A DNA stretch of 48,940 bases from Saprospiraceae bacterium (GTDB lineage: Bacteria; Bacteroidota; Bacteroidia; Chitinophagales; Saprospiraceae). Below are positions 1 to 48,940 of this stretch, in pieces; within the stretch, counting starts at the first letter, position 1, and each line of letters starts with the position of its first letter. The notes beneath the pieces were generated by a model. It did not search any database, was not told where the DNA came from, and saw only the letters and a list, made by a program, of their open reading frames with translations. The stretch is taken from assembly GCA_023268675.1 (NCBI GenBank), contig JALQTV010000002.1:1-48940 (forward strand). The letters are read 5' to 3'. Made by a program: the position numbers and the translations under genes.

Positions 1-105
1 AGACCTGGATATGGCGTTGTGACGTGGGAAGTGAAGCTGTTGGATGAGGCTGGCGAGGCAATCTATTCGGCGGTCTTGGCCAACCTTTACCGCCGCCGGC
101 CATGA
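1..105 (+). CDS. MaoC-like (R)-enoyl-CoA hydratase, C-terminal fragment
   Basis: Open from the window edge, the frame encodes 34 residues ending in LYRRRP and a TGA stop. The pattern RPGYGVVTWEVKLLDEAGE followed by a hydrophobic strand and a basic tail fits the last two beta strands of the hot-dog fold in MaoC-family dehydratases, which hydrate enoyl-CoA thioesters. The catalytic Asp/His lie upstream of the window, so activity cannot be judged. The codons are GC-rich compared with the rest of the window, and the gene runs convergently into the aldehyde dehydrogenase. It probably comes from a different organism than the main sequence. The family call rests on a short tail and is moderate. Confidence 0.55.
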   Translation, partial: RPGYGVVTWEVKLLDEAGEAIYSAVLANLYRRRP

Positions 106-132
106 CGCCCGGCCACGAAAGACCGGGCGTTT
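106..132 (+). terminator. Rho-independent terminator after the MaoC-like gene
   Basis: A perfect 7-bp GC stem (CGCCCGG / CCGGGCG) with a 10-base loop starts directly after the TGA stop and is followed by TTTAT. The U-tract is short. It lies between two convergent genes, but the opposite strand lacks a U-tract, so it mainly serves the plus-strand gene. Confidence 0.5.
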
Positions 133-138
133 ATGGGT

Positions 139-1596
139 TCATACTCCGCCGAGGCAGAGGTACTTCGTTTCGAGGTAATCCTCGATCCCGTGGCGGCTTC
201 CCTCGCGGCCTTGGCCGGACTGTTTGACGCCGCCGAAGGGGGCGACTTCGGTCGAGATGAGGCCAGTATTGATGCCGACCATCCCGTATTCCAGCGCCTC
301 TGCCACCCTCCATACCCTGCTTATGTCACGTCCATAAAAATAAGCTGCCAGTCCAAAGCGGGTGTTGTTGGCAGCCCGGATAACTTCTTCGTCTGTTGAA
401 AAACGATAAACCGGTGCTACGGGGCCGAATATCTCCTCCTGATCCAATAGCATATCCTGTTTTACATCTGCCAGCACGGTAGGCTCAAAAAAAGTTCCTC
501 CCAGTTCATGAGGCTTGCCACCTGTAATAATGCGGGCGCCTTTGACCAATGCATCGCCTACCAAATTTACTACCTTGTCCAGAGCTGCCTGGTTGATCAA
601 AGGGCCAATGGTTGTCCCTGCTGCCAATCCCGAACCTACCTGTTGCTCGCCGACAGCCTGTGCCAGTTTTTCCACAAAAGCGTCATAAATGCCATCCTGA
701 GCGTAAATTCTATTCGCGCAAACGCAGGTTTGGCCGGCATTCCTGTATTTGGAAACGATGGCTCCCTTAACTGCCTCGTCAATGTCCGCATCATCAAAAA
801 CAATAAAAGGAGCATTGCCCCCCAGTTCCAGTGATACTTTTTTTACCGTATCTGCGCACTGCCTCATAAGTAATTTTCCGGTTTCGGTAGAACCGGTAAA
901 CGATAATTTTCGCACCAGCGGATTGTCCGTCAAGACCTTTCCCACTTCTGCCGGTCTAAGGGTAGGAACCACATTGAACACTCCCGGGGGAAAGCCTGCT
1001 TGTAGTGCCAGTTCTGCCAGGGCCAAAGCTGAAAGAGGAGTATCCTCTGCCGGTTTGACAACTACCGTACAACCTGCTGCCAGGGCCGGAGCCACCTTCC
1101 GGGTGATCATGGCATTCGGAAAATTCCAGGGCGTGATGGCAGCTACCACTCCGATAGGCTGTTTCACCACCACTATTCTGCTATCCTTAGTATGTCCCGG
1201 GATTACATCACCGTAAGCCCTTTTGGCTTCTTCAGCAAACCATTCTACAAAAGAAGCTCCATAGAGGATTTCCCCTTTGGCTTCGCCGAGAGGCTTACCC
1301 TGTTCGCTTGTCAACAACAAAGCCAGGTCATCTGCATGCTGAATCTGCAACTCGTACCACTTTCTGAGGATTTTGGAACGCTTGCCTGCCGTCAACTGCC
1401 TCCAATCCTCCAGCGCCTCCTCTGCTGCTTTAATGGCTTGCAATGTTTCCTCTGCTCCCATGTCTGCCACCTCAGCCAGCAAACTGCCATCAAAAGGATT
1501 CACTACGGGATATTTCCTGTCATCTGTAGCCTGTACCCATTGGTTGTTGATAAATCCACTGGCACAAAACAGCTTGGGTTCATTAAGCGAAAGCAT
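139..1596 (-). CDS. gabD: NAD(P)-dependent aldehyde dehydrogenase, succinate-semialdehyde type
   Basis: This 485-residue class-3 aldehyde dehydrogenase probably oxidises succinate semialdehyde to succinate, or a related omega-semialdehyde. The oxyanion Asn158 lies in TPWNFP, the general base Glu257 in LELGGN and the nucleophile Cys291 in GQTCVCANR. The extra Cys next to the nucleophile is typical of GabD-type enzymes, and the tail GIEDYLETKYLCLGG matches GabD/DavD proteins. Length is normal for the family. There is no dedicated GABA aminotransferase beside it, so the substrate is inferred from family resemblance only. It starts 63 bases from the divergent small membrane protein. Its last ~45 codons are much richer in GC, so the C-terminus may belong to a different genome. 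Confidence 0.88.
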   Translation of the reverse strand: MLSLNEPKLFCASGFINNQWVQATDDRKYPVVNPFDGSLLAEVADMGAEETLQAIKAAEEALEDWRQLTAGKRSKILRKWYELQIQHADDLALLLTSEQGKPLGEAKGEILYGASFVEWFAEEAKRAYGDVIPGHTKDSRIVVVKQPIGVVAAITPWNFPNAMITRKVAPALAAGCTVVVKPAEDTPLSALALAELALQAGFPPGVFNVVPTLRPAEVGKVLTDNPLVRKLSFTGSTETGKLLMRQCADTVKKVSLELGGNAPFIVFDDADIDEAVKGAIVSKYRNAGQTCVCANRIYAQDGIYDAFVEKLAQAVGEQQVGSGLAAGTTIGPLINQAALDKVVNLVGDALVKGARIITGGKPHELGGTFFEPTVLADVKQDMLLDQEEIFGPVAPVYRFSTDEEVIRAANNTRFGLAAYFYGRDISRVWRVAEALEYGMVGINTGLISTEVAPFGGVKQSGQGREGSRHGIEDYLETKYLCLGGV

Positions 1597-1659
1597 AAAA
1601 TTTTTCTTTGAAAGGTAAAAAAAATCAGTAATTTAATTCTGCAAACAAAAACAAAACAA

Positions 1660-2157
1660 ATGACCAGTTTCAGACTAAGGCCTCGTTTCCAACACCATTG
1701 CTCTCACACACCGGAAGAAATCCAATCCATGATTCGAGAAAAGCTGGAAGCCGCCCCCTGTGATTGCATAGCATCTATTAACGACGCTTACATTACCCTG
1801 CGCATTCCCCTGCAAGACAGACACTACTGGTCTCCTCAACTCAACCTTTCTCTGGAAGCTACTGAAAACGGCACACTGATTCGGGGACTTTACGGTCCCA
1901 ACCCTACCGTCTGGGCGATGTTCTTCTTTGGTTATGCTGCTATAGGGGTACTGGCATTGTTCATTGCCATTGTCGGTTTCTCACAGAAAGCGCTTGGCAT
2001 TGATGCCCCGGTTCTGTGGGCACTTCCCGTACTGGGAATTGCAGCACTATTCTTATACTTTACAGCACAACTGGGCCAAAAAACTGGTGCTGAGCAAACT
2101 TTTACCCTACATCATTTTTACGAAGATACTGTGCACAATAAAGTACATATTGTATAA
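1660..2157 (+). CDS. Small membrane protein of unknown function
   Basis: I do not recognise this 165-residue protein. Residues 1-80 form a soluble domain containing CDC (Cys34, Cys36) and a mixed alpha/beta pattern. Two hydrophobic segments follow at about 83-107 and 116-136, then a 29-residue polar tail ending in His/Val residues. No signal peptide is visible, so the N-terminus is probably cytoplasmic, with a hairpin of two helices in the inner membrane. It lies 26 bases before a DoxX-like gene on the same strand, and the pair may be co-transcribed. Codon use is like the neighbouring Bacteroidota genes, which supports its being real. Confidence 0.7.
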   Translation: MTSFRLRPRFQHHCSHTPEEIQSMIREKLEAAPCDCIASINDAYITLRIPLQDRHYWSPQLNLSLEATENGTLIRGLYGPNPTVWAMFFFGYAAIGVLALFIAIVGFSQKALGIDAPVLWALPVLGIAALFLYFTAQLGQKTGAEQTFTLHHFYEDTVHNKVHIV

Positions 2158-2183
2158 AATTCGCTTAGCTTTATTGAAAAAAC

Positions 2184-2591
2184 ATGGAAATTTTTTTGGG
2201 CAACGATCTCTTTTCCTGGATTAAGATATTCACAACCGCCTTCACTGCCATCTTATTTCTACAGTCCAGCCTTGATAAGATATTCAACTACAAGGACAAT
2301 CTCTCCTATTTCCGTTCACACTTCAAAAACAGCCTGCTCGCTCCCCTCACGCCTCTTTTGTTGCCAGTCATAACCTTATTGGAAAGTCTTGCCGGGTGCT
2401 TGAGTGGCATAGGATTGGTATTATTGATTTTACAAGCCGAGGAAAGCATTGCCATCTGGGGACACCTGGCAGCTGTCACAGCCATCATTGCCCTCTTTTT
2501 CGGACAACGGCTGGCAAAGGATTATGCCGGTGCCGCAGCCTTGGTTCCCTACTTTTTATACCTGCTCTTTGCCCTGTATATTTTCAGCTAG
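2184..2591 (+). CDS. DoxX/MauE-like four-helix inner-membrane protein
   Basis: This 135-residue protein has four hydrophobic segments, at about 10-28, 51-80, 84-103 and 112-134. An early LFLQSSLDKIFNYKD motif resembles the first helix and loop of DoxX/MauE-like proteins, where a polar Lys/Asp pair follows helix 1. Family members take part in thiol or quinone-linked redox processes in the membrane, but none of the characterised partners is next to it. The start ATG follows an A-rich stretch and no Shine-Dalgarno, as is usual in Bacteroidota. The family call is moderate and the precise role is unknown. Confidence 0.6.
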   Translation: MEIFLGNDLFSWIKIFTTAFTAILFLQSSLDKIFNYKDNLSYFRSHFKNSLLAPLTPLLLPVITLLESLAGCLSGIGLVLLILQAEESIAIWGHLAAVTAIIALFFGQRLAKDYAGAAALVPYFLYLLFALYIFS

Positions 2592-2643
2592 GAGCCGCTA
2601 ACAAAAAATATACTGGCAGGTTCGTTAAAAAATAGTCAAAATG

Positions 2644-2675
2644 CTTGTAATACTGGTAAAAGAGCGCTTTATTTG
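2644..2675 (+). promoter_or_regulatory. Candidate Bacteroidota promoter of the arginine operon
   Basis: CTTG at the left and TTTATTTG at the right are separated by 20 bases. The Bacteroidota primary-sigma consensus is TTTG, about 19-21 bases, then TAnnTTTG; each box has one mismatch. Transcription would start near 2682, giving a leader of about 230 bases before the GNAT gene. The leader contains the hairpin, leader peptide and terminator annotated separately. This rests on pattern matching only. Confidence 0.45.
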
Positions 2676-2742
2676 TCCCATGATTTCTAAACAGACGACA
2701 TATCACTTTTCAAACTTCTCTTATACTACCGTACACAGTAGT

Positions 2743-2775
2743 ATGGGTATGCGTCGTCGCCCTTTGGGGGCGTAA
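2743..2775 (+). CDS. Arg-rich leader peptide MGMRRRPLGA
   Basis: This is a ten-codon frame with ATG at 2743 or 2749 and a TAA stop. It contains three consecutive Arg codons (CGT CGT CGC) and sits about 135 bases before the first arginine-biosynthesis gene. Three successive codons for the end product of the downstream pathway are the hallmark of amino-acid leader peptides such as those of his and trp operons. The first ATG is inside a hairpin and the second is just outside it, so start choice could itself be regulated. The reading frame could be chance, but its position upstream of this operon makes that unlikely. Confidence 0.6.
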   Translation: MGMRRRPLGA

Positions 2776-2784
2776 TATTTTTTT
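2758..2784 (+). terminator. Attenuator terminator inside the arginine leader
   Basis: The stem CGCCC/GGGCG has a 5-base loop and is followed by TAA and then TATTTTTTT. The stem is short but all GC, and the U-tract is seven long. It lies between the promoter-like element and the first structural gene, so as a constitutive stop it would silence the operon. A conditional role is therefore likely. Confidence 0.6.
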
Positions 2785-2831
2785 CCACTCCGTATTAGTC
2801 TATTTTCCTTTTTTTGGTTCTAGATCCTTTT

Positions 2832-2853
2832 ATTCACCCTTTCCGGTGAAAGG
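2832..2853 (+). promoter_or_regulatory. Alternative hairpins before the GNAT gene
   Basis: Two mutually exclusive stems can be drawn. TTCACC pairs with GGTGAA (6-base loop), and CCTTTC pairs with GAAAGG (4-base loop). They share bases, so only one can form. No U-tract follows, so this is not a terminator. It lies 57 bases before the GNAT start and could affect translation or mRNA processing; it may equally be chance. Confidence 0.25.
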
Positions 2854-2909
2854 CAAACAAATGACTTACTCATTTGCAATCCCCGGAAATAACCCCTTCA
2901 AAGTTGAAA

Positions 2910-3491
2910 ATGGATGTAAAAATTCTAACTGCCCAAGACATTCACCAGCACTATGCTGAGGAAATCTGTCACCTTATGGAAGTTTCTGCTCATGAGCGGA
3001 AAACAGGGATTGCCAAGCGTTCGCCGGACTACATCCGTGCCAAAATGGCTACCGGCAATGCAATCATTGCGCTCGACGGGGAGCACTTAGTGGGTTTTTG
3101 TTATATTGAGACCTGGTCACACGGCAAATATGTAGCCAACTCCGGACTCATCGTAGCCCCTGCCTACCGGAAAATAGGGATGGCTACCAGTATCAAAAAA
3201 GCCGTTTTTAACCTGGCCAGAAACAAATACCCGGAAGCAAAAGTATTCGGTATCACAACCAGCCTTGCTGTGATGAAAATCAATACCGAACTGGGCTACA
3301 AGCCGGTAACTTTCTCCGAACTGACGCAGGATCAGGCTTTTTGGGACGGTTGCAAAAGTTGTCCCAACTTTGAAATACTGGAAAGAAACGAGCGAAAACT
3401 GTGCCTTTGTACGGGGATGCTCGCGCCTTCAAAAGTGGAAATGGAAAAGGATTTATCTCATTTAATTTTGGCTACGAATGAAAAACAATAA
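2910..3491 (+). CDS. GNAT N-acyltransferase, probable N-acyl-glutamate synthase of the arginine operon
   Basis: This 193-residue GNAT protein probably performs the first committed step of arginine synthesis, acylating glutamate with acetyl-CoA or succinyl-CoA. The acyl-CoA loop is visible at about residues 79-92 (SGLIVAPAYRKIGMA, an R-x-x-G-x-A version of the GNAT motif A). The C-terminus adds Cys148-x-x-Cys151 and Cys165-x-Cys167, a likely structural zinc site that is unusual in GNATs. ATG at 2910 is preferred over an in-frame TTG 36 bases earlier because the homologous fold begins at MDVKIL. It is the first gene of the operon and overlaps argG by 14 bases. No separate argA or argJ is present in the window, which supports the assignment. 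Confidence 0.7.
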   Translation: MDVKILTAQDIHQHYAEEICHLMEVSAHERKTGIAKRSPDYIRAKMATGNAIIALDGEHLVGFCYIETWSHGKYVANSGLIVAPAYRKIGMATSIKKAVFNLARNKYPEAKVFGITTSLAVMKINTELGYKPVTFSELTQDQAFWDGCKSCPNFEILERNERKLCLCTGMLAPSKVEMEKDLSHLILATNEKQ

Positions 3492-4677
3492 AGTTGTACT
3501 GGCCTACAGCGGTGGGCTGGACACCTCTTACTGCATTCCCTTTCTCAGCAGGGAAAAGGGACTCGAAGTGCATGCCGTAACAATCAATACCGGTGGTTTC
3601 GGTAAGGAAGAATTGAAAGAAATGGAACAAAAAGCCATGAAACTGGGTGCTGCCAGCTTCACAGCAGTAGATGCTCTTCAGGCTTATTACGATAAATGTA
3701 TCCGCTACCTGATCTACGGAAATGTCCTGCGAAATCAAACCTATCCACTTTCTGTAAGTGCAGAAAGGATCATTCAGGCAGTTGAAATCGCTCAATATGC
3801 CCGTTCGGTAGGAGCACAATACATTGCCCACGGAAGTACCGGCGCGGGCAATGACCAGATCAGATTCGACCTGACCTGGGAAATCATGGCTCCGGAACTG
3901 GAAATCATTACCCCCATCCGCGATCAGCAACTGAGTAGACAACAGGAAGTGTCCTACCTGCAAAATCTGGGATTTGATTGGAATTGGGAAAAAGCACAAT
4001 ACTCAATCAACAAAGGCTTGTGGGGAACCAGCGTTGGTGGATCGGAAACGCTTACTTCACACCAGGGATTACCGGAGAGTGCCTACCCCTCACAATTAGA
4101 GACAAAAGACAGCGAAAGCCACACTCTTCACTTCAAAGAAGGCGAACTGGTAGGCGTGGATGACAAAGTTTTTGGCGAAGCCGTAGCCGCTATCCAATAC
4201 CTCCAACAACTCGCAGCCCCTTTTGCCATCGGCAGAGACATACACGTGGGGGATACCATCATAGGGATCAAAGGTCGCGTAGGCTTCGAAGCAGCTGCCC
4301 CAATGGTCATCATCAAGGCACATCACCTGCTCGAAAAACACATCCTGTCCAAATGGCAAATGTACTGGAAACAACAGTTATCCGAGTGGTATGGCATGAT
4401 GCTGCACGAAGGACAATACCTGGATCCGGTAATGCGCAACATAGAAGCATTCCTACAGGATACCCAGTCCAATATTACAGGCAAGGTTTTTGTCCAGTTT
4501 CACCCTTATCGCTTCGAATTGGCAGGCATAGAATCAGCCTATGACCTGATGCAATCGGAAATGGGAACTTACGGAGAGATGAACAAAGGCTGGACCGGCG
4601 AAGATGCCAAAGGATTTACCAAAATTATGGCTCAGGCAACCAAGATCTATTATTCACTCAACAAACTGGATTTGTAA
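3478..4677 (+). CDS. argG: Argininosuccinate synthase
   Basis: This cytoplasmic enzyme of 399 residues condenses citrulline and aspartate with ATP to argininosuccinate. The N-type ATP-pyrophosphatase loop is at residues 8-17 (LAYSGGLDTS). YIAHGSTGAGNDQIRF, around residues 117-132, is the citrulline/aspartate and second ATP-binding segment typical of ArgG. Length is normal. Its start lies inside the 3' end of the GNAT gene and its TAA stop overlaps the argC ATG (TAATG), so all three should be translationally coupled. The position ahead of argC is characteristic of the Bacteroidota gene order. Confidence 0.96.
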   Translation: MKNNKVVLAYSGGLDTSYCIPFLSREKGLEVHAVTINTGGFGKEELKEMEQKAMKLGAASFTAVDALQAYYDKCIRYLIYGNVLRNQTYPLSVSAERIIQAVEIAQYARSVGAQYIAHGSTGAGNDQIRFDLTWEIMAPELEIITPIRDQQLSRQQEVSYLQNLGFDWNWEKAQYSINKGLWGTSVGGSETLTSHQGLPESAYPSQLETKDSESHTLHFKEGELVGVDDKVFGEAVAAIQYLQQLAAPFAIGRDIHVGDTIIGIKGRVGFEAAAPMVIIKAHHLLEKHILSKWQMYWKQQLSEWYGMMLHEGQYLDPVMRNIEAFLQDTQSNITGKVFVQFHPYRFELAGIESAYDLMQSEMGTYGEMNKGWTGEDAKGFTKIMAQATKIYYSLNKLDL

Positions 4678-5645
4678 TGAAAAAAGCAGGCATCATAGGC
4701 GGGGGAGGCTATACCGCCGGAGAACTGCTCAGAATACTGGTGCACCATCCGAAAGTAGAAATTGACTACGTCTATAGCCGTACCCAGGCAGACAAACCCC
4801 TGACCTCCGTCCATGATGACCTTATTGGAGATACAACAGGCTGCTTCAGTGGATCCTTTAACATGGATGTAGATGTACTCTTCCTCTGTTTGCCTCATGG
4901 CGAATCTGCCGGTTTTCTGGCAGAAAACCCGGTTCCGGAAGATTTGCTGGTCATTGATTTGTCCAACGATTTTCGGTACAAACATTTGGAAGCAGGTTTT
5001 GTCTACGGGCTGCCGGAACTCAATCGCGAAAGTATTGCCTCCGGCAAAAAAATAGCCAACCCGGGATGTTTTGCTACCGCCATACAACTGGCTCTACTGC
5101 CCATGGCGGCCCACAAACAACTTGTGCAAGACATACATGTCAATGCCATCACAGGTTCTACAGGCGCCGGCCAAAAACCTCAGGCAACCACGCATTTTAG
5201 CTGGCGCAACAACAACGTTTCCGTGTACAAGGCTTTCCGGCACCAACACCTCCACGAAATCCGCGCTTCGCTGGAACAATTGCAGCAAGGACAAGTACCC
5301 ACCATCCATTTTATACCTGTACGCGGAAATTTTGCCAGAGGCATCATGGCTTCCGTTTACTTCCAATTGCCCGGAATATCCGAAGCCGATATTAAAAGTT
5401 GGTACCTGGATTATTATCAAAACCACCCTTTTGTAGTGGTCAGCGATCAAAATCCACATCTCAAGCAGATTGTCAATACCAACAAATGCCTCCTGTACCT
5501 GGAAAAACATGAAGATACTGTACTCATCATCAGTATGATAGACAATTTAATCAAGGGTGCCTCAGGTCAGGCCATTCAAAATATGAACCTGGCCATGGGC
5601 TTTGAAGAAAACCTTGGTCTGCAACTCAAACCCATTGCTTACTAA
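4677..5645 (+). CDS. argC: N-acyl-gamma-glutamyl-phosphate reductase
   Basis: ArgC reduces N-acyl-glutamyl-5-phosphate to the semialdehyde with NADPH. The Rossmann loop GIIGGGGYTAGELLRIL is at residues 5-21, and the catalytic Cys131 sits in ANPGCFATA. The substrate-binding GSTGAGQ segment lies near residue 160. At 322 residues it belongs to the short, non-fused ArgC type. The one-base overlap with argG suggests coupling. The acyl group is probably succinyl, judged from the transcarbamylase in this operon. Confidence 0.95.
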   Translation: MKKAGIIGGGGYTAGELLRILVHHPKVEIDYVYSRTQADKPLTSVHDDLIGDTTGCFSGSFNMDVDVLFLCLPHGESAGFLAENPVPEDLLVIDLSNDFRYKHLEAGFVYGLPELNRESIASGKKIANPGCFATAIQLALLPMAAHKQLVQDIHVNAITGSTGAGQKPQATTHFSWRNNNVSVYKAFRHQHLHEIRASLEQLQQGQVPTIHFIPVRGNFARGIMASVYFQLPGISEADIKSWYLDYYQNHPFVVVSDQNPHLKQIVNTNKCLLYLEKHEDTVLIISMIDNLIKGASGQAIQNMNLAMGFEENLGLQLKPIAY

Positions 5646-5663
5646 TCTTGTTAAAGCCTGCCC

Positions 5664-6794
5664 ATGAAATTATTTGATGTTTACCCCATGCTGAATATGA
5701 CCGTTGAAAGAGCACGGGGAGAGCGGGTATTCGATGATACCGGCAAATCCTACCTCGATCTCTATGGCGGGCACGCCGTCATTTCTATCGGCCATTCACA
5801 TCCTCATTACGTTGAGCGCCTGGAAAACCAATTGCACAAAATCGGATTTTACTCCAATGCTGTCCACAATCAGTTGCAGGCTGCACTGGCCAATCACCTC
5901 GGTAAATTGGCAGCCGTGGATCAATACCATTTGTTTTTGAGCAACTCCGGAGCCGAAGCCAACGAAAATGCGCTCAAAATGGCATCCTATCATACCGGAA
6001 AAGCAACATTTATTGCCTTCCGCAAAAGCTTCCATGGCCGTACCAGCGCCGCATTGGGTTTGACCGATAACCCTCGCCTGCAAACGCCCTTTTCAGGAAG
6101 CATCCCGGTAGAATGGCACGATCTCAACCACATTGCAAGTGTAGAAGAAAGTCTGGCAAAAGGCGATAAAGCCGCTGTCATTATAGAAGGCATACAAGGC
6201 GTTGGTGGCATCCATGTACCCACAGATGACTTTCTCCGGGAATTATCTGCCTGCTGCAAAAAATACAATACACCACTCATTTTGGATGAAATCCAGTCAG
6301 GTGCTGGCAGAACGGGACACTTTTTTGCCTTCCAGTCGAGTGGCATAGAACCCGATATCATTACCTCCGCAAAAGGGCTGGGCAACGGTTTCCCCATAGG
6401 AGCCACCCTCATACACCCCAAATTCGAAGCGAAACACGGACTATTGGGTACTACTTTCGGAGGCAACCACCTCGCTTGTGCCGCCGCGCTCGCAGTGCTG
6501 GAAGTCATTGAACAGGAAGACCTCATGACAAAAGCAAAAGCTCATGGGGATTACATTATGGAAAAACTCCGAACCTTACCCCACGTAGAAGAAGTCAGAG
6601 GCAAGGGACTCATGGTAGGCATACAACTAGATCAAGCAGTAGCACCTTTGCGAAAACAACTTTTTGAACAACACCACATGCTCACAGGCAACTCCTCGGA
6701 TCCCAATGTCATCCGACTGCTGCCCCCCCTCAACGTGCAAAAAGAAAGCCTTGACCAGTTTGCCGATGTTTTGAATCACCTCCTTCAATCCTAA
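5664..6794 (+). CDS. argD: N-acyl-ornithine aminotransferase
   Basis: This is a PLP-dependent class-III aminotransferase of 376 residues that converts N-acyl-glutamate semialdehyde and glutamate to N-acyl-ornithine. The PLP-binding Asp208 lies in LILDEIQSG, and the Schiff-base Lys237 in SAKGLGNGFPIGA. SNSGAEANENALK (residues 93-105) forms the phosphate-binding loop. It starts 18 bases after argC. Family members also act on acyl-lysine precursors, but the operon context points to arginine. Confidence 0.94.
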   Translation: MKLFDVYPMLNMTVERARGERVFDDTGKSYLDLYGGHAVISIGHSHPHYVERLENQLHKIGFYSNAVHNQLQAALANHLGKLAAVDQYHLFLSNSGAEANENALKMASYHTGKATFIAFRKSFHGRTSAALGLTDNPRLQTPFSGSIPVEWHDLNHIASVEESLAKGDKAAVIIEGIQGVGGIHVPTDDFLRELSACCKKYNTPLILDEIQSGAGRTGHFFAFQSSGIEPDIITSAKGLGNGFPIGATLIHPKFEAKHGLLGTTFGGNHLACAAALAVLEVIEQEDLMTKAKAHGDYIMEKLRTLPHVEEVRGKGLMVGIQLDQAVAPLRKQLFEQHHMLTGNSSDPNVIRLLPPLNVQKESLDQFADVLNHLLQS

Positions 6795-6807
6795 ATAGTA
6801 AAATCCG

Positions 6808-7755
6808 ATGAAGCATTTTCTCTCCATAAACGATGCCCCCAACCTGCAAAGCCTGATAGACCTCGCCATGGTTTATAAGAAAAACCCCAATGTCGATCGG
6901 GAAAAAGGACTCAATAAAACCCTGGGACTGCTGTTTTTCAACTCTAGTCTGCGCACCCGTCTAAGTACCGAAATTGCAGCTCATAATCTGGGCATGCAAG
7001 TCATAGGATTCAGCAACCAGCAAGCCTGGAACCTGGAATTCGGTGAAGGAGCTGTGATGGACCAACAAAACGCAGAACACATCAAGGAAGCAGCAGGGGT
7101 ACTAAGTACCTATGTTGATATCCTGGGGGTCCGTTCTTTTCCAGAACTGGCAGACAGAGCGCTGGATTACAGCGAACCTGTCATGAACGGTTTCCTCAAA
7201 CACCTAAGCATTCCACTTGTCAACCTCGAATCTGCAACCATGCACCCCTTGCAATCTCTGGCTGATCTGATGACGATCCGGGAGTTGCAAAAAACTGCAA
7301 AACCAAAAGTGGTACTAACCTGGGCACCTCATCCGAGAGCACTGCCACAGTCCGTCCCTAATTCTTTTGCTTCTTGCATGCTGGCTGCCGGAATAGACCT
7401 TACCATCACTCATCCTGAAGGTCTCGAGTTGTCACCAGATTTCACTCAGGGAGCTACCATTACTCACAACCAACAAGAAGCCTTCGAAGGAGCTGACTTT
7501 ATCTACGCTAAAAACTGGTCCTCTTTCAAAGAATACGGCAAAGGTACCAGCCTTCACAGCGACTGGATGGTAGACGGCAAAAAAATGAAGCTAAGCAACG
7601 AAGGACGTTTTATGCACTGCCTCCCGGTAAGACGAAACGTAGTTGTAGCCGACGAGGTCCTCGACAGCCCACAATCGGTGGTACTGCAACAAGCCGAAAA
7701 CCGTATCTTTACTGCACAGGCTGTTCTGTCCAAGCTACTTGATCATGGCAAATAA
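6808..7755 (+). CDS. argF': N-acyl-ornithine transcarbamylase, predicted succinyl-ornithine specific
   Basis: This enzyme transfers carbamoyl from carbamoyl phosphate to N-acyl-ornithine. The carbamoyl-phosphate motif is FFNSSLRTR (residues 43-51). The HPLQ motif is at 146-149 and HCLP at 270-273 within the HCLPVRRN signature of the AOTCase/SOTCase family. By alignment from memory, Ala89 in DQQNAEH takes the place of Pro90 in the Bacteroides fragilis succinyl-ornithine enzyme and of Glu92 in the Xanthomonas acetyl-ornithine enzyme. Published substitution work on the Xanthomonas protein reports that Ala there gives succinyl specificity, hence the call. Length (315) is normal. The 3' end overlaps argB by 11 bases. 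Confidence 0.92.
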   Translation: MKHFLSINDAPNLQSLIDLAMVYKKNPNVDREKGLNKTLGLLFFNSSLRTRLSTEIAAHNLGMQVIGFSNQQAWNLEFGEGAVMDQQNAEHIKEAAGVLSTYVDILGVRSFPELADRALDYSEPVMNGFLKHLSIPLVNLESATMHPLQSLADLMTIRELQKTAKPKVVLTWAPHPRALPQSVPNSFASCMLAAGIDLTITHPEGLELSPDFTQGATITHNQQEAFEGADFIYAKNWSSFKEYGKGTSLHSDWMVDGKKMKLSNEGRFMHCLPVRRNVVVADEVLDSPQSVVLQQAENRIFTAQAVLSKLLDHGK

Positions 7756-8533
7756 ATTACCCCTGCATATCCTGAAAATCGGTGGTGCTGTCGTGGATGA
7801 CGCACCCTTGCTGCAAGAAGCCCTACAAGCATTCGCTGCCATCCCTCATGCCAAAATACTGGTACATGGAGGAGGACAAGCAGCCAATGATATGGCAAAA
7901 AAACTGGGCATCACCCCTGTCATGCTCAATGGACGAAGAGTGACCGATCAGGCTACTCTGGAAGTAGTCACTATGGTATATGCAGGATGGCTCAATAAAA
8001 GCATCGTAGCACAACTGCAGGCACTGGATTGCGACAGTCTGGGACTCAGTGGTGCAGACCTCAATGTCATCCGGGCAAGCCTGCGCCCGCCAAAACCCGT
8101 AGATTATGGCTTTGCCGGTGACATACAAGCCGTCAACACCGAACGCATGCAGTGGTTGCTGGAAAACAAAGTGAGTCCCGTATGTTGTGCCATTACCCAC
8201 AACAAAGAAGGCCAGTTGCTCAACACCAACGCAGATACCATCACTGCCAGCCTGGCAACTGCCATGAGCAAGCATTACGACGTATCCATCTATTACTGTT
8301 TTACCAAACCGGGAGTCATGGTAGACCCCGATAAGCCTGAAACCATTATCCCTGAAATTAATACAGAAAGTTACCGGGAGCTAAAAGCCGCTGGTATCAT
8401 TAAAGATGGCATGCTGCCAAAACTTGAAAATGCCTTCGATGCTCTTCAAAAAGGAGTTGACCAGGTCATTATCGGATCAGTAGCAGCTATTCACCCTGAA
8501 AGCGGCATTGCCAAAACAGTCATCAGGCGCTAA
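7745..8533 (+). CDS. argB: N-acyl-glutamate kinase
   Basis: ArgB phosphorylates the gamma-carboxylate of N-acyl-glutamate. The amino-acid kinase fold shows the ATP loop LKIGGAVVDD near the N-terminus and VHGGGQAANDMAKKLG around residues 40-55. A distal IIPEI / IKDGMLPKLENAF segment contributes to nucleotide binding. At 262 residues it is the short form without the N-terminal helix that gives arginine-sensitive hexamers. Feedback control by arginine may therefore be weak, making the leader attenuator more important (inference). ATG at 7745 is preferred over a TTG six bases earlier, and both lie inside the 3' end of argF'. Confidence 0.93.
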   Translation: MANKLPLHILKIGGAVVDDAPLLQEALQAFAAIPHAKILVHGGGQAANDMAKKLGITPVMLNGRRVTDQATLEVVTMVYAGWLNKSIVAQLQALDCDSLGLSGADLNVIRASLRPPKPVDYGFAGDIQAVNTERMQWLLENKVSPVCCAITHNKEGQLLNTNADTITASLATAMSKHYDVSIYYCFTKPGVMVDPDKPETIIPEINTESYRELKAAGIIKDGMLPKLENAFDALQKGVDQVIIGSVAAIHPESGIAKTVIRR

Positions 8534-8553
8534 ACCTATTAAAAAAGACGAAA

Positions 8554-9636
8554 ATGGATGACAAACAGATCGAACAACTCCACCAATCAGCCGTCAAACT
8601 GCTGCAGGAACTGATCCGTATTCCATCCTTTTCAAGGGAAGAACAGGATACAGCCGACCGGATTGCCGATTTCCTCAATCAAAAACAAATACAGGTTTTT
8701 CGCATCCAAAACAACATCTGGGCCCAATACAAACACTTCAACCCCAAACTGCCCACTGTTTTGCTCAACTCCCATCACGATACAGTCAAGCCCAACAGTG
8801 GTTATACTCTCGATCCTTTCGAAGCGCTGATCCGCGATGAAAAATTATACGGCCTGGGTAGCAATGATGCCGGAGCTTCACTGGTGGCACTCATTCATAC
8901 CTTCCTTCACTTTGCACGCGACAAAAAACTCCCCTTCAACCTCATCATGCTTGCCAGTGCAGAAGAAGAAATATCCGGTCCTAACGGCGTAAGCGCTGCA
9001 ATCCCCAAAATGCCCCCTGTGACTTGTGGCATTGTGGGAGAACCTACTTCTCTGCGTATGGCTATCGCCGAAAAGGGACTTATGGTAATTGATGCCAAAA
9101 CTAAAGGCGTAGCAGGTCATGCCGCTCGCGATGAAGGTGTCAATGCCATTTATCTTGCCTTGCAAGCCATTCAGAGAATTCGTCAATTTGAGTTCCCTGA
9201 AATATCCGACATGCTCGGTCGCGTCAAGATGAACGTTACCCAGATTCAGGCAGGTACCCAACACAATGTGGTACCGGATGAATGTAAATTTGTCATAGAC
9301 ATCAGAAGCACAGATTGCTATACCAATGCCGAAATACTGGAAATTTTAAAAAAAGAATTAGGCATAGAGCTGATCCCCCGCTCTCTGAGACTCAACCCCT
9401 CCGGTATAGCCAATGACCATCCCCTTGTAAAAGCAGGGCAGGCCATCGGCCTTAAAGGAGTGGGTAGCCCAACACTATCCGATCAGGCGCTCATGTCTTT
9501 TCCAACCATCAAACTGGGATGCGGAGATTCTGCACGATCGCATAGTGCAGATGAATTTGTCTATCTGGCTCAAATACACGAAGGTATCCGAACCTATATC
9601 AACCTTATCAGGCATTTAAAAAATTACCTTACATGA
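8554..9636 (+). CDS. argE: M20-family deacylase, probable N-acyl-citrulline deacylase
   Basis: This 360-residue di-zinc M20 peptidase-fold enzyme would remove the acyl group. Because transcarbamylation occurs on N-acyl-ornithine in this operon, its substrate should be N-acyl-citrulline rather than N-acyl-ornithine. Ligand positions visible are His74 and Asp76 (SHHDTV), Asp105 (GSNDAG), Glu137-Glu139 (AEEEISG), Glu163 (GEPT) and His330 (HSADEF). The dimerisation or lid domain occupies about residues 175-285. It starts 20 bases after argB and overlaps argH by ATGA. Sequence alone cannot separate this from DapE or from acetyl versus succinyl preference. Confidence 0.88.
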   Translation: MDDKQIEQLHQSAVKLLQELIRIPSFSREEQDTADRIADFLNQKQIQVFRIQNNIWAQYKHFNPKLPTVLLNSHHDTVKPNSGYTLDPFEALIRDEKLYGLGSNDAGASLVALIHTFLHFARDKKLPFNLIMLASAEEEISGPNGVSAAIPKMPPVTCGIVGEPTSLRMAIAEKGLMVIDAKTKGVAGHAARDEGVNAIYLALQAIQRIRQFEFPEISDMLGRVKMNVTQIQAGTQHNVVPDECKFVIDIRSTDCYTNAEILEILKKELGIELIPRSLRLNPSGIANDHPLVKAGQAIGLKGVGSPTLSDQALMSFPTIKLGCGDSARSHSADEFVYLAQIHEGIRTYINLIRHLKNYLT

Positions 9637-10985
9637 AATTGTGGAATAAGTCGGCTCAGCTGCACGAAAAAGTAGAAAAATTTACCATCGGCAGAGACCA
9701 GGAGTTTGATCTTCAACTGGCAACCTTCGATATAGAAGCTTCTATGGCACATACCTACATGCTCCATAGCATAGGCATCATCGGAGCAGAAGAATGGCAG
9801 CAACTGAAGCCACAGTTCAGACTATTGTACGACAAAGCACTGAAAGGAGAGTTGATAATAGCTCCCGGAGTCGAAGACATACACTCTCAGGTGGAAATGG
9901 AACTGACTCAGGCACTCGGAGAACTAGGCAAAAAAATTCATACCGGCCGCTCCCGAAACGACCAGGTACTCGTTGACCTGAAATTGTTTTACCGCGCAGA
10001 AATCAGAGAAATACTCGAAAGAGTAGCCTCCCTTTTCCAATTGCTACAACAACACAGCGAAACCTATAAAAATGTTCTGATCCCAGGTTATACCCACACA
10101 CAACTGGCCATGGTTTCTTCTTTTGGCCTCTGGTTCGGTGCCTATGCCGAAGCACTGACAGACGACGTGGGACTTTTCCGGCACGCCTTCGAAATTGTCA
10201 ACCAAAACCCACTGGGATCCGCCGCAGGCTATGGCAGCTCATTTCCCGTAAATCGTCAACTGACAACAGAATTGCTGGGCTTTGCCCGACCTGATTACAA
10301 TGTGGTCAAAGCACAAATGGGACGAGGAAAAGCAGAACTTATCCTGGCCTATGGACTGGCAGGACTGGCAGCAACCCTGAACAAAATGGCTTCAGATGCC
10401 ATACTCTACTGCAACCAGCACTACGATCTGATGGGCTTCTCAAGAGCTTTTACCACAGGATCCAGCATCATGCCACACAAAAAAAATCCCGATGTGATGG
10501 AAATCCTCCGTGGAAGAACCGCTCAACTGATGCAGCTGCCCTCTCAAATCAGTACGGCCATGGCAAACCTTACTTCAGGGTACCACCGCGATTTCCAACT
10601 GCTAAAAGAATACATCTTTCCTGCACTGGAACAAACCAAAACGGTACTGGAAATAGCTACGCTTTCTCTGACCGACGTAATCATCAAAGCTCCTAACCTC
10701 AGGGAAGAAAAGTTCAAATATTTGTTCAGCACCGAAGTGGTCAACCAACTCGTGCAACAAGGCATGTCGTTCCGAGAGGCCTACTTTACCATCAGCGAAC
10801 AGATAGAATCCGGCACTTACCAACCTTCCTATGACATTCAACATACCCACATTGGAAGCGTCGGCAACCTGTGTACCGCAGAAATCAAAGCCCGCATGGA
10901 AGCACAAATGCGTACTTTCCCATTTGAAGCCATAGACAAAGCACTAGAAGCCTTGTGGGAACTGCAACCAATATCTGCTCAATAG
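9633..10985 (+). CDS. argH: Argininosuccinate lyase
   Basis: ArgH cleaves argininosuccinate to arginine and fumarate as a cytoplasmic homotetramer. The fumarase-superfamily signature GSSIMPHKKNPDVME is at residues 276-290. TGRSRNDQ at 104-111 and the catalytic His155 in GYTHTQ are also intact. Length is 450 residues. The start ATG shares bases with the TGA of the preceding deacylase gene (ATGA). It is the last gene of the operon and converges on arsM 40 bases downstream, where only a weak 5-bp hairpin (ATCCG/CGGAT) without a U-tract is seen. Confidence 0.95.
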   Translation: MKLWNKSAQLHEKVEKFTIGRDQEFDLQLATFDIEASMAHTYMLHSIGIIGAEEWQQLKPQFRLLYDKALKGELIIAPGVEDIHSQVEMELTQALGELGKKIHTGRSRNDQVLVDLKLFYRAEIREILERVASLFQLLQQHSETYKNVLIPGYTHTQLAMVSSFGLWFGAYAEALTDDVGLFRHAFEIVNQNPLGSAAGYGSSFPVNRQLTTELLGFARPDYNVVKAQMGRGKAELILAYGLAGLAATLNKMASDAILYCNQHYDLMGFSRAFTTGSSIMPHKKNPDVMEILRGRTAQLMQLPSQISTAMANLTSGYHRDFQLLKEYIFPALEQTKTVLEIATLSLTDVIIKAPNLREEKFKYLFSTEVVNQLVQQGMSFREAYFTISEQIESGTYQPSYDIQHTHIGSVGNLCTAEIKARMEAQMRTFPFEAIDKALEALWELQPISAQ

Positions 10986-11025
10986 AGACATCCGAAAAAT
11001 TTGCCGGATAAAGAACAACTTGTGA

Positions 11026-11877
11026 CTAACAGCAAGTGGAATCCGGGCCACACGCAGCACCCGAATCTCCCAGAGACAAAAATCCGGGTTTTTCTGCATA
11101 CACAGATATGCTGAAGATGCCGACAGTGCCTTCGCGAAATTGCCGAATGCCATCTTTATCAAGGTATTTTTCGAGAATGGAATCGGGAAGTTCTATCGGC
11201 TTTTCTTTCTGTAAGGTCAGATTTTCAAAACCGGCATTCTTGATCTGCTCCAGATAAAGCAACTTGTCAATTGCTCCCGACACACAGCCTGCATACATTT
11301 CGGCATCTTCCTGCAGGGCAGTCGGAAGTGCTCCTACAATCACAATATCAGAAATGCTGAAATGCCCACCGGGTTTGAGCACTCTGAAAATTTCTTTCAA
11401 CACCGCAGGTTTGTTGGGAACCAAGTTGAGTACGCAATTACTCACCACTACGTCTGCCATGTCATCGCTCAGCGGCATGTTTTCTATGTCTCCCTCCCTA
11501 AACTCCACATTATTAAAACCAAGTTTTTCGGCATTTGCCCGTGCCTTTTGAATCATCGCAGGAGTAAAATCTATGCCAATCACCTTTCCCTCGGCTCCCA
11601 CCTCATGCCGGGCGATAAAACAATCGTTTCCCGCGCCGGAGCCTAGATCAATCACTGTATCACCTCTGGATATGCGGGCAAACTGGGTGGGGAGACCGCA
11701 ACCCAAGCCTAGATCAGCTACAGACTGGTACCCTTCCACTGACTCGTAATCGTCTGCCATGATGTTGCACAACTCTCCGGTAGTGGAGGTACTGCCACAA
11801 CAAGCAGCACTCTCATTGGTGGCCAAGGCACTGTATTTTTCGCGTACTTCATTTTTTAGCTGGGCTTCTGATTTCAT
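11026..11877 (-). CDS. arsM: Arsenite S-adenosylmethionine methyltransferase
   Basis: ArsM methylates As(III) with SAM to volatile or excreted methylarsenicals. The SAM-binding motif VIDLGSGAGNDCFIAR is at residues 75-90. The arsenic-binding cysteines match Cys60 (GLGCG), Cys148 (SNCVLNL) and Cys198 (YAGCVSGA). An N-terminal CC pair (26-27) and a C-terminal CGPDSTCC tail add further thiols. ATG at 11877 is chosen because the family begins with a Lys/Glu-rich helix there; an in-frame ATG 39 bases earlier adds unrelated residues. No arsR, arsB or arsC is adjacent, so it looks like an orphan detoxification gene co-directional with recX. Confidence 0.9.
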   Translation of the reverse strand: MKSEAQLKNEVREKYSALATNESAACCGSTSTTGELCNIMADDYESVEGYQSVADLGLGCGLPTQFARISRGDTVIDLGSGAGNDCFIARHEVGAEGKVIGIDFTPAMIQKARANAEKLGFNNVEFREGDIENMPLSDDMADVVVSNCVLNLVPNKPAVLKEIFRVLKPGGHFSISDIVIVGALPTALQEDAEMYAGCVSGAIDKLLYLEQIKNAGFENLTLQKEKPIELPDSILEKYLDKDGIRQFREGTVGIFSISVYAEKPGFLSLGDSGAACGPDSTCC

Positions 11878-11956
11878 GTTTTTTGTTTTTCCTTTCAAAG
11901 AATAGACGTTAATCATCTACTCCAAGGTATCAATTTAAAGGTTGTTTTATCAGTTT

Positions 11957-12466
11957 TTATTCCGGTAAAACTTCCGGCAGGGCCTGTAGAATCAAATCGG
12001 TTTCATAACCTTTTTGAGCGAGGTAATTCAGCAATTTTGTCCGAAGGACGAAACCTTCCAAATCCACCGGAAGCGTGGCCTGCTTTCTACGGATAAGGTG
12101 ATGAATATTTTCCAGGTAGGCTTCCGGTGCTATTTCTGCATCCAGTGCTGCTTCAATAATGCCGGACCCCACTTTGTGACGGTACAATTCTGCTGCAATC
12201 TTTTTTCTTCCCCAAAGCTTGATTCGAAACTTACCCCGCACAAATGCACGGGCAAAACGCTCCTCATTCAGGAAGTTTTCCTCCCTCAAATAAGCAATCA
12301 ACTCCTGCTGTTCCCTTGGCGATAAGTCTATCTTACGCAGTTTTTGCTCAACCTCATGCAAGGATCGCTCCTGGTAGGCACAAAAACGTTCCAATTGATC
12401 CTGTGCCCTTGCTAACTTGTCTGCCTGTTTCAATAAAGCTGATTGTTTTGATTTTATGAATCGCAT
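11957..12466 (-). CDS. recX: RecX family regulatory protein
   Basis: This 169-residue all-helical protein matches RecX/OraA, which binds inside the RecA filament and modulates its ATPase and recombinase activity. Three tandem three-helix repeats can be traced, including LREENFLNEERFARAFVRGKFRIKLWGRKKIAAEL, a well-conserved family segment. ATG at 12466 overlaps the stop of the upstream aldo/keto reductase gene (TGATG), which favours coupled translation and this start over an in-frame ATG 33 bases earlier. recA itself is not in the window. Confidence 0.88.
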   Translation of the reverse strand: MRFIKSKQSALLKQADKLARAQDQLERFCAYQERSLHEVEQKLRKIDLSPREQQELIAYLREENFLNEERFARAFVRGKFRIKLWGRKKIAAELYRHKVGSGIIEAALDAEIAPEAYLENIHHLIRRKQATLPVDLEGFVLRTKLLNYLAQKGYETDLILQALPEVLPE

Positions 12467-13341
12467 CAGGGAACCTCTGCTCCCATACTTGCCGTCCACA
12501 GCCTATACCAATCCTCCCGTTCCATTACTACCTCTCCTGCCCGGGCAGCTGTCCTCACGCGCTCGGGCTTGCTCGTGCCAATCACCGGCAAGATACCGGA
12601 AGGGTGGCGAAGCAGCCAGCTTAAAAGCAAAATATCAGTGGAAACCCCATATTTGACTGCCAGTTTTTCAGCTTCAGCTTTTACCCTTGCAATGCGGGTG
12701 TCTGCCTCATCGGCAAAAAAGTTACCACTCCCCAAAGGCCCCCAAGCCATAGGAAGTATGCCCATTTCCTGACATTGATCCAAGGTTCCATCCAAAAACG
12801 GCGTCAGGTGCAACACGGAACATTCAATCTGATGAATTTCTACCGGAAAACGACTGTGTAACAAACTTACCTGAGAAGGAGTGAAATTGGAAACACCAAA
12901 ATGAAGCACCTTTCCATCCGTTTTTAATCGGTCGAAAGCTTTGGCCACCTCATCTGCTTCCATAAGAAAGTCAGGACGATGAATCAGCAAGGCGTCGATA
13001 TAGTCCGTCCGGAGGTTTTTCAGAGACCGATCCACACTGGCTACAATATGCTCAAAAGAAGTATCGTAGGACTTGATTGCATAATCGGGCCTATTGGGTG
13101 TCACCAGGCGTATCCCGCATTTGGTCACCAACTGCATTTTAGTCCTGAGGGAAGGTTCACGGCCAAGTACAGCTCCGAATTCAGCTTCAGTGGTATAGTG
13201 ACCATAAATATCTGCATGATCGAAGGTAGTCACCCCTGCAGCGATGCTTTCCCGAATGATCTGTTCGTAATCAGAAGTAGAAAAAGTTGCCCCCCAAACG
13301 CCCCACTTCATTACGCCTGCAACAATGGTAGAAAACTGCAT
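12466..13341 (-). CDS. Aldo/keto reductase
   Basis: This is an NADPH-dependent TIM-barrel oxidoreductase of 291 residues. The catalytic tetrad appears as Asp in FDHADIYG (with Tyr at the third position after it), Lys in LVTKCG and His in LLIHRPD. The cofactor-binding end contains GTSKPERVRTA near residues 255-265. It is closest in pattern to the YdhF-like subgroup of bacterial reductases. The physiological substrate is unknown. It is the upstream partner of recX, with a one-base overlap. Confidence 0.9.
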   Translation of the reverse strand: MQFSTIVAGVMKWGVWGATFSTSDYEQIIRESIAAGVTTFDHADIYGHYTTEAEFGAVLGREPSLRTKMQLVTKCGIRLVTPNRPDYAIKSYDTSFEHIVASVDRSLKNLRTDYIDALLIHRPDFLMEADEVAKAFDRLKTDGKVLHFGVSNFTPSQVSLLHSRFPVEIHQIECSVLHLTPFLDGTLDQCQEMGILPMAWGPLGSGNFFADEADTRIARVKAEAEKLAVKYGVSTDILLLSWLLRHPSGILPVIGTSKPERVRTAARAGEVVMEREDWYRLWTASMGAEVP

Positions 13342-13667
13342 AACATTTTTTTGGGAAGATATAAAGAATCCGAATTTAAAACCCCATACAAAGCTTACTG
13401 TCTTCCAATATACTCAAAAGCAAAATTTTAGCCCACTCTAAGTGAGCCAATGTTATTTTTTTGTAAAGTTTTTCTTCTTGGGCTACACCCAAAAAATACA
13501 ATATTTTTGTTTTCGGTTTTTCTTCAAAAAAATAAATTGTTTTTACTTCAAAAAACCAAACCTTGAATTTACTAAAAAAGCCATAAAATATCAATAAAAT
13601 AAGGGTTCAGCAAACTGATTTGAAGAATGGTAAACATAATTCCTGAAATTTTATTTGTTATGAGTTA
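13342..13667. other. AT-rich intergenic region, no gene seen
   Basis: About 325 bases of strongly AT-rich sequence separate the aldo/keto reductase start from the receptor promoter region. Frames here are lysine/phenylalanine-rich and look random. One small hairpin is present at 13478-13492 (TTGGG ctaca CCCAA) with A/T runs on both sides. The length may serve as control DNA for the highly expressed receptor downstream. Confidence 0.5.
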
Positions 13668-13697
13668 TTTGCAGCAAAGCACTAATTTTGCAGCAAA
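13668..13697 (+). promoter_or_regulatory. Twin palindromic operators overlapping the receptor promoter
   Basis: The 11-base palindrome TTTGCAGCAAA occurs twice, at 13668-13678 and 13687-13697, 19 bases apart centre to centre. The second copy overlaps a perfect Bacteroidota -7 box (TAATTTTG, 13683-13690). A convincing -33 TTTG at the standard spacing is not present. A dimeric regulator bound at both sites would block or remodel the promoter. The regulator is not identified. Confidence 0.5.
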
Positions 13698-13771
13698 TTT
13701 TATCCCCTGAACATCACTCCCAGGTATTTAAGTTAATACATCTTTATAATTCGCTAATTAAAATCAATTTT

Positions 13772-16700
13772 ATGAGGACACGTTTCCTTTTTTTGATCGC
13801 TTTCCTGGTGTCAGCTGTGCAGGGTTTTGCACAGATCACGACCAGTACCATCAATGGTAAGGTTGTTGACACAGAAGGCATGGAAATCATAGGAGCTACA
13901 GTAGTTGCACTACACACTCCTTCAGGTACCTCTTACGGAACAGTTACAAACGCATCCGGGTATTTCACCATTCAGGGTATGCGTGTAGGTGGTCCGTACG
14001 AAGTTGAGGTAAGCTATGTAGGCTATAAGACTCAAAAGCAAGAGGGTCTTTATCTTAGCTTGGGTACTGCCTCTATTGTAAACTTCACTATTGCGGAAGA
14101 TGCTGTTCAGATTGATGAAGTATTGGTAACTGCCTCTCGTGACGCTCAGTTCACTGACAGCAAAACCGGTGCTGCGATCAACATTTCTTCTGAGCGAATC
14201 ACGTCGTTGCCAACTATTTCAAGGGATATCAACGACTTTACCAGGCTTACGCCTCAATCAAATGGTGCCTCATTTGCAGGAACCAACTCCCGCTTCAACA
14301 ATTATTCTATCGATGGTAACATCTACAACAACAACTTTGGTCTGGGCTCTGCTCAGTTCGCGGGAGGAAGCCCTATTTCTCTTGATGCAATCGAAGCAGT
14401 AAGCGTAAACCTTGCTCCTTATGACGTGCGCTACTCCGGTTTTACAGGTGCTGCAGTAAATGCAGTTACCAAATCGGGTACCAACAGATTCTCAGGTTCT
14501 GTGTACTACCTGCTTCGCAACGACCAGATGATCGGTACCAAGGCCGGCGAGGTAAGTGTTGATCCGGGTGATTCTGAAAACAAAATCCAAGGGGTTACTT
14601 TCGGAGGTCCTATCATCAAAAATAAATTGTTCTTCTTTGCTTCTTACGAGAAAGAAACCGAAGCAGTACCTTCTTTCCTGAAGAGAGCTGCCAGAGAAGG
14701 AGAGACTCCTGACGGACTAATCATCTCCAGAGTACCTTATTCACAAACAGTATTTGTTCGCGACAAAATTCAAGAACTATACGGCTATGATACCGGTGCT
14801 CCTGATGGATACCCTTTTGCATCTGAGCAGGAAAGAATCAACTTCAGATTGGATTACAACATCAACGCCAATCACAAATTCACAGCAAGATTCAACAACT
14901 ACACTGCATTCACTGACGTGCCAACCAATGGCAACTCTATTCGCTATATCTCTACCCGCTACAGAAACACCTTCCGTACCGGCATCGAGAACATCAACTT
15001 CCGCAACAACAACTACACCAATGACCGCAATGTTACTTCTTTCGTTGGTGAATTGAACTCACTTTTCGGAAGCAATATCTCCAACCAGTTCAACATCGGC
15101 TACACCCAGATCAAAGACCCCAAAAGAGGTATCCCGGGCGCACAGGACTTCCCTATGATCGAAGTGCTTGAGCCGGATGCAACAGGCAACTTGTTGTACT
15201 ACATGACGATGGGTAATGAATTGTTTACAGTTGGTAACTTACTTGAAAACAATGTATTGAATATAACCAACAATACTACCATCTACAAAGATCAACATAC
15301 CATTACCGCAGGGGTGAATTTTGAATACATGACCTTCAAAAACGCTTTCAACCCTGTTTTCAACGGTTTCTATCGTTATATCGGTTATGACAAGTTTGTA
15401 GATGCAGTGATCAACAGAAACCCCAATGTATATCCTGATGCATTCGCCAAAGGTTATGCACTTGACGGTTCTACTACTCCTCCGGTTGACAATACGCAAT
15501 TCGGACAACTCGGTCTGTACATCCAGGATGAATACAAACCAAACGATCAGTTGAAATTGACTGCCGGTTTGAGAGTTGACCTGCCTTTCTACCCAATCGA
15601 TCTTCCTAATAACGAACTATTGGATGTCCTTAACAAACAGTTTACTGACGCTGACGGCAACTCTTTCACTCCTGATGTAGCTGCTTTCCCTAAAGTGAAC
15701 CCATTGTTTTCTCCAAGAGTAGGTTTCAACTATGATGTTACAGGCGATCGCTCTACCATCATCCGCGGGGGTACAGGTTTGTTCTCTGGCCGTATTCCTT
15801 TCGTATGGTTGTCCAACCAGGTAAACGGTTCAGGTGTGGTGAGAGGTGGTTTCGGATACGAAGGCCAGCAGGTGATCGACAATGGCATCATCTTCAATCC
15901 TGATGTTACTGCCTACAATCCTGCCAACCCGGCTGAAACTTTGTCCAACGAGTTGAACCTGACTGACGAAAACTTCAAACTTCCACAAGTTTGGCGTACC
16001 AACCTGGCTATCGACCAGAAACTACCCGGCGGTATCGATGCAACGGTAGAATTTTTCTACAACCGCGATGTTTCTACTCCAATTGCATACAACCCGGTAC
16101 TGCGCAATCCTGATGCTACCTTCACTGGTGCAGATACAAGAGGCTACTGGAATTCTACCAACTATTCTAATGATGCTAATTTCAGAAACGTTTTCTACCT
16201 GACCAATGCACAGGAAAAAGCTGATTATGTTTCTGCTACCCTGCAATTGTCCAAACAATTCAACAACGGTTTCTATGCCATGGCTGCTTATACCAAGTCA
16301 AGAGCAAGAGACCTTGATGCAGCAGGTGGTTCTCAAGCTATTTCTCTTTGGACTGCAACGGTTCAAAGCGACAGAAACAATCCTGAACTTTCTTATGCCG
16401 GTTTCGACCAGCCTAACCGTTTGATCGCTAACCTTGCATACCAGAAAGGTGGTACCATGATTGGTGTTTTCTATGATGCAGGCAATGCAGGCAGATTCTC
16501 TTACACTTACTCAGGTAACTTCGGTGATGCTTCCAACCGCTTGATGTATGTTCCTAACAATGCAAGCGAGTTGAACTTCCAGAGCTTTACCCTTAATGGA
16601 CAAACCATCACCGCAGCAATGCAACAACAAATCCTGGATGCATACATCGATCAGGATGAGTATCTGAGCAGCATCAGAGGCGAAGTTGCGGAAAGAAACG

Positions 16701-17020
16701 GAGCAATTGCTCCATGGGTACACAGATTTGACCTTCGCATTTTGCAGGACATTACCTTCACCAAAACCGATCTCAACAAGATCCAGATGACCCTGGACTT
16801 CCTAAATATCGGAAACATGTTCAACAGCAACTGGGGAGTTCCTCAGGTAGTACAGCAAAGAACACTACTGAACTACAGAGGTGTTGACAACGGCGCTCCG
16901 ATTTATCGTCTGAACGCTGTTCCCGGTACTTCTGAATTCCCAACCGAGACCTTCAGAACAACAACCAACGTGTTGGGCAATACCTGGAGACTTCAAATGG
17001 GTGTGAAATACATCTTCTAA
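13772..17020 (+). CDS. Oar-like TonB-dependent outer-membrane receptor
   Basis: This 1082-residue protein has a Sec signal peptide ending near FAQ (residue 21) and an N-terminal carboxypeptidase-regulatory-like beta-sandwich (about 22-105, GKVVDTEGMEIIGATVV). A TonB plug domain (about 110-260) and a large beta-barrel ending in the aromatic motif KYIF follow. It most resembles Oar-family receptors and has no SusD-like partner, so glycan import is less likely than peptide, protein or other uptake. ATG at 13772 is selected because the signal peptide begins there; 28 upstream codons in frame are not signal-like. Its codon choice (GGT, AAC, TTC, CGC) looks optimised compared with neighbours, suggesting high expression. 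It stands alone, with its own promoter region and strong terminator. Confidence 0.9.
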   Translation: MRTRFLFLIAFLVSAVQGFAQITTSTINGKVVDTEGMEIIGATVVALHTPSGTSYGTVTNASGYFTIQGMRVGGPYEVEVSYVGYKTQKQEGLYLSLGTASIVNFTIAEDAVQIDEVLVTASRDAQFTDSKTGAAINISSERITSLPTISRDINDFTRLTPQSNGASFAGTNSRFNNYSIDGNIYNNNFGLGSAQFAGGSPISLDAIEAVSVNLAPYDVRYSGFTGAAVNAVTKSGTNRFSGSVYYLLRNDQMIGTKAGEVSVDPGDSENKIQGVTFGGPIIKNKLFFFASYEKETEAVPSFLKRAAREGETPDGLIISRVPYSQTVFVRDKIQELYGYDTGAPDGYPFASEQERINFRLDYNINANHKFTARFNNYTAFTDVPTNGNSIRYISTRYRNTFRTGIENINFRNNNYTNDRNVTSFVGELNSLFGSNISNQFNIGYTQIKDPKRGIPGAQDFPMIEVLEPDATGNLLYYMTMGNELFTVGNLLENNVLNITNNTTIYKDQHTITAGVNFEYMTFKNAFNPVFNGFYRYIGYDKFVDAVINRNPNVYPDAFAKGYALDGSTTPPVDNTQFGQLGLYIQDEYKPNDQLKLTAGLRVDLPFYPIDLPNNELLDVLNKQFTDADGNSFTPDVAAFPKVNPLFSPRVGFNYDVTGDRSTIIRGGTGLFSGRIPFVWLSNQVNGSGVVRGGFGYEGQQVIDNGIIFNPDVTAYNPANPAETLSNELNLTDENFKLPQVWRTNLAIDQKLPGGIDATVEFFYNRDVSTPIAYNPVLRNPDATFTGADTRGYWNSTNYSNDANFRNVFYLTNAQEKADYVSATLQLSKQFNNGFYAMAAYTKSRARDLDAAGGSQAISLWTATVQSDRNNPELSYAGFDQPNRLIANLAYQKGGTMIGVFYDAGNAGRFSYTYSGNFGDASNRLMYVPNNASELNFQSFTLNGQTITAAMQQQILDAYIDQDEYLSSIRGEVAERNGAIAPWVHRFDLRILQDITFTKTDLNKIQMTLDFLNIGNMFNSNWGVPQVVQQRTLLNYRGVDNGAPIYRLNAVPGTSEFPTETFRTTTNVLGNTWRLQMGVKYIF

Positions 17021-17040
17021 TCCGAATGGATGATGTTTTT

Positions 17041-17078
17041 AAACGCTGCTCCGGGTCATCCGGAGCAGCGTTTTTTTT
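17041..17078 (+). terminator. Strong rho-independent terminator of the receptor gene
   Basis: A perfect 14-bp stem (AAACGCTGCTCCGG / CCGGAGCAGCGTTT) with a 5-base loop is followed by a run of eight T. It lies 20 bases after the receptor stop and also separates it from the convergent peptidase gene. On the minus strand only three U follow, so it works mainly on the plus strand. Confidence 0.92.
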
Positions 17079-17085
17079 GGACCAA

Positions 17086-18708
17086 TTATTGTTTGTCCAA
17101 ATCAGGAAGGGATAAGTTTTCCAGCACACTTTTTTGTGCCATCATTTGTTCGATCGCCTCAACAGTTCTGGGGGCCAAGGCTGAAAGGTTTTCATGGCCT
17201 GTTTCAGTGATCAGAATGTCGTCTTCAATGCGAACAGCAATATTCCACCATTTTTCGTCACAGGGACTCCCTGCCGGAATATAAATTCCGGGTTCTACTG
17301 TAATCACACTACCCGCTTGCAGCGGCCCACCTGTTCCCGGATCATGGACATCCAGTCCTACATAATGAGAAGTACCATGAGGGAAATAATTGTGGCTTTC
17401 ACCCTCTTTGATGATACCCAATTCAGCCAACCTTCTGTCGATCACTTCCTTTGCTGCCAGGTGAGGAGCACGCATGCTTCCACCGGGTTGACAGGCTGCA
17501 ATTCCTGCATCCTGTGCTTCCAAAACAATATTGTAGATCAGTTTTTGCTCCTCGGTAAACTTGCCATTGGCAGGGATGGTTCGTGTCACATCAGCTGTAT
17601 ACCCATGGTATTCTGCCCCAAGATCCATCAGCACCAGGTCACCATCCACACTGGGGCGGTTATTTTCGATATAATGCAAAATACAACCGTTGTAACCAGC
17701 TCCAACGATAGAAGGATATCCCTCGTATTCAGCTCCATATTTTTTGAATACAAACTCGTGTATCCCCTGAATCTCTGTCTCTGACATCTCCGGACGCATG
17801 GCCTTCATCACCTCAATCTGCCCCACGCAGGAAATGCTCACAGCCTTTCGCAGCAGTTTCAATTCTTCACCGGACTTTATCTCTCGCAACTGCTTCATTA
17901 CATTGGTGAGCCCCTGAGGATCCAGATTAGACTTGGGAATAGATGCCGCAATTTTCTTACGGCTTTCCACGCTACCCGCACCAATAAACTCCTGAATCAC
18001 AGGATCGTCTTTTAATCCAGGATCCCATCGGGTCGCCCTGAAAATTTCTTCTGCCAGATTCTGATAATAATCGGGAGTACTTTCCCTTATCTGTTGATGA
18101 ATCGCGTGCTTCCGTGGGTTGAAGTCTTCCGGAATACCGGCCTTTGAACGGAATTGATTGATCAGATCATACAAATCTGCCTCACTGCGAGTATCCCTGA
18201 CATCATTGTGGAACTGTGGAAACCAAACCTTGTCAAAAGCAGTAAAGTTAATATCAGCCTCTTTGAATGCCGAATGATCCAAAACCTGTGCAATATCCAA
18301 TACTTCTCCGGCTCTATCCGGTCCCAGTCTGCGCCCGGTCCACATTTCCTCACGGGCATTGCGCGATTGCGCAAAAAGCACTTCATCATACATTTCCCCA
18401 TTAGGCCCCATTTGAGGCTCGGAAAAAAGAATCACCATAGAGTGTGGTTCCTTATAGCCCGTCAGATAGTAGAAATTAGGATCCTGATGGTATATGTAAT
18501 CGACGTCATTGGCCCTGTTGCGCACCGGATTGGCAAAAATCACCGCTACCGAATTGGGGGGCAACTTTTCTTTAAAAGCCTGTCTTCGGCTCTTATGGAA
18601 ATCTGTAGAAAGGTAATCTGTGGGCAAGGCAATCTCCTGAGCAATCAATGAAAAGCCCGGAAACAACATCAAAGCCAGCAACAGACGACGGATCGTGTTT
18701 GTGGTCAT
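17086..18708 (-). CDS. Secreted Xaa-Pro aminopeptidase (M24B)
   Basis: This 540-residue metallopeptidase removes N-terminal residues preceding proline. A signal peptide covers about residues 1-25, followed by an AMP_N domain and the pita-bread catalytic domain. Metal ligands are visible as two Asp in LMDLGAEYHGYTADVTRT, His in HGTSHYVGLDVHD, Glu in VEPGIYIP and Glu in VRIEDDIL. ATG at 18708 is chosen because a typical signal peptide starts there; an in-frame ATG 66 bases earlier adds a Tyr/Phe-rich stretch. It is probably periplasmic or surface-exposed and used for peptide turnover. Confidence 0.92.
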   Translation of the reverse strand: MTTNTIRRLLLALMLFPGFSLIAQEIALPTDYLSTDFHKSRRQAFKEKLPPNSVAVIFANPVRNRANDVDYIYHQDPNFYYLTGYKEPHSMVILFSEPQMGPNGEMYDEVLFAQSRNAREEMWTGRRLGPDRAGEVLDIAQVLDHSAFKEADINFTAFDKVWFPQFHNDVRDTRSEADLYDLINQFRSKAGIPEDFNPRKHAIHQQIRESTPDYYQNLAEEIFRATRWDPGLKDDPVIQEFIGAGSVESRKKIAASIPKSNLDPQGLTNVMKQLREIKSGEELKLLRKAVSISCVGQIEVMKAMRPEMSETEIQGIHEFVFKKYGAEYEGYPSIVGAGYNGCILHYIENNRPSVDGDLVLMDLGAEYHGYTADVTRTIPANGKFTEEQKLIYNIVLEAQDAGIAACQPGGSMRAPHLAAKEVIDRRLAELGIIKEGESHNYFPHGTSHYVGLDVHDPGTGGPLQAGSVITVEPGIYIPAGSPCDEKWWNIAVRIEDDILITETGHENLSALAPRTVEAIEQMMAQKSVLENLSLPDLDKQ

Positions 18709-18757
18709 AATAAAAAATTTGAAACAATAATAATAAACGCAGAACAGCAGCACAACT

Positions 18758-19546
18758 TCAATAAGCTGCTTCACTTGTCTTTATCAATTGGTTATCCCTG
18801 ACATACCTACCAAGAATGTGTCCCCACTGTTGGTAGGTATCTTCGGAAGGGTGGATGCCATCACTAAACAATCCGGCAAGTTCTTCCTTTGAACCTGCCT
18901 CCGTCAGGGCTGCATTGAATTCCTCAGCCTGACCACAAAACCAGAGCAGCTCTTTTTCCCGAACCAGGTTTTCGATCTCTGCGCCAAGTAAATTCAAATT
19001 ATAAGATGCCGACTTCCGGATAAGTACCGGCAAAGCAGGGAAAAACTTCAAAGGGGGCAAATGCATAAACATAATGGGAGTACCGGCGAAACGCTGCCGA
19101 AGTTCGCTTGTAAGCACCTCTATATCCACTGCCCATTTTTTTGGCGCACGCCAACCCAAAGCATCATTGGCTCCCAAACCGATCACAACAAGGTCAGCCC
19201 GGGTACTCTCTATGCGCGACAGCAACTTTCTATTGACCCGAGCAGCAGTATAACCGCTTCGGGCTACTACCTCCCAGGAAACTTCCCAGTCGTAATGATC
19301 TGCCAATGCCCGGGCCAATCCACCCGGCAATCCATTGGCATGACTGGAAGCACCTACTCCGGCTACCGAACTTTCACCAATCAAAAGGATATGAAATTTT
19401 TGCTGGCTGCGACCATAAGCCCCCCTGATGTCTTTGGGCTCAGCAGGAAAATTAAGCGTCTTGCGCAAACGCATACCCTGAAAAACCATCAGAGGGAAAA
19501 AAGGCAGCCAAAAAAGCAAGCCCATGAAATATTTTAACTGATTCAT
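18758..19546 (-). CDS. Membrane-anchored SGNH/GDSL hydrolase
   Basis: This 262-residue protein has an N-terminal hydrophobic anchor (about residues 6-24) and an SGNH hydrolase fold. The nucleophile is Ser59 in LLIGESS (a GES variant of GDS), block III is GLGANDA and the Asp/His pair is DGIHPS. Family members are esterases or deacylases acting on lipids, sugars or cell-wall acyl groups. Translation from 19546 overlaps the formyltransferase stop as ATGA, which fixes the start. Coupling with a formyltransferase-like protein may mean both modify the same small molecule or glycan. Confidence 0.82.
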   Translation of the reverse strand: MNQLKYFMGLLFWLPFFPLMVFQGMRLRKTLNFPAEPKDIRGAYGRSQQKFHILLIGESSVAGVGASSHANGLPGGLARALADHYDWEVSWEVVARSGYTAARVNRKLLSRIESTRADLVVIGLGANDALGWRAPKKWAVDIEVLTSELRQRFAGTPIMFMHLPPLKFFPALPVLIRKSASYNLNLLGAEIENLVREKELLWFCGQAEEFNAALTEAGSKEELAGLFSDGIHPSEDTYQQWGHILGRYVRDNQLIKTSEAAY

Positions 19547-20391
19547 GGCAACGTTTTTTGGGTATCCACAAGGCCCAAGGTTTCTTCCACCATATCGGCA
19601 GCGCCAGGGTCCACCCAAGTGGTAAAATAATCCAGGTAATCCGCGCGGTTGATAACATCAAAACCTTTTTCCTGCAATTGATCGAAATGTTCCATGGTAG
19701 GCAAAGTATAATAATTACTTTGTGCAACATCCTGTCTGAGCGCAGACGGAGCAAAACCATTTTCCAGCTGTCTGATCGCCTTCACAATAGCTGCTACACC
19801 TCCGGGATAAAGATTCCAGACGTGCCAGAACAAAGATTTTTCCCGATTGACAGGCAAATAGGCTATATCCAGAATATCTCCATTGTCTATGCCCTCATCA
19901 GGGATATAATGCAAAGTACACCCAATCTGATCCAAACCTGCAATCAGGCTGTGAAGCGTACCCAGTATTCCTCTATAGGCTGGTAATATCGCCGAGTGTA
20001 AATTTAAAATCCCCAAAGGAGCGATGGTAAGAAAAGGACCTTTGAATAATTTGCCAAAACGCAGAGATAAAAACAAATCCCCCTCCCTTTCACGCAATTC
20101 CCGGGCAAACGCATCGTCCATCACAGGAGCTTCCCTGCATGGAATGCCCGTCCTGGCTTCAATATGATCGACATCAATAAAATCACTGTGTTGTAAGCGA
20201 GGGAATATCGCTTCGAAAGGATGAACTGCCTCGTAGTACTCCAATAATTGCAATGCAGATACCTTGCGATCTTTTTTGCCTACACCTGTAGAATAGTAGA
20301 CTGCTTTTATCAAGGGACCAATCTGCCTGTAAAGCTCATTGAACGCCAGACATCCTGCCAGATCCCGGCTCATAAATAGAATAATTCTCAT
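19543..20391 (-). CDS. Formyltransferase-fold protein
   Basis: This 282-residue protein carries the N10-formyl-tetrahydrofolate transferase core. LNLHSAILPAYRG contains the catalytic Asn and His, and DEGIDNGDIL contains the catalytic Asp, in the order found in Met-tRNA formyltransferase and sugar N-formyltransferases. Flanking regions differ from Fmt and PurN, and there is no tRNA-binding C-terminal domain, so a sugar-amine or amino-acid acceptor is more likely. It is translationally coupled to the SGNH hydrolase. The acceptor is not predictable from sequence. Confidence 0.75.
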   Translation of the reverse strand: MRIILFMSRDLAGCLAFNELYRQIGPLIKAVYYSTGVGKKDRKVSALQLLEYYEAVHPFEAIFPRLQHSDFIDVDHIEARTGIPCREAPVMDDAFARELREREGDLFLSLRFGKLFKGPFLTIAPLGILNLHSAILPAYRGILGTLHSLIAGLDQIGCTLHYIPDEGIDNGDILDIAYLPVNREKSLFWHVWNLYPGGVAAIVKAIRQLENGFAPSALRQDVAQSNYYTLPTMEHFDQLQEKGFDVINRADYLDYFTTWVDPGAADMVEETLGLVDTQKTLP

Positions 20392-20469
20392 CCCGGAATT
20401 CCTTAGGGAGTTAAAAAAACGTCTTTGTGCAAACCTTTATCCCTAAATCTACAAATATTCCGGAAGAAT

Positions 20470-21228
20470 TTAATGTGTCTCTACTCCTTGCTCAGCTGTT
20501 TTTTTACCCAAAAATACCCGATACCCCACTTCTGTACCCACATTAAACAAATGCTCCTTTAGCGGCGCCTGGGCAGTAGAACTGAGGTGATAGCGGAAAT
20601 TGGGCTGAATAAACATCTGAGACCGGGGACCTACATAGACATTGATCCCAATACCCAGGTTGGCTGTGACCATATAAACACTGTTGACCGGAGATTCCAG
20701 GCGATAAACCAGATCCTCTGTTTCAGTCGTATAACGAGTACGCGTTGTCAGGTAATAAATACCCGAAAACCCCAATTCGGCGTAGGGAACAAACTTCTTG
20801 GGAGAAAATATATACCGTGCCATAACCGGCAACTCCAAAAACCAATAATTATAAGTGTACCTCACCTCTCTGGGAAGTGACGGCTGAAAGATAGGCTCTC
20901 CGGTTACGGGATCGTATTCATCAGGATATACCAGGTCGTATTGGGTCTTGCTCTTATAACCTACACTCGCAAAACGAAAACCACTTTTGATCCATAGCTT
21001 TTTGTTGAGCTGTACATTGACATTCAGACCGGTTCGATAATTGGGCTTGGAACTTTCTTCGCGCTGCCTTTTTTCAAAAATATCAATTACAAATTCATCT
21101 TCACTAGAATTGCTCAGGTTTCGGTTAGATACCTCGAAACTACCCAAGACATCGATAGATACTTTGCCTTGCGCCGAAAGCAAGGAGGGCACCAATATCC
21201 AGAAAACGGAAATAAGTTGTTTCATCAT
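20470..21228 (-). CDS. Outer-membrane beta-barrel protein (PorT-like family)
   Basis: This 252-residue protein has a signal peptide ending near SAQ (about residue 19) and alternating amphipathic strands such as LWIKSGFRFASVGYKS and MFIQPNFRYHLSS. It ends in a strand with GYRVFLGKK. The pattern fits the small OMP_b-brl_2/PorT-like barrels common in Bacteroidota. ATG at 21228 or 21225 is plausible, since both precede the same signal peptide. Function is unknown; such barrels often belong to envelope or secretion machinery. Confidence 0.72.
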   Translation of the reverse strand: MMKQLISVFWILVPSLLSAQGKVSIDVLGSFEVSNRNLSNSSEDEFVIDIFEKRQREESSKPNYRTGLNVNVQLNKKLWIKSGFRFASVGYKSKTQYDLVYPDEYDPVTGEPIFQPSLPREVRYTYNYWFLELPVMARYIFSPKKFVPYAELGFSGIYYLTTRTRYTTETEDLVYRLESPVNSVYMVTANLGIGINVYVGPRSQMFIQPNFRYHLSSTAQAPLKEHLFNVGTEVGYRVFLGKKTAEQGVETH

Positions 21229-21387
21229 GATGGGATTAAATGCGTTGTACATGCGCGCGCTATAGGGTGAGTAGCATTATTCATATTGCTTTCTCACAAA
21301 GGCAAAATTAGGTATTAATACGGAATTTTACCAGGCCGGATGAGCACATGTCCCACCTTTGTGCTTTTTTTTGTTGTATAATTTTAT

Positions 21388-21425
21388 GAAAATGTCAGGG
21401 AAACTTTCGGAAGCTCCCCTGACAT
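21388..21425 (-). terminator. Terminator after the DUF2911 gene
   Basis: A 9-bp stem (ATGTCAGGG / CCCTGACAT) encloses an inner CTT-TCGG-AAG mini-hairpin. On the minus strand it is followed by TTTT and further T/A-rich sequence. It sits about 27 bases past the DUF2911 stop. About 165 other bases between this hairpin and the barrel gene show no gene. Confidence 0.6.
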
Positions 21426-21451
21426 GGGTGTTTACTGTTATGACTTTTTGT

Positions 21452-22018
21452 TTATCGCAACGTAAAAGGCACCTCCACATGCGTTTGATCCCACTCCAGT
21501 ACCAGCGCAGGAGCACCTTCTTCTCCAAACGAGATGGTAAATACTTCTACCGGATCCAGCAGTCTTTCTACCCTGGATTCCGCGCGTAAAACATCAAATT
21601 GAGGATCCATACTTGCTTCTCCATTCATGCCTACTCCCCAGCCGTACTGCTTGCTGTTGAAAATAACAGTCCATACATCCAACCCGGGAATAGTCCATAA
21701 GGTATATTTTCCGGCAGGAAGCACCTGGCCGGCTATCAACAAATCCTTATCTGTTTCAAAAGTAGTAGCTTCGTTGGCTCCGGTACGCCACACCTTTCCG
21801 TAAGGTATCAATCCGTCAAATATGACCCTGCCTTTTTTAGAAGGCCTGCTGTAAGTTACACTCAGCTTGACGCCATCCTGATTATAAGTAACGGTGGCTT
21901 CCGGGCTGTGCTTTTTGGTTTGTACTTTCATGACATTGTAACCTACTACTCCCAAGAGCAGCAGTCCGGCCACAATGATGAGTATCCATTTAAGGGTTTT
22001 GGACATAGTATTTGGCAT
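21452..22018 (-). CDS. DUF2911 membrane-anchored protein
   Basis: This 188-residue protein has one N-terminal membrane helix (about residues 9-30) and a periplasmic DUF2911 domain. Characteristic segments are VTYSRPSKKGRVIFDGLIPYGKVWRTGANEATTF and LPAGKYTLWTIPG. The family is widespread in Bacteroidota and has no assigned function. ATG at 22018 is used; a second ATG four codons in (22006) is equally possible. It lies 16 bases downstream of the acylase gene on the same strand. Confidence 0.85.
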   Translation of the reverse strand: MPNTMSKTLKWILIIVAGLLLLGVVGYNVMKVQTKKHSPEATVTYNQDGVKLSVTYSRPSKKGRVIFDGLIPYGKVWRTGANEATTFETDKDLLIAGQVLPAGKYTLWTIPGLDVWTVIFNSKQYGWGVGMNGEASMDPQFDVLRAESRVERLLDPVEVFTISFGEEGAPALVLEWDQTHVEVPFTLR

Positions 22019-22034
22019 TTATTAAAAAAATTGA

Positions 22035-24119
22035 TCATTCCTGCGGGTGATAGATGCGCTGTGCATGCTTCAGAATTTCCTCCTTGTCAAAAGTCAGTTT
22101 CTTGGCTTTCTTATTGACAAATAAATCCATCTGGTCGCTGTAATGGGGACTATCTGGTCTGTTGGAATTGCCAAAAGGAACGATGGATTCCATTTCAGCG
22201 ACACCGTTGGCATCATACTGGACAAACATCATGAAGCTGTCCCCATTGGTAACATAGTATTTCCCATTGTCCTTATCGAGGTACCCTCCCCGGGCAGCCA
22301 GCGTATTGCGATAGCCGTATACATGTAGCTCTCTGTCGCCCCGCTTGAGACGGGAAAAGTCTCGAAAGGGCACATCCAGCTTGCCAAAATATTTCAACAA
22401 GTGATTTTTGGCGTCAGCCAACCCCTTATTGATCATGGCATCTGAAGGAACACCGTCTTCAGGTACATAGTCTCTGGGCAGACTGTTTAAAATTAAATAA
22501 TAAATGGTTGGAGCCGGACTATCCGGATCAGCCTTTAAGTCCCAACCTTTCAGCAAATCCAACAAATCCTGATACTCCGGATGTTGGTAGGTCTGCAAAA
22601 AAAGAGCCGTTTCCCCGATTGGATGCGCTTTGGCCAATCCCGCATCGTACTTGATGGCCTTCAATTCTTCCATCGACAGAGGAGTGCCATCTTCGTAGAT
22701 CTCGCGGAATCGGAAACTGCGCGGAAGATCATCGATCACGGTATTGTAACTTACAAGAGAATCGTATTTCGCGGGATCGAGCCATTGGTCTTCACAGGTA
22801 CATTTGAAGGGACTGTGGTTGACATTATACACAAATCCACAGTCCGGATTGTAAATCTGAGGGCGCTTTTCAAGGGGCACATAATTTTGCCAAAGCGTCG
22901 CAGAACTGTTTCCCGGAACAATGTCGCGCCAGTTATAACCCGGCTGCCGCTCAGGAAATAATCCGTTGAACAAATACAGAATGTTGTCTTCCTTGTCCGC
23001 ATAAGTGATATTGAAATAAGGCAGGCCATTCCATTCCAAAGCTTTTTTGAACTCGGAGAGGTTCTGCGCAAGGTTCATTTTAAACCACTGTTCCGGAGCC
23101 TTGATATTGAGGATCATTGGATTTCGCAAAGCGAAAAAATTACCACCCTTACTTTGAATGGTAGGGCCATATACACTTTCGTAAACCGTTTTTTTGACCT
23201 TCACCGGGAAAGGCAAAGCCTTGAGTTTGACCGTCAGTTTGATCTCCTTTTCTTCTAGTTTGAGCCATTTACCGTCAAATTCATAGTGCAAAGGTTTGTC
23301 AGGATGCATTTTCAACAAATAGGCATCCGTATGATCGTAGTAGTTGTTGGTATGCGTCCAACCCAAATTGGGATTGGTACCAATCTGTGGAGAAACAGAG
23401 CCCGGAAACATGGCTCCCTGAAAATTTAACCCTTCTTCACTGACCACGTGAATTTCATAAAATGCTTCCGGTCCGGTAAGCCCGATATGTGGATTGGCAA
23501 TGAGGTAAGTTCGATTGTCCTTGGTCATCTCTCTCCTGAAAGCAAAGGAGTTGGACCCCTTACTGATGACAGCATCCGCTTCAGCCTGCTCATTGGTGCG
23601 GGTATCATTGAGCAAAGCTGCCAGCGTACGACCCAAACCGGTAAATTCAGCTATTTTCAGCGGATAACTCTTCAATACATCATTGGGTCGCACCGGAAAG
23701 GCCTTTTTCTGCATCACTTCTTCCGGATGTAACCTGGCATAATCGTTGATGCCCTGACAATAGGCTTCCAGGTATGCCATAAATTCAGGACTGACCTCTT
23801 TCTCTATTTGTGCATCAATCAACTCATCCAACCCGGTGAAGTCGGAGAAAAAGTCACCGGCAGCCAACCTTTTTCCATATTCCCTGCCCAGCATCGCCTT
23901 GGTAAACAAAAAAGTTTGCTGGATAACTTCAAAATTGTCTTCACACTGCGCCCAGGCTACTCCATAAGCTACTTCATTGTTCGTCTCAGCGTACACATGC
24001 GGCATGCCCCACTGGTCTCTGATGATGGTGACCTTTTGAGGGTCAATCGCACTTTTTTGGGCGTATAGCCCGGTGAAAAGCACAGAAATAAGCATTAGAG
24101 ACAGCATTTTTTGAATCAT
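22035..24119 (-). CDS. Secreted penicillin-acylase-family Ntn-hydrolase
   Basis: This 694-residue precursor has a signal peptide (about 1-20) and the Ntn-hydrolase fold of penicillin G acylase and acyl-homoserine-lactone acylases. Autoprocessing should expose Ser189 in SKG-SNSFAF as the beta-chain N-terminal nucleophile. A conserved IGTNPNLGWTHTNNYYDHTD segment follows, and a late Asn/Arg region contains GNSNRPDSPHYSDQ. Substrate may be acyl-homoserine lactones, lipopeptides or other N-acyl amides. It is divergent from a second paralogue, with only 41 bases between the two starts. Confidence 0.88.
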   Translation of the reverse strand: MIQKMLSLMLISVLFTGLYAQKSAIDPQKVTIIRDQWGMPHVYAETNNEVAYGVAWAQCEDNFEVIQQTFLFTKAMLGREYGKRLAAGDFFSDFTGLDELIDAQIEKEVSPEFMAYLEAYCQGINDYARLHPEEVMQKKAFPVRPNDVLKSYPLKIAEFTGLGRTLAALLNDTRTNEQAEADAVISKGSNSFAFRREMTKDNRTYLIANPHIGLTGPEAFYEIHVVSEEGLNFQGAMFPGSVSPQIGTNPNLGWTHTNNYYDHTDAYLLKMHPDKPLHYEFDGKWLKLEEKEIKLTVKLKALPFPVKVKKTVYESVYGPTIQSKGGNFFALRNPMILNIKAPEQWFKMNLAQNLSEFKKALEWNGLPYFNITYADKEDNILYLFNGLFPERQPGYNWRDIVPGNSSATLWQNYVPLEKRPQIYNPDCGFVYNVNHSPFKCTCEDQWLDPAKYDSLVSYNTVIDDLPRSFRFREIYEDGTPLSMEELKAIKYDAGLAKAHPIGETALFLQTYQHPEYQDLLDLLKGWDLKADPDSPAPTIYYLILNSLPRDYVPEDGVPSDAMINKGLADAKNHLLKYFGKLDVPFRDFSRLKRGDRELHVYGYRNTLAARGGYLDKDNGKYYVTNGDSFMMFVQYDANGVAEMESIVPFGNSNRPDSPHYSDQMDLFVNKKAKKLTFDKEEILKHAQRIYHPQE

Positions 24120-24160
24120 AAGTGATATATTTTCAACCAAATTACAAAACGAAGTTAACC
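24120..24160. promoter_or_regulatory. 41-base divergent region between two acylase genes
   Basis: This very short, AT-rich spacer separates the two start codons. No full TTTG / TAnnTTTG pair fits into it in either direction, so at least one promoter must extend into the opposing gene or the two must overlap. Such sharing would make simultaneous transcription competitive. Confidence 0.5.
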
Positions 24161-26272
24161 ATGCGAATCAACATCCCAGCTTATTTTTTGTTGCTGCTGC
24201 TTCTCCTTTCTTCCTTTTCTGCTGTAAAAGCACAATCCCTGGCACAACAGGCAGAAATCCGTCGAACTGCCTACGGGGTACCTCACATCAAAGCACAAAG
24301 CTTGTCAGCCGTTGCTTTCGGTCTGGCTTACGCCGAAATGGAAGACCACGGCAAGCGGGTACTGCTGCCCCTGATCACGGCCCGCGGAGAATTGGCCATG
24401 CTGGAAGGAGCCTCCGCCATCAATTCAGATTTTATCAATCAACAGGGCTTTGAACGCACAGTGGCAACTTACCACCTTTTAGACAAGGATACCAGGGATA
24501 TGTATGACGGTTTCGCCGCCGGCGTAAATTTCTACCTGAACCGCTATCCCGAAAAATTTCCGGATTTCAAAAACTGGCACTTCTCAGGACACGACGTTGC
24601 CGCAGTAACTACCTCCATTGAAAGTCCTTTATCCGCTCGCCGCTTCCTACAAAAACTCAACCGCGAAAACAACGAAGGAGAGGGACTAAGCCCACTCAAT
24701 GAAGATGGTTCCAATGCCTGGGCACTCGCTCCACAACGTACCGAGTCCGGCCATGCCATCCTGGTAAGAAATCCTCACCTGTCTTGGAGTGCCGGCTACT
24801 ACGAAGCCCATCTCACCGTGCCGGGAAAACTCAATTTTTACGGAGATTTCAGAATAGGCGGACTTTTTGCCATCATCGGTGGATTCAACGACCGACTGGG
24901 ATGGAGTACGACCAACAACTATGCAGACCGCGATGAAGTGTATGCATTCAAAGCCGATCCCAACAGCCCCGATCACTACTTACTGGATGGCATTTCTGTT
25001 CCTATATTGAAACGCGACATCGAAATTAATTTCAAAAACGGAGAAGCGGTGGCTCTCGAAAAGCGGACTTTCCTGACCACTCCCTATGGGCCGGTCATTC
25101 ACCGTGAAAATGGGTATATCTATGTTTTGACCGTACCCGGAGATGGTGAATTCAGACGCGGCGATCAGTTTTTGCGTATGATGAAAGCCCAAAACCTAAA
25201 AGAGTGGAAAGATGCCATGCGCATACAGGCAATCACTACCTCCAATTACACCTACGCCGATGCCGATGGCAATATTTTTTATGTATGGAATGCGCTGGTA
25301 CCCGATATTCCCCACCCACCGGGAGGAGACAGTACCGCCATATTTGTTGAAAAAACTACCGATATGTGGCAACAAACCATTCCGTTTGACAAGTTGCCTC
25401 AATTGCTCAACCCCAAGGGCGGGTATCTTCACAACGAAAATGACCCCTTCCATTTTACCAACCTCAACGAGGTCTTACATCCAGATAATTTTCCTCCGCA
25501 TTATCCTCAACCGCGATTGCGGCAGCGAAGCCAGCTGAGCATTGCCCTTATCGGAGGAACCGATATCCTAAGCCTGGAAGAAGTCGTCCAACGAAAGCAC
25601 AGCATGAGGATGTTACTCGCTGAACAGGTAAAACCGGATCTTTTACGTGCCTTGCAGGCAGCAAAAGGAATAAACAAAGAGATCAAACAAGCTATCAAAC
25701 ACATGGAAGCCTGGGACAATACTGCCGACAAAGAAAGCAGGGGAGGTGTGCTTTTCGAAGCCTGGTGGGAGCACTATCGCAAAATGTTGTCCGATAAAAA
25801 CCTCTATGCTGTTCCCTGGTCATTCGATGATCCGATCAATACGCCCAGTGGCCTCTCTGATCCAAAAGCAGCCGTTGATGCCTTCAAGCTAGCCTTGCAG
25901 GAACTCAAAGAAAAATACGACACCTGGGATCTCGCCTGGGGAGACGTACACCGATTGAGACTGGGGGAACTTGATTTACCTGCCAGCGGAGGTCCTGGTG
26001 GCCTGGGCTGCTTCCGCGTACTTGCTTTCCGGGAGGATGCCGATGGCAAAAAGTACATCAGCGGAGGAGACGGATGGCAACTGGCTGTTGAATTTTCCAA
26101 CCCTCCACGAGCCTATTCCGTTTTGGCCTATGGCCAAAGCAATAGCGAAGATCACCCCCACCACAGCGATCAGGCAGAGATGTTTGCCAATAATCAAATG
26201 AAGTCAGTAGCTTTTACAGAAGAAGCCATAGTTGAAGCACTGATAAAATCTTATCGACCGGGTGATGAATAA
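24161..26272 (+). CDS. Secreted penicillin-acylase-family Ntn-hydrolase, second paralogue
   Basis: This 703-residue precursor has a leucine-rich signal peptide (about 1-25). Cleavage is expected before Ser184 in NEDG-SNAWAL, and the conserved IIGGFNDRLGWSTTNNYADRD segment follows. The C-terminal SNSEDHPHHSDQAEMF matches the family. It diverges strongly from its neighbour and so is not a recent tandem duplicate. ATG at 24161 precedes the signal peptide; 13 upstream in-frame codons are not signal-like. It stops two bases before the convergent small gene. Confidence 0.88.
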   Translation: MRINIPAYFLLLLLLLSSFSAVKAQSLAQQAEIRRTAYGVPHIKAQSLSAVAFGLAYAEMEDHGKRVLLPLITARGELAMLEGASAINSDFINQQGFERTVATYHLLDKDTRDMYDGFAAGVNFYLNRYPEKFPDFKNWHFSGHDVAAVTTSIESPLSARRFLQKLNRENNEGEGLSPLNEDGSNAWALAPQRTESGHAILVRNPHLSWSAGYYEAHLTVPGKLNFYGDFRIGGLFAIIGGFNDRLGWSTTNNYADRDEVYAFKADPNSPDHYLLDGISVPILKRDIEINFKNGEAVALEKRTFLTTPYGPVIHRENGYIYVLTVPGDGEFRRGDQFLRMMKAQNLKEWKDAMRIQAITTSNYTYADADGNIFYVWNALVPDIPHPPGGDSTAIFVEKTTDMWQQTIPFDKLPQLLNPKGGYLHNENDPFHFTNLNEVLHPDNFPPHYPQPRLRQRSQLSIALIGGTDILSLEEVVQRKHSMRMLLAEQVKPDLLRALQAAKGINKEIKQAIKHMEAWDNTADKESRGGVLFEAWWEHYRKMLSDKNLYAVPWSFDDPINTPSGLSDPKAAVDAFKLALQELKEKYDTWDLAWGDVHRLRLGELDLPASGGPGGLGCFRVLAFREDADGKKYISGGDGWQLAVEFSNPPRAYSVLAYGQSNSEDHPHHSDQAEMFANNQMKSVAFTEEAIVEALIKSYRPGDE

Positions 26273-26274
26273 AC

Positions 26275-26631
26275 TTAGGGCCTTGCTTCACCCATGTGGT
26301 CGCGCTTGGTGATAATATAAGCATCCCCATCATTGTTTTCTTTCTCATCATGATGGGGGTGCCATACCAAATAAACTATTTCTTCGTGTCTCAACAGATC
26401 CAGCACACGCTCGAACTGCTCAGCCTGAGCATTCATGATAATTTTATCATTTTCGTAAGCAGCATCCGGTGCCGTCTGACCCTGGCGGGCAAAATTTGCT
26501 GTCCCTACGCGTTTACTGCCGGCATAAAAATGAATGGAAGCAGCCATCCATCGCTGTACAGTTCCATCAAGGTCATTTCCATACAGAATCACCTGATAAT
26601 CGTCAATCTTGTGTGAAATAAAAGGCATCAT
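26275..26631 (-). CDS. Small protein of unknown function
   Basis: This cytoplasmic protein of 118 residues has no recognisable family for me. A core of MAASIHFYAGSKRVGTANFARQG and an amphipathic helix QFERVLDLLRHEEIVYLVWHP suggest a compact alpha/beta fold, and the tail is charged (HHDEKENND). Adjacent ATGs at 26631 and 26628 are the likely starts. A longer version beginning at 26697 is possible but adds a Phe/Tyr/Cys-rich stretch. It converges on the acylase gene with a two-base gap. Normal codon use supports a real gene. Confidence 0.55.
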   Translation of the reverse strand: MMPFISHKIDDYQVILYGNDLDGTVQRWMAASIHFYAGSKRVGTANFARQGQTAPDAAYENDKIIMNAQAEQFERVLDLLRHEEIVYLVWHPHHDEKENNDGDAYIITKRDHMGEARP

Positions 26632-26799
26632 GCAATCGGCATATTTTGGTTTGCAATAGGAGTTAAACACGAATGTAAGGGAAAATATTTTATCCAAAAA
26701 GCAACTTACTTAAGGCCAGATTTTAAGCTTCTCGAAAACAATACAATGACGCTTTCCTGAAAGTTGTCTCAAATTTGACCCAAACACTCAACTCTTCGC

Positions 26800-28224
26800 T
26801 CATTTCAGCTTTTCTGCATAATTACTATGTTGCCACATCTTCACCACCTTACCCGATCCATTGCGTTCAAATGTGATGGTTTCTCCCAATTCTCCATCCC
26901 CGCGAATGCGCCGGAAGGTATCACCCTCTATGTGCTTGAGCTGTGTAAAATAAGCCGGGTTGCTGGTGGGAAGCCCCATGACCGCCAGCTTGCCATACCA
27001 AGGCAAAACAACTTCCTCACTTCCCCAGGGCTGTGCATTGTAGGTTCCGGTATAATCCTCCAAATCTACCCCCTCCGAATTGCTGCGTTTTGCATCCAGG
27101 GCTTTTTCTATTACCGCCATCAAAGCATTGGTGTACTGCCCCGTGTTTACATCTGTAGCATTAAACATGATGACATAAGCCATCTTGTTTTTGGGCGTCA
27201 GCGCCAGTTGCGTGCGATACCCCGGACAAGAACCTCCATGCCCTACTACCGTTTGATTTCCCTGCTTCCTTACGGAAAAACCCAATCCCCAGCTCGTCTG
27301 CCAATCCGGATCCATCCAATGCACCCGCTGCATTTCCCGTAAGGTGGCGGACTTGAGTATCTCTGTATTGTCTGTCTCCAGGAGACGAAACTGCCAGGAT
27401 GCAAACCTTGACAAATCCTCTACCGTGGAGGTAAAACCTGCTGCTGCCGTAATACCTTCGGTGAAAAAGGGATCCAACTCATAACGAGTCCCTTCTCTTG
27501 TCAACGCACTATACCCGGTAGCCATCTGGCCTTTCATCAACTCATCCGGAAAGAAAGGTCGGGTGTCGCCCAACTCCAATACTTCCAGAATATTTTTCTG
27601 TACATAATCCTCATAAGACATTCCCGAAGCAGCTTCTACCACTGCCCCCAAGATGGCAAGGCCAAAATTGGAATATTGAAAATAGGTAGAAGCAGGATAC
27701 AAAGTCTCCAGACTGCCCATTTGTGCCCTGATCTCATCCATGCTCGGAAAGTCAAAATCCGGCCCGGTCCAATACGGATAGTTTGACTGGCGCGGTAAAC
27801 CTGAAGAATGGGTGAGCAAACTTCGGATCGTTATGGGACCACTATGCTCATGCGCTTGCCTGATCGTAAACCATGGCAGAAGATCCGATACCTCATCCTC
27901 TAAGGACAACTTACCCTGATCGCGCAACTGCATGATGGAAATAGCCGTAAACAACTTCGAAATAGAACAAATACTATAAATAGTAGAAGGTACTGCCGCA
28001 TTACCGGAAGCTACATCCGCCAGTCCGAATCCTTCACTCCACAACAATTCCTGGTCTCTGACTATCCCAATCGATATACCGGGCAACTTTTCATAATCCT
28101 TTTCTGCATCCAACCAGGTTTGCAGCAGGCGAAAAGCATCACCCAAATCGACTTCTTCCTGAGAGAAAGCAGGCATAACAATGCCCCAAAGACCAAAAAC
28201 AAGCAACAAATACTTCTTATTCAT
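26800..28224 (-). CDS. Secreted serine hydrolase, beta-lactamase (class C-like) family
   Basis: This 474-residue protein has a signal peptide (about 1-22) and a penicillin-binding-protein fold. The active site shows Ser87-x-x-Lys90 (SICSISK), Tyr184-Ser-Asn186 (YSN) and HGGSCPGY in place of KTG. The C-terminal ~100 residues form an extra lipocalin-like beta domain (YTGTYNAQ..., FERNGSGKVVKMWQ). Such proteins are usually esterases or D-peptidases rather than true beta-lactamases. A 39-residue membrane microprotein lies 70 bases upstream on the same strand and may share its transcript. Confidence 0.88.
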   Translation of the reverse strand: MNKKYLLLVFGLWGIVMPAFSQEEVDLGDAFRLLQTWLDAEKDYEKLPGISIGIVRDQELLWSEGFGLADVASGNAAVPSTIYSICSISKLFTAISIMQLRDQGKLSLEDEVSDLLPWFTIRQAHEHSGPITIRSLLTHSSGLPRQSNYPYWTGPDFDFPSMDEIRAQMGSLETLYPASTYFQYSNFGLAILGAVVEAASGMSYEDYVQKNILEVLELGDTRPFFPDELMKGQMATGYSALTREGTRYELDPFFTEGITAAAGFTSTVEDLSRFASWQFRLLETDNTEILKSATLREMQRVHWMDPDWQTSWGLGFSVRKQGNQTVVGHGGSCPGYRTQLALTPKNKMAYVIMFNATDVNTGQYTNALMAVIEKALDAKRSNSEGVDLEDYTGTYNAQPWGSEEVVLPWYGKLAVMGLPTSNPAYFTQLKHIEGDTFRRIRGDGELGETITFERNGSGKVVKMWQHSNYAEKLK

Positions 28225-28294
28225 ATCAGACTGATTTTAACTTTAGCAATGCTTTAAGTTAACCATTCAGCCCAATTTATCAAACTCCGATTCT

Positions 28295-28414
28295 TCAGGA
28301 ATTTTTCTTTTTATTCCCAAAAGTAATCACCATAATGACCAGTGGAATGCCAAAAAGAACCAAAACGGTAAAAAGCATTAAGGCATTCGCCTGAAACCAG
28401 TTGACCAGAAACAT
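28295..28414 (-). CDS. 39-residue single-helix membrane microprotein
   Basis: A complete short frame has ATG at 28414 and a TGA stop. The protein starts MFLVNWFQ, has a strongly hydrophobic segment at about residues 11-31 and ends in NKKKNS. The helix followed by a Lys tail fits an N-out, C-in membrane peptide. It occupies the otherwise empty gap between the serine hydrolase and pgeF. The role is unknown; it could be a small regulator of a membrane enzyme. Conservation in relatives is what would confirm it. Confidence 0.5.
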   Translation of the reverse strand: MFLVNWFQANALMLFTVLVLFGIPLVIMVITFGNKKKNS

Positions 28415-28551
28415 AAGGATTGGTTTTTGTTAGTAGATGAATTAAAGTTAAAACCGAACAGGCGGACTTCTCATGACTTGCATCACTCCCCGGCAGTAAT
28501 TTTTTCCGATCCGTCTATTTGTTTATAGGCTATTATCTCTACATTTGATGC

Positions 28552-29298
28552 ATGAACACATCTTTTCTGGCAAGCAATCACAGCAAAACATTTACAGACC
28601 TTATTATCGGTGAAAGTACCCGTATGGGCGGAGTCAGCCCGGCTCCTTACAACAGCCTGAACCTGGGGCTTTACTCCGAAGATAGTTCTGCTAATGTCCA
28701 GGAAAATCGCTACCGCTTTTTCAAAGAAGTGGGGATAGACCCCAACAGGGTAGCAGGTGCCATGCAAATTCACCTGGATAGAATTGCAGTAGTCAAGCAC
28801 CCCGGACAGTACAGAGGTGTAGATGCCCTGATCACCGATCGTCCAAATATTTTTCTGACAGTAACCGTTGCCGATTGTTGCCCCGTTTTGGTGTACGATA
28901 CGCGCACGGGAGCCTGCGGGGCAGCTCATGCAGGCTGGAGAGGGACGGTAGCCCGGATCACGGCCAAAATGATAGAAGCCATGACAGACCATTATGGCAC
29001 CAAAGCTCACGAATGCGTCGCTTTTATCGGTACTTCTATCAGTGCCCAGGCCTTCGAAGTAGATGCCGATGTCGCTGCATTGTTTGACGATTCCCTTCAA
29101 ACCTGGGACGAACAAAGAGGCAAATTCCTGGTAGATGTCAAAAAAGCCAACCTTCAACAACTTACCGACTACGGACTGCTCGCCCAAAATATTGAAACTT
29201 CCCCCTATTGTACCAGCGAACACAATCAATTTTTCTTTTCTCACCGCAAGGAAAAAGGACAAACCGGCAGAAGCCTGGCAATTATCGGCCACAGATAG
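28552..29298 (+). CDS. pgeF: Peptidoglycan editing factor / laccase-domain purine nucleosidase
   Basis: This 248-residue YfiH-family protein contains the three-ligand metal site: His in MQIHLDR, Cys in VADCCPV and His in AAHAGWRG. Family members have purine-nucleoside phosphorylase/deaminase activity. In E. coli, PgeF prevents mis-incorporation of serine in place of L-alanine in peptidoglycan stem peptides. The tail contains YCTSEHNQFFFSHRKEKGQTGR, a typical ending. It is transcribed divergently from the microprotein and serine hydrolase. Confidence 0.92.
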   Translation: MNTSFLASNHSKTFTDLIIGESTRMGGVSPAPYNSLNLGLYSEDSSANVQENRYRFFKEVGIDPNRVAGAMQIHLDRIAVVKHPGQYRGVDALITDRPNIFLTVTVADCCPVLVYDTRTGACGAAHAGWRGTVARITAKMIEAMTDHYGTKAHECVAFIGTSISAQAFEVDADVAALFDDSLQTWDEQRGKFLVDVKKANLQQLTDYGLLAQNIETSPYCTSEHNQFFFSHRKEKGQTGRSLAIIGHR

Positions 29299-29317
29299 AG
29301 TGGCCTGTTCGCCCAGC

Positions 29318-29346
29318 TCCTTAAGTAACTTTTAAGGAAACTTTTT
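29318..29346 (+). terminator. Weak terminator after pgeF
   Basis: TCCTTAA pairs with TTAAGGA around a 7-base loop, followed by AACTTTTT. The stem is short and AT-rich. It is the only candidate between pgeF and the sigma-factor leader. Confidence 0.4.
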
Positions 29347-29476
29347 GAAACCATCTCTTGTTTAAATTCTATCAATAGGTTATCCGGATACACGGAATTT
29401 CTTTCCTCTGAATGAATCCTTTTTAACAAATTCATAGCTCCTTTGTGTGGAACGATTCAATTTAATATTGCGTTAC

Positions 29477-29544
29477 ACAACTAAAAGCAAGGAAAGAAAA
29501 TATTAGGGTATGTCCACTGCGTTCTAATCTACATACCTAGTTGT
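29477..29544 (+). promoter_or_regulatory. Nested inverted repeats in the sigma-factor leader
   Basis: ACAACTA (29477-29483) can pair with TAGTTGT (29538-29544). Directly inside its right arm, GGTATGT (29507-29513) can pair with ACATACC (29531-29537). The two helices stack, with a 23-base purine-rich bulge on one side and a 17-base loop. The structure ends 27 bases before the start codon. It could be an RNA control element or a DNA operator. The rest of the 270-base gap shows no gene. Confidence 0.4.
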
Positions 29545-29571
29545 AAAACCCAAAAAAACTCAATCAAGCGT

Positions 29572-30441
29572 ATGCGCGCATTAGTTATCACCAACACCAT
29601 AACCAAAAGAGACAGCCTGTCTCTGGAAAAATACTTGAACGAGGTTGCCAAGTACGATGTACTCAGCCCCGATGAAGAACTTAAATTGTTCCAGAGCTAT
29701 CACGAAGGCGATGACCGCGCTTTCCAGCTGCTGATCAAATCCAACCTGCGATTCGTCATTTCCGTAGCCAAGCAATACCAACATTGCGGATTGAGCCTCA
29801 ATGACCTGATCAATGAAGGCAATATTGGCCTGATCAAAGCCATTGAGCGATTCGACGAAACCAAAGGCTTCAAATTCATATCCTACGCAGTCTGGTGGAT
29901 CCGCCAAAGTATCTTGCTTGCCATTGGAGAAAAATCGAAGGAAATACGTACTCCACTCAACCAACAAAGTGTTTCGCTTAAAGTGTATCAAACCATAGAA
30001 GAACTTCAACAAAAGTTGGAAAGAAGTCCTTCTGCTACAGAAATAGCTGAACACCTTGATATGAAACCTGAAGTGGTTGCAGAAATTATGAGCAAATCAG
30101 ATAGCTGTCAATCCCTGGATGCCCCCTTCGGAGAAGAAGAGGAAGGCAGCTTGATGTACGTGGTACAGGATCAAAATATTCCCCAGCCAGACAACAATAT
30201 GGCTGTAACAGAATCTCAAGCTCAGGAAATATCCGGCCTGCTGAATGCACTCGAACCCCGTGAAGCACAGGTCATCAGCCTGTATTTTGGTCTGGGTACT
30301 TCTCACGCCTCTACCCTCAATGATATCAGTGAAGATCTAGGCTTGAGCAGAGAACGCGTCAGACAAATCAAGGGACGCGCCCTTAAAAAATTGCGAAAAA
30401 TGCTCGCCTCAAAAAATGGCGAAGATTTTTCCATGAATTAA
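29572..30441 (+). CDS. RpoD-family sigma factor, non-housekeeping paralogue
   Basis: This 289-residue sigma-70 protein has region 1.2 (SLEKYLNEVAKYDVLSPDEE), region 2 (LRFVISVAKQYQHCGLSLNDLINEGNIGLIKAIERFD, then FKFISYAVWWIRQSI), regions 3.0-3.1 (RSPSATEIAEHL) and region 4 (ISEDLGLSRERVRQIKGRALKKLRK). Like Bacteroidota primary sigma factors it lacks region 1.1. The segment after 2.4 reads EKSKEIRTPLN, where the usual housekeeping version has a hydrophobic R-x-P-x-N pattern (from memory). This suggests a group-2 paralogue used under stress or stationary phase. It ends at a strong terminator and precedes a cold-shock gene. Confidence 0.85.
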   Translation: MRALVITNTITKRDSLSLEKYLNEVAKYDVLSPDEELKLFQSYHEGDDRAFQLLIKSNLRFVISVAKQYQHCGLSLNDLINEGNIGLIKAIERFDETKGFKFISYAVWWIRQSILLAIGEKSKEIRTPLNQQSVSLKVYQTIEELQQKLERSPSATEIAEHLDMKPEVVAEIMSKSDSCQSLDAPFGEEEEGSLMYVVQDQNIPQPDNNMAVTESQAQEISGLLNALEPREAQVISLYFGLGTSHASTLNDISEDLGLSRERVRQIKGRALKKLRKMLASKNGEDFSMN

Positions 30442-30452
30442 TCTAATCCTCA

Positions 30453-30489
30453 AAAGAGCCTGTGGTTTACCCCCCACAGGCTCTTTATC
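30453..30489 (+). terminator. Strong terminator after the sigma-factor gene
   Basis: A 13-bp perfect stem (AAAGAGCCTGTGG / CCACAGGCTCTTT) has an 8-base loop and ends in TTTAT. It begins 11 bases after the sigma stop, so the following cold-shock gene should have its own promoter. Confidence 0.85.
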
Positions 30490-30567
30490 TACCGGCAAAA
30501 TGCTGTAAAAGCTCCTTCCCGCCGCTTCACAAAGGGAAAAGTCCGGTTTTATCAAAAATTTTCAGCT

Positions 30568-30822
30568 ATGTTTCTACAAATGGTAAAAAAATGGTTTGCC
30601 AAAAGCTCCGAACAAACAGTCAAATACGGCAAAATTAAATTCATCCACCACCGCAAAGGCTATGGCTTCATCCAGTCAGCGGATACCACAAAAGACGTTT
30701 TTGTACACGTTTCAGAATTAAAAGACAAAGTCCATAAAGGCGATAAGGTTTCCTTCCAACTCGAAATAAACGACAAGGGAATGAAAGCAAAAAATGTGAA
30801 ACGCCAATTAGAAACCGCATAG
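30568..30822 (+). CDS. Cold-shock domain protein
   Basis: This 84-residue protein has one CspA-type OB fold from about residue 17. RNP-1 is KGYGFIQ and RNP-2 is DVFVHVSEL, both intact with their aromatic residues. It binds single-stranded RNA or DNA. A 16-residue basic/aromatic N-terminal extension precedes the domain, unlike standard CspA proteins of about 67 residues. An internal ATG at 30580 would shorten it by four residues. Confidence 0.9.
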   Translation: MFLQMVKKWFAKSSEQTVKYGKIKFIHHRKGYGFIQSADTTKDVFVHVSELKDKVHKGDKVSFQLEINDKGMKAKNVKRQLETA

Positions 30823-30899
30823 GACAAGCCGGAATTTCTTTTATCTTTATAGACAACAGTGTTTTTGTATTTATTTATTGCTACCCCAATACCTGATCT

Positions 30900-31688
30900 A
30901 TGCAATCAGATAATTCTGTTGTCTTCGAAAGAAAAGATGCTGTCGGCATCATCAGCCTAAATCGCCCCGGCACCTACAATGGAGTCAATACCGAACTCCT
31001 CAATCAACTAAGAACTACCTTGGAGTACTGCCACCAGGATAGTTCCATCCGGGCAGTCATACTCCGGGGAGAAGGACCAGGTTTTTGCGGAGGTGCAGAC
31101 CTGAGTAATTTCTCAGACAATCCCCAACCCGAAATGGTTCGCGATTACCTGATTGAGCATTATCCTCCCCTGCTAAAACTGATGTTTACCATGCCCAAGC
31201 CAATCATTGGGGCAATACACGGCTCTGCCGCTGGAGTAGGTGCCGCACTGGCACTCGCCTGCGATCTTCGCATCATGACCGAAGATGCCAATATCAGATT
31301 CGCATTTATCAACATAGGCCTGGGTCCCGATGGAGGTGCCTCCTGGTTACTAGCCCGCCTGGTCGGCTATGCCCGAGCCTTTGAAATTGCAGTGGAAGGG
31401 AAAAAAATCGATGCCAAAACCTGTATGCAACTGGGATTGAGCAATCGCATCGCAAGCTCCGGCAACCTCTTTTCAGATGCTTTACACTGGGCAACAGAAC
31501 TCGCACAACGACCCACCCTAGCCGTAGCCATTACGAAAGAAGCCCTTCACCAATCACTACACCAGGATATTTATCAAAACATTGAAATGGAAGCGATTAA
31601 CCAAATGAAGGCTTTCAACAGCAAGGACTTCAAGGAAGGAGTAAGCGCTTTTCTACAGAAAAGAAAGCCAAATTTTACCGGCTCCTAA
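30900..31688 (+). CDS. Enoyl-CoA hydratase/isomerase family protein, PaaG-like
   Basis: This is a crotonase-fold enzyme of 262 residues. The oxyanion-hole segments FCGGADLSNF and GSAAGVGAALALACDLRI are present. The two catalytic Glu of true enoyl-CoA hydratases are replaced: the GCE position reads GAA, and the second reads INIGL. An Asp in GLGPDGG occupies the place used by isomerases such as PaaG and ECI. It is therefore more likely an isomerase. It heads a three-gene group with an acyl-CoA dehydrogenase and a kinase-like protein. Confidence 0.85.
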   Translation: MQSDNSVVFERKDAVGIISLNRPGTYNGVNTELLNQLRTTLEYCHQDSSIRAVILRGEGPGFCGGADLSNFSDNPQPEMVRDYLIEHYPPLLKLMFTMPKPIIGAIHGSAAGVGAALALACDLRIMTEDANIRFAFINIGLGPDGGASWLLARLVGYARAFEIAVEGKKIDAKTCMQLGLSNRIASSGNLFSDALHWATELAQRPTLAVAITKEALHQSLHQDIYQNIEMEAINQMKAFNSKDFKEGVSAFLQKRKPNFTGS

Positions 31689-31721
31689 TTCATTCATTTA
31701 TCCAACGAAAAATCAGCAGCA

Positions 31722-32933
31722 GTGGACAATCCATTTATGACGCCAAGGCTGGAAAGCCTGCTTCCCAAAGTGCAGGAGTTTGTAGAACAAGAATTGTACC
31801 CCATAGAACAAGATGCCCTGTCAAGGGGGTTTTATGACATACAGCCCCTGCTCGATGAAAAAAGAGCTAAAGTAAAAGCTCTGGGTTGGTGGATGCCACA
31901 GGTACCTGAAAAATGGGGCGGTATGGGTCTAAGCCTCCTGGAATTTGGCATCCTGAGCGAATACCTCGCCAAAACACTATACGGACACTACGTTTTTAAT
32001 TGTCAGGCACCGGATGCAGGGAACATGGAAATCCTTATGGAACATGCGACTCCCGAACAGCAGGAAGCCTTCCTGAAACCACTCCTCAACGGAGACATCC
32101 GCAGTTGCTTTGCCATGACAGAACCGGAGTTTGCCGGATCCAATCCTACACAACTAGGGGCTGTCGGCAAACTTGAAAACGACCAGTACCAAGTCTCCGG
32201 GCACAAATGGTACACCACCGGAGCAGATGGTGCAGCATTCGCCGTAGTGATGTGCATTACTTCTCCCCATCATGAAAGCCCCTACAAAAGAGCCAGCCAG
32301 ATCATTGTTCCCACCGACACTCCGGGATTCAAATTATTAAGAAATATCCCTGTCATGGGTGAAAAAGGAGAGGGCTGGCTGAGCCACGGTGAAGTATTGT
32401 TCGATAGTTGCCTGGTACCACAAGGCAACCTGCTGGGAAAAGAAGGTGAAGGTTTTGCCATGGCACAAGAGCGCCTGGGCCCCGGACGTATTCACCACTG
32501 TATGCGATGGATAGGCATCAGCGAACGAGCCCTTGAAATGATGTGCCAAAGAGCCGCCACCCGTTCTCTGGGACCGGGAAAATTACTGGGACACAAGCAA
32601 AGCGTGCAAAACTGGATAGCCGAAAGCAGGGCCGAAATCGATGCCGCACGCCTGATGGTACTCAATACAGCCCGTAAGATAGATGCAGAAGGAGCTTACG
32701 CCGCCCGAATGGAAGTCTCCGTCATAAAGTTTTTTGTAGCCAAGGTTTTGCAACAGGTTCTGGACAGAGCTATACAAGTACACGGCGGACTGGGAATGTG
32801 CGACGATCTGCCACTGGCCTTCTGGTTTCGGCATGAAAGAGCTGCCCGTATTTACGACGGAGCTGACGAAGTCCACAAAGAACGCGTTGCCAAATACATG
32901 CTCAAAAGTTATTTGCCCGCAAAAAACAGTTGA
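31722..32933 (+). CDS. Acyl-CoA dehydrogenase, ACAD10/11 (LvaC)-like clade
   Basis: This 403-residue FAD-dependent dehydrogenase has an alpha N-domain, a beta middle domain (FAMTEPEFAGSNPTQL, the FAD/substrate loop) and an alpha C-domain. The catalytic base region reads RIYDGADEVHKERVAK, with Asp379 where medium-chain enzymes have Glu in YEGT. The DGxDEVH form is typical of ACAD10/11-type proteins, which process 4-phosphorylated acyl-CoAs. The start may be GTG at 31722 or ATG at 31737. It is followed three bases later by an APH-family kinase gene, the two halves that are fused in animal ACAD10/11. Confidence 0.9.
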   Translation: MDNPFMTPRLESLLPKVQEFVEQELYPIEQDALSRGFYDIQPLLDEKRAKVKALGWWMPQVPEKWGGMGLSLLEFGILSEYLAKTLYGHYVFNCQAPDAGNMEILMEHATPEQQEAFLKPLLNGDIRSCFAMTEPEFAGSNPTQLGAVGKLENDQYQVSGHKWYTTGADGAAFAVVMCITSPHHESPYKRASQIIVPTDTPGFKLLRNIPVMGEKGEGWLSHGEVLFDSCLVPQGNLLGKEGEGFAMAQERLGPGRIHHCMRWIGISERALEMMCQRAATRSLGPGKLLGHKQSVQNWIAESRAEIDAARLMVLNTARKIDAEGAYAARMEVSVIKFFVAKVLQQVLDRAIQVHGGLGMCDDLPLAFWFRHERAARIYDGADEVHKERVAKYMLKSYLPAKNS

Positions 32934-32935
32934 AT

Positions 32936-34024
32936 ATGACTACTGAACCCTCATTGGATCAAGCGAGCCCGGTAAGAAGTGGAGAGGAACTTCCTCTCGA
33001 AAAATTGCAACAATTTTTGTCTGCTGCTTTTGCAGAGGATAACAATACCTCCCTCAAAGTCAAACAGTTTCCCAAAGGCTTTTCCAATCTTACCTACCTG
33101 ATCGAGTGGGGGCAAAAGGAGTACATCCTTCGAAGACCTCCTTTCGGTGCCAATATCAAAAGCGCACACGATATGGGAAGGGAGTTTCGCATGCTCAGCA
33201 GGCTAAAACCTGTTTTTCCAAAAGTACCCGAACCTGTCATTTATTGCGAAGATTCCGAAGTAATCGGCGCTCCCTTCTACCTGATGGAACGCGTGAAAGG
33301 AATCATACTCAGAGCAGGCATGCCCCCGGAAAAGTACCCGGATCCCAATGCCATGCAGGGCATTGCAAAAAGCTTTATTGAAAACCTCGCCCGGCTCCAC
33401 AGCCTCAACCTGAAAGCCAACAACCTGATGGACCTCGGAAAACCCGAAGGCTACGTGCAGCGACAAATAGAAGGCTGGGTAAAACGCTATGGCGCATCCC
33501 AAACCCACGACATTCCCACAATGACCTTTGCCGGAGAGTGGCTGCTGACCAATATCCCAAACTCAGACACCAGTGCCCTGATCCACAACGACTACAAATA
33601 CGACAACCTGGTCCTGGATCCGGACGACATCACACAAATCAAAGCTGTACTTGACTGGGAGATGGCCACTTTGGGAAATCCTCTGATGGACCTGGGAACC
33701 AGCCTGGCTTACTGGGTAACTTCCGACGACCCTGAGTTCATGAAAAACCTCAACCTCAATATCAGCCACCTGCCCGGCAATCCCGACCGCAGTACTTTGG
33801 CCGAATGGTATTTCCAAGCTTCCGGTACAGCACCTACAAGTCTTATTTTTTATTACGTCTTCGGCCTTTATAAGATTTCAGTCATCATACAGCAAATATA
33901 CTACCGCTACGAGAAGGGATTTACCCAGGATCCCCGCTTTGCTCATATCATCGAAGGAGTAAAAGCTTATGGCAAAGCAGCATCACTGGCCATCGAAAAG
34001 CAGCAAATGGATAGATTATTTTGA
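32936..34024 (+). CDS. APH-family acyl-CoA kinase (LvaA / ACAD11 N-domain-like)
   Basis: This 362-residue protein has the aminoglycoside-phosphotransferase kinase fold. The catalytic loop is LIHNDYKYDNLVLD, with His217, Asp219 and Asn224. The metal-binding Asp240 is in VLDWEMATLGNPLMDLG, and the ATP-binding Lys/Arg region is YILRRPPFG. Homologues next to an ACAD phosphorylate the 4-hydroxy group of 4-hydroxyacyl-CoA. ATG at 32936 is selected; an in-frame TTG overlapping the previous stop is less likely. It is not expected to be an antibiotic-resistance enzyme. Confidence 0.86.
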   Translation: MTTEPSLDQASPVRSGEELPLEKLQQFLSAAFAEDNNTSLKVKQFPKGFSNLTYLIEWGQKEYILRRPPFGANIKSAHDMGREFRMLSRLKPVFPKVPEPVIYCEDSEVIGAPFYLMERVKGIILRAGMPPEKYPDPNAMQGIAKSFIENLARLHSLNLKANNLMDLGKPEGYVQRQIEGWVKRYGASQTHDIPTMTFAGEWLLTNIPNSDTSALIHNDYKYDNLVLDPDDITQIKAVLDWEMATLGNPLMDLGTSLAYWVTSDDPEFMKNLNLNISHLPGNPDRSTLAEWYFQASGTAPTSLIFYYVFGLYKISVIIQQIYYRYEKGFTQDPRFAHIIEGVKAYGKAASLAIEKQQMDRLF

Positions 34025-34035
34025 AGTACCCATTG

Positions 34036-34080
34036 AGGCTTTGCAGGAACTCCCGCAAACACGGCTTTCCCGCAAAGCCT
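34036..34080. repeat. Inverted repeats between convergent genes
   Basis: AGGCTTTGC pairs with GCAAAGCCT across a 27-base loop. A competing inner stem, GGCTTT/AAAGCC, uses the same right arm. The unit is imperfectly repeated (GGCTTTGCAGGAACTCCCGCAAA, then CGGCTTTCCCGCAAAG). No U-tract follows on either strand. It could be a rho-independent-like 3' structure or a small repetitive extragenic element. Nothing else is seen in the 133-base gap. Confidence 0.4.
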
Positions 34081-34157
34081 GTATAGCGAATTCTGAAAAC
34101 GAGGGCTTGCTCCATTAGCAGCACTCTTGGATGCTGAATAGTTATGTATAAAGTTTT

Positions 34158-35630
34158 TCAGAACCTGAAACCTAAGGTCATCAACAACTTACTCACTGCC
34201 ACATCGTTATTAACCAACTGGTTGACACCATCGGACGTGTTATAAGGAAGATAGGTATTTTGAACTTTACCAAAACGGTAAGCCAGGTCCAGAAAATATC
34301 CCTGCTGTACAATGCCTGCACCAAACGACCAGGTGTGATTTACGGTATCATCACCGTCTATTGCAGAAGGCAAAAAGGCAGTTCCTCCCCTGAAGCGCAT
34401 GATATCATAGGCAAATTCCGCTCCCAAACGCACATTTAGCACCGGTTTGAAGGTTCCGAGAATAGCGTTGTTTACTGCGCGTTGCTCCGTGGGAAAATTG
34501 TCATAATTGAAGGAGGCTCCGCTGTAATCGACATATTCTATCTCTCCGCTAATAAAACCATACTTGCTGATGATCACAGCTGCACTGCCTGAATAACGCC
34601 AGGGAGTGCGCAGTTTGTAATTGAAATATCCGTCGGGCGATTCTCCGGCTGCTTCAATAACTTCTCCGTCCTCCACCGTGTACTGGTAGTCCATATCACT
34701 TGTAAAATTGTCTTCCAGGCTGAAATAAGTAGGAGAATGTACACTCATACCCAGTCGAAAACTCTGGACCGGACGAAAGATCATACCCAGTTTAAAATTT
34801 ATCCCGGTACCTGTCGTGTTGAGGTACTCGCGGTAGGAAAGATTGTCAAAATAGGGAATGGCTCCATCTGCTCCTTCTCCTGTATCTTCTTCTGCATAGG
34901 TCTTCGTCTGTGTAAAATTCAAAAAAGGTACTCCCACACTCAGTCCTATCATCACCCTTTCTTCAAGGTTTCCGGCAAAAGCGAAGGTCAGTTCATTAAT
35001 AGATCCATCACGGGCTACAAATTGCTGCCGATAAATAGGTTCTCCATAAGCAAACTGATAGTCTGTTTCAAAAGTACCATCTTCATCAAGATCGTACACA
35101 GCCTCTGCCTCTATGGCTACACCTGCCCCAAAAGGGTTGTAGTTGTCAGAACTGTTTGCCTCTTCAACAAACTGATCTGTAATGGACCCTACAGACGTCC
35201 CGTCGAAAAAAAAGTTCTGGTTGAAGTTCTGTAACCTGTTCATACCCATCCCAAAATTAAAAGACGACCATTTGTCGCTTTTGGGATCCGAATAAACGAT
35301 GATTCCGAAATTGCTAAGGTTGAAATTAGATGCCGTTTCGCGAGAACGTAGTCCCTCCGGATCATTGCTGAGCCAGGAATCCGTGGCATTTCCCACAAAA
35401 GAAGGAGAAATCGTAAATACGGATCTTCTGTTGAGGGCAATCCCGGCAGGGTTGGTACTCATCACTGCGAAATCTGTTCCCAGTGCCCCCAGTGCTCCTC
35501 CCACTGCCATTGTCCTGGCAGTGCTGTTGATCTCAAAGTTTGAGTATCGATAAGCGTCGAAAGCATTTTGGGCAAAGAGAGAACCTCCTAAACAGAAGGC
35601 CACCCATCCATATAGTTTGAAAAGTTTCAT
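34158..35630 (-). CDS. FadL/OmpP1-like outer-membrane transporter
   Basis: This 490-residue beta-barrel protein has a signal peptide (about 1-21). The N-terminal STARTMAVGGALGALGTDFAVMSTNPAGIAL region resembles the hatch/NPA motif of FadL-type hydrophobic-compound channels. Repeated amphipathic strands follow, and it ends in LMTLGFRF with a terminal Phe. It could import fatty acids or other hydrophobic molecules, which fits the acyl-CoA genes that converge on it. ATG at 35630 is chosen; the preceding codon, TTG, is not needed. Confidence 0.82.
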   Translation of the reverse strand: MKLFKLYGWVAFCLGGSLFAQNAFDAYRYSNFEINSTARTMAVGGALGALGTDFAVMSTNPAGIALNRRSVFTISPSFVGNATDSWLSNDPEGLRSRETASNFNLSNFGIIVYSDPKSDKWSSFNFGMGMNRLQNFNQNFFFDGTSVGSITDQFVEEANSSDNYNPFGAGVAIEAEAVYDLDEDGTFETDYQFAYGEPIYRQQFVARDGSINELTFAFAGNLEERVMIGLSVGVPFLNFTQTKTYAEEDTGEGADGAIPYFDNLSYREYLNTTGTGINFKLGMIFRPVQSFRLGMSVHSPTYFSLEDNFTSDMDYQYTVEDGEVIEAAGESPDGYFNYKLRTPWRYSGSAAVIISKYGFISGEIEYVDYSGASFNYDNFPTEQRAVNNAILGTFKPVLNVRLGAEFAYDIMRFRGGTAFLPSAIDGDDTVNHTWSFGAGIVQQGYFLDLAYRFGKVQNTYLPYNTSDGVNQLVNNDVAVSKLLMTLGFRF

Positions 35631-35658
35631 CAAGTTAATTGGTTGTTGTTACGTAGTA

Positions 35659-36948
35659 CTACTCGTTTTTCTTACGACTTCCTCCGGAAGAAGAAGACCT
35701 GGTTGCTGAACCGCTGCTGACATTGGGTCTTGACGGAGCGCTGATAGAAGGTCTGCTTGCCGGACTGCTGCTTCGCGGAGCACTCATTCTGGGAGTACCA
35801 AAATTACTTCGCTGAGGCTGTGTTCTGCTTGGTGAGCCATTATTGAAACCGGAACTTCTATTTGGCGTCCTGGTACTCGGGCGATATACATTGGGCGTTC
35901 TCTGCTGCTGGCCGGCTCCCGGATTTACCCTTGAAGGGGTATTGCTGCGGGTGTTCCTGCTGCGGTCAAAGTTACTGCCTCTGAAAGTACGGGAATCTGA
36001 AGGATTGACAGCCGAAGGACTTCTTCGGGTATCGATCTCACTGCTTCGACCGGTAGCTCTCGGGTTGTTGCGCCCGGAAACATTTGGAGAATTGACATCA
36101 GGACTGTTGCGGATAACACCTGCTCTGTCCATAGGCCTGTCAGGATTCAGTCCACGGCTATTGCTGTAAGATTTTCTACCCAGAGCCCGATCCGTCTGGT
36201 CACCCGGAGTATCTGAGCGCAATCGTGGAGAATTGCTTCTCGGCACATTGGTAGCTGCGTTGGATCTTGGACCGTAGTACACTTCTCTCTGGCGAACATC
36301 ATTGTTATAAACGTTGTAGGTTACGTTGTTGAACGTATTGTAGTTGTAACCATATCCCCAGGAGGGCGTGAAGTAAAACGGAGAACTAAAGCCATACGGA
36401 TTCCACATGGATCTGTTGAGCCAGGCAGAACGACCAAATCCGAAAGAAAATGAAAATCCTGAGCGATAATAAGAAGGACTGTACCAGGGATCTGCCCAGG
36501 TATTCCAACTATTCCATCCAAAAGAGTTGTAAGGATTGATCCCAGCCCAGGTATTGAAACGAAGAGAGTTTCTCCACACATTCCTTCTGTAAAAACTCCT
36601 GTAAGCATAGGGATCATCATAGATCAATACCGTCATACCCGGAGTAAAGAAAGGATCGTAGTAAGACATATCCACATAGAACGGATCGAAGAAATTGAAG
36701 CCGTATAGCGGTCTATGGAAACGTCGTATACGGGAAGTGTAGTAATAATCGTAGTCTTCCTCGTTGTAATAATAATCATCGTCTGCCGCATATTCCTCAT
36801 CATAACCTTGCTGTGCATACACGCTTTCCTGCGTACTTACCGTTTTACTTGCGCGAGAGGGGTCGTAGTAAAGATCATCATAAACTTGTGCGAAGCCGGA
36901 AACAGCAAAAAACAACAGTGCCGACAATAACAATATCTTATTTTTCAT
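35659..36948 (-). CDS. Secreted aromatic-rich low-complexity protein
   Basis: This 429-residue protein has a signal peptide (about 1-21) and three compositional blocks. Residues about 22-75 are acidic and Tyr-rich (DDDYYYNEEDYDYYY). Residues about 76-230 are rich in Tyr, Phe, Trp, Asn and Ser with little Lys. The last ~200 are rich in Ser, Arg, Pro and Asn and look disordered and basic, ending in RKKNE. Similar low-complexity envelope proteins occur in Bacteroidota, but I know no function. Charge separation and aromatics suggest self-association, adhesion or matrix formation (inference). It sits 29 bases upstream of the FadL-like gene on the same strand. Confidence 0.75.
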   Translation of the reverse strand: MKNKILLLSALLFFAVSGFAQVYDDLYYDPSRASKTVSTQESVYAQQGYDEEYAADDDYYYNEEDYDYYYTSRIRRFHRPLYGFNFFDPFYVDMSYYDPFFTPGMTVLIYDDPYAYRSFYRRNVWRNSLRFNTWAGINPYNSFGWNSWNTWADPWYSPSYYRSGFSFSFGFGRSAWLNRSMWNPYGFSSPFYFTPSWGYGYNYNTFNNVTYNVYNNDVRQREVYYGPRSNAATNVPRSNSPRLRSDTPGDQTDRALGRKSYSNSRGLNPDRPMDRAGVIRNSPDVNSPNVSGRNNPRATGRSSEIDTRRSPSAVNPSDSRTFRGSNFDRSRNTRSNTPSRVNPGAGQQQRTPNVYRPSTRTPNRSSGFNNGSPSRTQPQRSNFGTPRMSAPRSSSPASRPSISAPSRPNVSSGSATRSSSSGGSRKKNE

Positions 36949-36979
36949 AGCGCATTTTTTTTCGTATTTACAATACTCA

Positions 36980-37012
36980 TTCGACATTACAACATCCAAA
37001 TTATTACATTTG
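36980..37012 (+). promoter_or_regulatory. Candidate promoter for proS
   Basis: TTCG and a perfect -7 box TACATTTG are separated by 21 bases. Only the -33 box has a mismatch. The predicted mRNA would have a leader of about 140 bases containing no obvious T-box or terminator. The remaining ~200-base divergent region shows no gene. Confidence 0.4.
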
Positions 37013-37158
37013 TGCCTGAATTTTTGTTAAAGGCGCATTAAACCCTGAAAAAGCGGGTGTTAAAATTATCTCAATGCAGACTTTAACAACTGTTAAATGT
37101 AAATTTACGAAATTTTCGCATTGTAGTTCTACATTGTACTTCAAAAGCAACAACAGTC

Positions 37159-38625
37159 ATGGCTAAGGAAATCACAGGAATGAGCGAAGACTATTCGCAG
37201 TGGTACATAGATATTGTTAAAAAAGCAGGTTTGGCAGACAACTCTGCCGTGAGGGGCTGCATGGTAATCAAACCCTATGGCTTTGCTATCTGGGAAAATA
37301 TGCGCGACCAACTGGACCGCATGTTCAAGGAGACAGGCCACGTTAACGCCTATTTTCCACTCTTCATACCCAAAAGTTTCCTCAGCAGAGAAGCTGATCA
37401 CGTAGAAGGTTTCGCCAAAGAGTGCGCTGTAGTTACCCACCACCGCCTCATGAACGCACCAGACGGCAGCGGTGTGGTCGTAGATCCGGAAGCAAAGCTG
37501 GAAGAAGAATTGATCGTCAGACCTACTTCCGAAACCATTATCTGGCATACATACAAAGACTGGATCAACTCCTATCGGGATCTGCCTCTGTTGATCAACC
37601 AATGGGCCAACGTAGTTCGTTGGGAAATGCGTACCCGCCTCTTCCTCCGAACAGCAGAGTTTTTATGGCAGGAAGGTCATACCGCTCATGCCACCAGAGA
37701 AGAAGCCGTAGCAGAAGCAAAGTTGATGCAGAAAGTTTATGCACAATTTGCAGAAGAATATATGGCCATGCCAGTGATTCAAGGCTATAAAACCGCCAAC
37801 GAACGTTTTGCAGGAGCCGAAGATACGCTTACCATAGAAGCATTGATGCAGGATGGAAAAGCACTGCAAGCAGGTACCTCACACTTCCTGGGACAAAACT
37901 TTGCCAAGGCTTTCGATGTGAAGTTCCTGGATGAAAACAACAAGGAATCCTATGTGTGGGCTACTTCCTGGGGAGTTTCTACCCGACTGATGGGTGGATT
38001 GATCATGACCCACTCCGATGATGATGGATTGGTCATTCCACCAAAACTGGCACCTACCCAGGTAATCATCGTACCTATCCCAAAACCTGCAGCCGAAATT
38101 GACGAGGTAGCTGAAAAAATCATGAAAGCACTTCGAAGCAAGGGCATCTCTGTAAGCTATGATACAGATATGAAAAAACGCCCGGGATTTAAGTTTGCCG
38201 AACATGAATTGAAAGGCATCCCGGTGCGAATTGGCATTGGCAAAAGAGACCTGGAAAACAACCAGGTAGAAATTGCCAGAAGGGATACCAAGGAGAAATC
38301 CATGCAAAATCTGGATGGAATAGAAAACTATGTCGAACAACTCCTGGCTGATATCCAGCAAAATCTGTTCGACCGAGCGCTGCGCTACCGAACCGAACAC
38401 ACCACCCGAGTGGACAATTTCGATGATTTCAAAGAAGTTCTGGAAAGCAAGGGCGGCTTCATTGAAGCACATTGGGACGGAACTACCGAAACAGAACTCA
38501 AAATCAAGGAGCTTACCAAAGCTACCATCCGCTGTATCCCTAATGATGTGGTAGAGGAACCCGGCAAATGCGTACTAACCGGCAAGGATTCCAAACACAG
38601 AGTACTTTTTGCAAAAGCGTATTAA
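37159..38625 (+). CDS. proS: Prolyl-tRNA synthetase, archaeal/eukaryotic-type (type 3)
   Basis: This is a class-II synthetase of 488 residues without the editing INS domain. Motif 1 region is [16 protein letters not shown], motif 2 is [26 protein letters not shown] and motif 3 is [17 protein letters not shown]. The anticodon-binding domain covers about residues 290-395 (VIIVPIPK...). The C-terminal extension includes a zinc-site-like region ending FAKAY. This short type, also found in many Bacteroidota, lacks cis-editing of Ala-tRNA-Pro. Reduced proofreading is thus probably handled elsewhere. Confidence 0.95.
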
Positions 38626-38632
38626 ATACACA

Positions 38633-38678
38633 AAAAGTGGTCAGCCAAAACTACTGTATGGTTTTGGCTGACGCTTTT
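38633..38678 (+). terminator. Terminator between proS and the amidohydrolase gene
   Basis: A 12-bp stem (GTCAGCCAAAAC / GTTTTGGCTGAC) with a 9-base loop extends through a small internal loop into an A-run paired with a TTTT run. On both strands U-rich sequence follows, so it can serve the two convergent genes. Confidence 0.75.
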
Positions 38679-38697
38679 ACGAATCAAGAGTCTTTCT

Positions 38698-40290
38698 TTA
38701 CTTTTTCTTTGGAATCACAAATGGCGCTTCCAGCGCAGAAGGTTCCACTCCCTTCTTAGAATCTGCCACCATCTCTTCTACCTTTTCCATCAGTTTCGCG
38801 TTGTTGATCACAATACCATCCTTTATGGTATGACTGATTCCACCCTTTCGGACCATGTTTCCATCTTTGTCAAGTGTCAAAGCACCGAAAGAATACATGA
38901 AGCGCAGGTTATACAAGGGACTCGCATCTACAATGATGAGGTCCGCGGCATAGCCCGGTCTTACCAGGCCTAGTTTTTCCTGACGTAACGTCTTGGCACT
39001 GTTATGTGTAGCAGCCTTCAACACCTCCAGGGTGTGCAAGCCGGTTTCCCGCATCAACTGCAATTCTCTGATATTGGAAAAACCAGGGGTCGCAAAGATG
39101 TAATTGTCGTCAGTACCGTAAGCTACGCGCCCCCCACGTTTGTTGAATTCATAAATCAGGTCTCCCCAAAGGTCGAATGCATAAGTCCAGTAATATTCAT
39201 CATCAGAAGTCCAGTCATAGTGGTAAGCTCCGTGATAGTTGGGATCAGGCCCATTCCAGCGAATCAAAGCCTGGTGGGTATATTTTTCGTGCCAGGGAAG
39301 GCTTCCCGCCCGCAACAGATCTCGATTGGCCTCATATACCACACGGGTAGGAAGCATGGTTACGCCGTATGCTACCAGTGAATCTGCCACCTCCGTCAAC
39401 AATCGCTCTTTATTGGCTTCCAGCCAGACATGACCGGCCTGTCGGAATCGCTCACTCTCATCATTGAAATTGTAATTCCTCGAAAAGTCCTGTACCGTGC
39501 GATCCAAAGAGGATTCAGCATAAGCATAATGGTGTTCTATCATGGTCACTCCCAAGCGGGCAGCATCTACTGCATGGGTGACCGAAGTGGTACTTGGCGG
39601 AATGTGATAAGTAGTAATGCCACCTGCTGCTGTTACTGCCTTGCAAACAGCTCCCAGCAATTCCTGGCTCCAGCCCAGATCACCTACATTGACTACATGA
39701 GCCCCCTTTGCAACCATCTCCTGAGCAATTTGCATGGCATTTTTAGGATCTTCAATAAATTCCCGGTCGTGCCCTGTTTGCTGACCCCAGTTCCAAATGG
39801 GAAACATCCGAGGAGCCAAAATTTCATTGGCATCGCTCCTTTTTGCTTCAGCAATGGCATTTTCAAGGCCACGGTCAGGTGCCGGAACAAGAGTAGTGAC
39901 CCCATGGGCCAACTTCAGATAGTAAACGTATTCAATCGGCATGGGCTCCTGGCGAAGGTGCATGTGCAGGTCAATCATACCAGGCATGACATACTTGCCG
40001 GTAGCATCTATGACCCTGTCTCCGCTAACCCGCTCAACTGCTCCTCGTCGCTTGGCAGTAACAGGATCGAAAGGAATCATATCCGCTATCTTGTTGCCCT
40101 CAATAACGATGTCATAAGGCCCTACTGGTGGACCTCCATGGCCGGGCAATACCATAGCGCCACGGATAACCAGCCTTTCATAAGGTCCGTCGGCTAGATC
40201 GCCAAAATTACTTTGTGCAAATAGGGGCAAAATACCCAGGCAAAGTGCCAGAACCAGAGTGCCGGCCACTTTAGAAAAGAGACTTGTCAT
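38698..40290 (-). CDS. Secreted metal-dependent amidohydrolase
   Basis: This 530-residue protein has a signal peptide (about 1-25) and the amidohydrolase fold. HxH is His109 and His111 (MIDLHMHL), additional metal ligands include His in TYHIPPS and HHYAYAE, and Asp is in YGTDDN. The C-terminal part restores the beta-sandwich with LVRPGYAADLIIVDASP. It resembles prolidase- and imidazolonepropionase-like exported enzymes. The substrate is unknown. It is the last gene of a long minus-strand run, 124 bases after the M20 peptidase. Confidence 0.85.
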   Translation of the reverse strand: MTSLFSKVAGTLVLALCLGILPLFAQSNFGDLADGPYERLVIRGAMVLPGHGGPPVGPYDIVIEGNKIADMIPFDPVTAKRRGAVERVSGDRVIDATGKYVMPGMIDLHMHLRQEPMPIEYVYYLKLAHGVTTLVPAPDRGLENAIAEAKRSDANEILAPRMFPIWNWGQQTGHDREFIEDPKNAMQIAQEMVAKGAHVVNVGDLGWSQELLGAVCKAVTAAGGITTYHIPPSTTSVTHAVDAARLGVTMIEHHYAYAESSLDRTVQDFSRNYNFNDESERFRQAGHVWLEANKERLLTEVADSLVAYGVTMLPTRVVYEANRDLLRAGSLPWHEKYTHQALIRWNGPDPNYHGAYHYDWTSDDEYYWTYAFDLWGDLIYEFNKRGGRVAYGTDDNYIFATPGFSNIRELQLMRETGLHTLEVLKAATHNSAKTLRQEKLGLVRPGYAADLIIVDASPLYNLRFMYSFGALTLDKDGNMVRKGGISHTIKDGIVINNAKLMEKVEEMVADSKKGVEPSALEAPFVIPKKK

Positions 40291-40414
40291 AAAGATTAGA
40301 TTTTGTAGAAGCTGCCTCCGGATTAGATTTGAGCTAGCTTCTGAAGTCAGTAATTCGCTTTCAATCTGTTGAAAGATACCAACTTTTGAGTAAAATTCGT
40401 GATACGAACTGCTC

Positions 40415-41884
40415 TTATTTACAGCTGTTGAGTACCAATTGTCGGTAAAAGCGAATCATAGCTGTATAGTCCTCCCGGGAGATGCGTTCGTCGTTTCCGT
40501 GAAATTGAGTTAATTCCTCGTTTTTTAGCCGTAACGGCATGAAGCGATAAGTTCCTTTGGCCAATTCTTGATAATGCTTGCTGTCGGTCCCTGCAATTAC
40601 CAGACCCGGAGCTACTACCGCATCTGGAAAAATTTCCCTGATGGTTTTTTCCAGTACCCGAAATCCAAGCGTTTCGGTAGAAGAAACAGGAGAAGGAGGG
40701 GTGTGGTCTTCTGCACCCTCCACGCTGATTTGAATGCGCGGATCATCAATGACTTGCTCTACCCGCTCTCCGACACTCTCCGGTGTATCGCCCGGTAAAA
40801 TCCGAAAATTGATGCTAGCCTGAGCCCTGGCGGGCAAAACATTGGATTTTACTCCTGCACGGAAAATAGTTGGTGCAATCGTTGTGCGTATCATGGCATT
40901 GGTACCGGGATTGTTCTCCAGCTGATGAATGATGATACCCTTGCTGAGCCAGAGGTTGGCTAAGGCAACTTTATTAGGAAGCGGCGACTCAGGGCCAATA
41001 TAATCCAACATTAGTCGGGTAGCACCATCCAATCTGGCAGGAAAAGGGTTTTCCTGGAGTTTGTTAATGGCAGAGGCCAATATTCCTACAGCTGTCATCG
41101 CAGGAGGTCGGGAAGAATGGCCTCCCTCTGTATTTACCTCCAGGTTGAGGGTGAGCATCCCCTTTTCTGCTATGCCAATTACCGCCAGTGGCTGCTCCAA
41201 CCCACCTCCACCATCCTCTACCAACAACATGCCTTCGTCTAATACATATTCGAATCGAATGTTCTTGTCAGCAAACCACCTTGCCATGGCTGCCGCTCCT
41301 GCTGAACCTCCGGTTTCTTCGTCGTGCCCAAAAGCAAAAAAGACCGTTCGATTAGGCTGATACCCTTCTTCCAACAATAGCTCTACAGATTCCAGGATGG
41401 CCATGAGGGAACCTTTGTCGTCTATGGCACCTCTTCCCCAGATGGTCGTGTCGTCCAATTTTCCCGCAAACGGCGGGTGAGTCCAATGCTCCAAACTTGC
41501 AGAATCCGGTGGAACCACGTCCTTGTGTGCCATCAGAAGCACAGGTGACAAGGTAGACTGCTTGCCCGGCCACTCCAGGATGGTCGAAAGTCCGGCAATA
41601 GTGGTGCGACGGAGCAGAGAATCTGTCAAAGGGAAATGCCCTGCAAGAAAAGTATCAAAAGCTAAAAAAGCCTGCGTATCTATGGGCAACAATGAGATGG
41701 TTGGGTAGCGAATAGCTGCTGCAAGCCTTTCGGCAGCACCGGCAATAGGTTCCGGTAGGTCGGGAATGTCAACCTGTATCTGGCGGGAAGTGAAGGAGAG
41801 TGTTCTGATGCTGATTATACCAATCAGCAAAACGAATCCCGTCAGCCCCCACTGGAGCAACCTGTATTTTCGAGCCCTGGCCAT
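40415..41884 (-). CDS. Membrane-anchored M20 peptidase, PM20D1/carboxypeptidase-S type
   Basis: This 489-residue di-zinc hydrolase has one N-terminal membrane helix (about 11-28). Ligands visible are His120 and Asp122 (MAHKDVV), Asp155 (GRGAIDDKG), Glu189-Glu190 (HDEETGG), Asp in LDEGM, and a late His in FHGNDE. The large lid domain covers about residues 240-385. PM20D1 relatives hydrolyse or form N-acyl amino acids, and yeast carboxypeptidase S degrades peptides. The catalytic domain should face the periplasm. It follows rmlA by 13 bases. Confidence 0.87.
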   Translation of the reverse strand: MARARKYRLLQWGLTGFVLLIGIISIRTLSFTSRQIQVDIPDLPEPIAGAAERLAAAIRYPTISLLPIDTQAFLAFDTFLAGHFPLTDSLLRRTTIAGLSTILEWPGKQSTLSPVLLMAHKDVVPPDSASLEHWTHPPFAGKLDDTTIWGRGAIDDKGSLMAILESVELLLEEGYQPNRTVFFAFGHDEETGGSAGAAAMARWFADKNIRFEYVLDEGMLLVEDGGGGLEQPLAVIGIAEKGMLTLNLEVNTEGGHSSRPPAMTAVGILASAINKLQENPFPARLDGATRLMLDYIGPESPLPNKVALANLWLSKGIIIHQLENNPGTNAMIRTTIAPTIFRAGVKSNVLPARAQASINFRILPGDTPESVGERVEQVIDDPRIQISVEGAEDHTPPSPVSSTETLGFRVLEKTIREIFPDAVVAPGLVIAGTDSKHYQELAKGTYRFMPLRLKNEELTQFHGNDERISREDYTAMIRFYRQLVLNSCK

Positions 41885-41897
41885 ATTGGGGTATGTC

Positions 41898-42767
41898 TTA
41901 TTCGTCGTTTTTCAAGAGGTTGAGCAGGTATTCGCCATAACCGCTCTTGATGTATTTCTGGCCCAACTTTTCCAGCTGTCCGGCATCGATGAAGCCCATT
42001 TCATAAGCCACTTCTTCAATGCAGCCGATTTTCAAGCCCTGCCTCTCTTCAATTACCTGAATGAATTGCCCTGCCTGCATCAGAGAATGGTGCGTCCCGG
42101 TATCCAGCCAGGCTACTCCTCTACCCAATACCCCTACCTTTAGCTTCCCTGCCTGCAGGTAGTATTTGTTGACATCCGTAATTTCATACTCTCCTCGGGC
42201 ACTGGGCTTCAGGTTACGGGCTATTTCCACCACCTGATTGTCATAAAAGTACAGCCCGGGCACGGCGTAATTGGATTTTGGCCGGACCGGTTTTTCTTCT
42301 ATAGAAATCGCATTGAACGTTTTATCAAATTCCACCACTCCGTATCTTTCCGGGTCTGCAACCCGGTACGCAAAAACAACTCCACCGTCAGGATCTACAC
42401 TTTCCTGCAACAACTCCGACAAACCATTTCCGTAAAAAATATTGTCTCCCAAAACCAGTGCTACACTATCATCCCCGATAAAATCAGCCCCAAGCACAAA
42501 AGCCTGAGCCAGCCCGTTGGGTTCAAACTGTGGCACATAAGAGAAGGCACACCCCAGCTCACTCCCATCTCCCAACAATTCCCGAAATCTCGGCAACTCA
42601 GACGGAGTCGATATAATTAGAATTTCCCGGATACCCGCCGATAAAAGGGTAGAAAGCGGGTAGTAAATCATGGGCTTGTCATATACCGGCATCAATTGCT
42701 TGCTAACAACAATAGTCAGGGGATAAAGTCTTGTACCGGAACCTCCGGCGAGTATGATACCTTTCAT
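41898..42767 (-). CDS. rmlA: Glucose-1-phosphate thymidylyltransferase
   Basis: This 289-residue enzyme makes dTDP-glucose from dTTP and glucose-1-phosphate, the first step of dTDP-L-rhamnose and other deoxysugars. The nucleotide loop is [11 protein letters not shown] (about residues 6-16). [17 protein letters not shown] and [10 protein letters not shown] are family signatures. rmlB, rmlC and rmlD are not in the window, so the sugar pathway is incomplete here. It starts 14 bases after the degenerate receiver gene. Confidence 0.95.
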
Positions 42768-42781
42768 TTTTTCCGGTTTTG

Positions 42782-43150
42782 TCAGTTTTGCTGGTCTAAG
42801 ATATGAATTATTCTGATGGCAAGCTCGGAGGGTTTGAAAGGGCGGATCAAAAAATCGGCAGCTCCTGCCTGAAGCGCTTCCATAATTTCCTCTTCCTCTT
42901 CCATGTCACCGATCAGCACCACCGGCAATTTTTCGGGAAGATAGTCTTTTGACAATTCCAATAATTCTTTCCCTTTCCAACCCGGCATTTTGATGCTGCC
43001 GACAATCAGATCGGGCTTCTTTTCTTCCAGTTTCAGCAAGACCTCTTTCCTGTTTTTGGCCCATTTTATTTCAAGACCGTGTTTTCTGAGCCGGAATTCC
43101 AGTGCCGTAAACAACACTTCTCCTCCTTCGCAAATCAAGATTTCTTTCAT
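42782..43150 (-). CDS. Degenerate (phosphorylation-deficient) receiver domain protein
   Basis: This 122-residue single-domain protein has the CheY-like alpha/beta pattern, but every key residue is changed. The acidic pair after ILI is Glu8-Gly9. The phosphoacceptor Asp is Ser52 ([11 protein letters not shown]). The switch Thr is Ile80 (VVLIGD), and the conserved Lys is Arg103 (IRPFKP). The fold seems kept, including [14 protein letters not shown]. It probably acts as a phosphorylation-independent protein-protein adaptor. ATG at 43150 is used because the fold begins there; in-frame codons upstream encode unrelated residues. Confidence 0.8.
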
Positions 43151-43193
43151 GGTATATTTTTTGGGGTTCGGTCTATGTTTGTTTGCTCCGAAC

Positions 43194-43559
43194 TCAGCTA
43201 ATATGCTGGTGAGGCAAAAAAATAAAATTTGCCTTTTGCTCTTCAATCAAAAAAAGGCAGAAAAACTCTTGCGGATCCTTAAAGACAGCCTTGAAATCCT
43301 CCAGTTTTTCATCGGTAATGATCTGGCGAGCAGCAAATTCTTCCAAAGTAGAGGCATTGATTAGCCAGGAACCCGGATTGCTGCTTTCGCTGGCAATGGG
43401 AACTCCCAGTTCAATGGCATGGTCGCGCTGAAAAACCACAAAGATGGGAAAGGAAGATACATCCTGATCCATGATGGTCTGGCTGGTCTTGATCAGAAGG
43501 TCTTTGATGTGCCTGATGTCTTCGCCGAGTTGCTCAAATTGTTTGTCCATATTCTGCAA
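43194..43559 (-). CDS. Small protein of unknown function
   Basis: This 121-residue cytoplasmic protein is not recognised. The N-terminal ~30 residues (LGEDIRHIKDLLIKTSQTI) are predicted to form a helix or short coiled coil. An alpha/beta part follows, with FPIFVVFQRDHAIELGVPI and a C-terminal FFCLFLIEEQKANFIFLPHQH. It starts two bases after the rlmD stop and lies ahead of the degenerate receiver, so co-expression with both is expected. A Met three codons in could also be the start. Confidence 0.6.
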   Translation of the reverse strand: MQNMDKQFEQLGEDIRHIKDLLIKTSQTIMDQDVSSFPIFVVFQRDHAIELGVPIASESSNPGSWLINASTLEEFAARQIITDEKLEDFKAVFKDPQEFFCLFLIEEQKANFIFLPHQHIS

Positions 43560-43561
43560 AT

Positions 43562-44977
43562 CTAGCCAATCTCTTTTTTTAATTGCAATAGGGCCACATT
43601 TTCTATGTGGTGGGTATGAGGAAACATATCTACCGGTTGTACCTTAACGACACGGTATTTTTCCGATAGCAACTGCAAGTCCCTGGCTTGTGTCGAAGGG
43701 TTGCAACTTACGTAAATTACCGAAGGGCTTTCGAGTTGTAATAGAATATCTATCACCTTGGGATGCATGCCTGCCCGTGGTGGATCAGTCACCAACAAAT
43801 CCGGTTTGCCGTGTTTTTCTATAAACTCCTCACTAAGGATATCTTTCACATCGCCCGCATAGAAAGTTACGTTGTCAATTTCATTCAAAGCAGCGTTTTC
43901 CCGGGCATCATCTATGGCCGCTTCAATTTCTTCCACACCCACTACCTGCTTCGCACCTCCTGCAAGGTACAGCGCTATGCTGCCAAGGCCTGTGTATAAA
44001 TCATAGACATTTTCTGTTCCCTGCAAACAGGCAAAGTCTCGCACAATGCGATACAGATTTTCCGCCTGGCGGGTATTGGTTTGAAAAAAGGATTTGGGCC
44101 CGATGCGGTAACGCACATGATCGAGCTTCTCTTCAATGTATGGCAAACCGGCAAACAGATGCATATCCAGGTCAAGTAGAAAATCGTTTTTCTTGGCATT
44201 GACACAGTAGTAAAGACTCGTTATCTGTGGAAATGCTTCCTTTATGGCATTCATCAATACAGGTATGGCTTTTTCATTGCCGTCATTGATGCTCATAATT
44301 ACCATGACCTGCCCCAGAGTAGTTACCCTCACTACCATATTACGCATCCAGCCTTTTTGTGCACGGGGATCGTAAAAAGTATATCCCTGCCTGTCGGCAA
44401 AATCCCGGACAAAATTTCTGATGGCATTGGATGGCTCATCTTGTAAAAAACATTCGCTGATAGGGATGATCTTGTCAAATGCCCCTGCTATGTGAAAACC
44501 TGCTACGTTTTCTTCATTGCTCTCCCCGGCAGAAATCTCCGCAGGAGTCAACCACTTTTTGTTGCAAAAAGCAAATTCAAGCTTGTTGCGGTAATAAAAA
44601 GTATACTCTGCACCCTTGATAGGGTACTTTTCTGCAATGTCTATTTTTCCAATGCGCTCCAAAGCATCGTACACTACTTTTTCCTTATGAGCCACCTGAG
44701 CTCCATAATCCAGGTGTTGCCACTTACAGCCCCCACAAAATTCGAAATGACTGCACCGGGGTTCCACCCGATCAGATGAATATTCATGTATCGTTTTGGC
44801 AATGCCCTCCTGAAAACCCTTACGCTTTCGCAATACCAATACATCTGCCAGGTCACCGGGTACAGCTCCCTCCACAAATACCACCTGCCCTTCTTCATCA
44901 CGGCCTACTACCCGCCCCTTATCGGCAATACCGGTAAGGCGGACCTTTTCTACTAATTTGGGTTTTCTTTTCCTCAT
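43562..44977 (-). CDS. rlmD: 23S rRNA (uracil-5-)-methyltransferase RlmD/RumA-type
   Basis: This 471-residue SAM-dependent enzyme methylates uridine C5 in 23S rRNA. It has an N-terminal TRAM domain (about 8-64) and a [4Fe-4S] site of Cys75, Cys81, Cys84 and Cys176. The SAM motif is VYDLYTGLGSIALYLA. The catalytic region is TDPPRAGMHP, followed by YVSCNPSTQARD with the nucleophilic Cys. RlmC, RlmD and TrmA-like family members cannot be fully separated by eye. It probably heads the minus-strand run. Confidence 0.9.
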   Translation of the reverse strand: MRKRKPKLVEKVRLTGIADKGRVVGRDEEGQVVFVEGAVPGDLADVLVLRKRKGFQEGIAKTIHEYSSDRVEPRCSHFEFCGGCKWQHLDYGAQVAHKEKVVYDALERIGKIDIAEKYPIKGAEYTFYYRNKLEFAFCNKKWLTPAEISAGESNEENVAGFHIAGAFDKIIPISECFLQDEPSNAIRNFVRDFADRQGYTFYDPRAQKGWMRNMVVRVTTLGQVMVIMSINDGNEKAIPVLMNAIKEAFPQITSLYYCVNAKKNDFLLDLDMHLFAGLPYIEEKLDHVRYRIGPKSFFQTNTRQAENLYRIVRDFACLQGTENVYDLYTGLGSIALYLAGGAKQVVGVEEIEAAIDDARENAALNEIDNVTFYAGDVKDILSEEFIEKHGKPDLLVTDPPRAGMHPKVIDILLQLESPSVIYVSCNPSTQARDLQLLSEKYRVVKVQPVDMFPHTHHIENVALLQLKKEIG

Positions 44978-45041
44978 AATTGGCTTTGATATATGAATAA
45001 AATACTACTAATCTCTAAACAGTTGAATTACCATTTCATTT

Positions 45042-45770
45042 TCAACGATTTAAGACAATGTAATCGTGAACCAAGGTCTTCAGGAAAGCCGGTTTGTCCG
45101 CCGGAATTTCCCGGATATCAAGTACCTCTCTCAAGCGCTCTATCAACTGCTCCATAGCTTCTTTGTGTGCCCGGTTGGGAAATGCATAATAACGGGCCAG
45201 GGTATTTCTGACCAGCAATACATCTGCTTCGCTTAACTTATTCACCTGCAAATAAACAGGTTTATGGTCTTTCAATCGCTGAAATTCCAAAAATTGCTGC
45301 AATTGTATTTCCGGCTTGCGCCGAAATTTAATGACGACCGTACCTGCCGTAATGTCTCCCAGGCGTTGTTTGTCAGGAGTGGAGCTGATCAAAAAACTAC
45401 CGATAACGCCCAGAGAACCCAGCGTATCAATCAGATGAAAAAAAGTACGCAGCAAGTAATCTCCTGCTGCTGCAGGCCTCCCATCTCTCCTGATCACCTT
45501 AATACCTGTGATGTACTTACCGGGAGTTTGCCCGTTTCCCAGGTTTTCTCCTAAAAATTGATACAAGAGCAACATTGGGATAAACAAGAACTGAAATACC
45601 AGGGAATCTCCAAAATTAAGGCTGCGTTCCAGGTTCCAGACAAACAAGCCCAGGTAACAAAGCGTTACGATGGCAGCATCCAATCCGAGTGCGAGCAAGC
45701 GATCCCGAAAGGAAGCCAATTCATAGCTGATGGTGACGTGTTGCGCTGTTTGTACGTGAATTTGCTGCAT
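45042..45770 (-). CDS. RDD-family membrane protein
   Basis: This 242-residue protein contains three or four hydrophobic segments between about residues 25 and 130 and the RDD signature (LASFRDRLLALGLDAAIV, with Arg then Asp-Asp-like positions). TPGKYITGIKVIRRDGRPA is a typical downstream motif. The C-terminal half is soluble. Function is unknown. It is divergent from the SpoIIM-like gene, the same neighbour found in many Bacteroidota clusters, which supports a functional link. Confidence 0.85.
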   Translation of the reverse strand: MQQIHVQTAQHVTISYELASFRDRLLALGLDAAIVTLCYLGLFVWNLERSLNFGDSLVFQFLFIPMLLLYQFLGENLGNGQTPGKYITGIKVIRRDGRPAAAGDYLLRTFFHLIDTLGSLGVIGSFLISSTPDKQRLGDITAGTVVIKFRRKPEIQLQQFLEFQRLKDHKPVYLQVNKLSEADVLLVRNTLARYYAFPNRAHKEAMEQLIERLREVLDIREIPADKPAFLKTLVHDYIVLNR

Positions 45771-45869
45771 AAGTCCGGAAAAGTCTCTCCTTTTTTTGAT
45801 GTATAAAAGTAACTTGCGAACAAAGAAATTTATTCTTTAACTGAAGATACTCCTATTGTAAAATTCAGC

Positions 45870-47726
45870 ATGAGGGAAACAGACTTTATTCGTCAAAATA
45901 GTGAAAAGTGGGGGGAATTGGAAGAAACCATTGGAGGGGGATCCAACGAACCCGAAAAACTGTACGATCTGTTTGTCGGAACCATGGACGATCTGGCTTA
46001 TGCCCGGACACATTATCCCAACCGGTCAGTAAAGCGATACCTCAATGAACTCGCCCAACACCTCTTTATCCGAGTATACAAAAGTGGGCACAGGCCCTTC
46101 GCTGCTATCAGGCGTTTCTGGCTAAGCGAACTACCTCTTGCAATTTATCAGGCTCGCCCCGAATTTTTGTTTTCCACCCTCGTTTTTCTGCTGGCTATTG
46201 GCATAGGTGTGCTGTCAAGTGCCATTGAGCCTGATTTTATCCGGGTCATTCTGGGAGATTCGTATGTAGATATGACACTTGAAAACATAGATGCAGGAGA
46301 CCCCCTGGCTGTTTACAAAGACAGTGACCGCCTCGCCATGTTTGTAGGCATTACCACCAACAACTTGCTGATTGCTCTAAAAACCTTTGTGTATGGTATC
46401 CTTTTTGCCGCAGGCTCCATCGTTATTCTCCTGCAAAATGGCATCATGATAGGTACTTTCCATTATTTTTTCGCGGAGCGGGGATTGCTTACAGAAACAC
46501 TGCTGACCGTATGGATCCACGGCTCATTGGAAATATCCGCCATTGTAATTGCAGGAGCGGCCGGAATTGCCATGGGTAAGGGGTGGATTTTCCCCGGTAC
46601 TTTGTCAAGGGCACAGTCATTTCGGCGCTCTGCACGAAAAGGTCTGAAAATCATGGTAGCAATCATCCCTGTATTCATCCTTGCCGGACTTCTGGAAGCC
46701 TACCTCACTCGCTATACAGCCACTCCCAACTGGATCAGAGCTGTTTTTATCACAACCTGCTTCTCTTTTATTGCGACGTACTTCATCTGGCTTCCACGAA
46801 GGGTAGGAAGAAGATACCGGGGCCACGCAGCGCCGGAATTCCGCCAGGCAGGTAATCGCCCGCACGAAATACGCCGGGATCAAATAAAAACTGCCGGACA
46901 GGTTTTTCAGGAAGTTTTCATTTTTTTTGGCCAACACCGGCTACAACTACTCCGCCTCAACCTGCTACTTGCACTGGCCTATATGCTGGTTCTTTTTTTG
47001 GGCACAGCCCGGCTTCCTTCTCAAATTCTCCGTTTCCCGGATTACCTATTTGGTACTTTCAATAGCATGGAACAACTATTTGGTCCCGCCAGATTCCCGG
47101 AATTTCCCTTACTGCTCATCCCGCTGATGGCCTTCCTGCTGCTCAGAATCAGCAACTTATTGTACCCCATCAAAAGGGACGCACAAAAAAGTGAAAGGCA
47201 AAAGGAAACCCTTCACCGCGCTTTCAAGGCATTGGTAAGTGCCTCCGCCCTAATTCTGGTGATCCGAAGCAATGACTGGTACACAAAGCTGCTGTTGGTA
47301 TCTGTTTTCCCCTCCATACTTTTTTGGTATTATGTCATGATTGCTGAACAGCTTTTTCCACTCCGTGCACTAAGCAGAACCGTACATTTACTGCAACACG
47401 CAACAGGAAGGTTTCTCAGCCTCTCTCTGTCAATTGTGCTCATGGGCTTATTGCTTTTATTGTTTACTGAAGCTACCCTGATGGCGTTTGTCATGGACTG
47501 GGTGAAGTGGATTGTTGACCTTTCCCCTGACATGAACCTTGAAACAAATATCGTTTTTCGGGTTTTTATCAGTATTTTTATACTGATTTTTATTTTCAAT
47601 GCTCTATTCATCGGAACGGCCTTTTCTTATCATTCCATTGTAGAAATAGCAGATGCCGGATATTTGAAAGCAGAAATAAAAAATTTAGGGCGGCAAAAGC
47701 AAATAAAAGGTCTGGAAAGAGAATAA
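45870..47726 (+). CDS. SpoIIM/DUF95-family integral membrane protein
   Basis: This 618-residue protein has a soluble N-terminal domain (about 1-95). A SpoIIM-like block of membrane helices (about 100-310) contains LLIALKTFVYGILFAAG and WIHGSLEISAIVIAGAAG, characteristic of the family. A second half with further helices and an Arg-rich loop follows. The spore function is not implied: in non-sporulating Bacteroidota the family occurs with RDD, DUF4129, DUF4350, MoxR and DUF58 proteins. It lies 11 bases ahead of the DUF4129 gene. Confidence 0.85.
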   Translation: MRETDFIRQNSEKWGELEETIGGGSNEPEKLYDLFVGTMDDLAYARTHYPNRSVKRYLNELAQHLFIRVYKSGHRPFAAIRRFWLSELPLAIYQARPEFLFSTLVFLLAIGIGVLSSAIEPDFIRVILGDSYVDMTLENIDAGDPLAVYKDSDRLAMFVGITTNNLLIALKTFVYGILFAAGSIVILLQNGIMIGTFHYFFAERGLLTETLLTVWIHGSLEISAIVIAGAAGIAMGKGWIFPGTLSRAQSFRRSARKGLKIMVAIIPVFILAGLLEAYLTRYTATPNWIRAVFITTCFSFIATYFIWLPRRVGRRYRGHAAPEFRQAGNRPHEIRRDQIKTAGQVFQEVFIFFGQHRLQLLRLNLLLALAYMLVLFLGTARLPSQILRFPDYLFGTFNSMEQLFGPARFPEFPLLLIPLMAFLLLRISNLLYPIKRDAQKSERQKETLHRAFKALVSASALILVIRSNDWYTKLLLVSVFPSILFWYYVMIAEQLFPLRALSRTVHLLQHATGRFLSLSLSIVLMGLLLLLFTEATLMAFVMDWVKWIVDLSPDMNLETNIVFRVFISIFILIFIFNALFIGTAFSYHSIVEIADAGYLKAEIKNLGRQKQIKGLERE

Positions 47727-47737
47727 ACACCCGGAAA

Positions 47738-48466
47738 ATGAAACCAATTCTTGTCGTATATCTGGGTCTGATTACTGCCTGTTTTCTGGGCGCACAGCCA
47801 TTAGAAAACCCTATTGGTGTTCCTCTGGACCGAAGCCACTGGGAATCACTTCGACAAACAATGAATTTCGATGTTGCTCCTTCGGGCAAAAACCAACAAA
47901 ACCCTGAAAAAACCAATTCCTCCGCTCACGAGACCTCGGCAAAAGAAGAAAGAAGGCTGATTCCCGAAAAGCTCCAAAAGCCGCTCAAAATCGTTGCCTG
48001 GATATTTTTTTCGGCATTGCTGCTATTACTGGCATACCTTTCACTCCGCTATATTAAATTGTTCAACCTGTTTCAACAGAAAAAAGTCAGCGAACAAGAT
48101 GCCTTCAGTTGGGTTGATCGCATTCAAAAAGAATCAGAGTTACTGGCAGCAGATTTGAGCAAATGGTTGGAACTTGCCTTGGAAAAATCAGACTATCGCA
48201 TGGCAATACGTCTGAACTACCTCAAAATCCTCCAGGCCCTTGCCGAAAAGAACCTCATCAGCTGGGGTCATAACAAGACCAACGAAAATTACATACAGGA
48301 ACTCCAGGAACAAGTGCTACAATCAAAACTGACCGGGCTGACTGTCATTTTTGAAAAAATATGGTACGGCAATAAGATCATTGGCAAGGAAGACTACGAT
48401 CAATTGGTCAAATCTTTCCTGATCATGCTTAAGGACATCTCTGGTTTCGAAAGAGCAGGTGCATGA
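47738..48466 (+). CDS. DUF4129-containing membrane protein
   Basis: This 242-residue protein has a signal peptide or N-terminal anchor (about 1-19), a disordered polar linker (about 40-75), one membrane helix (about 86-106) and a cytoplasmic helical DUF4129 domain. The domain shows ALEKSDYRMAIRLNYLKILQALAEKNLISW, a pattern common to the family. It overlaps the DUF4350 gene by ATGA. It belongs to the SpoIIM/DUF4129/DUF4350/MoxR-type cluster, whose function in Bacteroidota is not established. Confidence 0.8.
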   Translation: MKPILVVYLGLITACFLGAQPLENPIGVPLDRSHWESLRQTMNFDVAPSGKNQQNPEKTNSSAHETSAKEERRLIPEKLQKPLKIVAWIFFSALLLLLAYLSLRYIKLFNLFQQKKVSEQDAFSWVDRIQKESELLAADLSKWLELALEKSDYRMAIRLNYLKILQALAEKNLISWGHNKTNENYIQELQEQVLQSKLTGLTVIFEKIWYGNKIIGKEDYDQLVKSFLIMLKDISGFERAGA

Positions 48467-48940
48467 ATGCAAAAAGGATTGCTGCAGGAGTCCTGTTGGC
48501 CGCCTTGCTAGTATGGCTTGTGCTGCAATTCAGAGCCGAAACACTTGTGCTCAATTGGCGGGAAACCTATACTGCCAACAGCAGGGAACCTTATGGTACT
48601 TTCCTTTTGTATGAATTGATCAAACAAACTGCAGCGCCTGAAACTTTCCATACGCTCTCTGCCACAGACTCCTTTACACTACCCGATAGCTTTGCTCAGG
48701 CACTGTACCTTTTTACCGGTCGGTTTTTCGAGCCGGACGCTGAGCAGGTGGAAACACTGCTGAATATTCTCTGCGAGGAGACGGATATTGCCGAGATTGA
48801 GCTGAAACTCGATGGATTCAAGATGAAGGTTCGCCGCAGCACCGAGGGCCTGGCAGCCACGGCTGCTCCGGCTGCCGCACCAGCTGCTGTGGCAGCACCC
48901 GCACCGGCACCAGTGGCTGCTTCGCCGGCAACAGCGTCGT
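48463..48940 (+). CDS. DUF4350-like protein, N-terminus only, fused in frame to a foreign BCCP-like stretch
   Basis: ATG overlaps the DUF4129 stop (ATGA). A membrane helix (about 6-22) is followed by RETYTANSREPYGTFLLYELI, typical of DUF4350 proteins, and YLFTGRFFEPDAEQVETLL. Around residue 100 the frame passes without a stop into DIAEIELKLDGFKMKVRRS, then an Ala/Pro-rich linker open to the window end. The second part fits the N-terminal segment of biotin carboxyl carrier proteins (AccB). A natural fusion is unlikely. The true DUF4350 protein should continue for several hundred residues. Confidence 0.6.
   Translation, partial: MNAKRIAAGVLLAALLVWLVLQFRAETLVLNWRETYTANSREPYGTFLLYELIKQTAAPETFHTLSATDSFTLPDSFAQALYLFTGRFFEPDAEQVETLLNILCEETDIAEIELKLDGFKMKVRRSTEGLAATAAPAAAPAAVAAPAPAPVAASPATAS
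48766..48940 (+). other. accB: High-GC BCCP-like segment, probable chimeric right end
   Basis: GC content rises to about 75% over 48841-48900 and 70% over the last 40 bases, against about 43-50% before. The encoded motif ETDIAEIELKLDGFKMKVRR, then an Ala/Pro linker, resembles AccB from cyanobacteria or plastids, which carries the biotin-attachment domain further downstream. The joint lies near LLNILCEE, about 48750-48780. The partner organism cannot be named from this fragment. Confidence 0.5.

Follow-up and report, generated by a model that had tools for sequence, protein, structure and literature searches.

Arginine operons are textbook targets of the repressor ArgR, the usual controller of arginine biosynthesis, and the operon described here raises the question of what controls it in a lineage from which that repressor is absent. 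The window, a stretch of 48,940 nucleotides from a Saprospiraceae bacterium (contig JALQTV010000002.1), carries a full arginine operon, as had been read from the sequence in a first-pass annotation and is confirmed here by NCBIfam matches:

2910..3491, + strand, GNAT acetyltransferase, the first structural gene (weak GNAT-family match)
3478..10985, + strand, argG, argC, argD, acetylornithine carbamoyltransferase, argB, an argE/dapE-type deacylase and argH (NCBIfam)

ArgR, which is found in Bacteroides-like genomes, was detected in none of 61 genomes comprising this one (its assembly 88.5% complete) and its relatives, while the same search was positive in control genomes, one of them a Bacteroides. 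This absence makes plausible the earlier suggestion that a leader is the main control of the operon; the accompanying first-pass remark, that ArgB may lack feedback control by arginine, is drawn from the length of that protein. Across a phylum sample of 247 genomes, ArgR occurs in 93, the GNAT gene in 103 and both in 4, two of which (G450 and G472) represent weak or repeated short matches; in G645 and G653 argR adjoins GNAT on its upstream side, and neither genome shows an Arg leader there. The complementarity of ArgR and leader tracks phylogeny and is best taken as a small number of events, not as many independent ones. The evidence set out below leads us to regard attenuation by a ribosome that gauges the supply of charged tRNA-Arg as the likely control.

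An arginine-rich reading frame close to the promoter

The region upstream of GNAT contains the following elements:

2645..2675, + strand, promoter, with a -33-like TTG at 2645-2647 and a -7-like TTTATTTG at 2668-2675 (sequence; mostly kept in the congener L002)
2680..2775, + strand, leader ORF of 31 codons (sequence; identical length and frame in L002)
2698..2703, + strand, ACATAT element near leader +19, a DNA- or RNA-level signal (sequence)
2723..2744, + strand, hairpin within the leader ORF, ATACTAC/GTAGTAT (-10.0 kcal/mol; palindrome)
2752..2760, + strand, Arg codons CGT CGT CGC (sequence; Arg cluster placed likewise in most relatives)
2758..2772, + strand, hairpin H1, CGCCCT TTG GGGGCG, overlapping the Arg codons (6 pairs, 5 of them GC, loop of 3)
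2778..2784, + strand, seven T, 5 nt past H1 with TAATA between (a weak or non-canonical terminator at best)

The promoter-like pair of the first-pass annotation is present and is better described as Bacteroidota-type, since TTTATTTG agrees in 7/8 positions with TAnnTTTG, the -7 consensus given for Bacteroidota in PMC9723704. A promoter of this type places the ATG at 2680, which starts 4 nt past the box, within a few nucleotides of the expected 5' end. The CGT CGT CGC run lies where it had been noted, in a frame that is open without a stop back to this ATG; the 10-codon frame originally proposed thus has its Arg codons in frame but is just the in-frame 3' third of a 31-codon ORF, which encodes the peptide MISKQTTYHFSNFSYTTVHSSMGMRRRPLGA and ends with the stop codon TAA at 2773-2775. 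In a random 31-codon peptide with the Arg frequency of the operon, a run of three Arg is expected with P ~0.0014. The hairpin that was thought to cover a start codon is real and stands clear of the likely start; a shifted form of it, ACTACTA/TAGTAGT, occurs in L002, making two species in all. The only congener, genome G001, has a leader counterpart of equal length (MKCKNATYYFSNFSCTTIHSSLGMRRRPLGA, followed by a stop).

Distribution of the leader and comparison with chance

The GNAT upstream regions that were compared came from three sources: relatives, 80 named GTDB loci and a range of families across the phylum. A rule blind to arginine (a TAnnTTTG box, the next ATG and an ORF of 7-60 codons) finds an ORF in 85/155 unique regions, as against 7.1% of dinucleotide shuffles, and an ORF with at least three Arg precedes GNAT-argG in 78/155, as against 1.1% of shuffles. 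Arg accounts for 19.2% of residues in frame; shifting the frame lowers its share to 5.8% and 5.2%, and reading the antisense strand gives 5.3%. Substitutions at codon positions 1, 2 and 3 number 51, 53 and 92 among 18 close leader pairs, not all of them independent, a pattern that supports a leader frame evolving like coding DNA and hence favours its translation. The -7 box of relatives lies mostly 4-9 nt ahead of the leader ATG.

Arg-rich leaders precede the arg operon in Saprospiraceae, Flavobacteriaceae, Balneolaceae, Cesiribacter and some Bacteroidales MAGs. About half of the 155 upstream regions give no ORF by the strict rule, leader calls beyond that rule being liberal, and three loci (L011, L015 and L017) are without a leader. 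In one lineage, consisting of G025 and a relative (L003, L022), the start is GTG or ATG and just 2-4 Arg remain; judged from these sequences, the leader of this lineage seems to be decaying. Two tandem Arg-rich ORFs stand upstream of GNAT in the Flavobacteriaceae-type loci L050, L056, L061, L065 and L068 and also in L070, L074, L080, L088 and L091, the first ending ~230-250 nt and the second ~80-100 nt before GNAT; the candidate start of the second is ATG or TTG, and a AGGTGAGTCC-type hairpin follows it.

Outside the Arg cluster the peptide varies across lineages, and in lineages other than our own family all six Arg codons are used. Arg identity is therefore what is retained, and since the other residues vary, codon-level sensing of Arg-tRNA is the best reading of the leader. 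CGT and CGC make up 195/216 Arg codons in own-family leaders, unlike the genes of the window, in which AGA is commonest (53/170); part of this preference follows from H1. The variability of the peptide also bears on a different mechanism, in which free arginine or another metabolite would arrest the nascent peptide in the manner of the fungal AAP or TnaC, with a terminal Pro-stop as the arrest point. Many leaders do end in RRRP-stop, yet this ending is explicable by the need of H1 for CGCCC, several leaders run beyond the proline (RRRPLGA-stop in the window, RRRPSGRV-stop and RRPVGRK-stop elsewhere), and nothing but the Arg cluster is conserved across lineages. We consider peptide arrest very improbable.

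Hairpins at and beyond the stop codon

The GC hairpin overlapping the Arg codons, H1, was confirmed and folds at -9.3 kcal/mol in the window. In relatives its left arm is formed by the last Arg codons and its loop usually contains the stop codon. Averaged over 35 own-family leaders, the folding energy of 30-nt windows has a minimum of -9.4 kcal/mol at the stop codon and another of -7.1 kcal/mol ~35 nt later, against a baseline of about -1.5 kcal/mol past +55; in 48 leaders of other lineages the stop-codon minimum is present and the second is weaker.

The first-pass annotation saw no alternative structure. That holds within the window's genus, where no such switch was found in either of the two species (L001 and L002), but relatives possess mutually exclusive hairpins just downstream, in which 3:4 and 4:5 have one strand in common. 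Both hairpins with their shared strand reach p<=0.05 against shuffles at 66% of 35 loci, probably an underestimate because CATAT occurs twice, which put the scoring of at least 4 loci out of register. By inspection, the arms of 3:4 and 4:5 change sequence between species while pairing is retained. The second hairpin of Flavobacteriaceae differs, again by inspection: its stem changes and its loop, AGGTGAGTCC, is almost constant.

Several other candidates were discarded. When own-family leaders were aligned with MAFFT alone, RNAalifold returned a 2-pair stem only, the arms shifting register, and per-sequence tests were used instead; the alignment of the flavobacterial second hairpin was shifted in register by two loop lengths and yielded no pair counts. 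Several folds contain a 2:3 pairing (GGG..UAUA with AUAU..CCC), which L024, L026, L027, L035 and L161 do not preserve. Scanning the 61 genomes with the hairpin as an exact pattern gave 13 matches, 4 of them arg loci, and at zero mismatches none in the window's genome, G000, or in G001, where the loop is one base too short. The window region and 11 leader loci had no Rfam leader match, and so none to an Arg T-box riboswitch. Sequestration of the GNAT start codon as a general mechanism was likewise rejected, a duplex test giving 5.3% of 131 loci at p<=0.05, which equals chance. Both congeners have a conserved TCTATTTTCC (2797-2815) that could base-pair with GAAAATGGA around the start of GNAT (2900-2915); on its own this pairing is not significant in the window and its congener (p 0.06).

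Terminators in arg and his leaders

The seven T at 2778-2784 had been combined with H1 into a terminator that a stalled ribosome would mask. Both parts are present in the window, and T-rich stretches also follow H1 in L004, L006, L029 and L110. Against this design, a gap of 5 nt separates the stem from the tract; in the single congener, L002, the run of T is broken (TAACATTTTCTT), and most relatives lack it though their Arg leader stays. Comparison with relatives thus bears out the Arg codons before the arg operon but not the terminator as a conserved element, the hairpin being retained mostly without a U-tract, and we regard termination at H1 and the seven T as doubtful.

One scoring scheme for terminators, which asks for a hairpin at least as stable as -10 kcal/mol and then a U-tract, was applied both to the arg leaders and to the his leaders found in these relatives. 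Intrinsic terminators were found in 21/23 his leaders compared with 8/38 own-family and 5/40 other arg leaders. The leaders before hisG operons are His-rich, not Arg-rich, and therefore leader attenuation exists in this lineage with codons that match the operon. Loci L189-L216, hisG loci of relatives, have HHHH leaders and strong intrinsic terminators before hisG; several of these leaders lie directly downstream of an apparent tRNA gene.

The scarcity of canonical terminators in most arg leaders would be accounted for if the leader determined whether Rho or an RNase attacks the untranslated RNA ahead of GNAT, in the manner of Salmonella orf34/speF or E. coli tnaC, with leader translation or a stall deciding the outcome and an intrinsic terminator unneeded. 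In favour of this scheme, the Arg cluster adjoins the stop codon, C exceeds G past the leader in 123/135 loci, and the window is pyrimidine-rich at 2776-2860. Orf34 provides a precedent that Arg codons can act in this way (PMC6386406). On the other side, the C/G ratio is >=2 in only 21/135 loci, and Rho does not require the conserved stable hairpins seen downstream. G-poor 5' regions may moreover be usual in Bacteroidota. Control through Rho or decay thus appears unlikely, if worth keeping in view.

The ACATAT element

CATAT occurs at leader +14..+19 in 34/47 own-family leaders, in differing reading frames, and near only 1/65 other promoter-adjacent ATGs, that of L136, which is probably another arg leader. 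Own-family leaders carry a second ACATAT 10-11 nt past H1 (within 9-11 nt in 32/47), while the window has the copy inside the leader ORF only. An element kept at two fixed places regardless of reading frame could be the site of a DNA- or RNA-binding regulator, as could the palindrome at 2723-2744, the leader peptide then being secondary. The spacing of the two copies changes with the length of the leader, however, the element is not evident among Flavobacteriaceae leaders, and a binding protein would leave the Arg codons unexplained. We conjecture that ACATAT at 10-11 nt after H1 fits a hairpin-stabilised RNA polymerase pause, which would suit the second copy better, and a binding regulator seems to us a poor prospect.

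A proposed model for attenuation by charged tRNA-Arg

Codon-level sensing of charged tRNA-Arg, the reading that we favour, would operate as follows. Transcription would start just ahead of the leader ATG and give a nearly leaderless mRNA, on which a ribosome translating the short peptide would reach the Arg cluster inside or right before H1. With ample Arg-tRNA the ribosome would pass and be released at or right after H1; with scarce Arg-tRNA it would stall on the Arg codons and keep H1 open. The stall would alter downstream folding, in relatives by directing strand 4 to strand 3 or to strand 5, and the altered fold would let RNA polymerase proceed into the arg operon. We infer the stalling of the ribosome, the direction of the response and transcription termination as the output. 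Any of these hairpins may represent the OFF state, as strand parity alone does not yield ON under starvation. Unlike the arrangement in hisL or trpL, the Arg codons are so near H1 that it would be covered by a ribosome whether this were stalled on them or standing at the stop codon.

A broader and more tentative proposal, which we rate as less likely than not, is that outside ArgR-bearing lineages Bacteroidota control arginine synthesis by a nearly leaderless Arg-codon leader, mostly without a canonical terminator, in which a ribosome stalled beside the stop-codon hairpin would act on a paused RNA polymerase (at ACATAT) or on Rho, some Flavobacteriaceae having two such leaders in tandem. If true, a codon-sensing leader in ArgR's place across a large part of the phylum would be a clear regulator replacement, and the arg leader would be a test case for attenuation with nearly leaderless transcripts, little use of Shine-Dalgarno sequences and mostly no strong terminator.

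Relation to known leaders

Like leaders of the hisL/trpL type and the His leaders of the relatives, the arg leader is a short ORF rich in codons for the end product, placed before a biosynthetic operon and followed by hairpins, some of them mutually exclusive in relatives. It differs from hisL/trpL in that its Arg codons are at the end of the ORF, in or just before the stop-codon hairpin, in that its start is nearly leaderless and in that a strong intrinsic terminator is usually missing. Such a terminator is a defining feature of the hisL/trpL type; the arg system, though it mostly lacks one, probably works like that type.

Two leaders from other bacteria also use Arg codons. Orf34, the speF leader of Salmonella, has consecutive Arg codons, and ribosome pausing at low arginine refolds its RNA; unlike the arg leader it controls ornithine decarboxylase, has two Arg codons in its conserved domain and acts through Rho and RNase G (PMC6386406). 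In Staphylococcus aureus rbfL, leader Arg codons likewise sense a shortage of Arg-tRNA, but these are the rare codons AGA/AGG and the outcome is occlusion of a ribosome binding site, which lowers translation of a downstream regulator (PMC13009471). Structured 5' regions of Flavobacterium psychrophilum have been described as hinting at attenuation by leader peptides upstream of operons for amino acids, with conserved elements at pheA and hisG (PMC9723704); the main text of that article does not name arg. None of the open-access papers searched describes arg leaders in Bacteroidota, although Lopatovskaya et al. 2010 or the supplementary material of PMC9723704 may.

The first gene of the operon

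The carbamoyltransferase of the operon is of the N-acetylornithine type and the deacylase is argE-like. Only 19/61 genomes encode argG, the remainder presumably being arginine auxotrophs, and GNAT is encoded in 18/19 of the relatives with argG. Its role in N-acetylglutamate synthesis would be a guess. Named matches of GNAT are mainly from Saprospiraceae and other Bacteroidota. In 17 homologues the cysteines C147, C150, C164 and C166 (CxxC...CxC) of the protein encoded at 2910-3491 are invariant, which suggests a metal or redox site.
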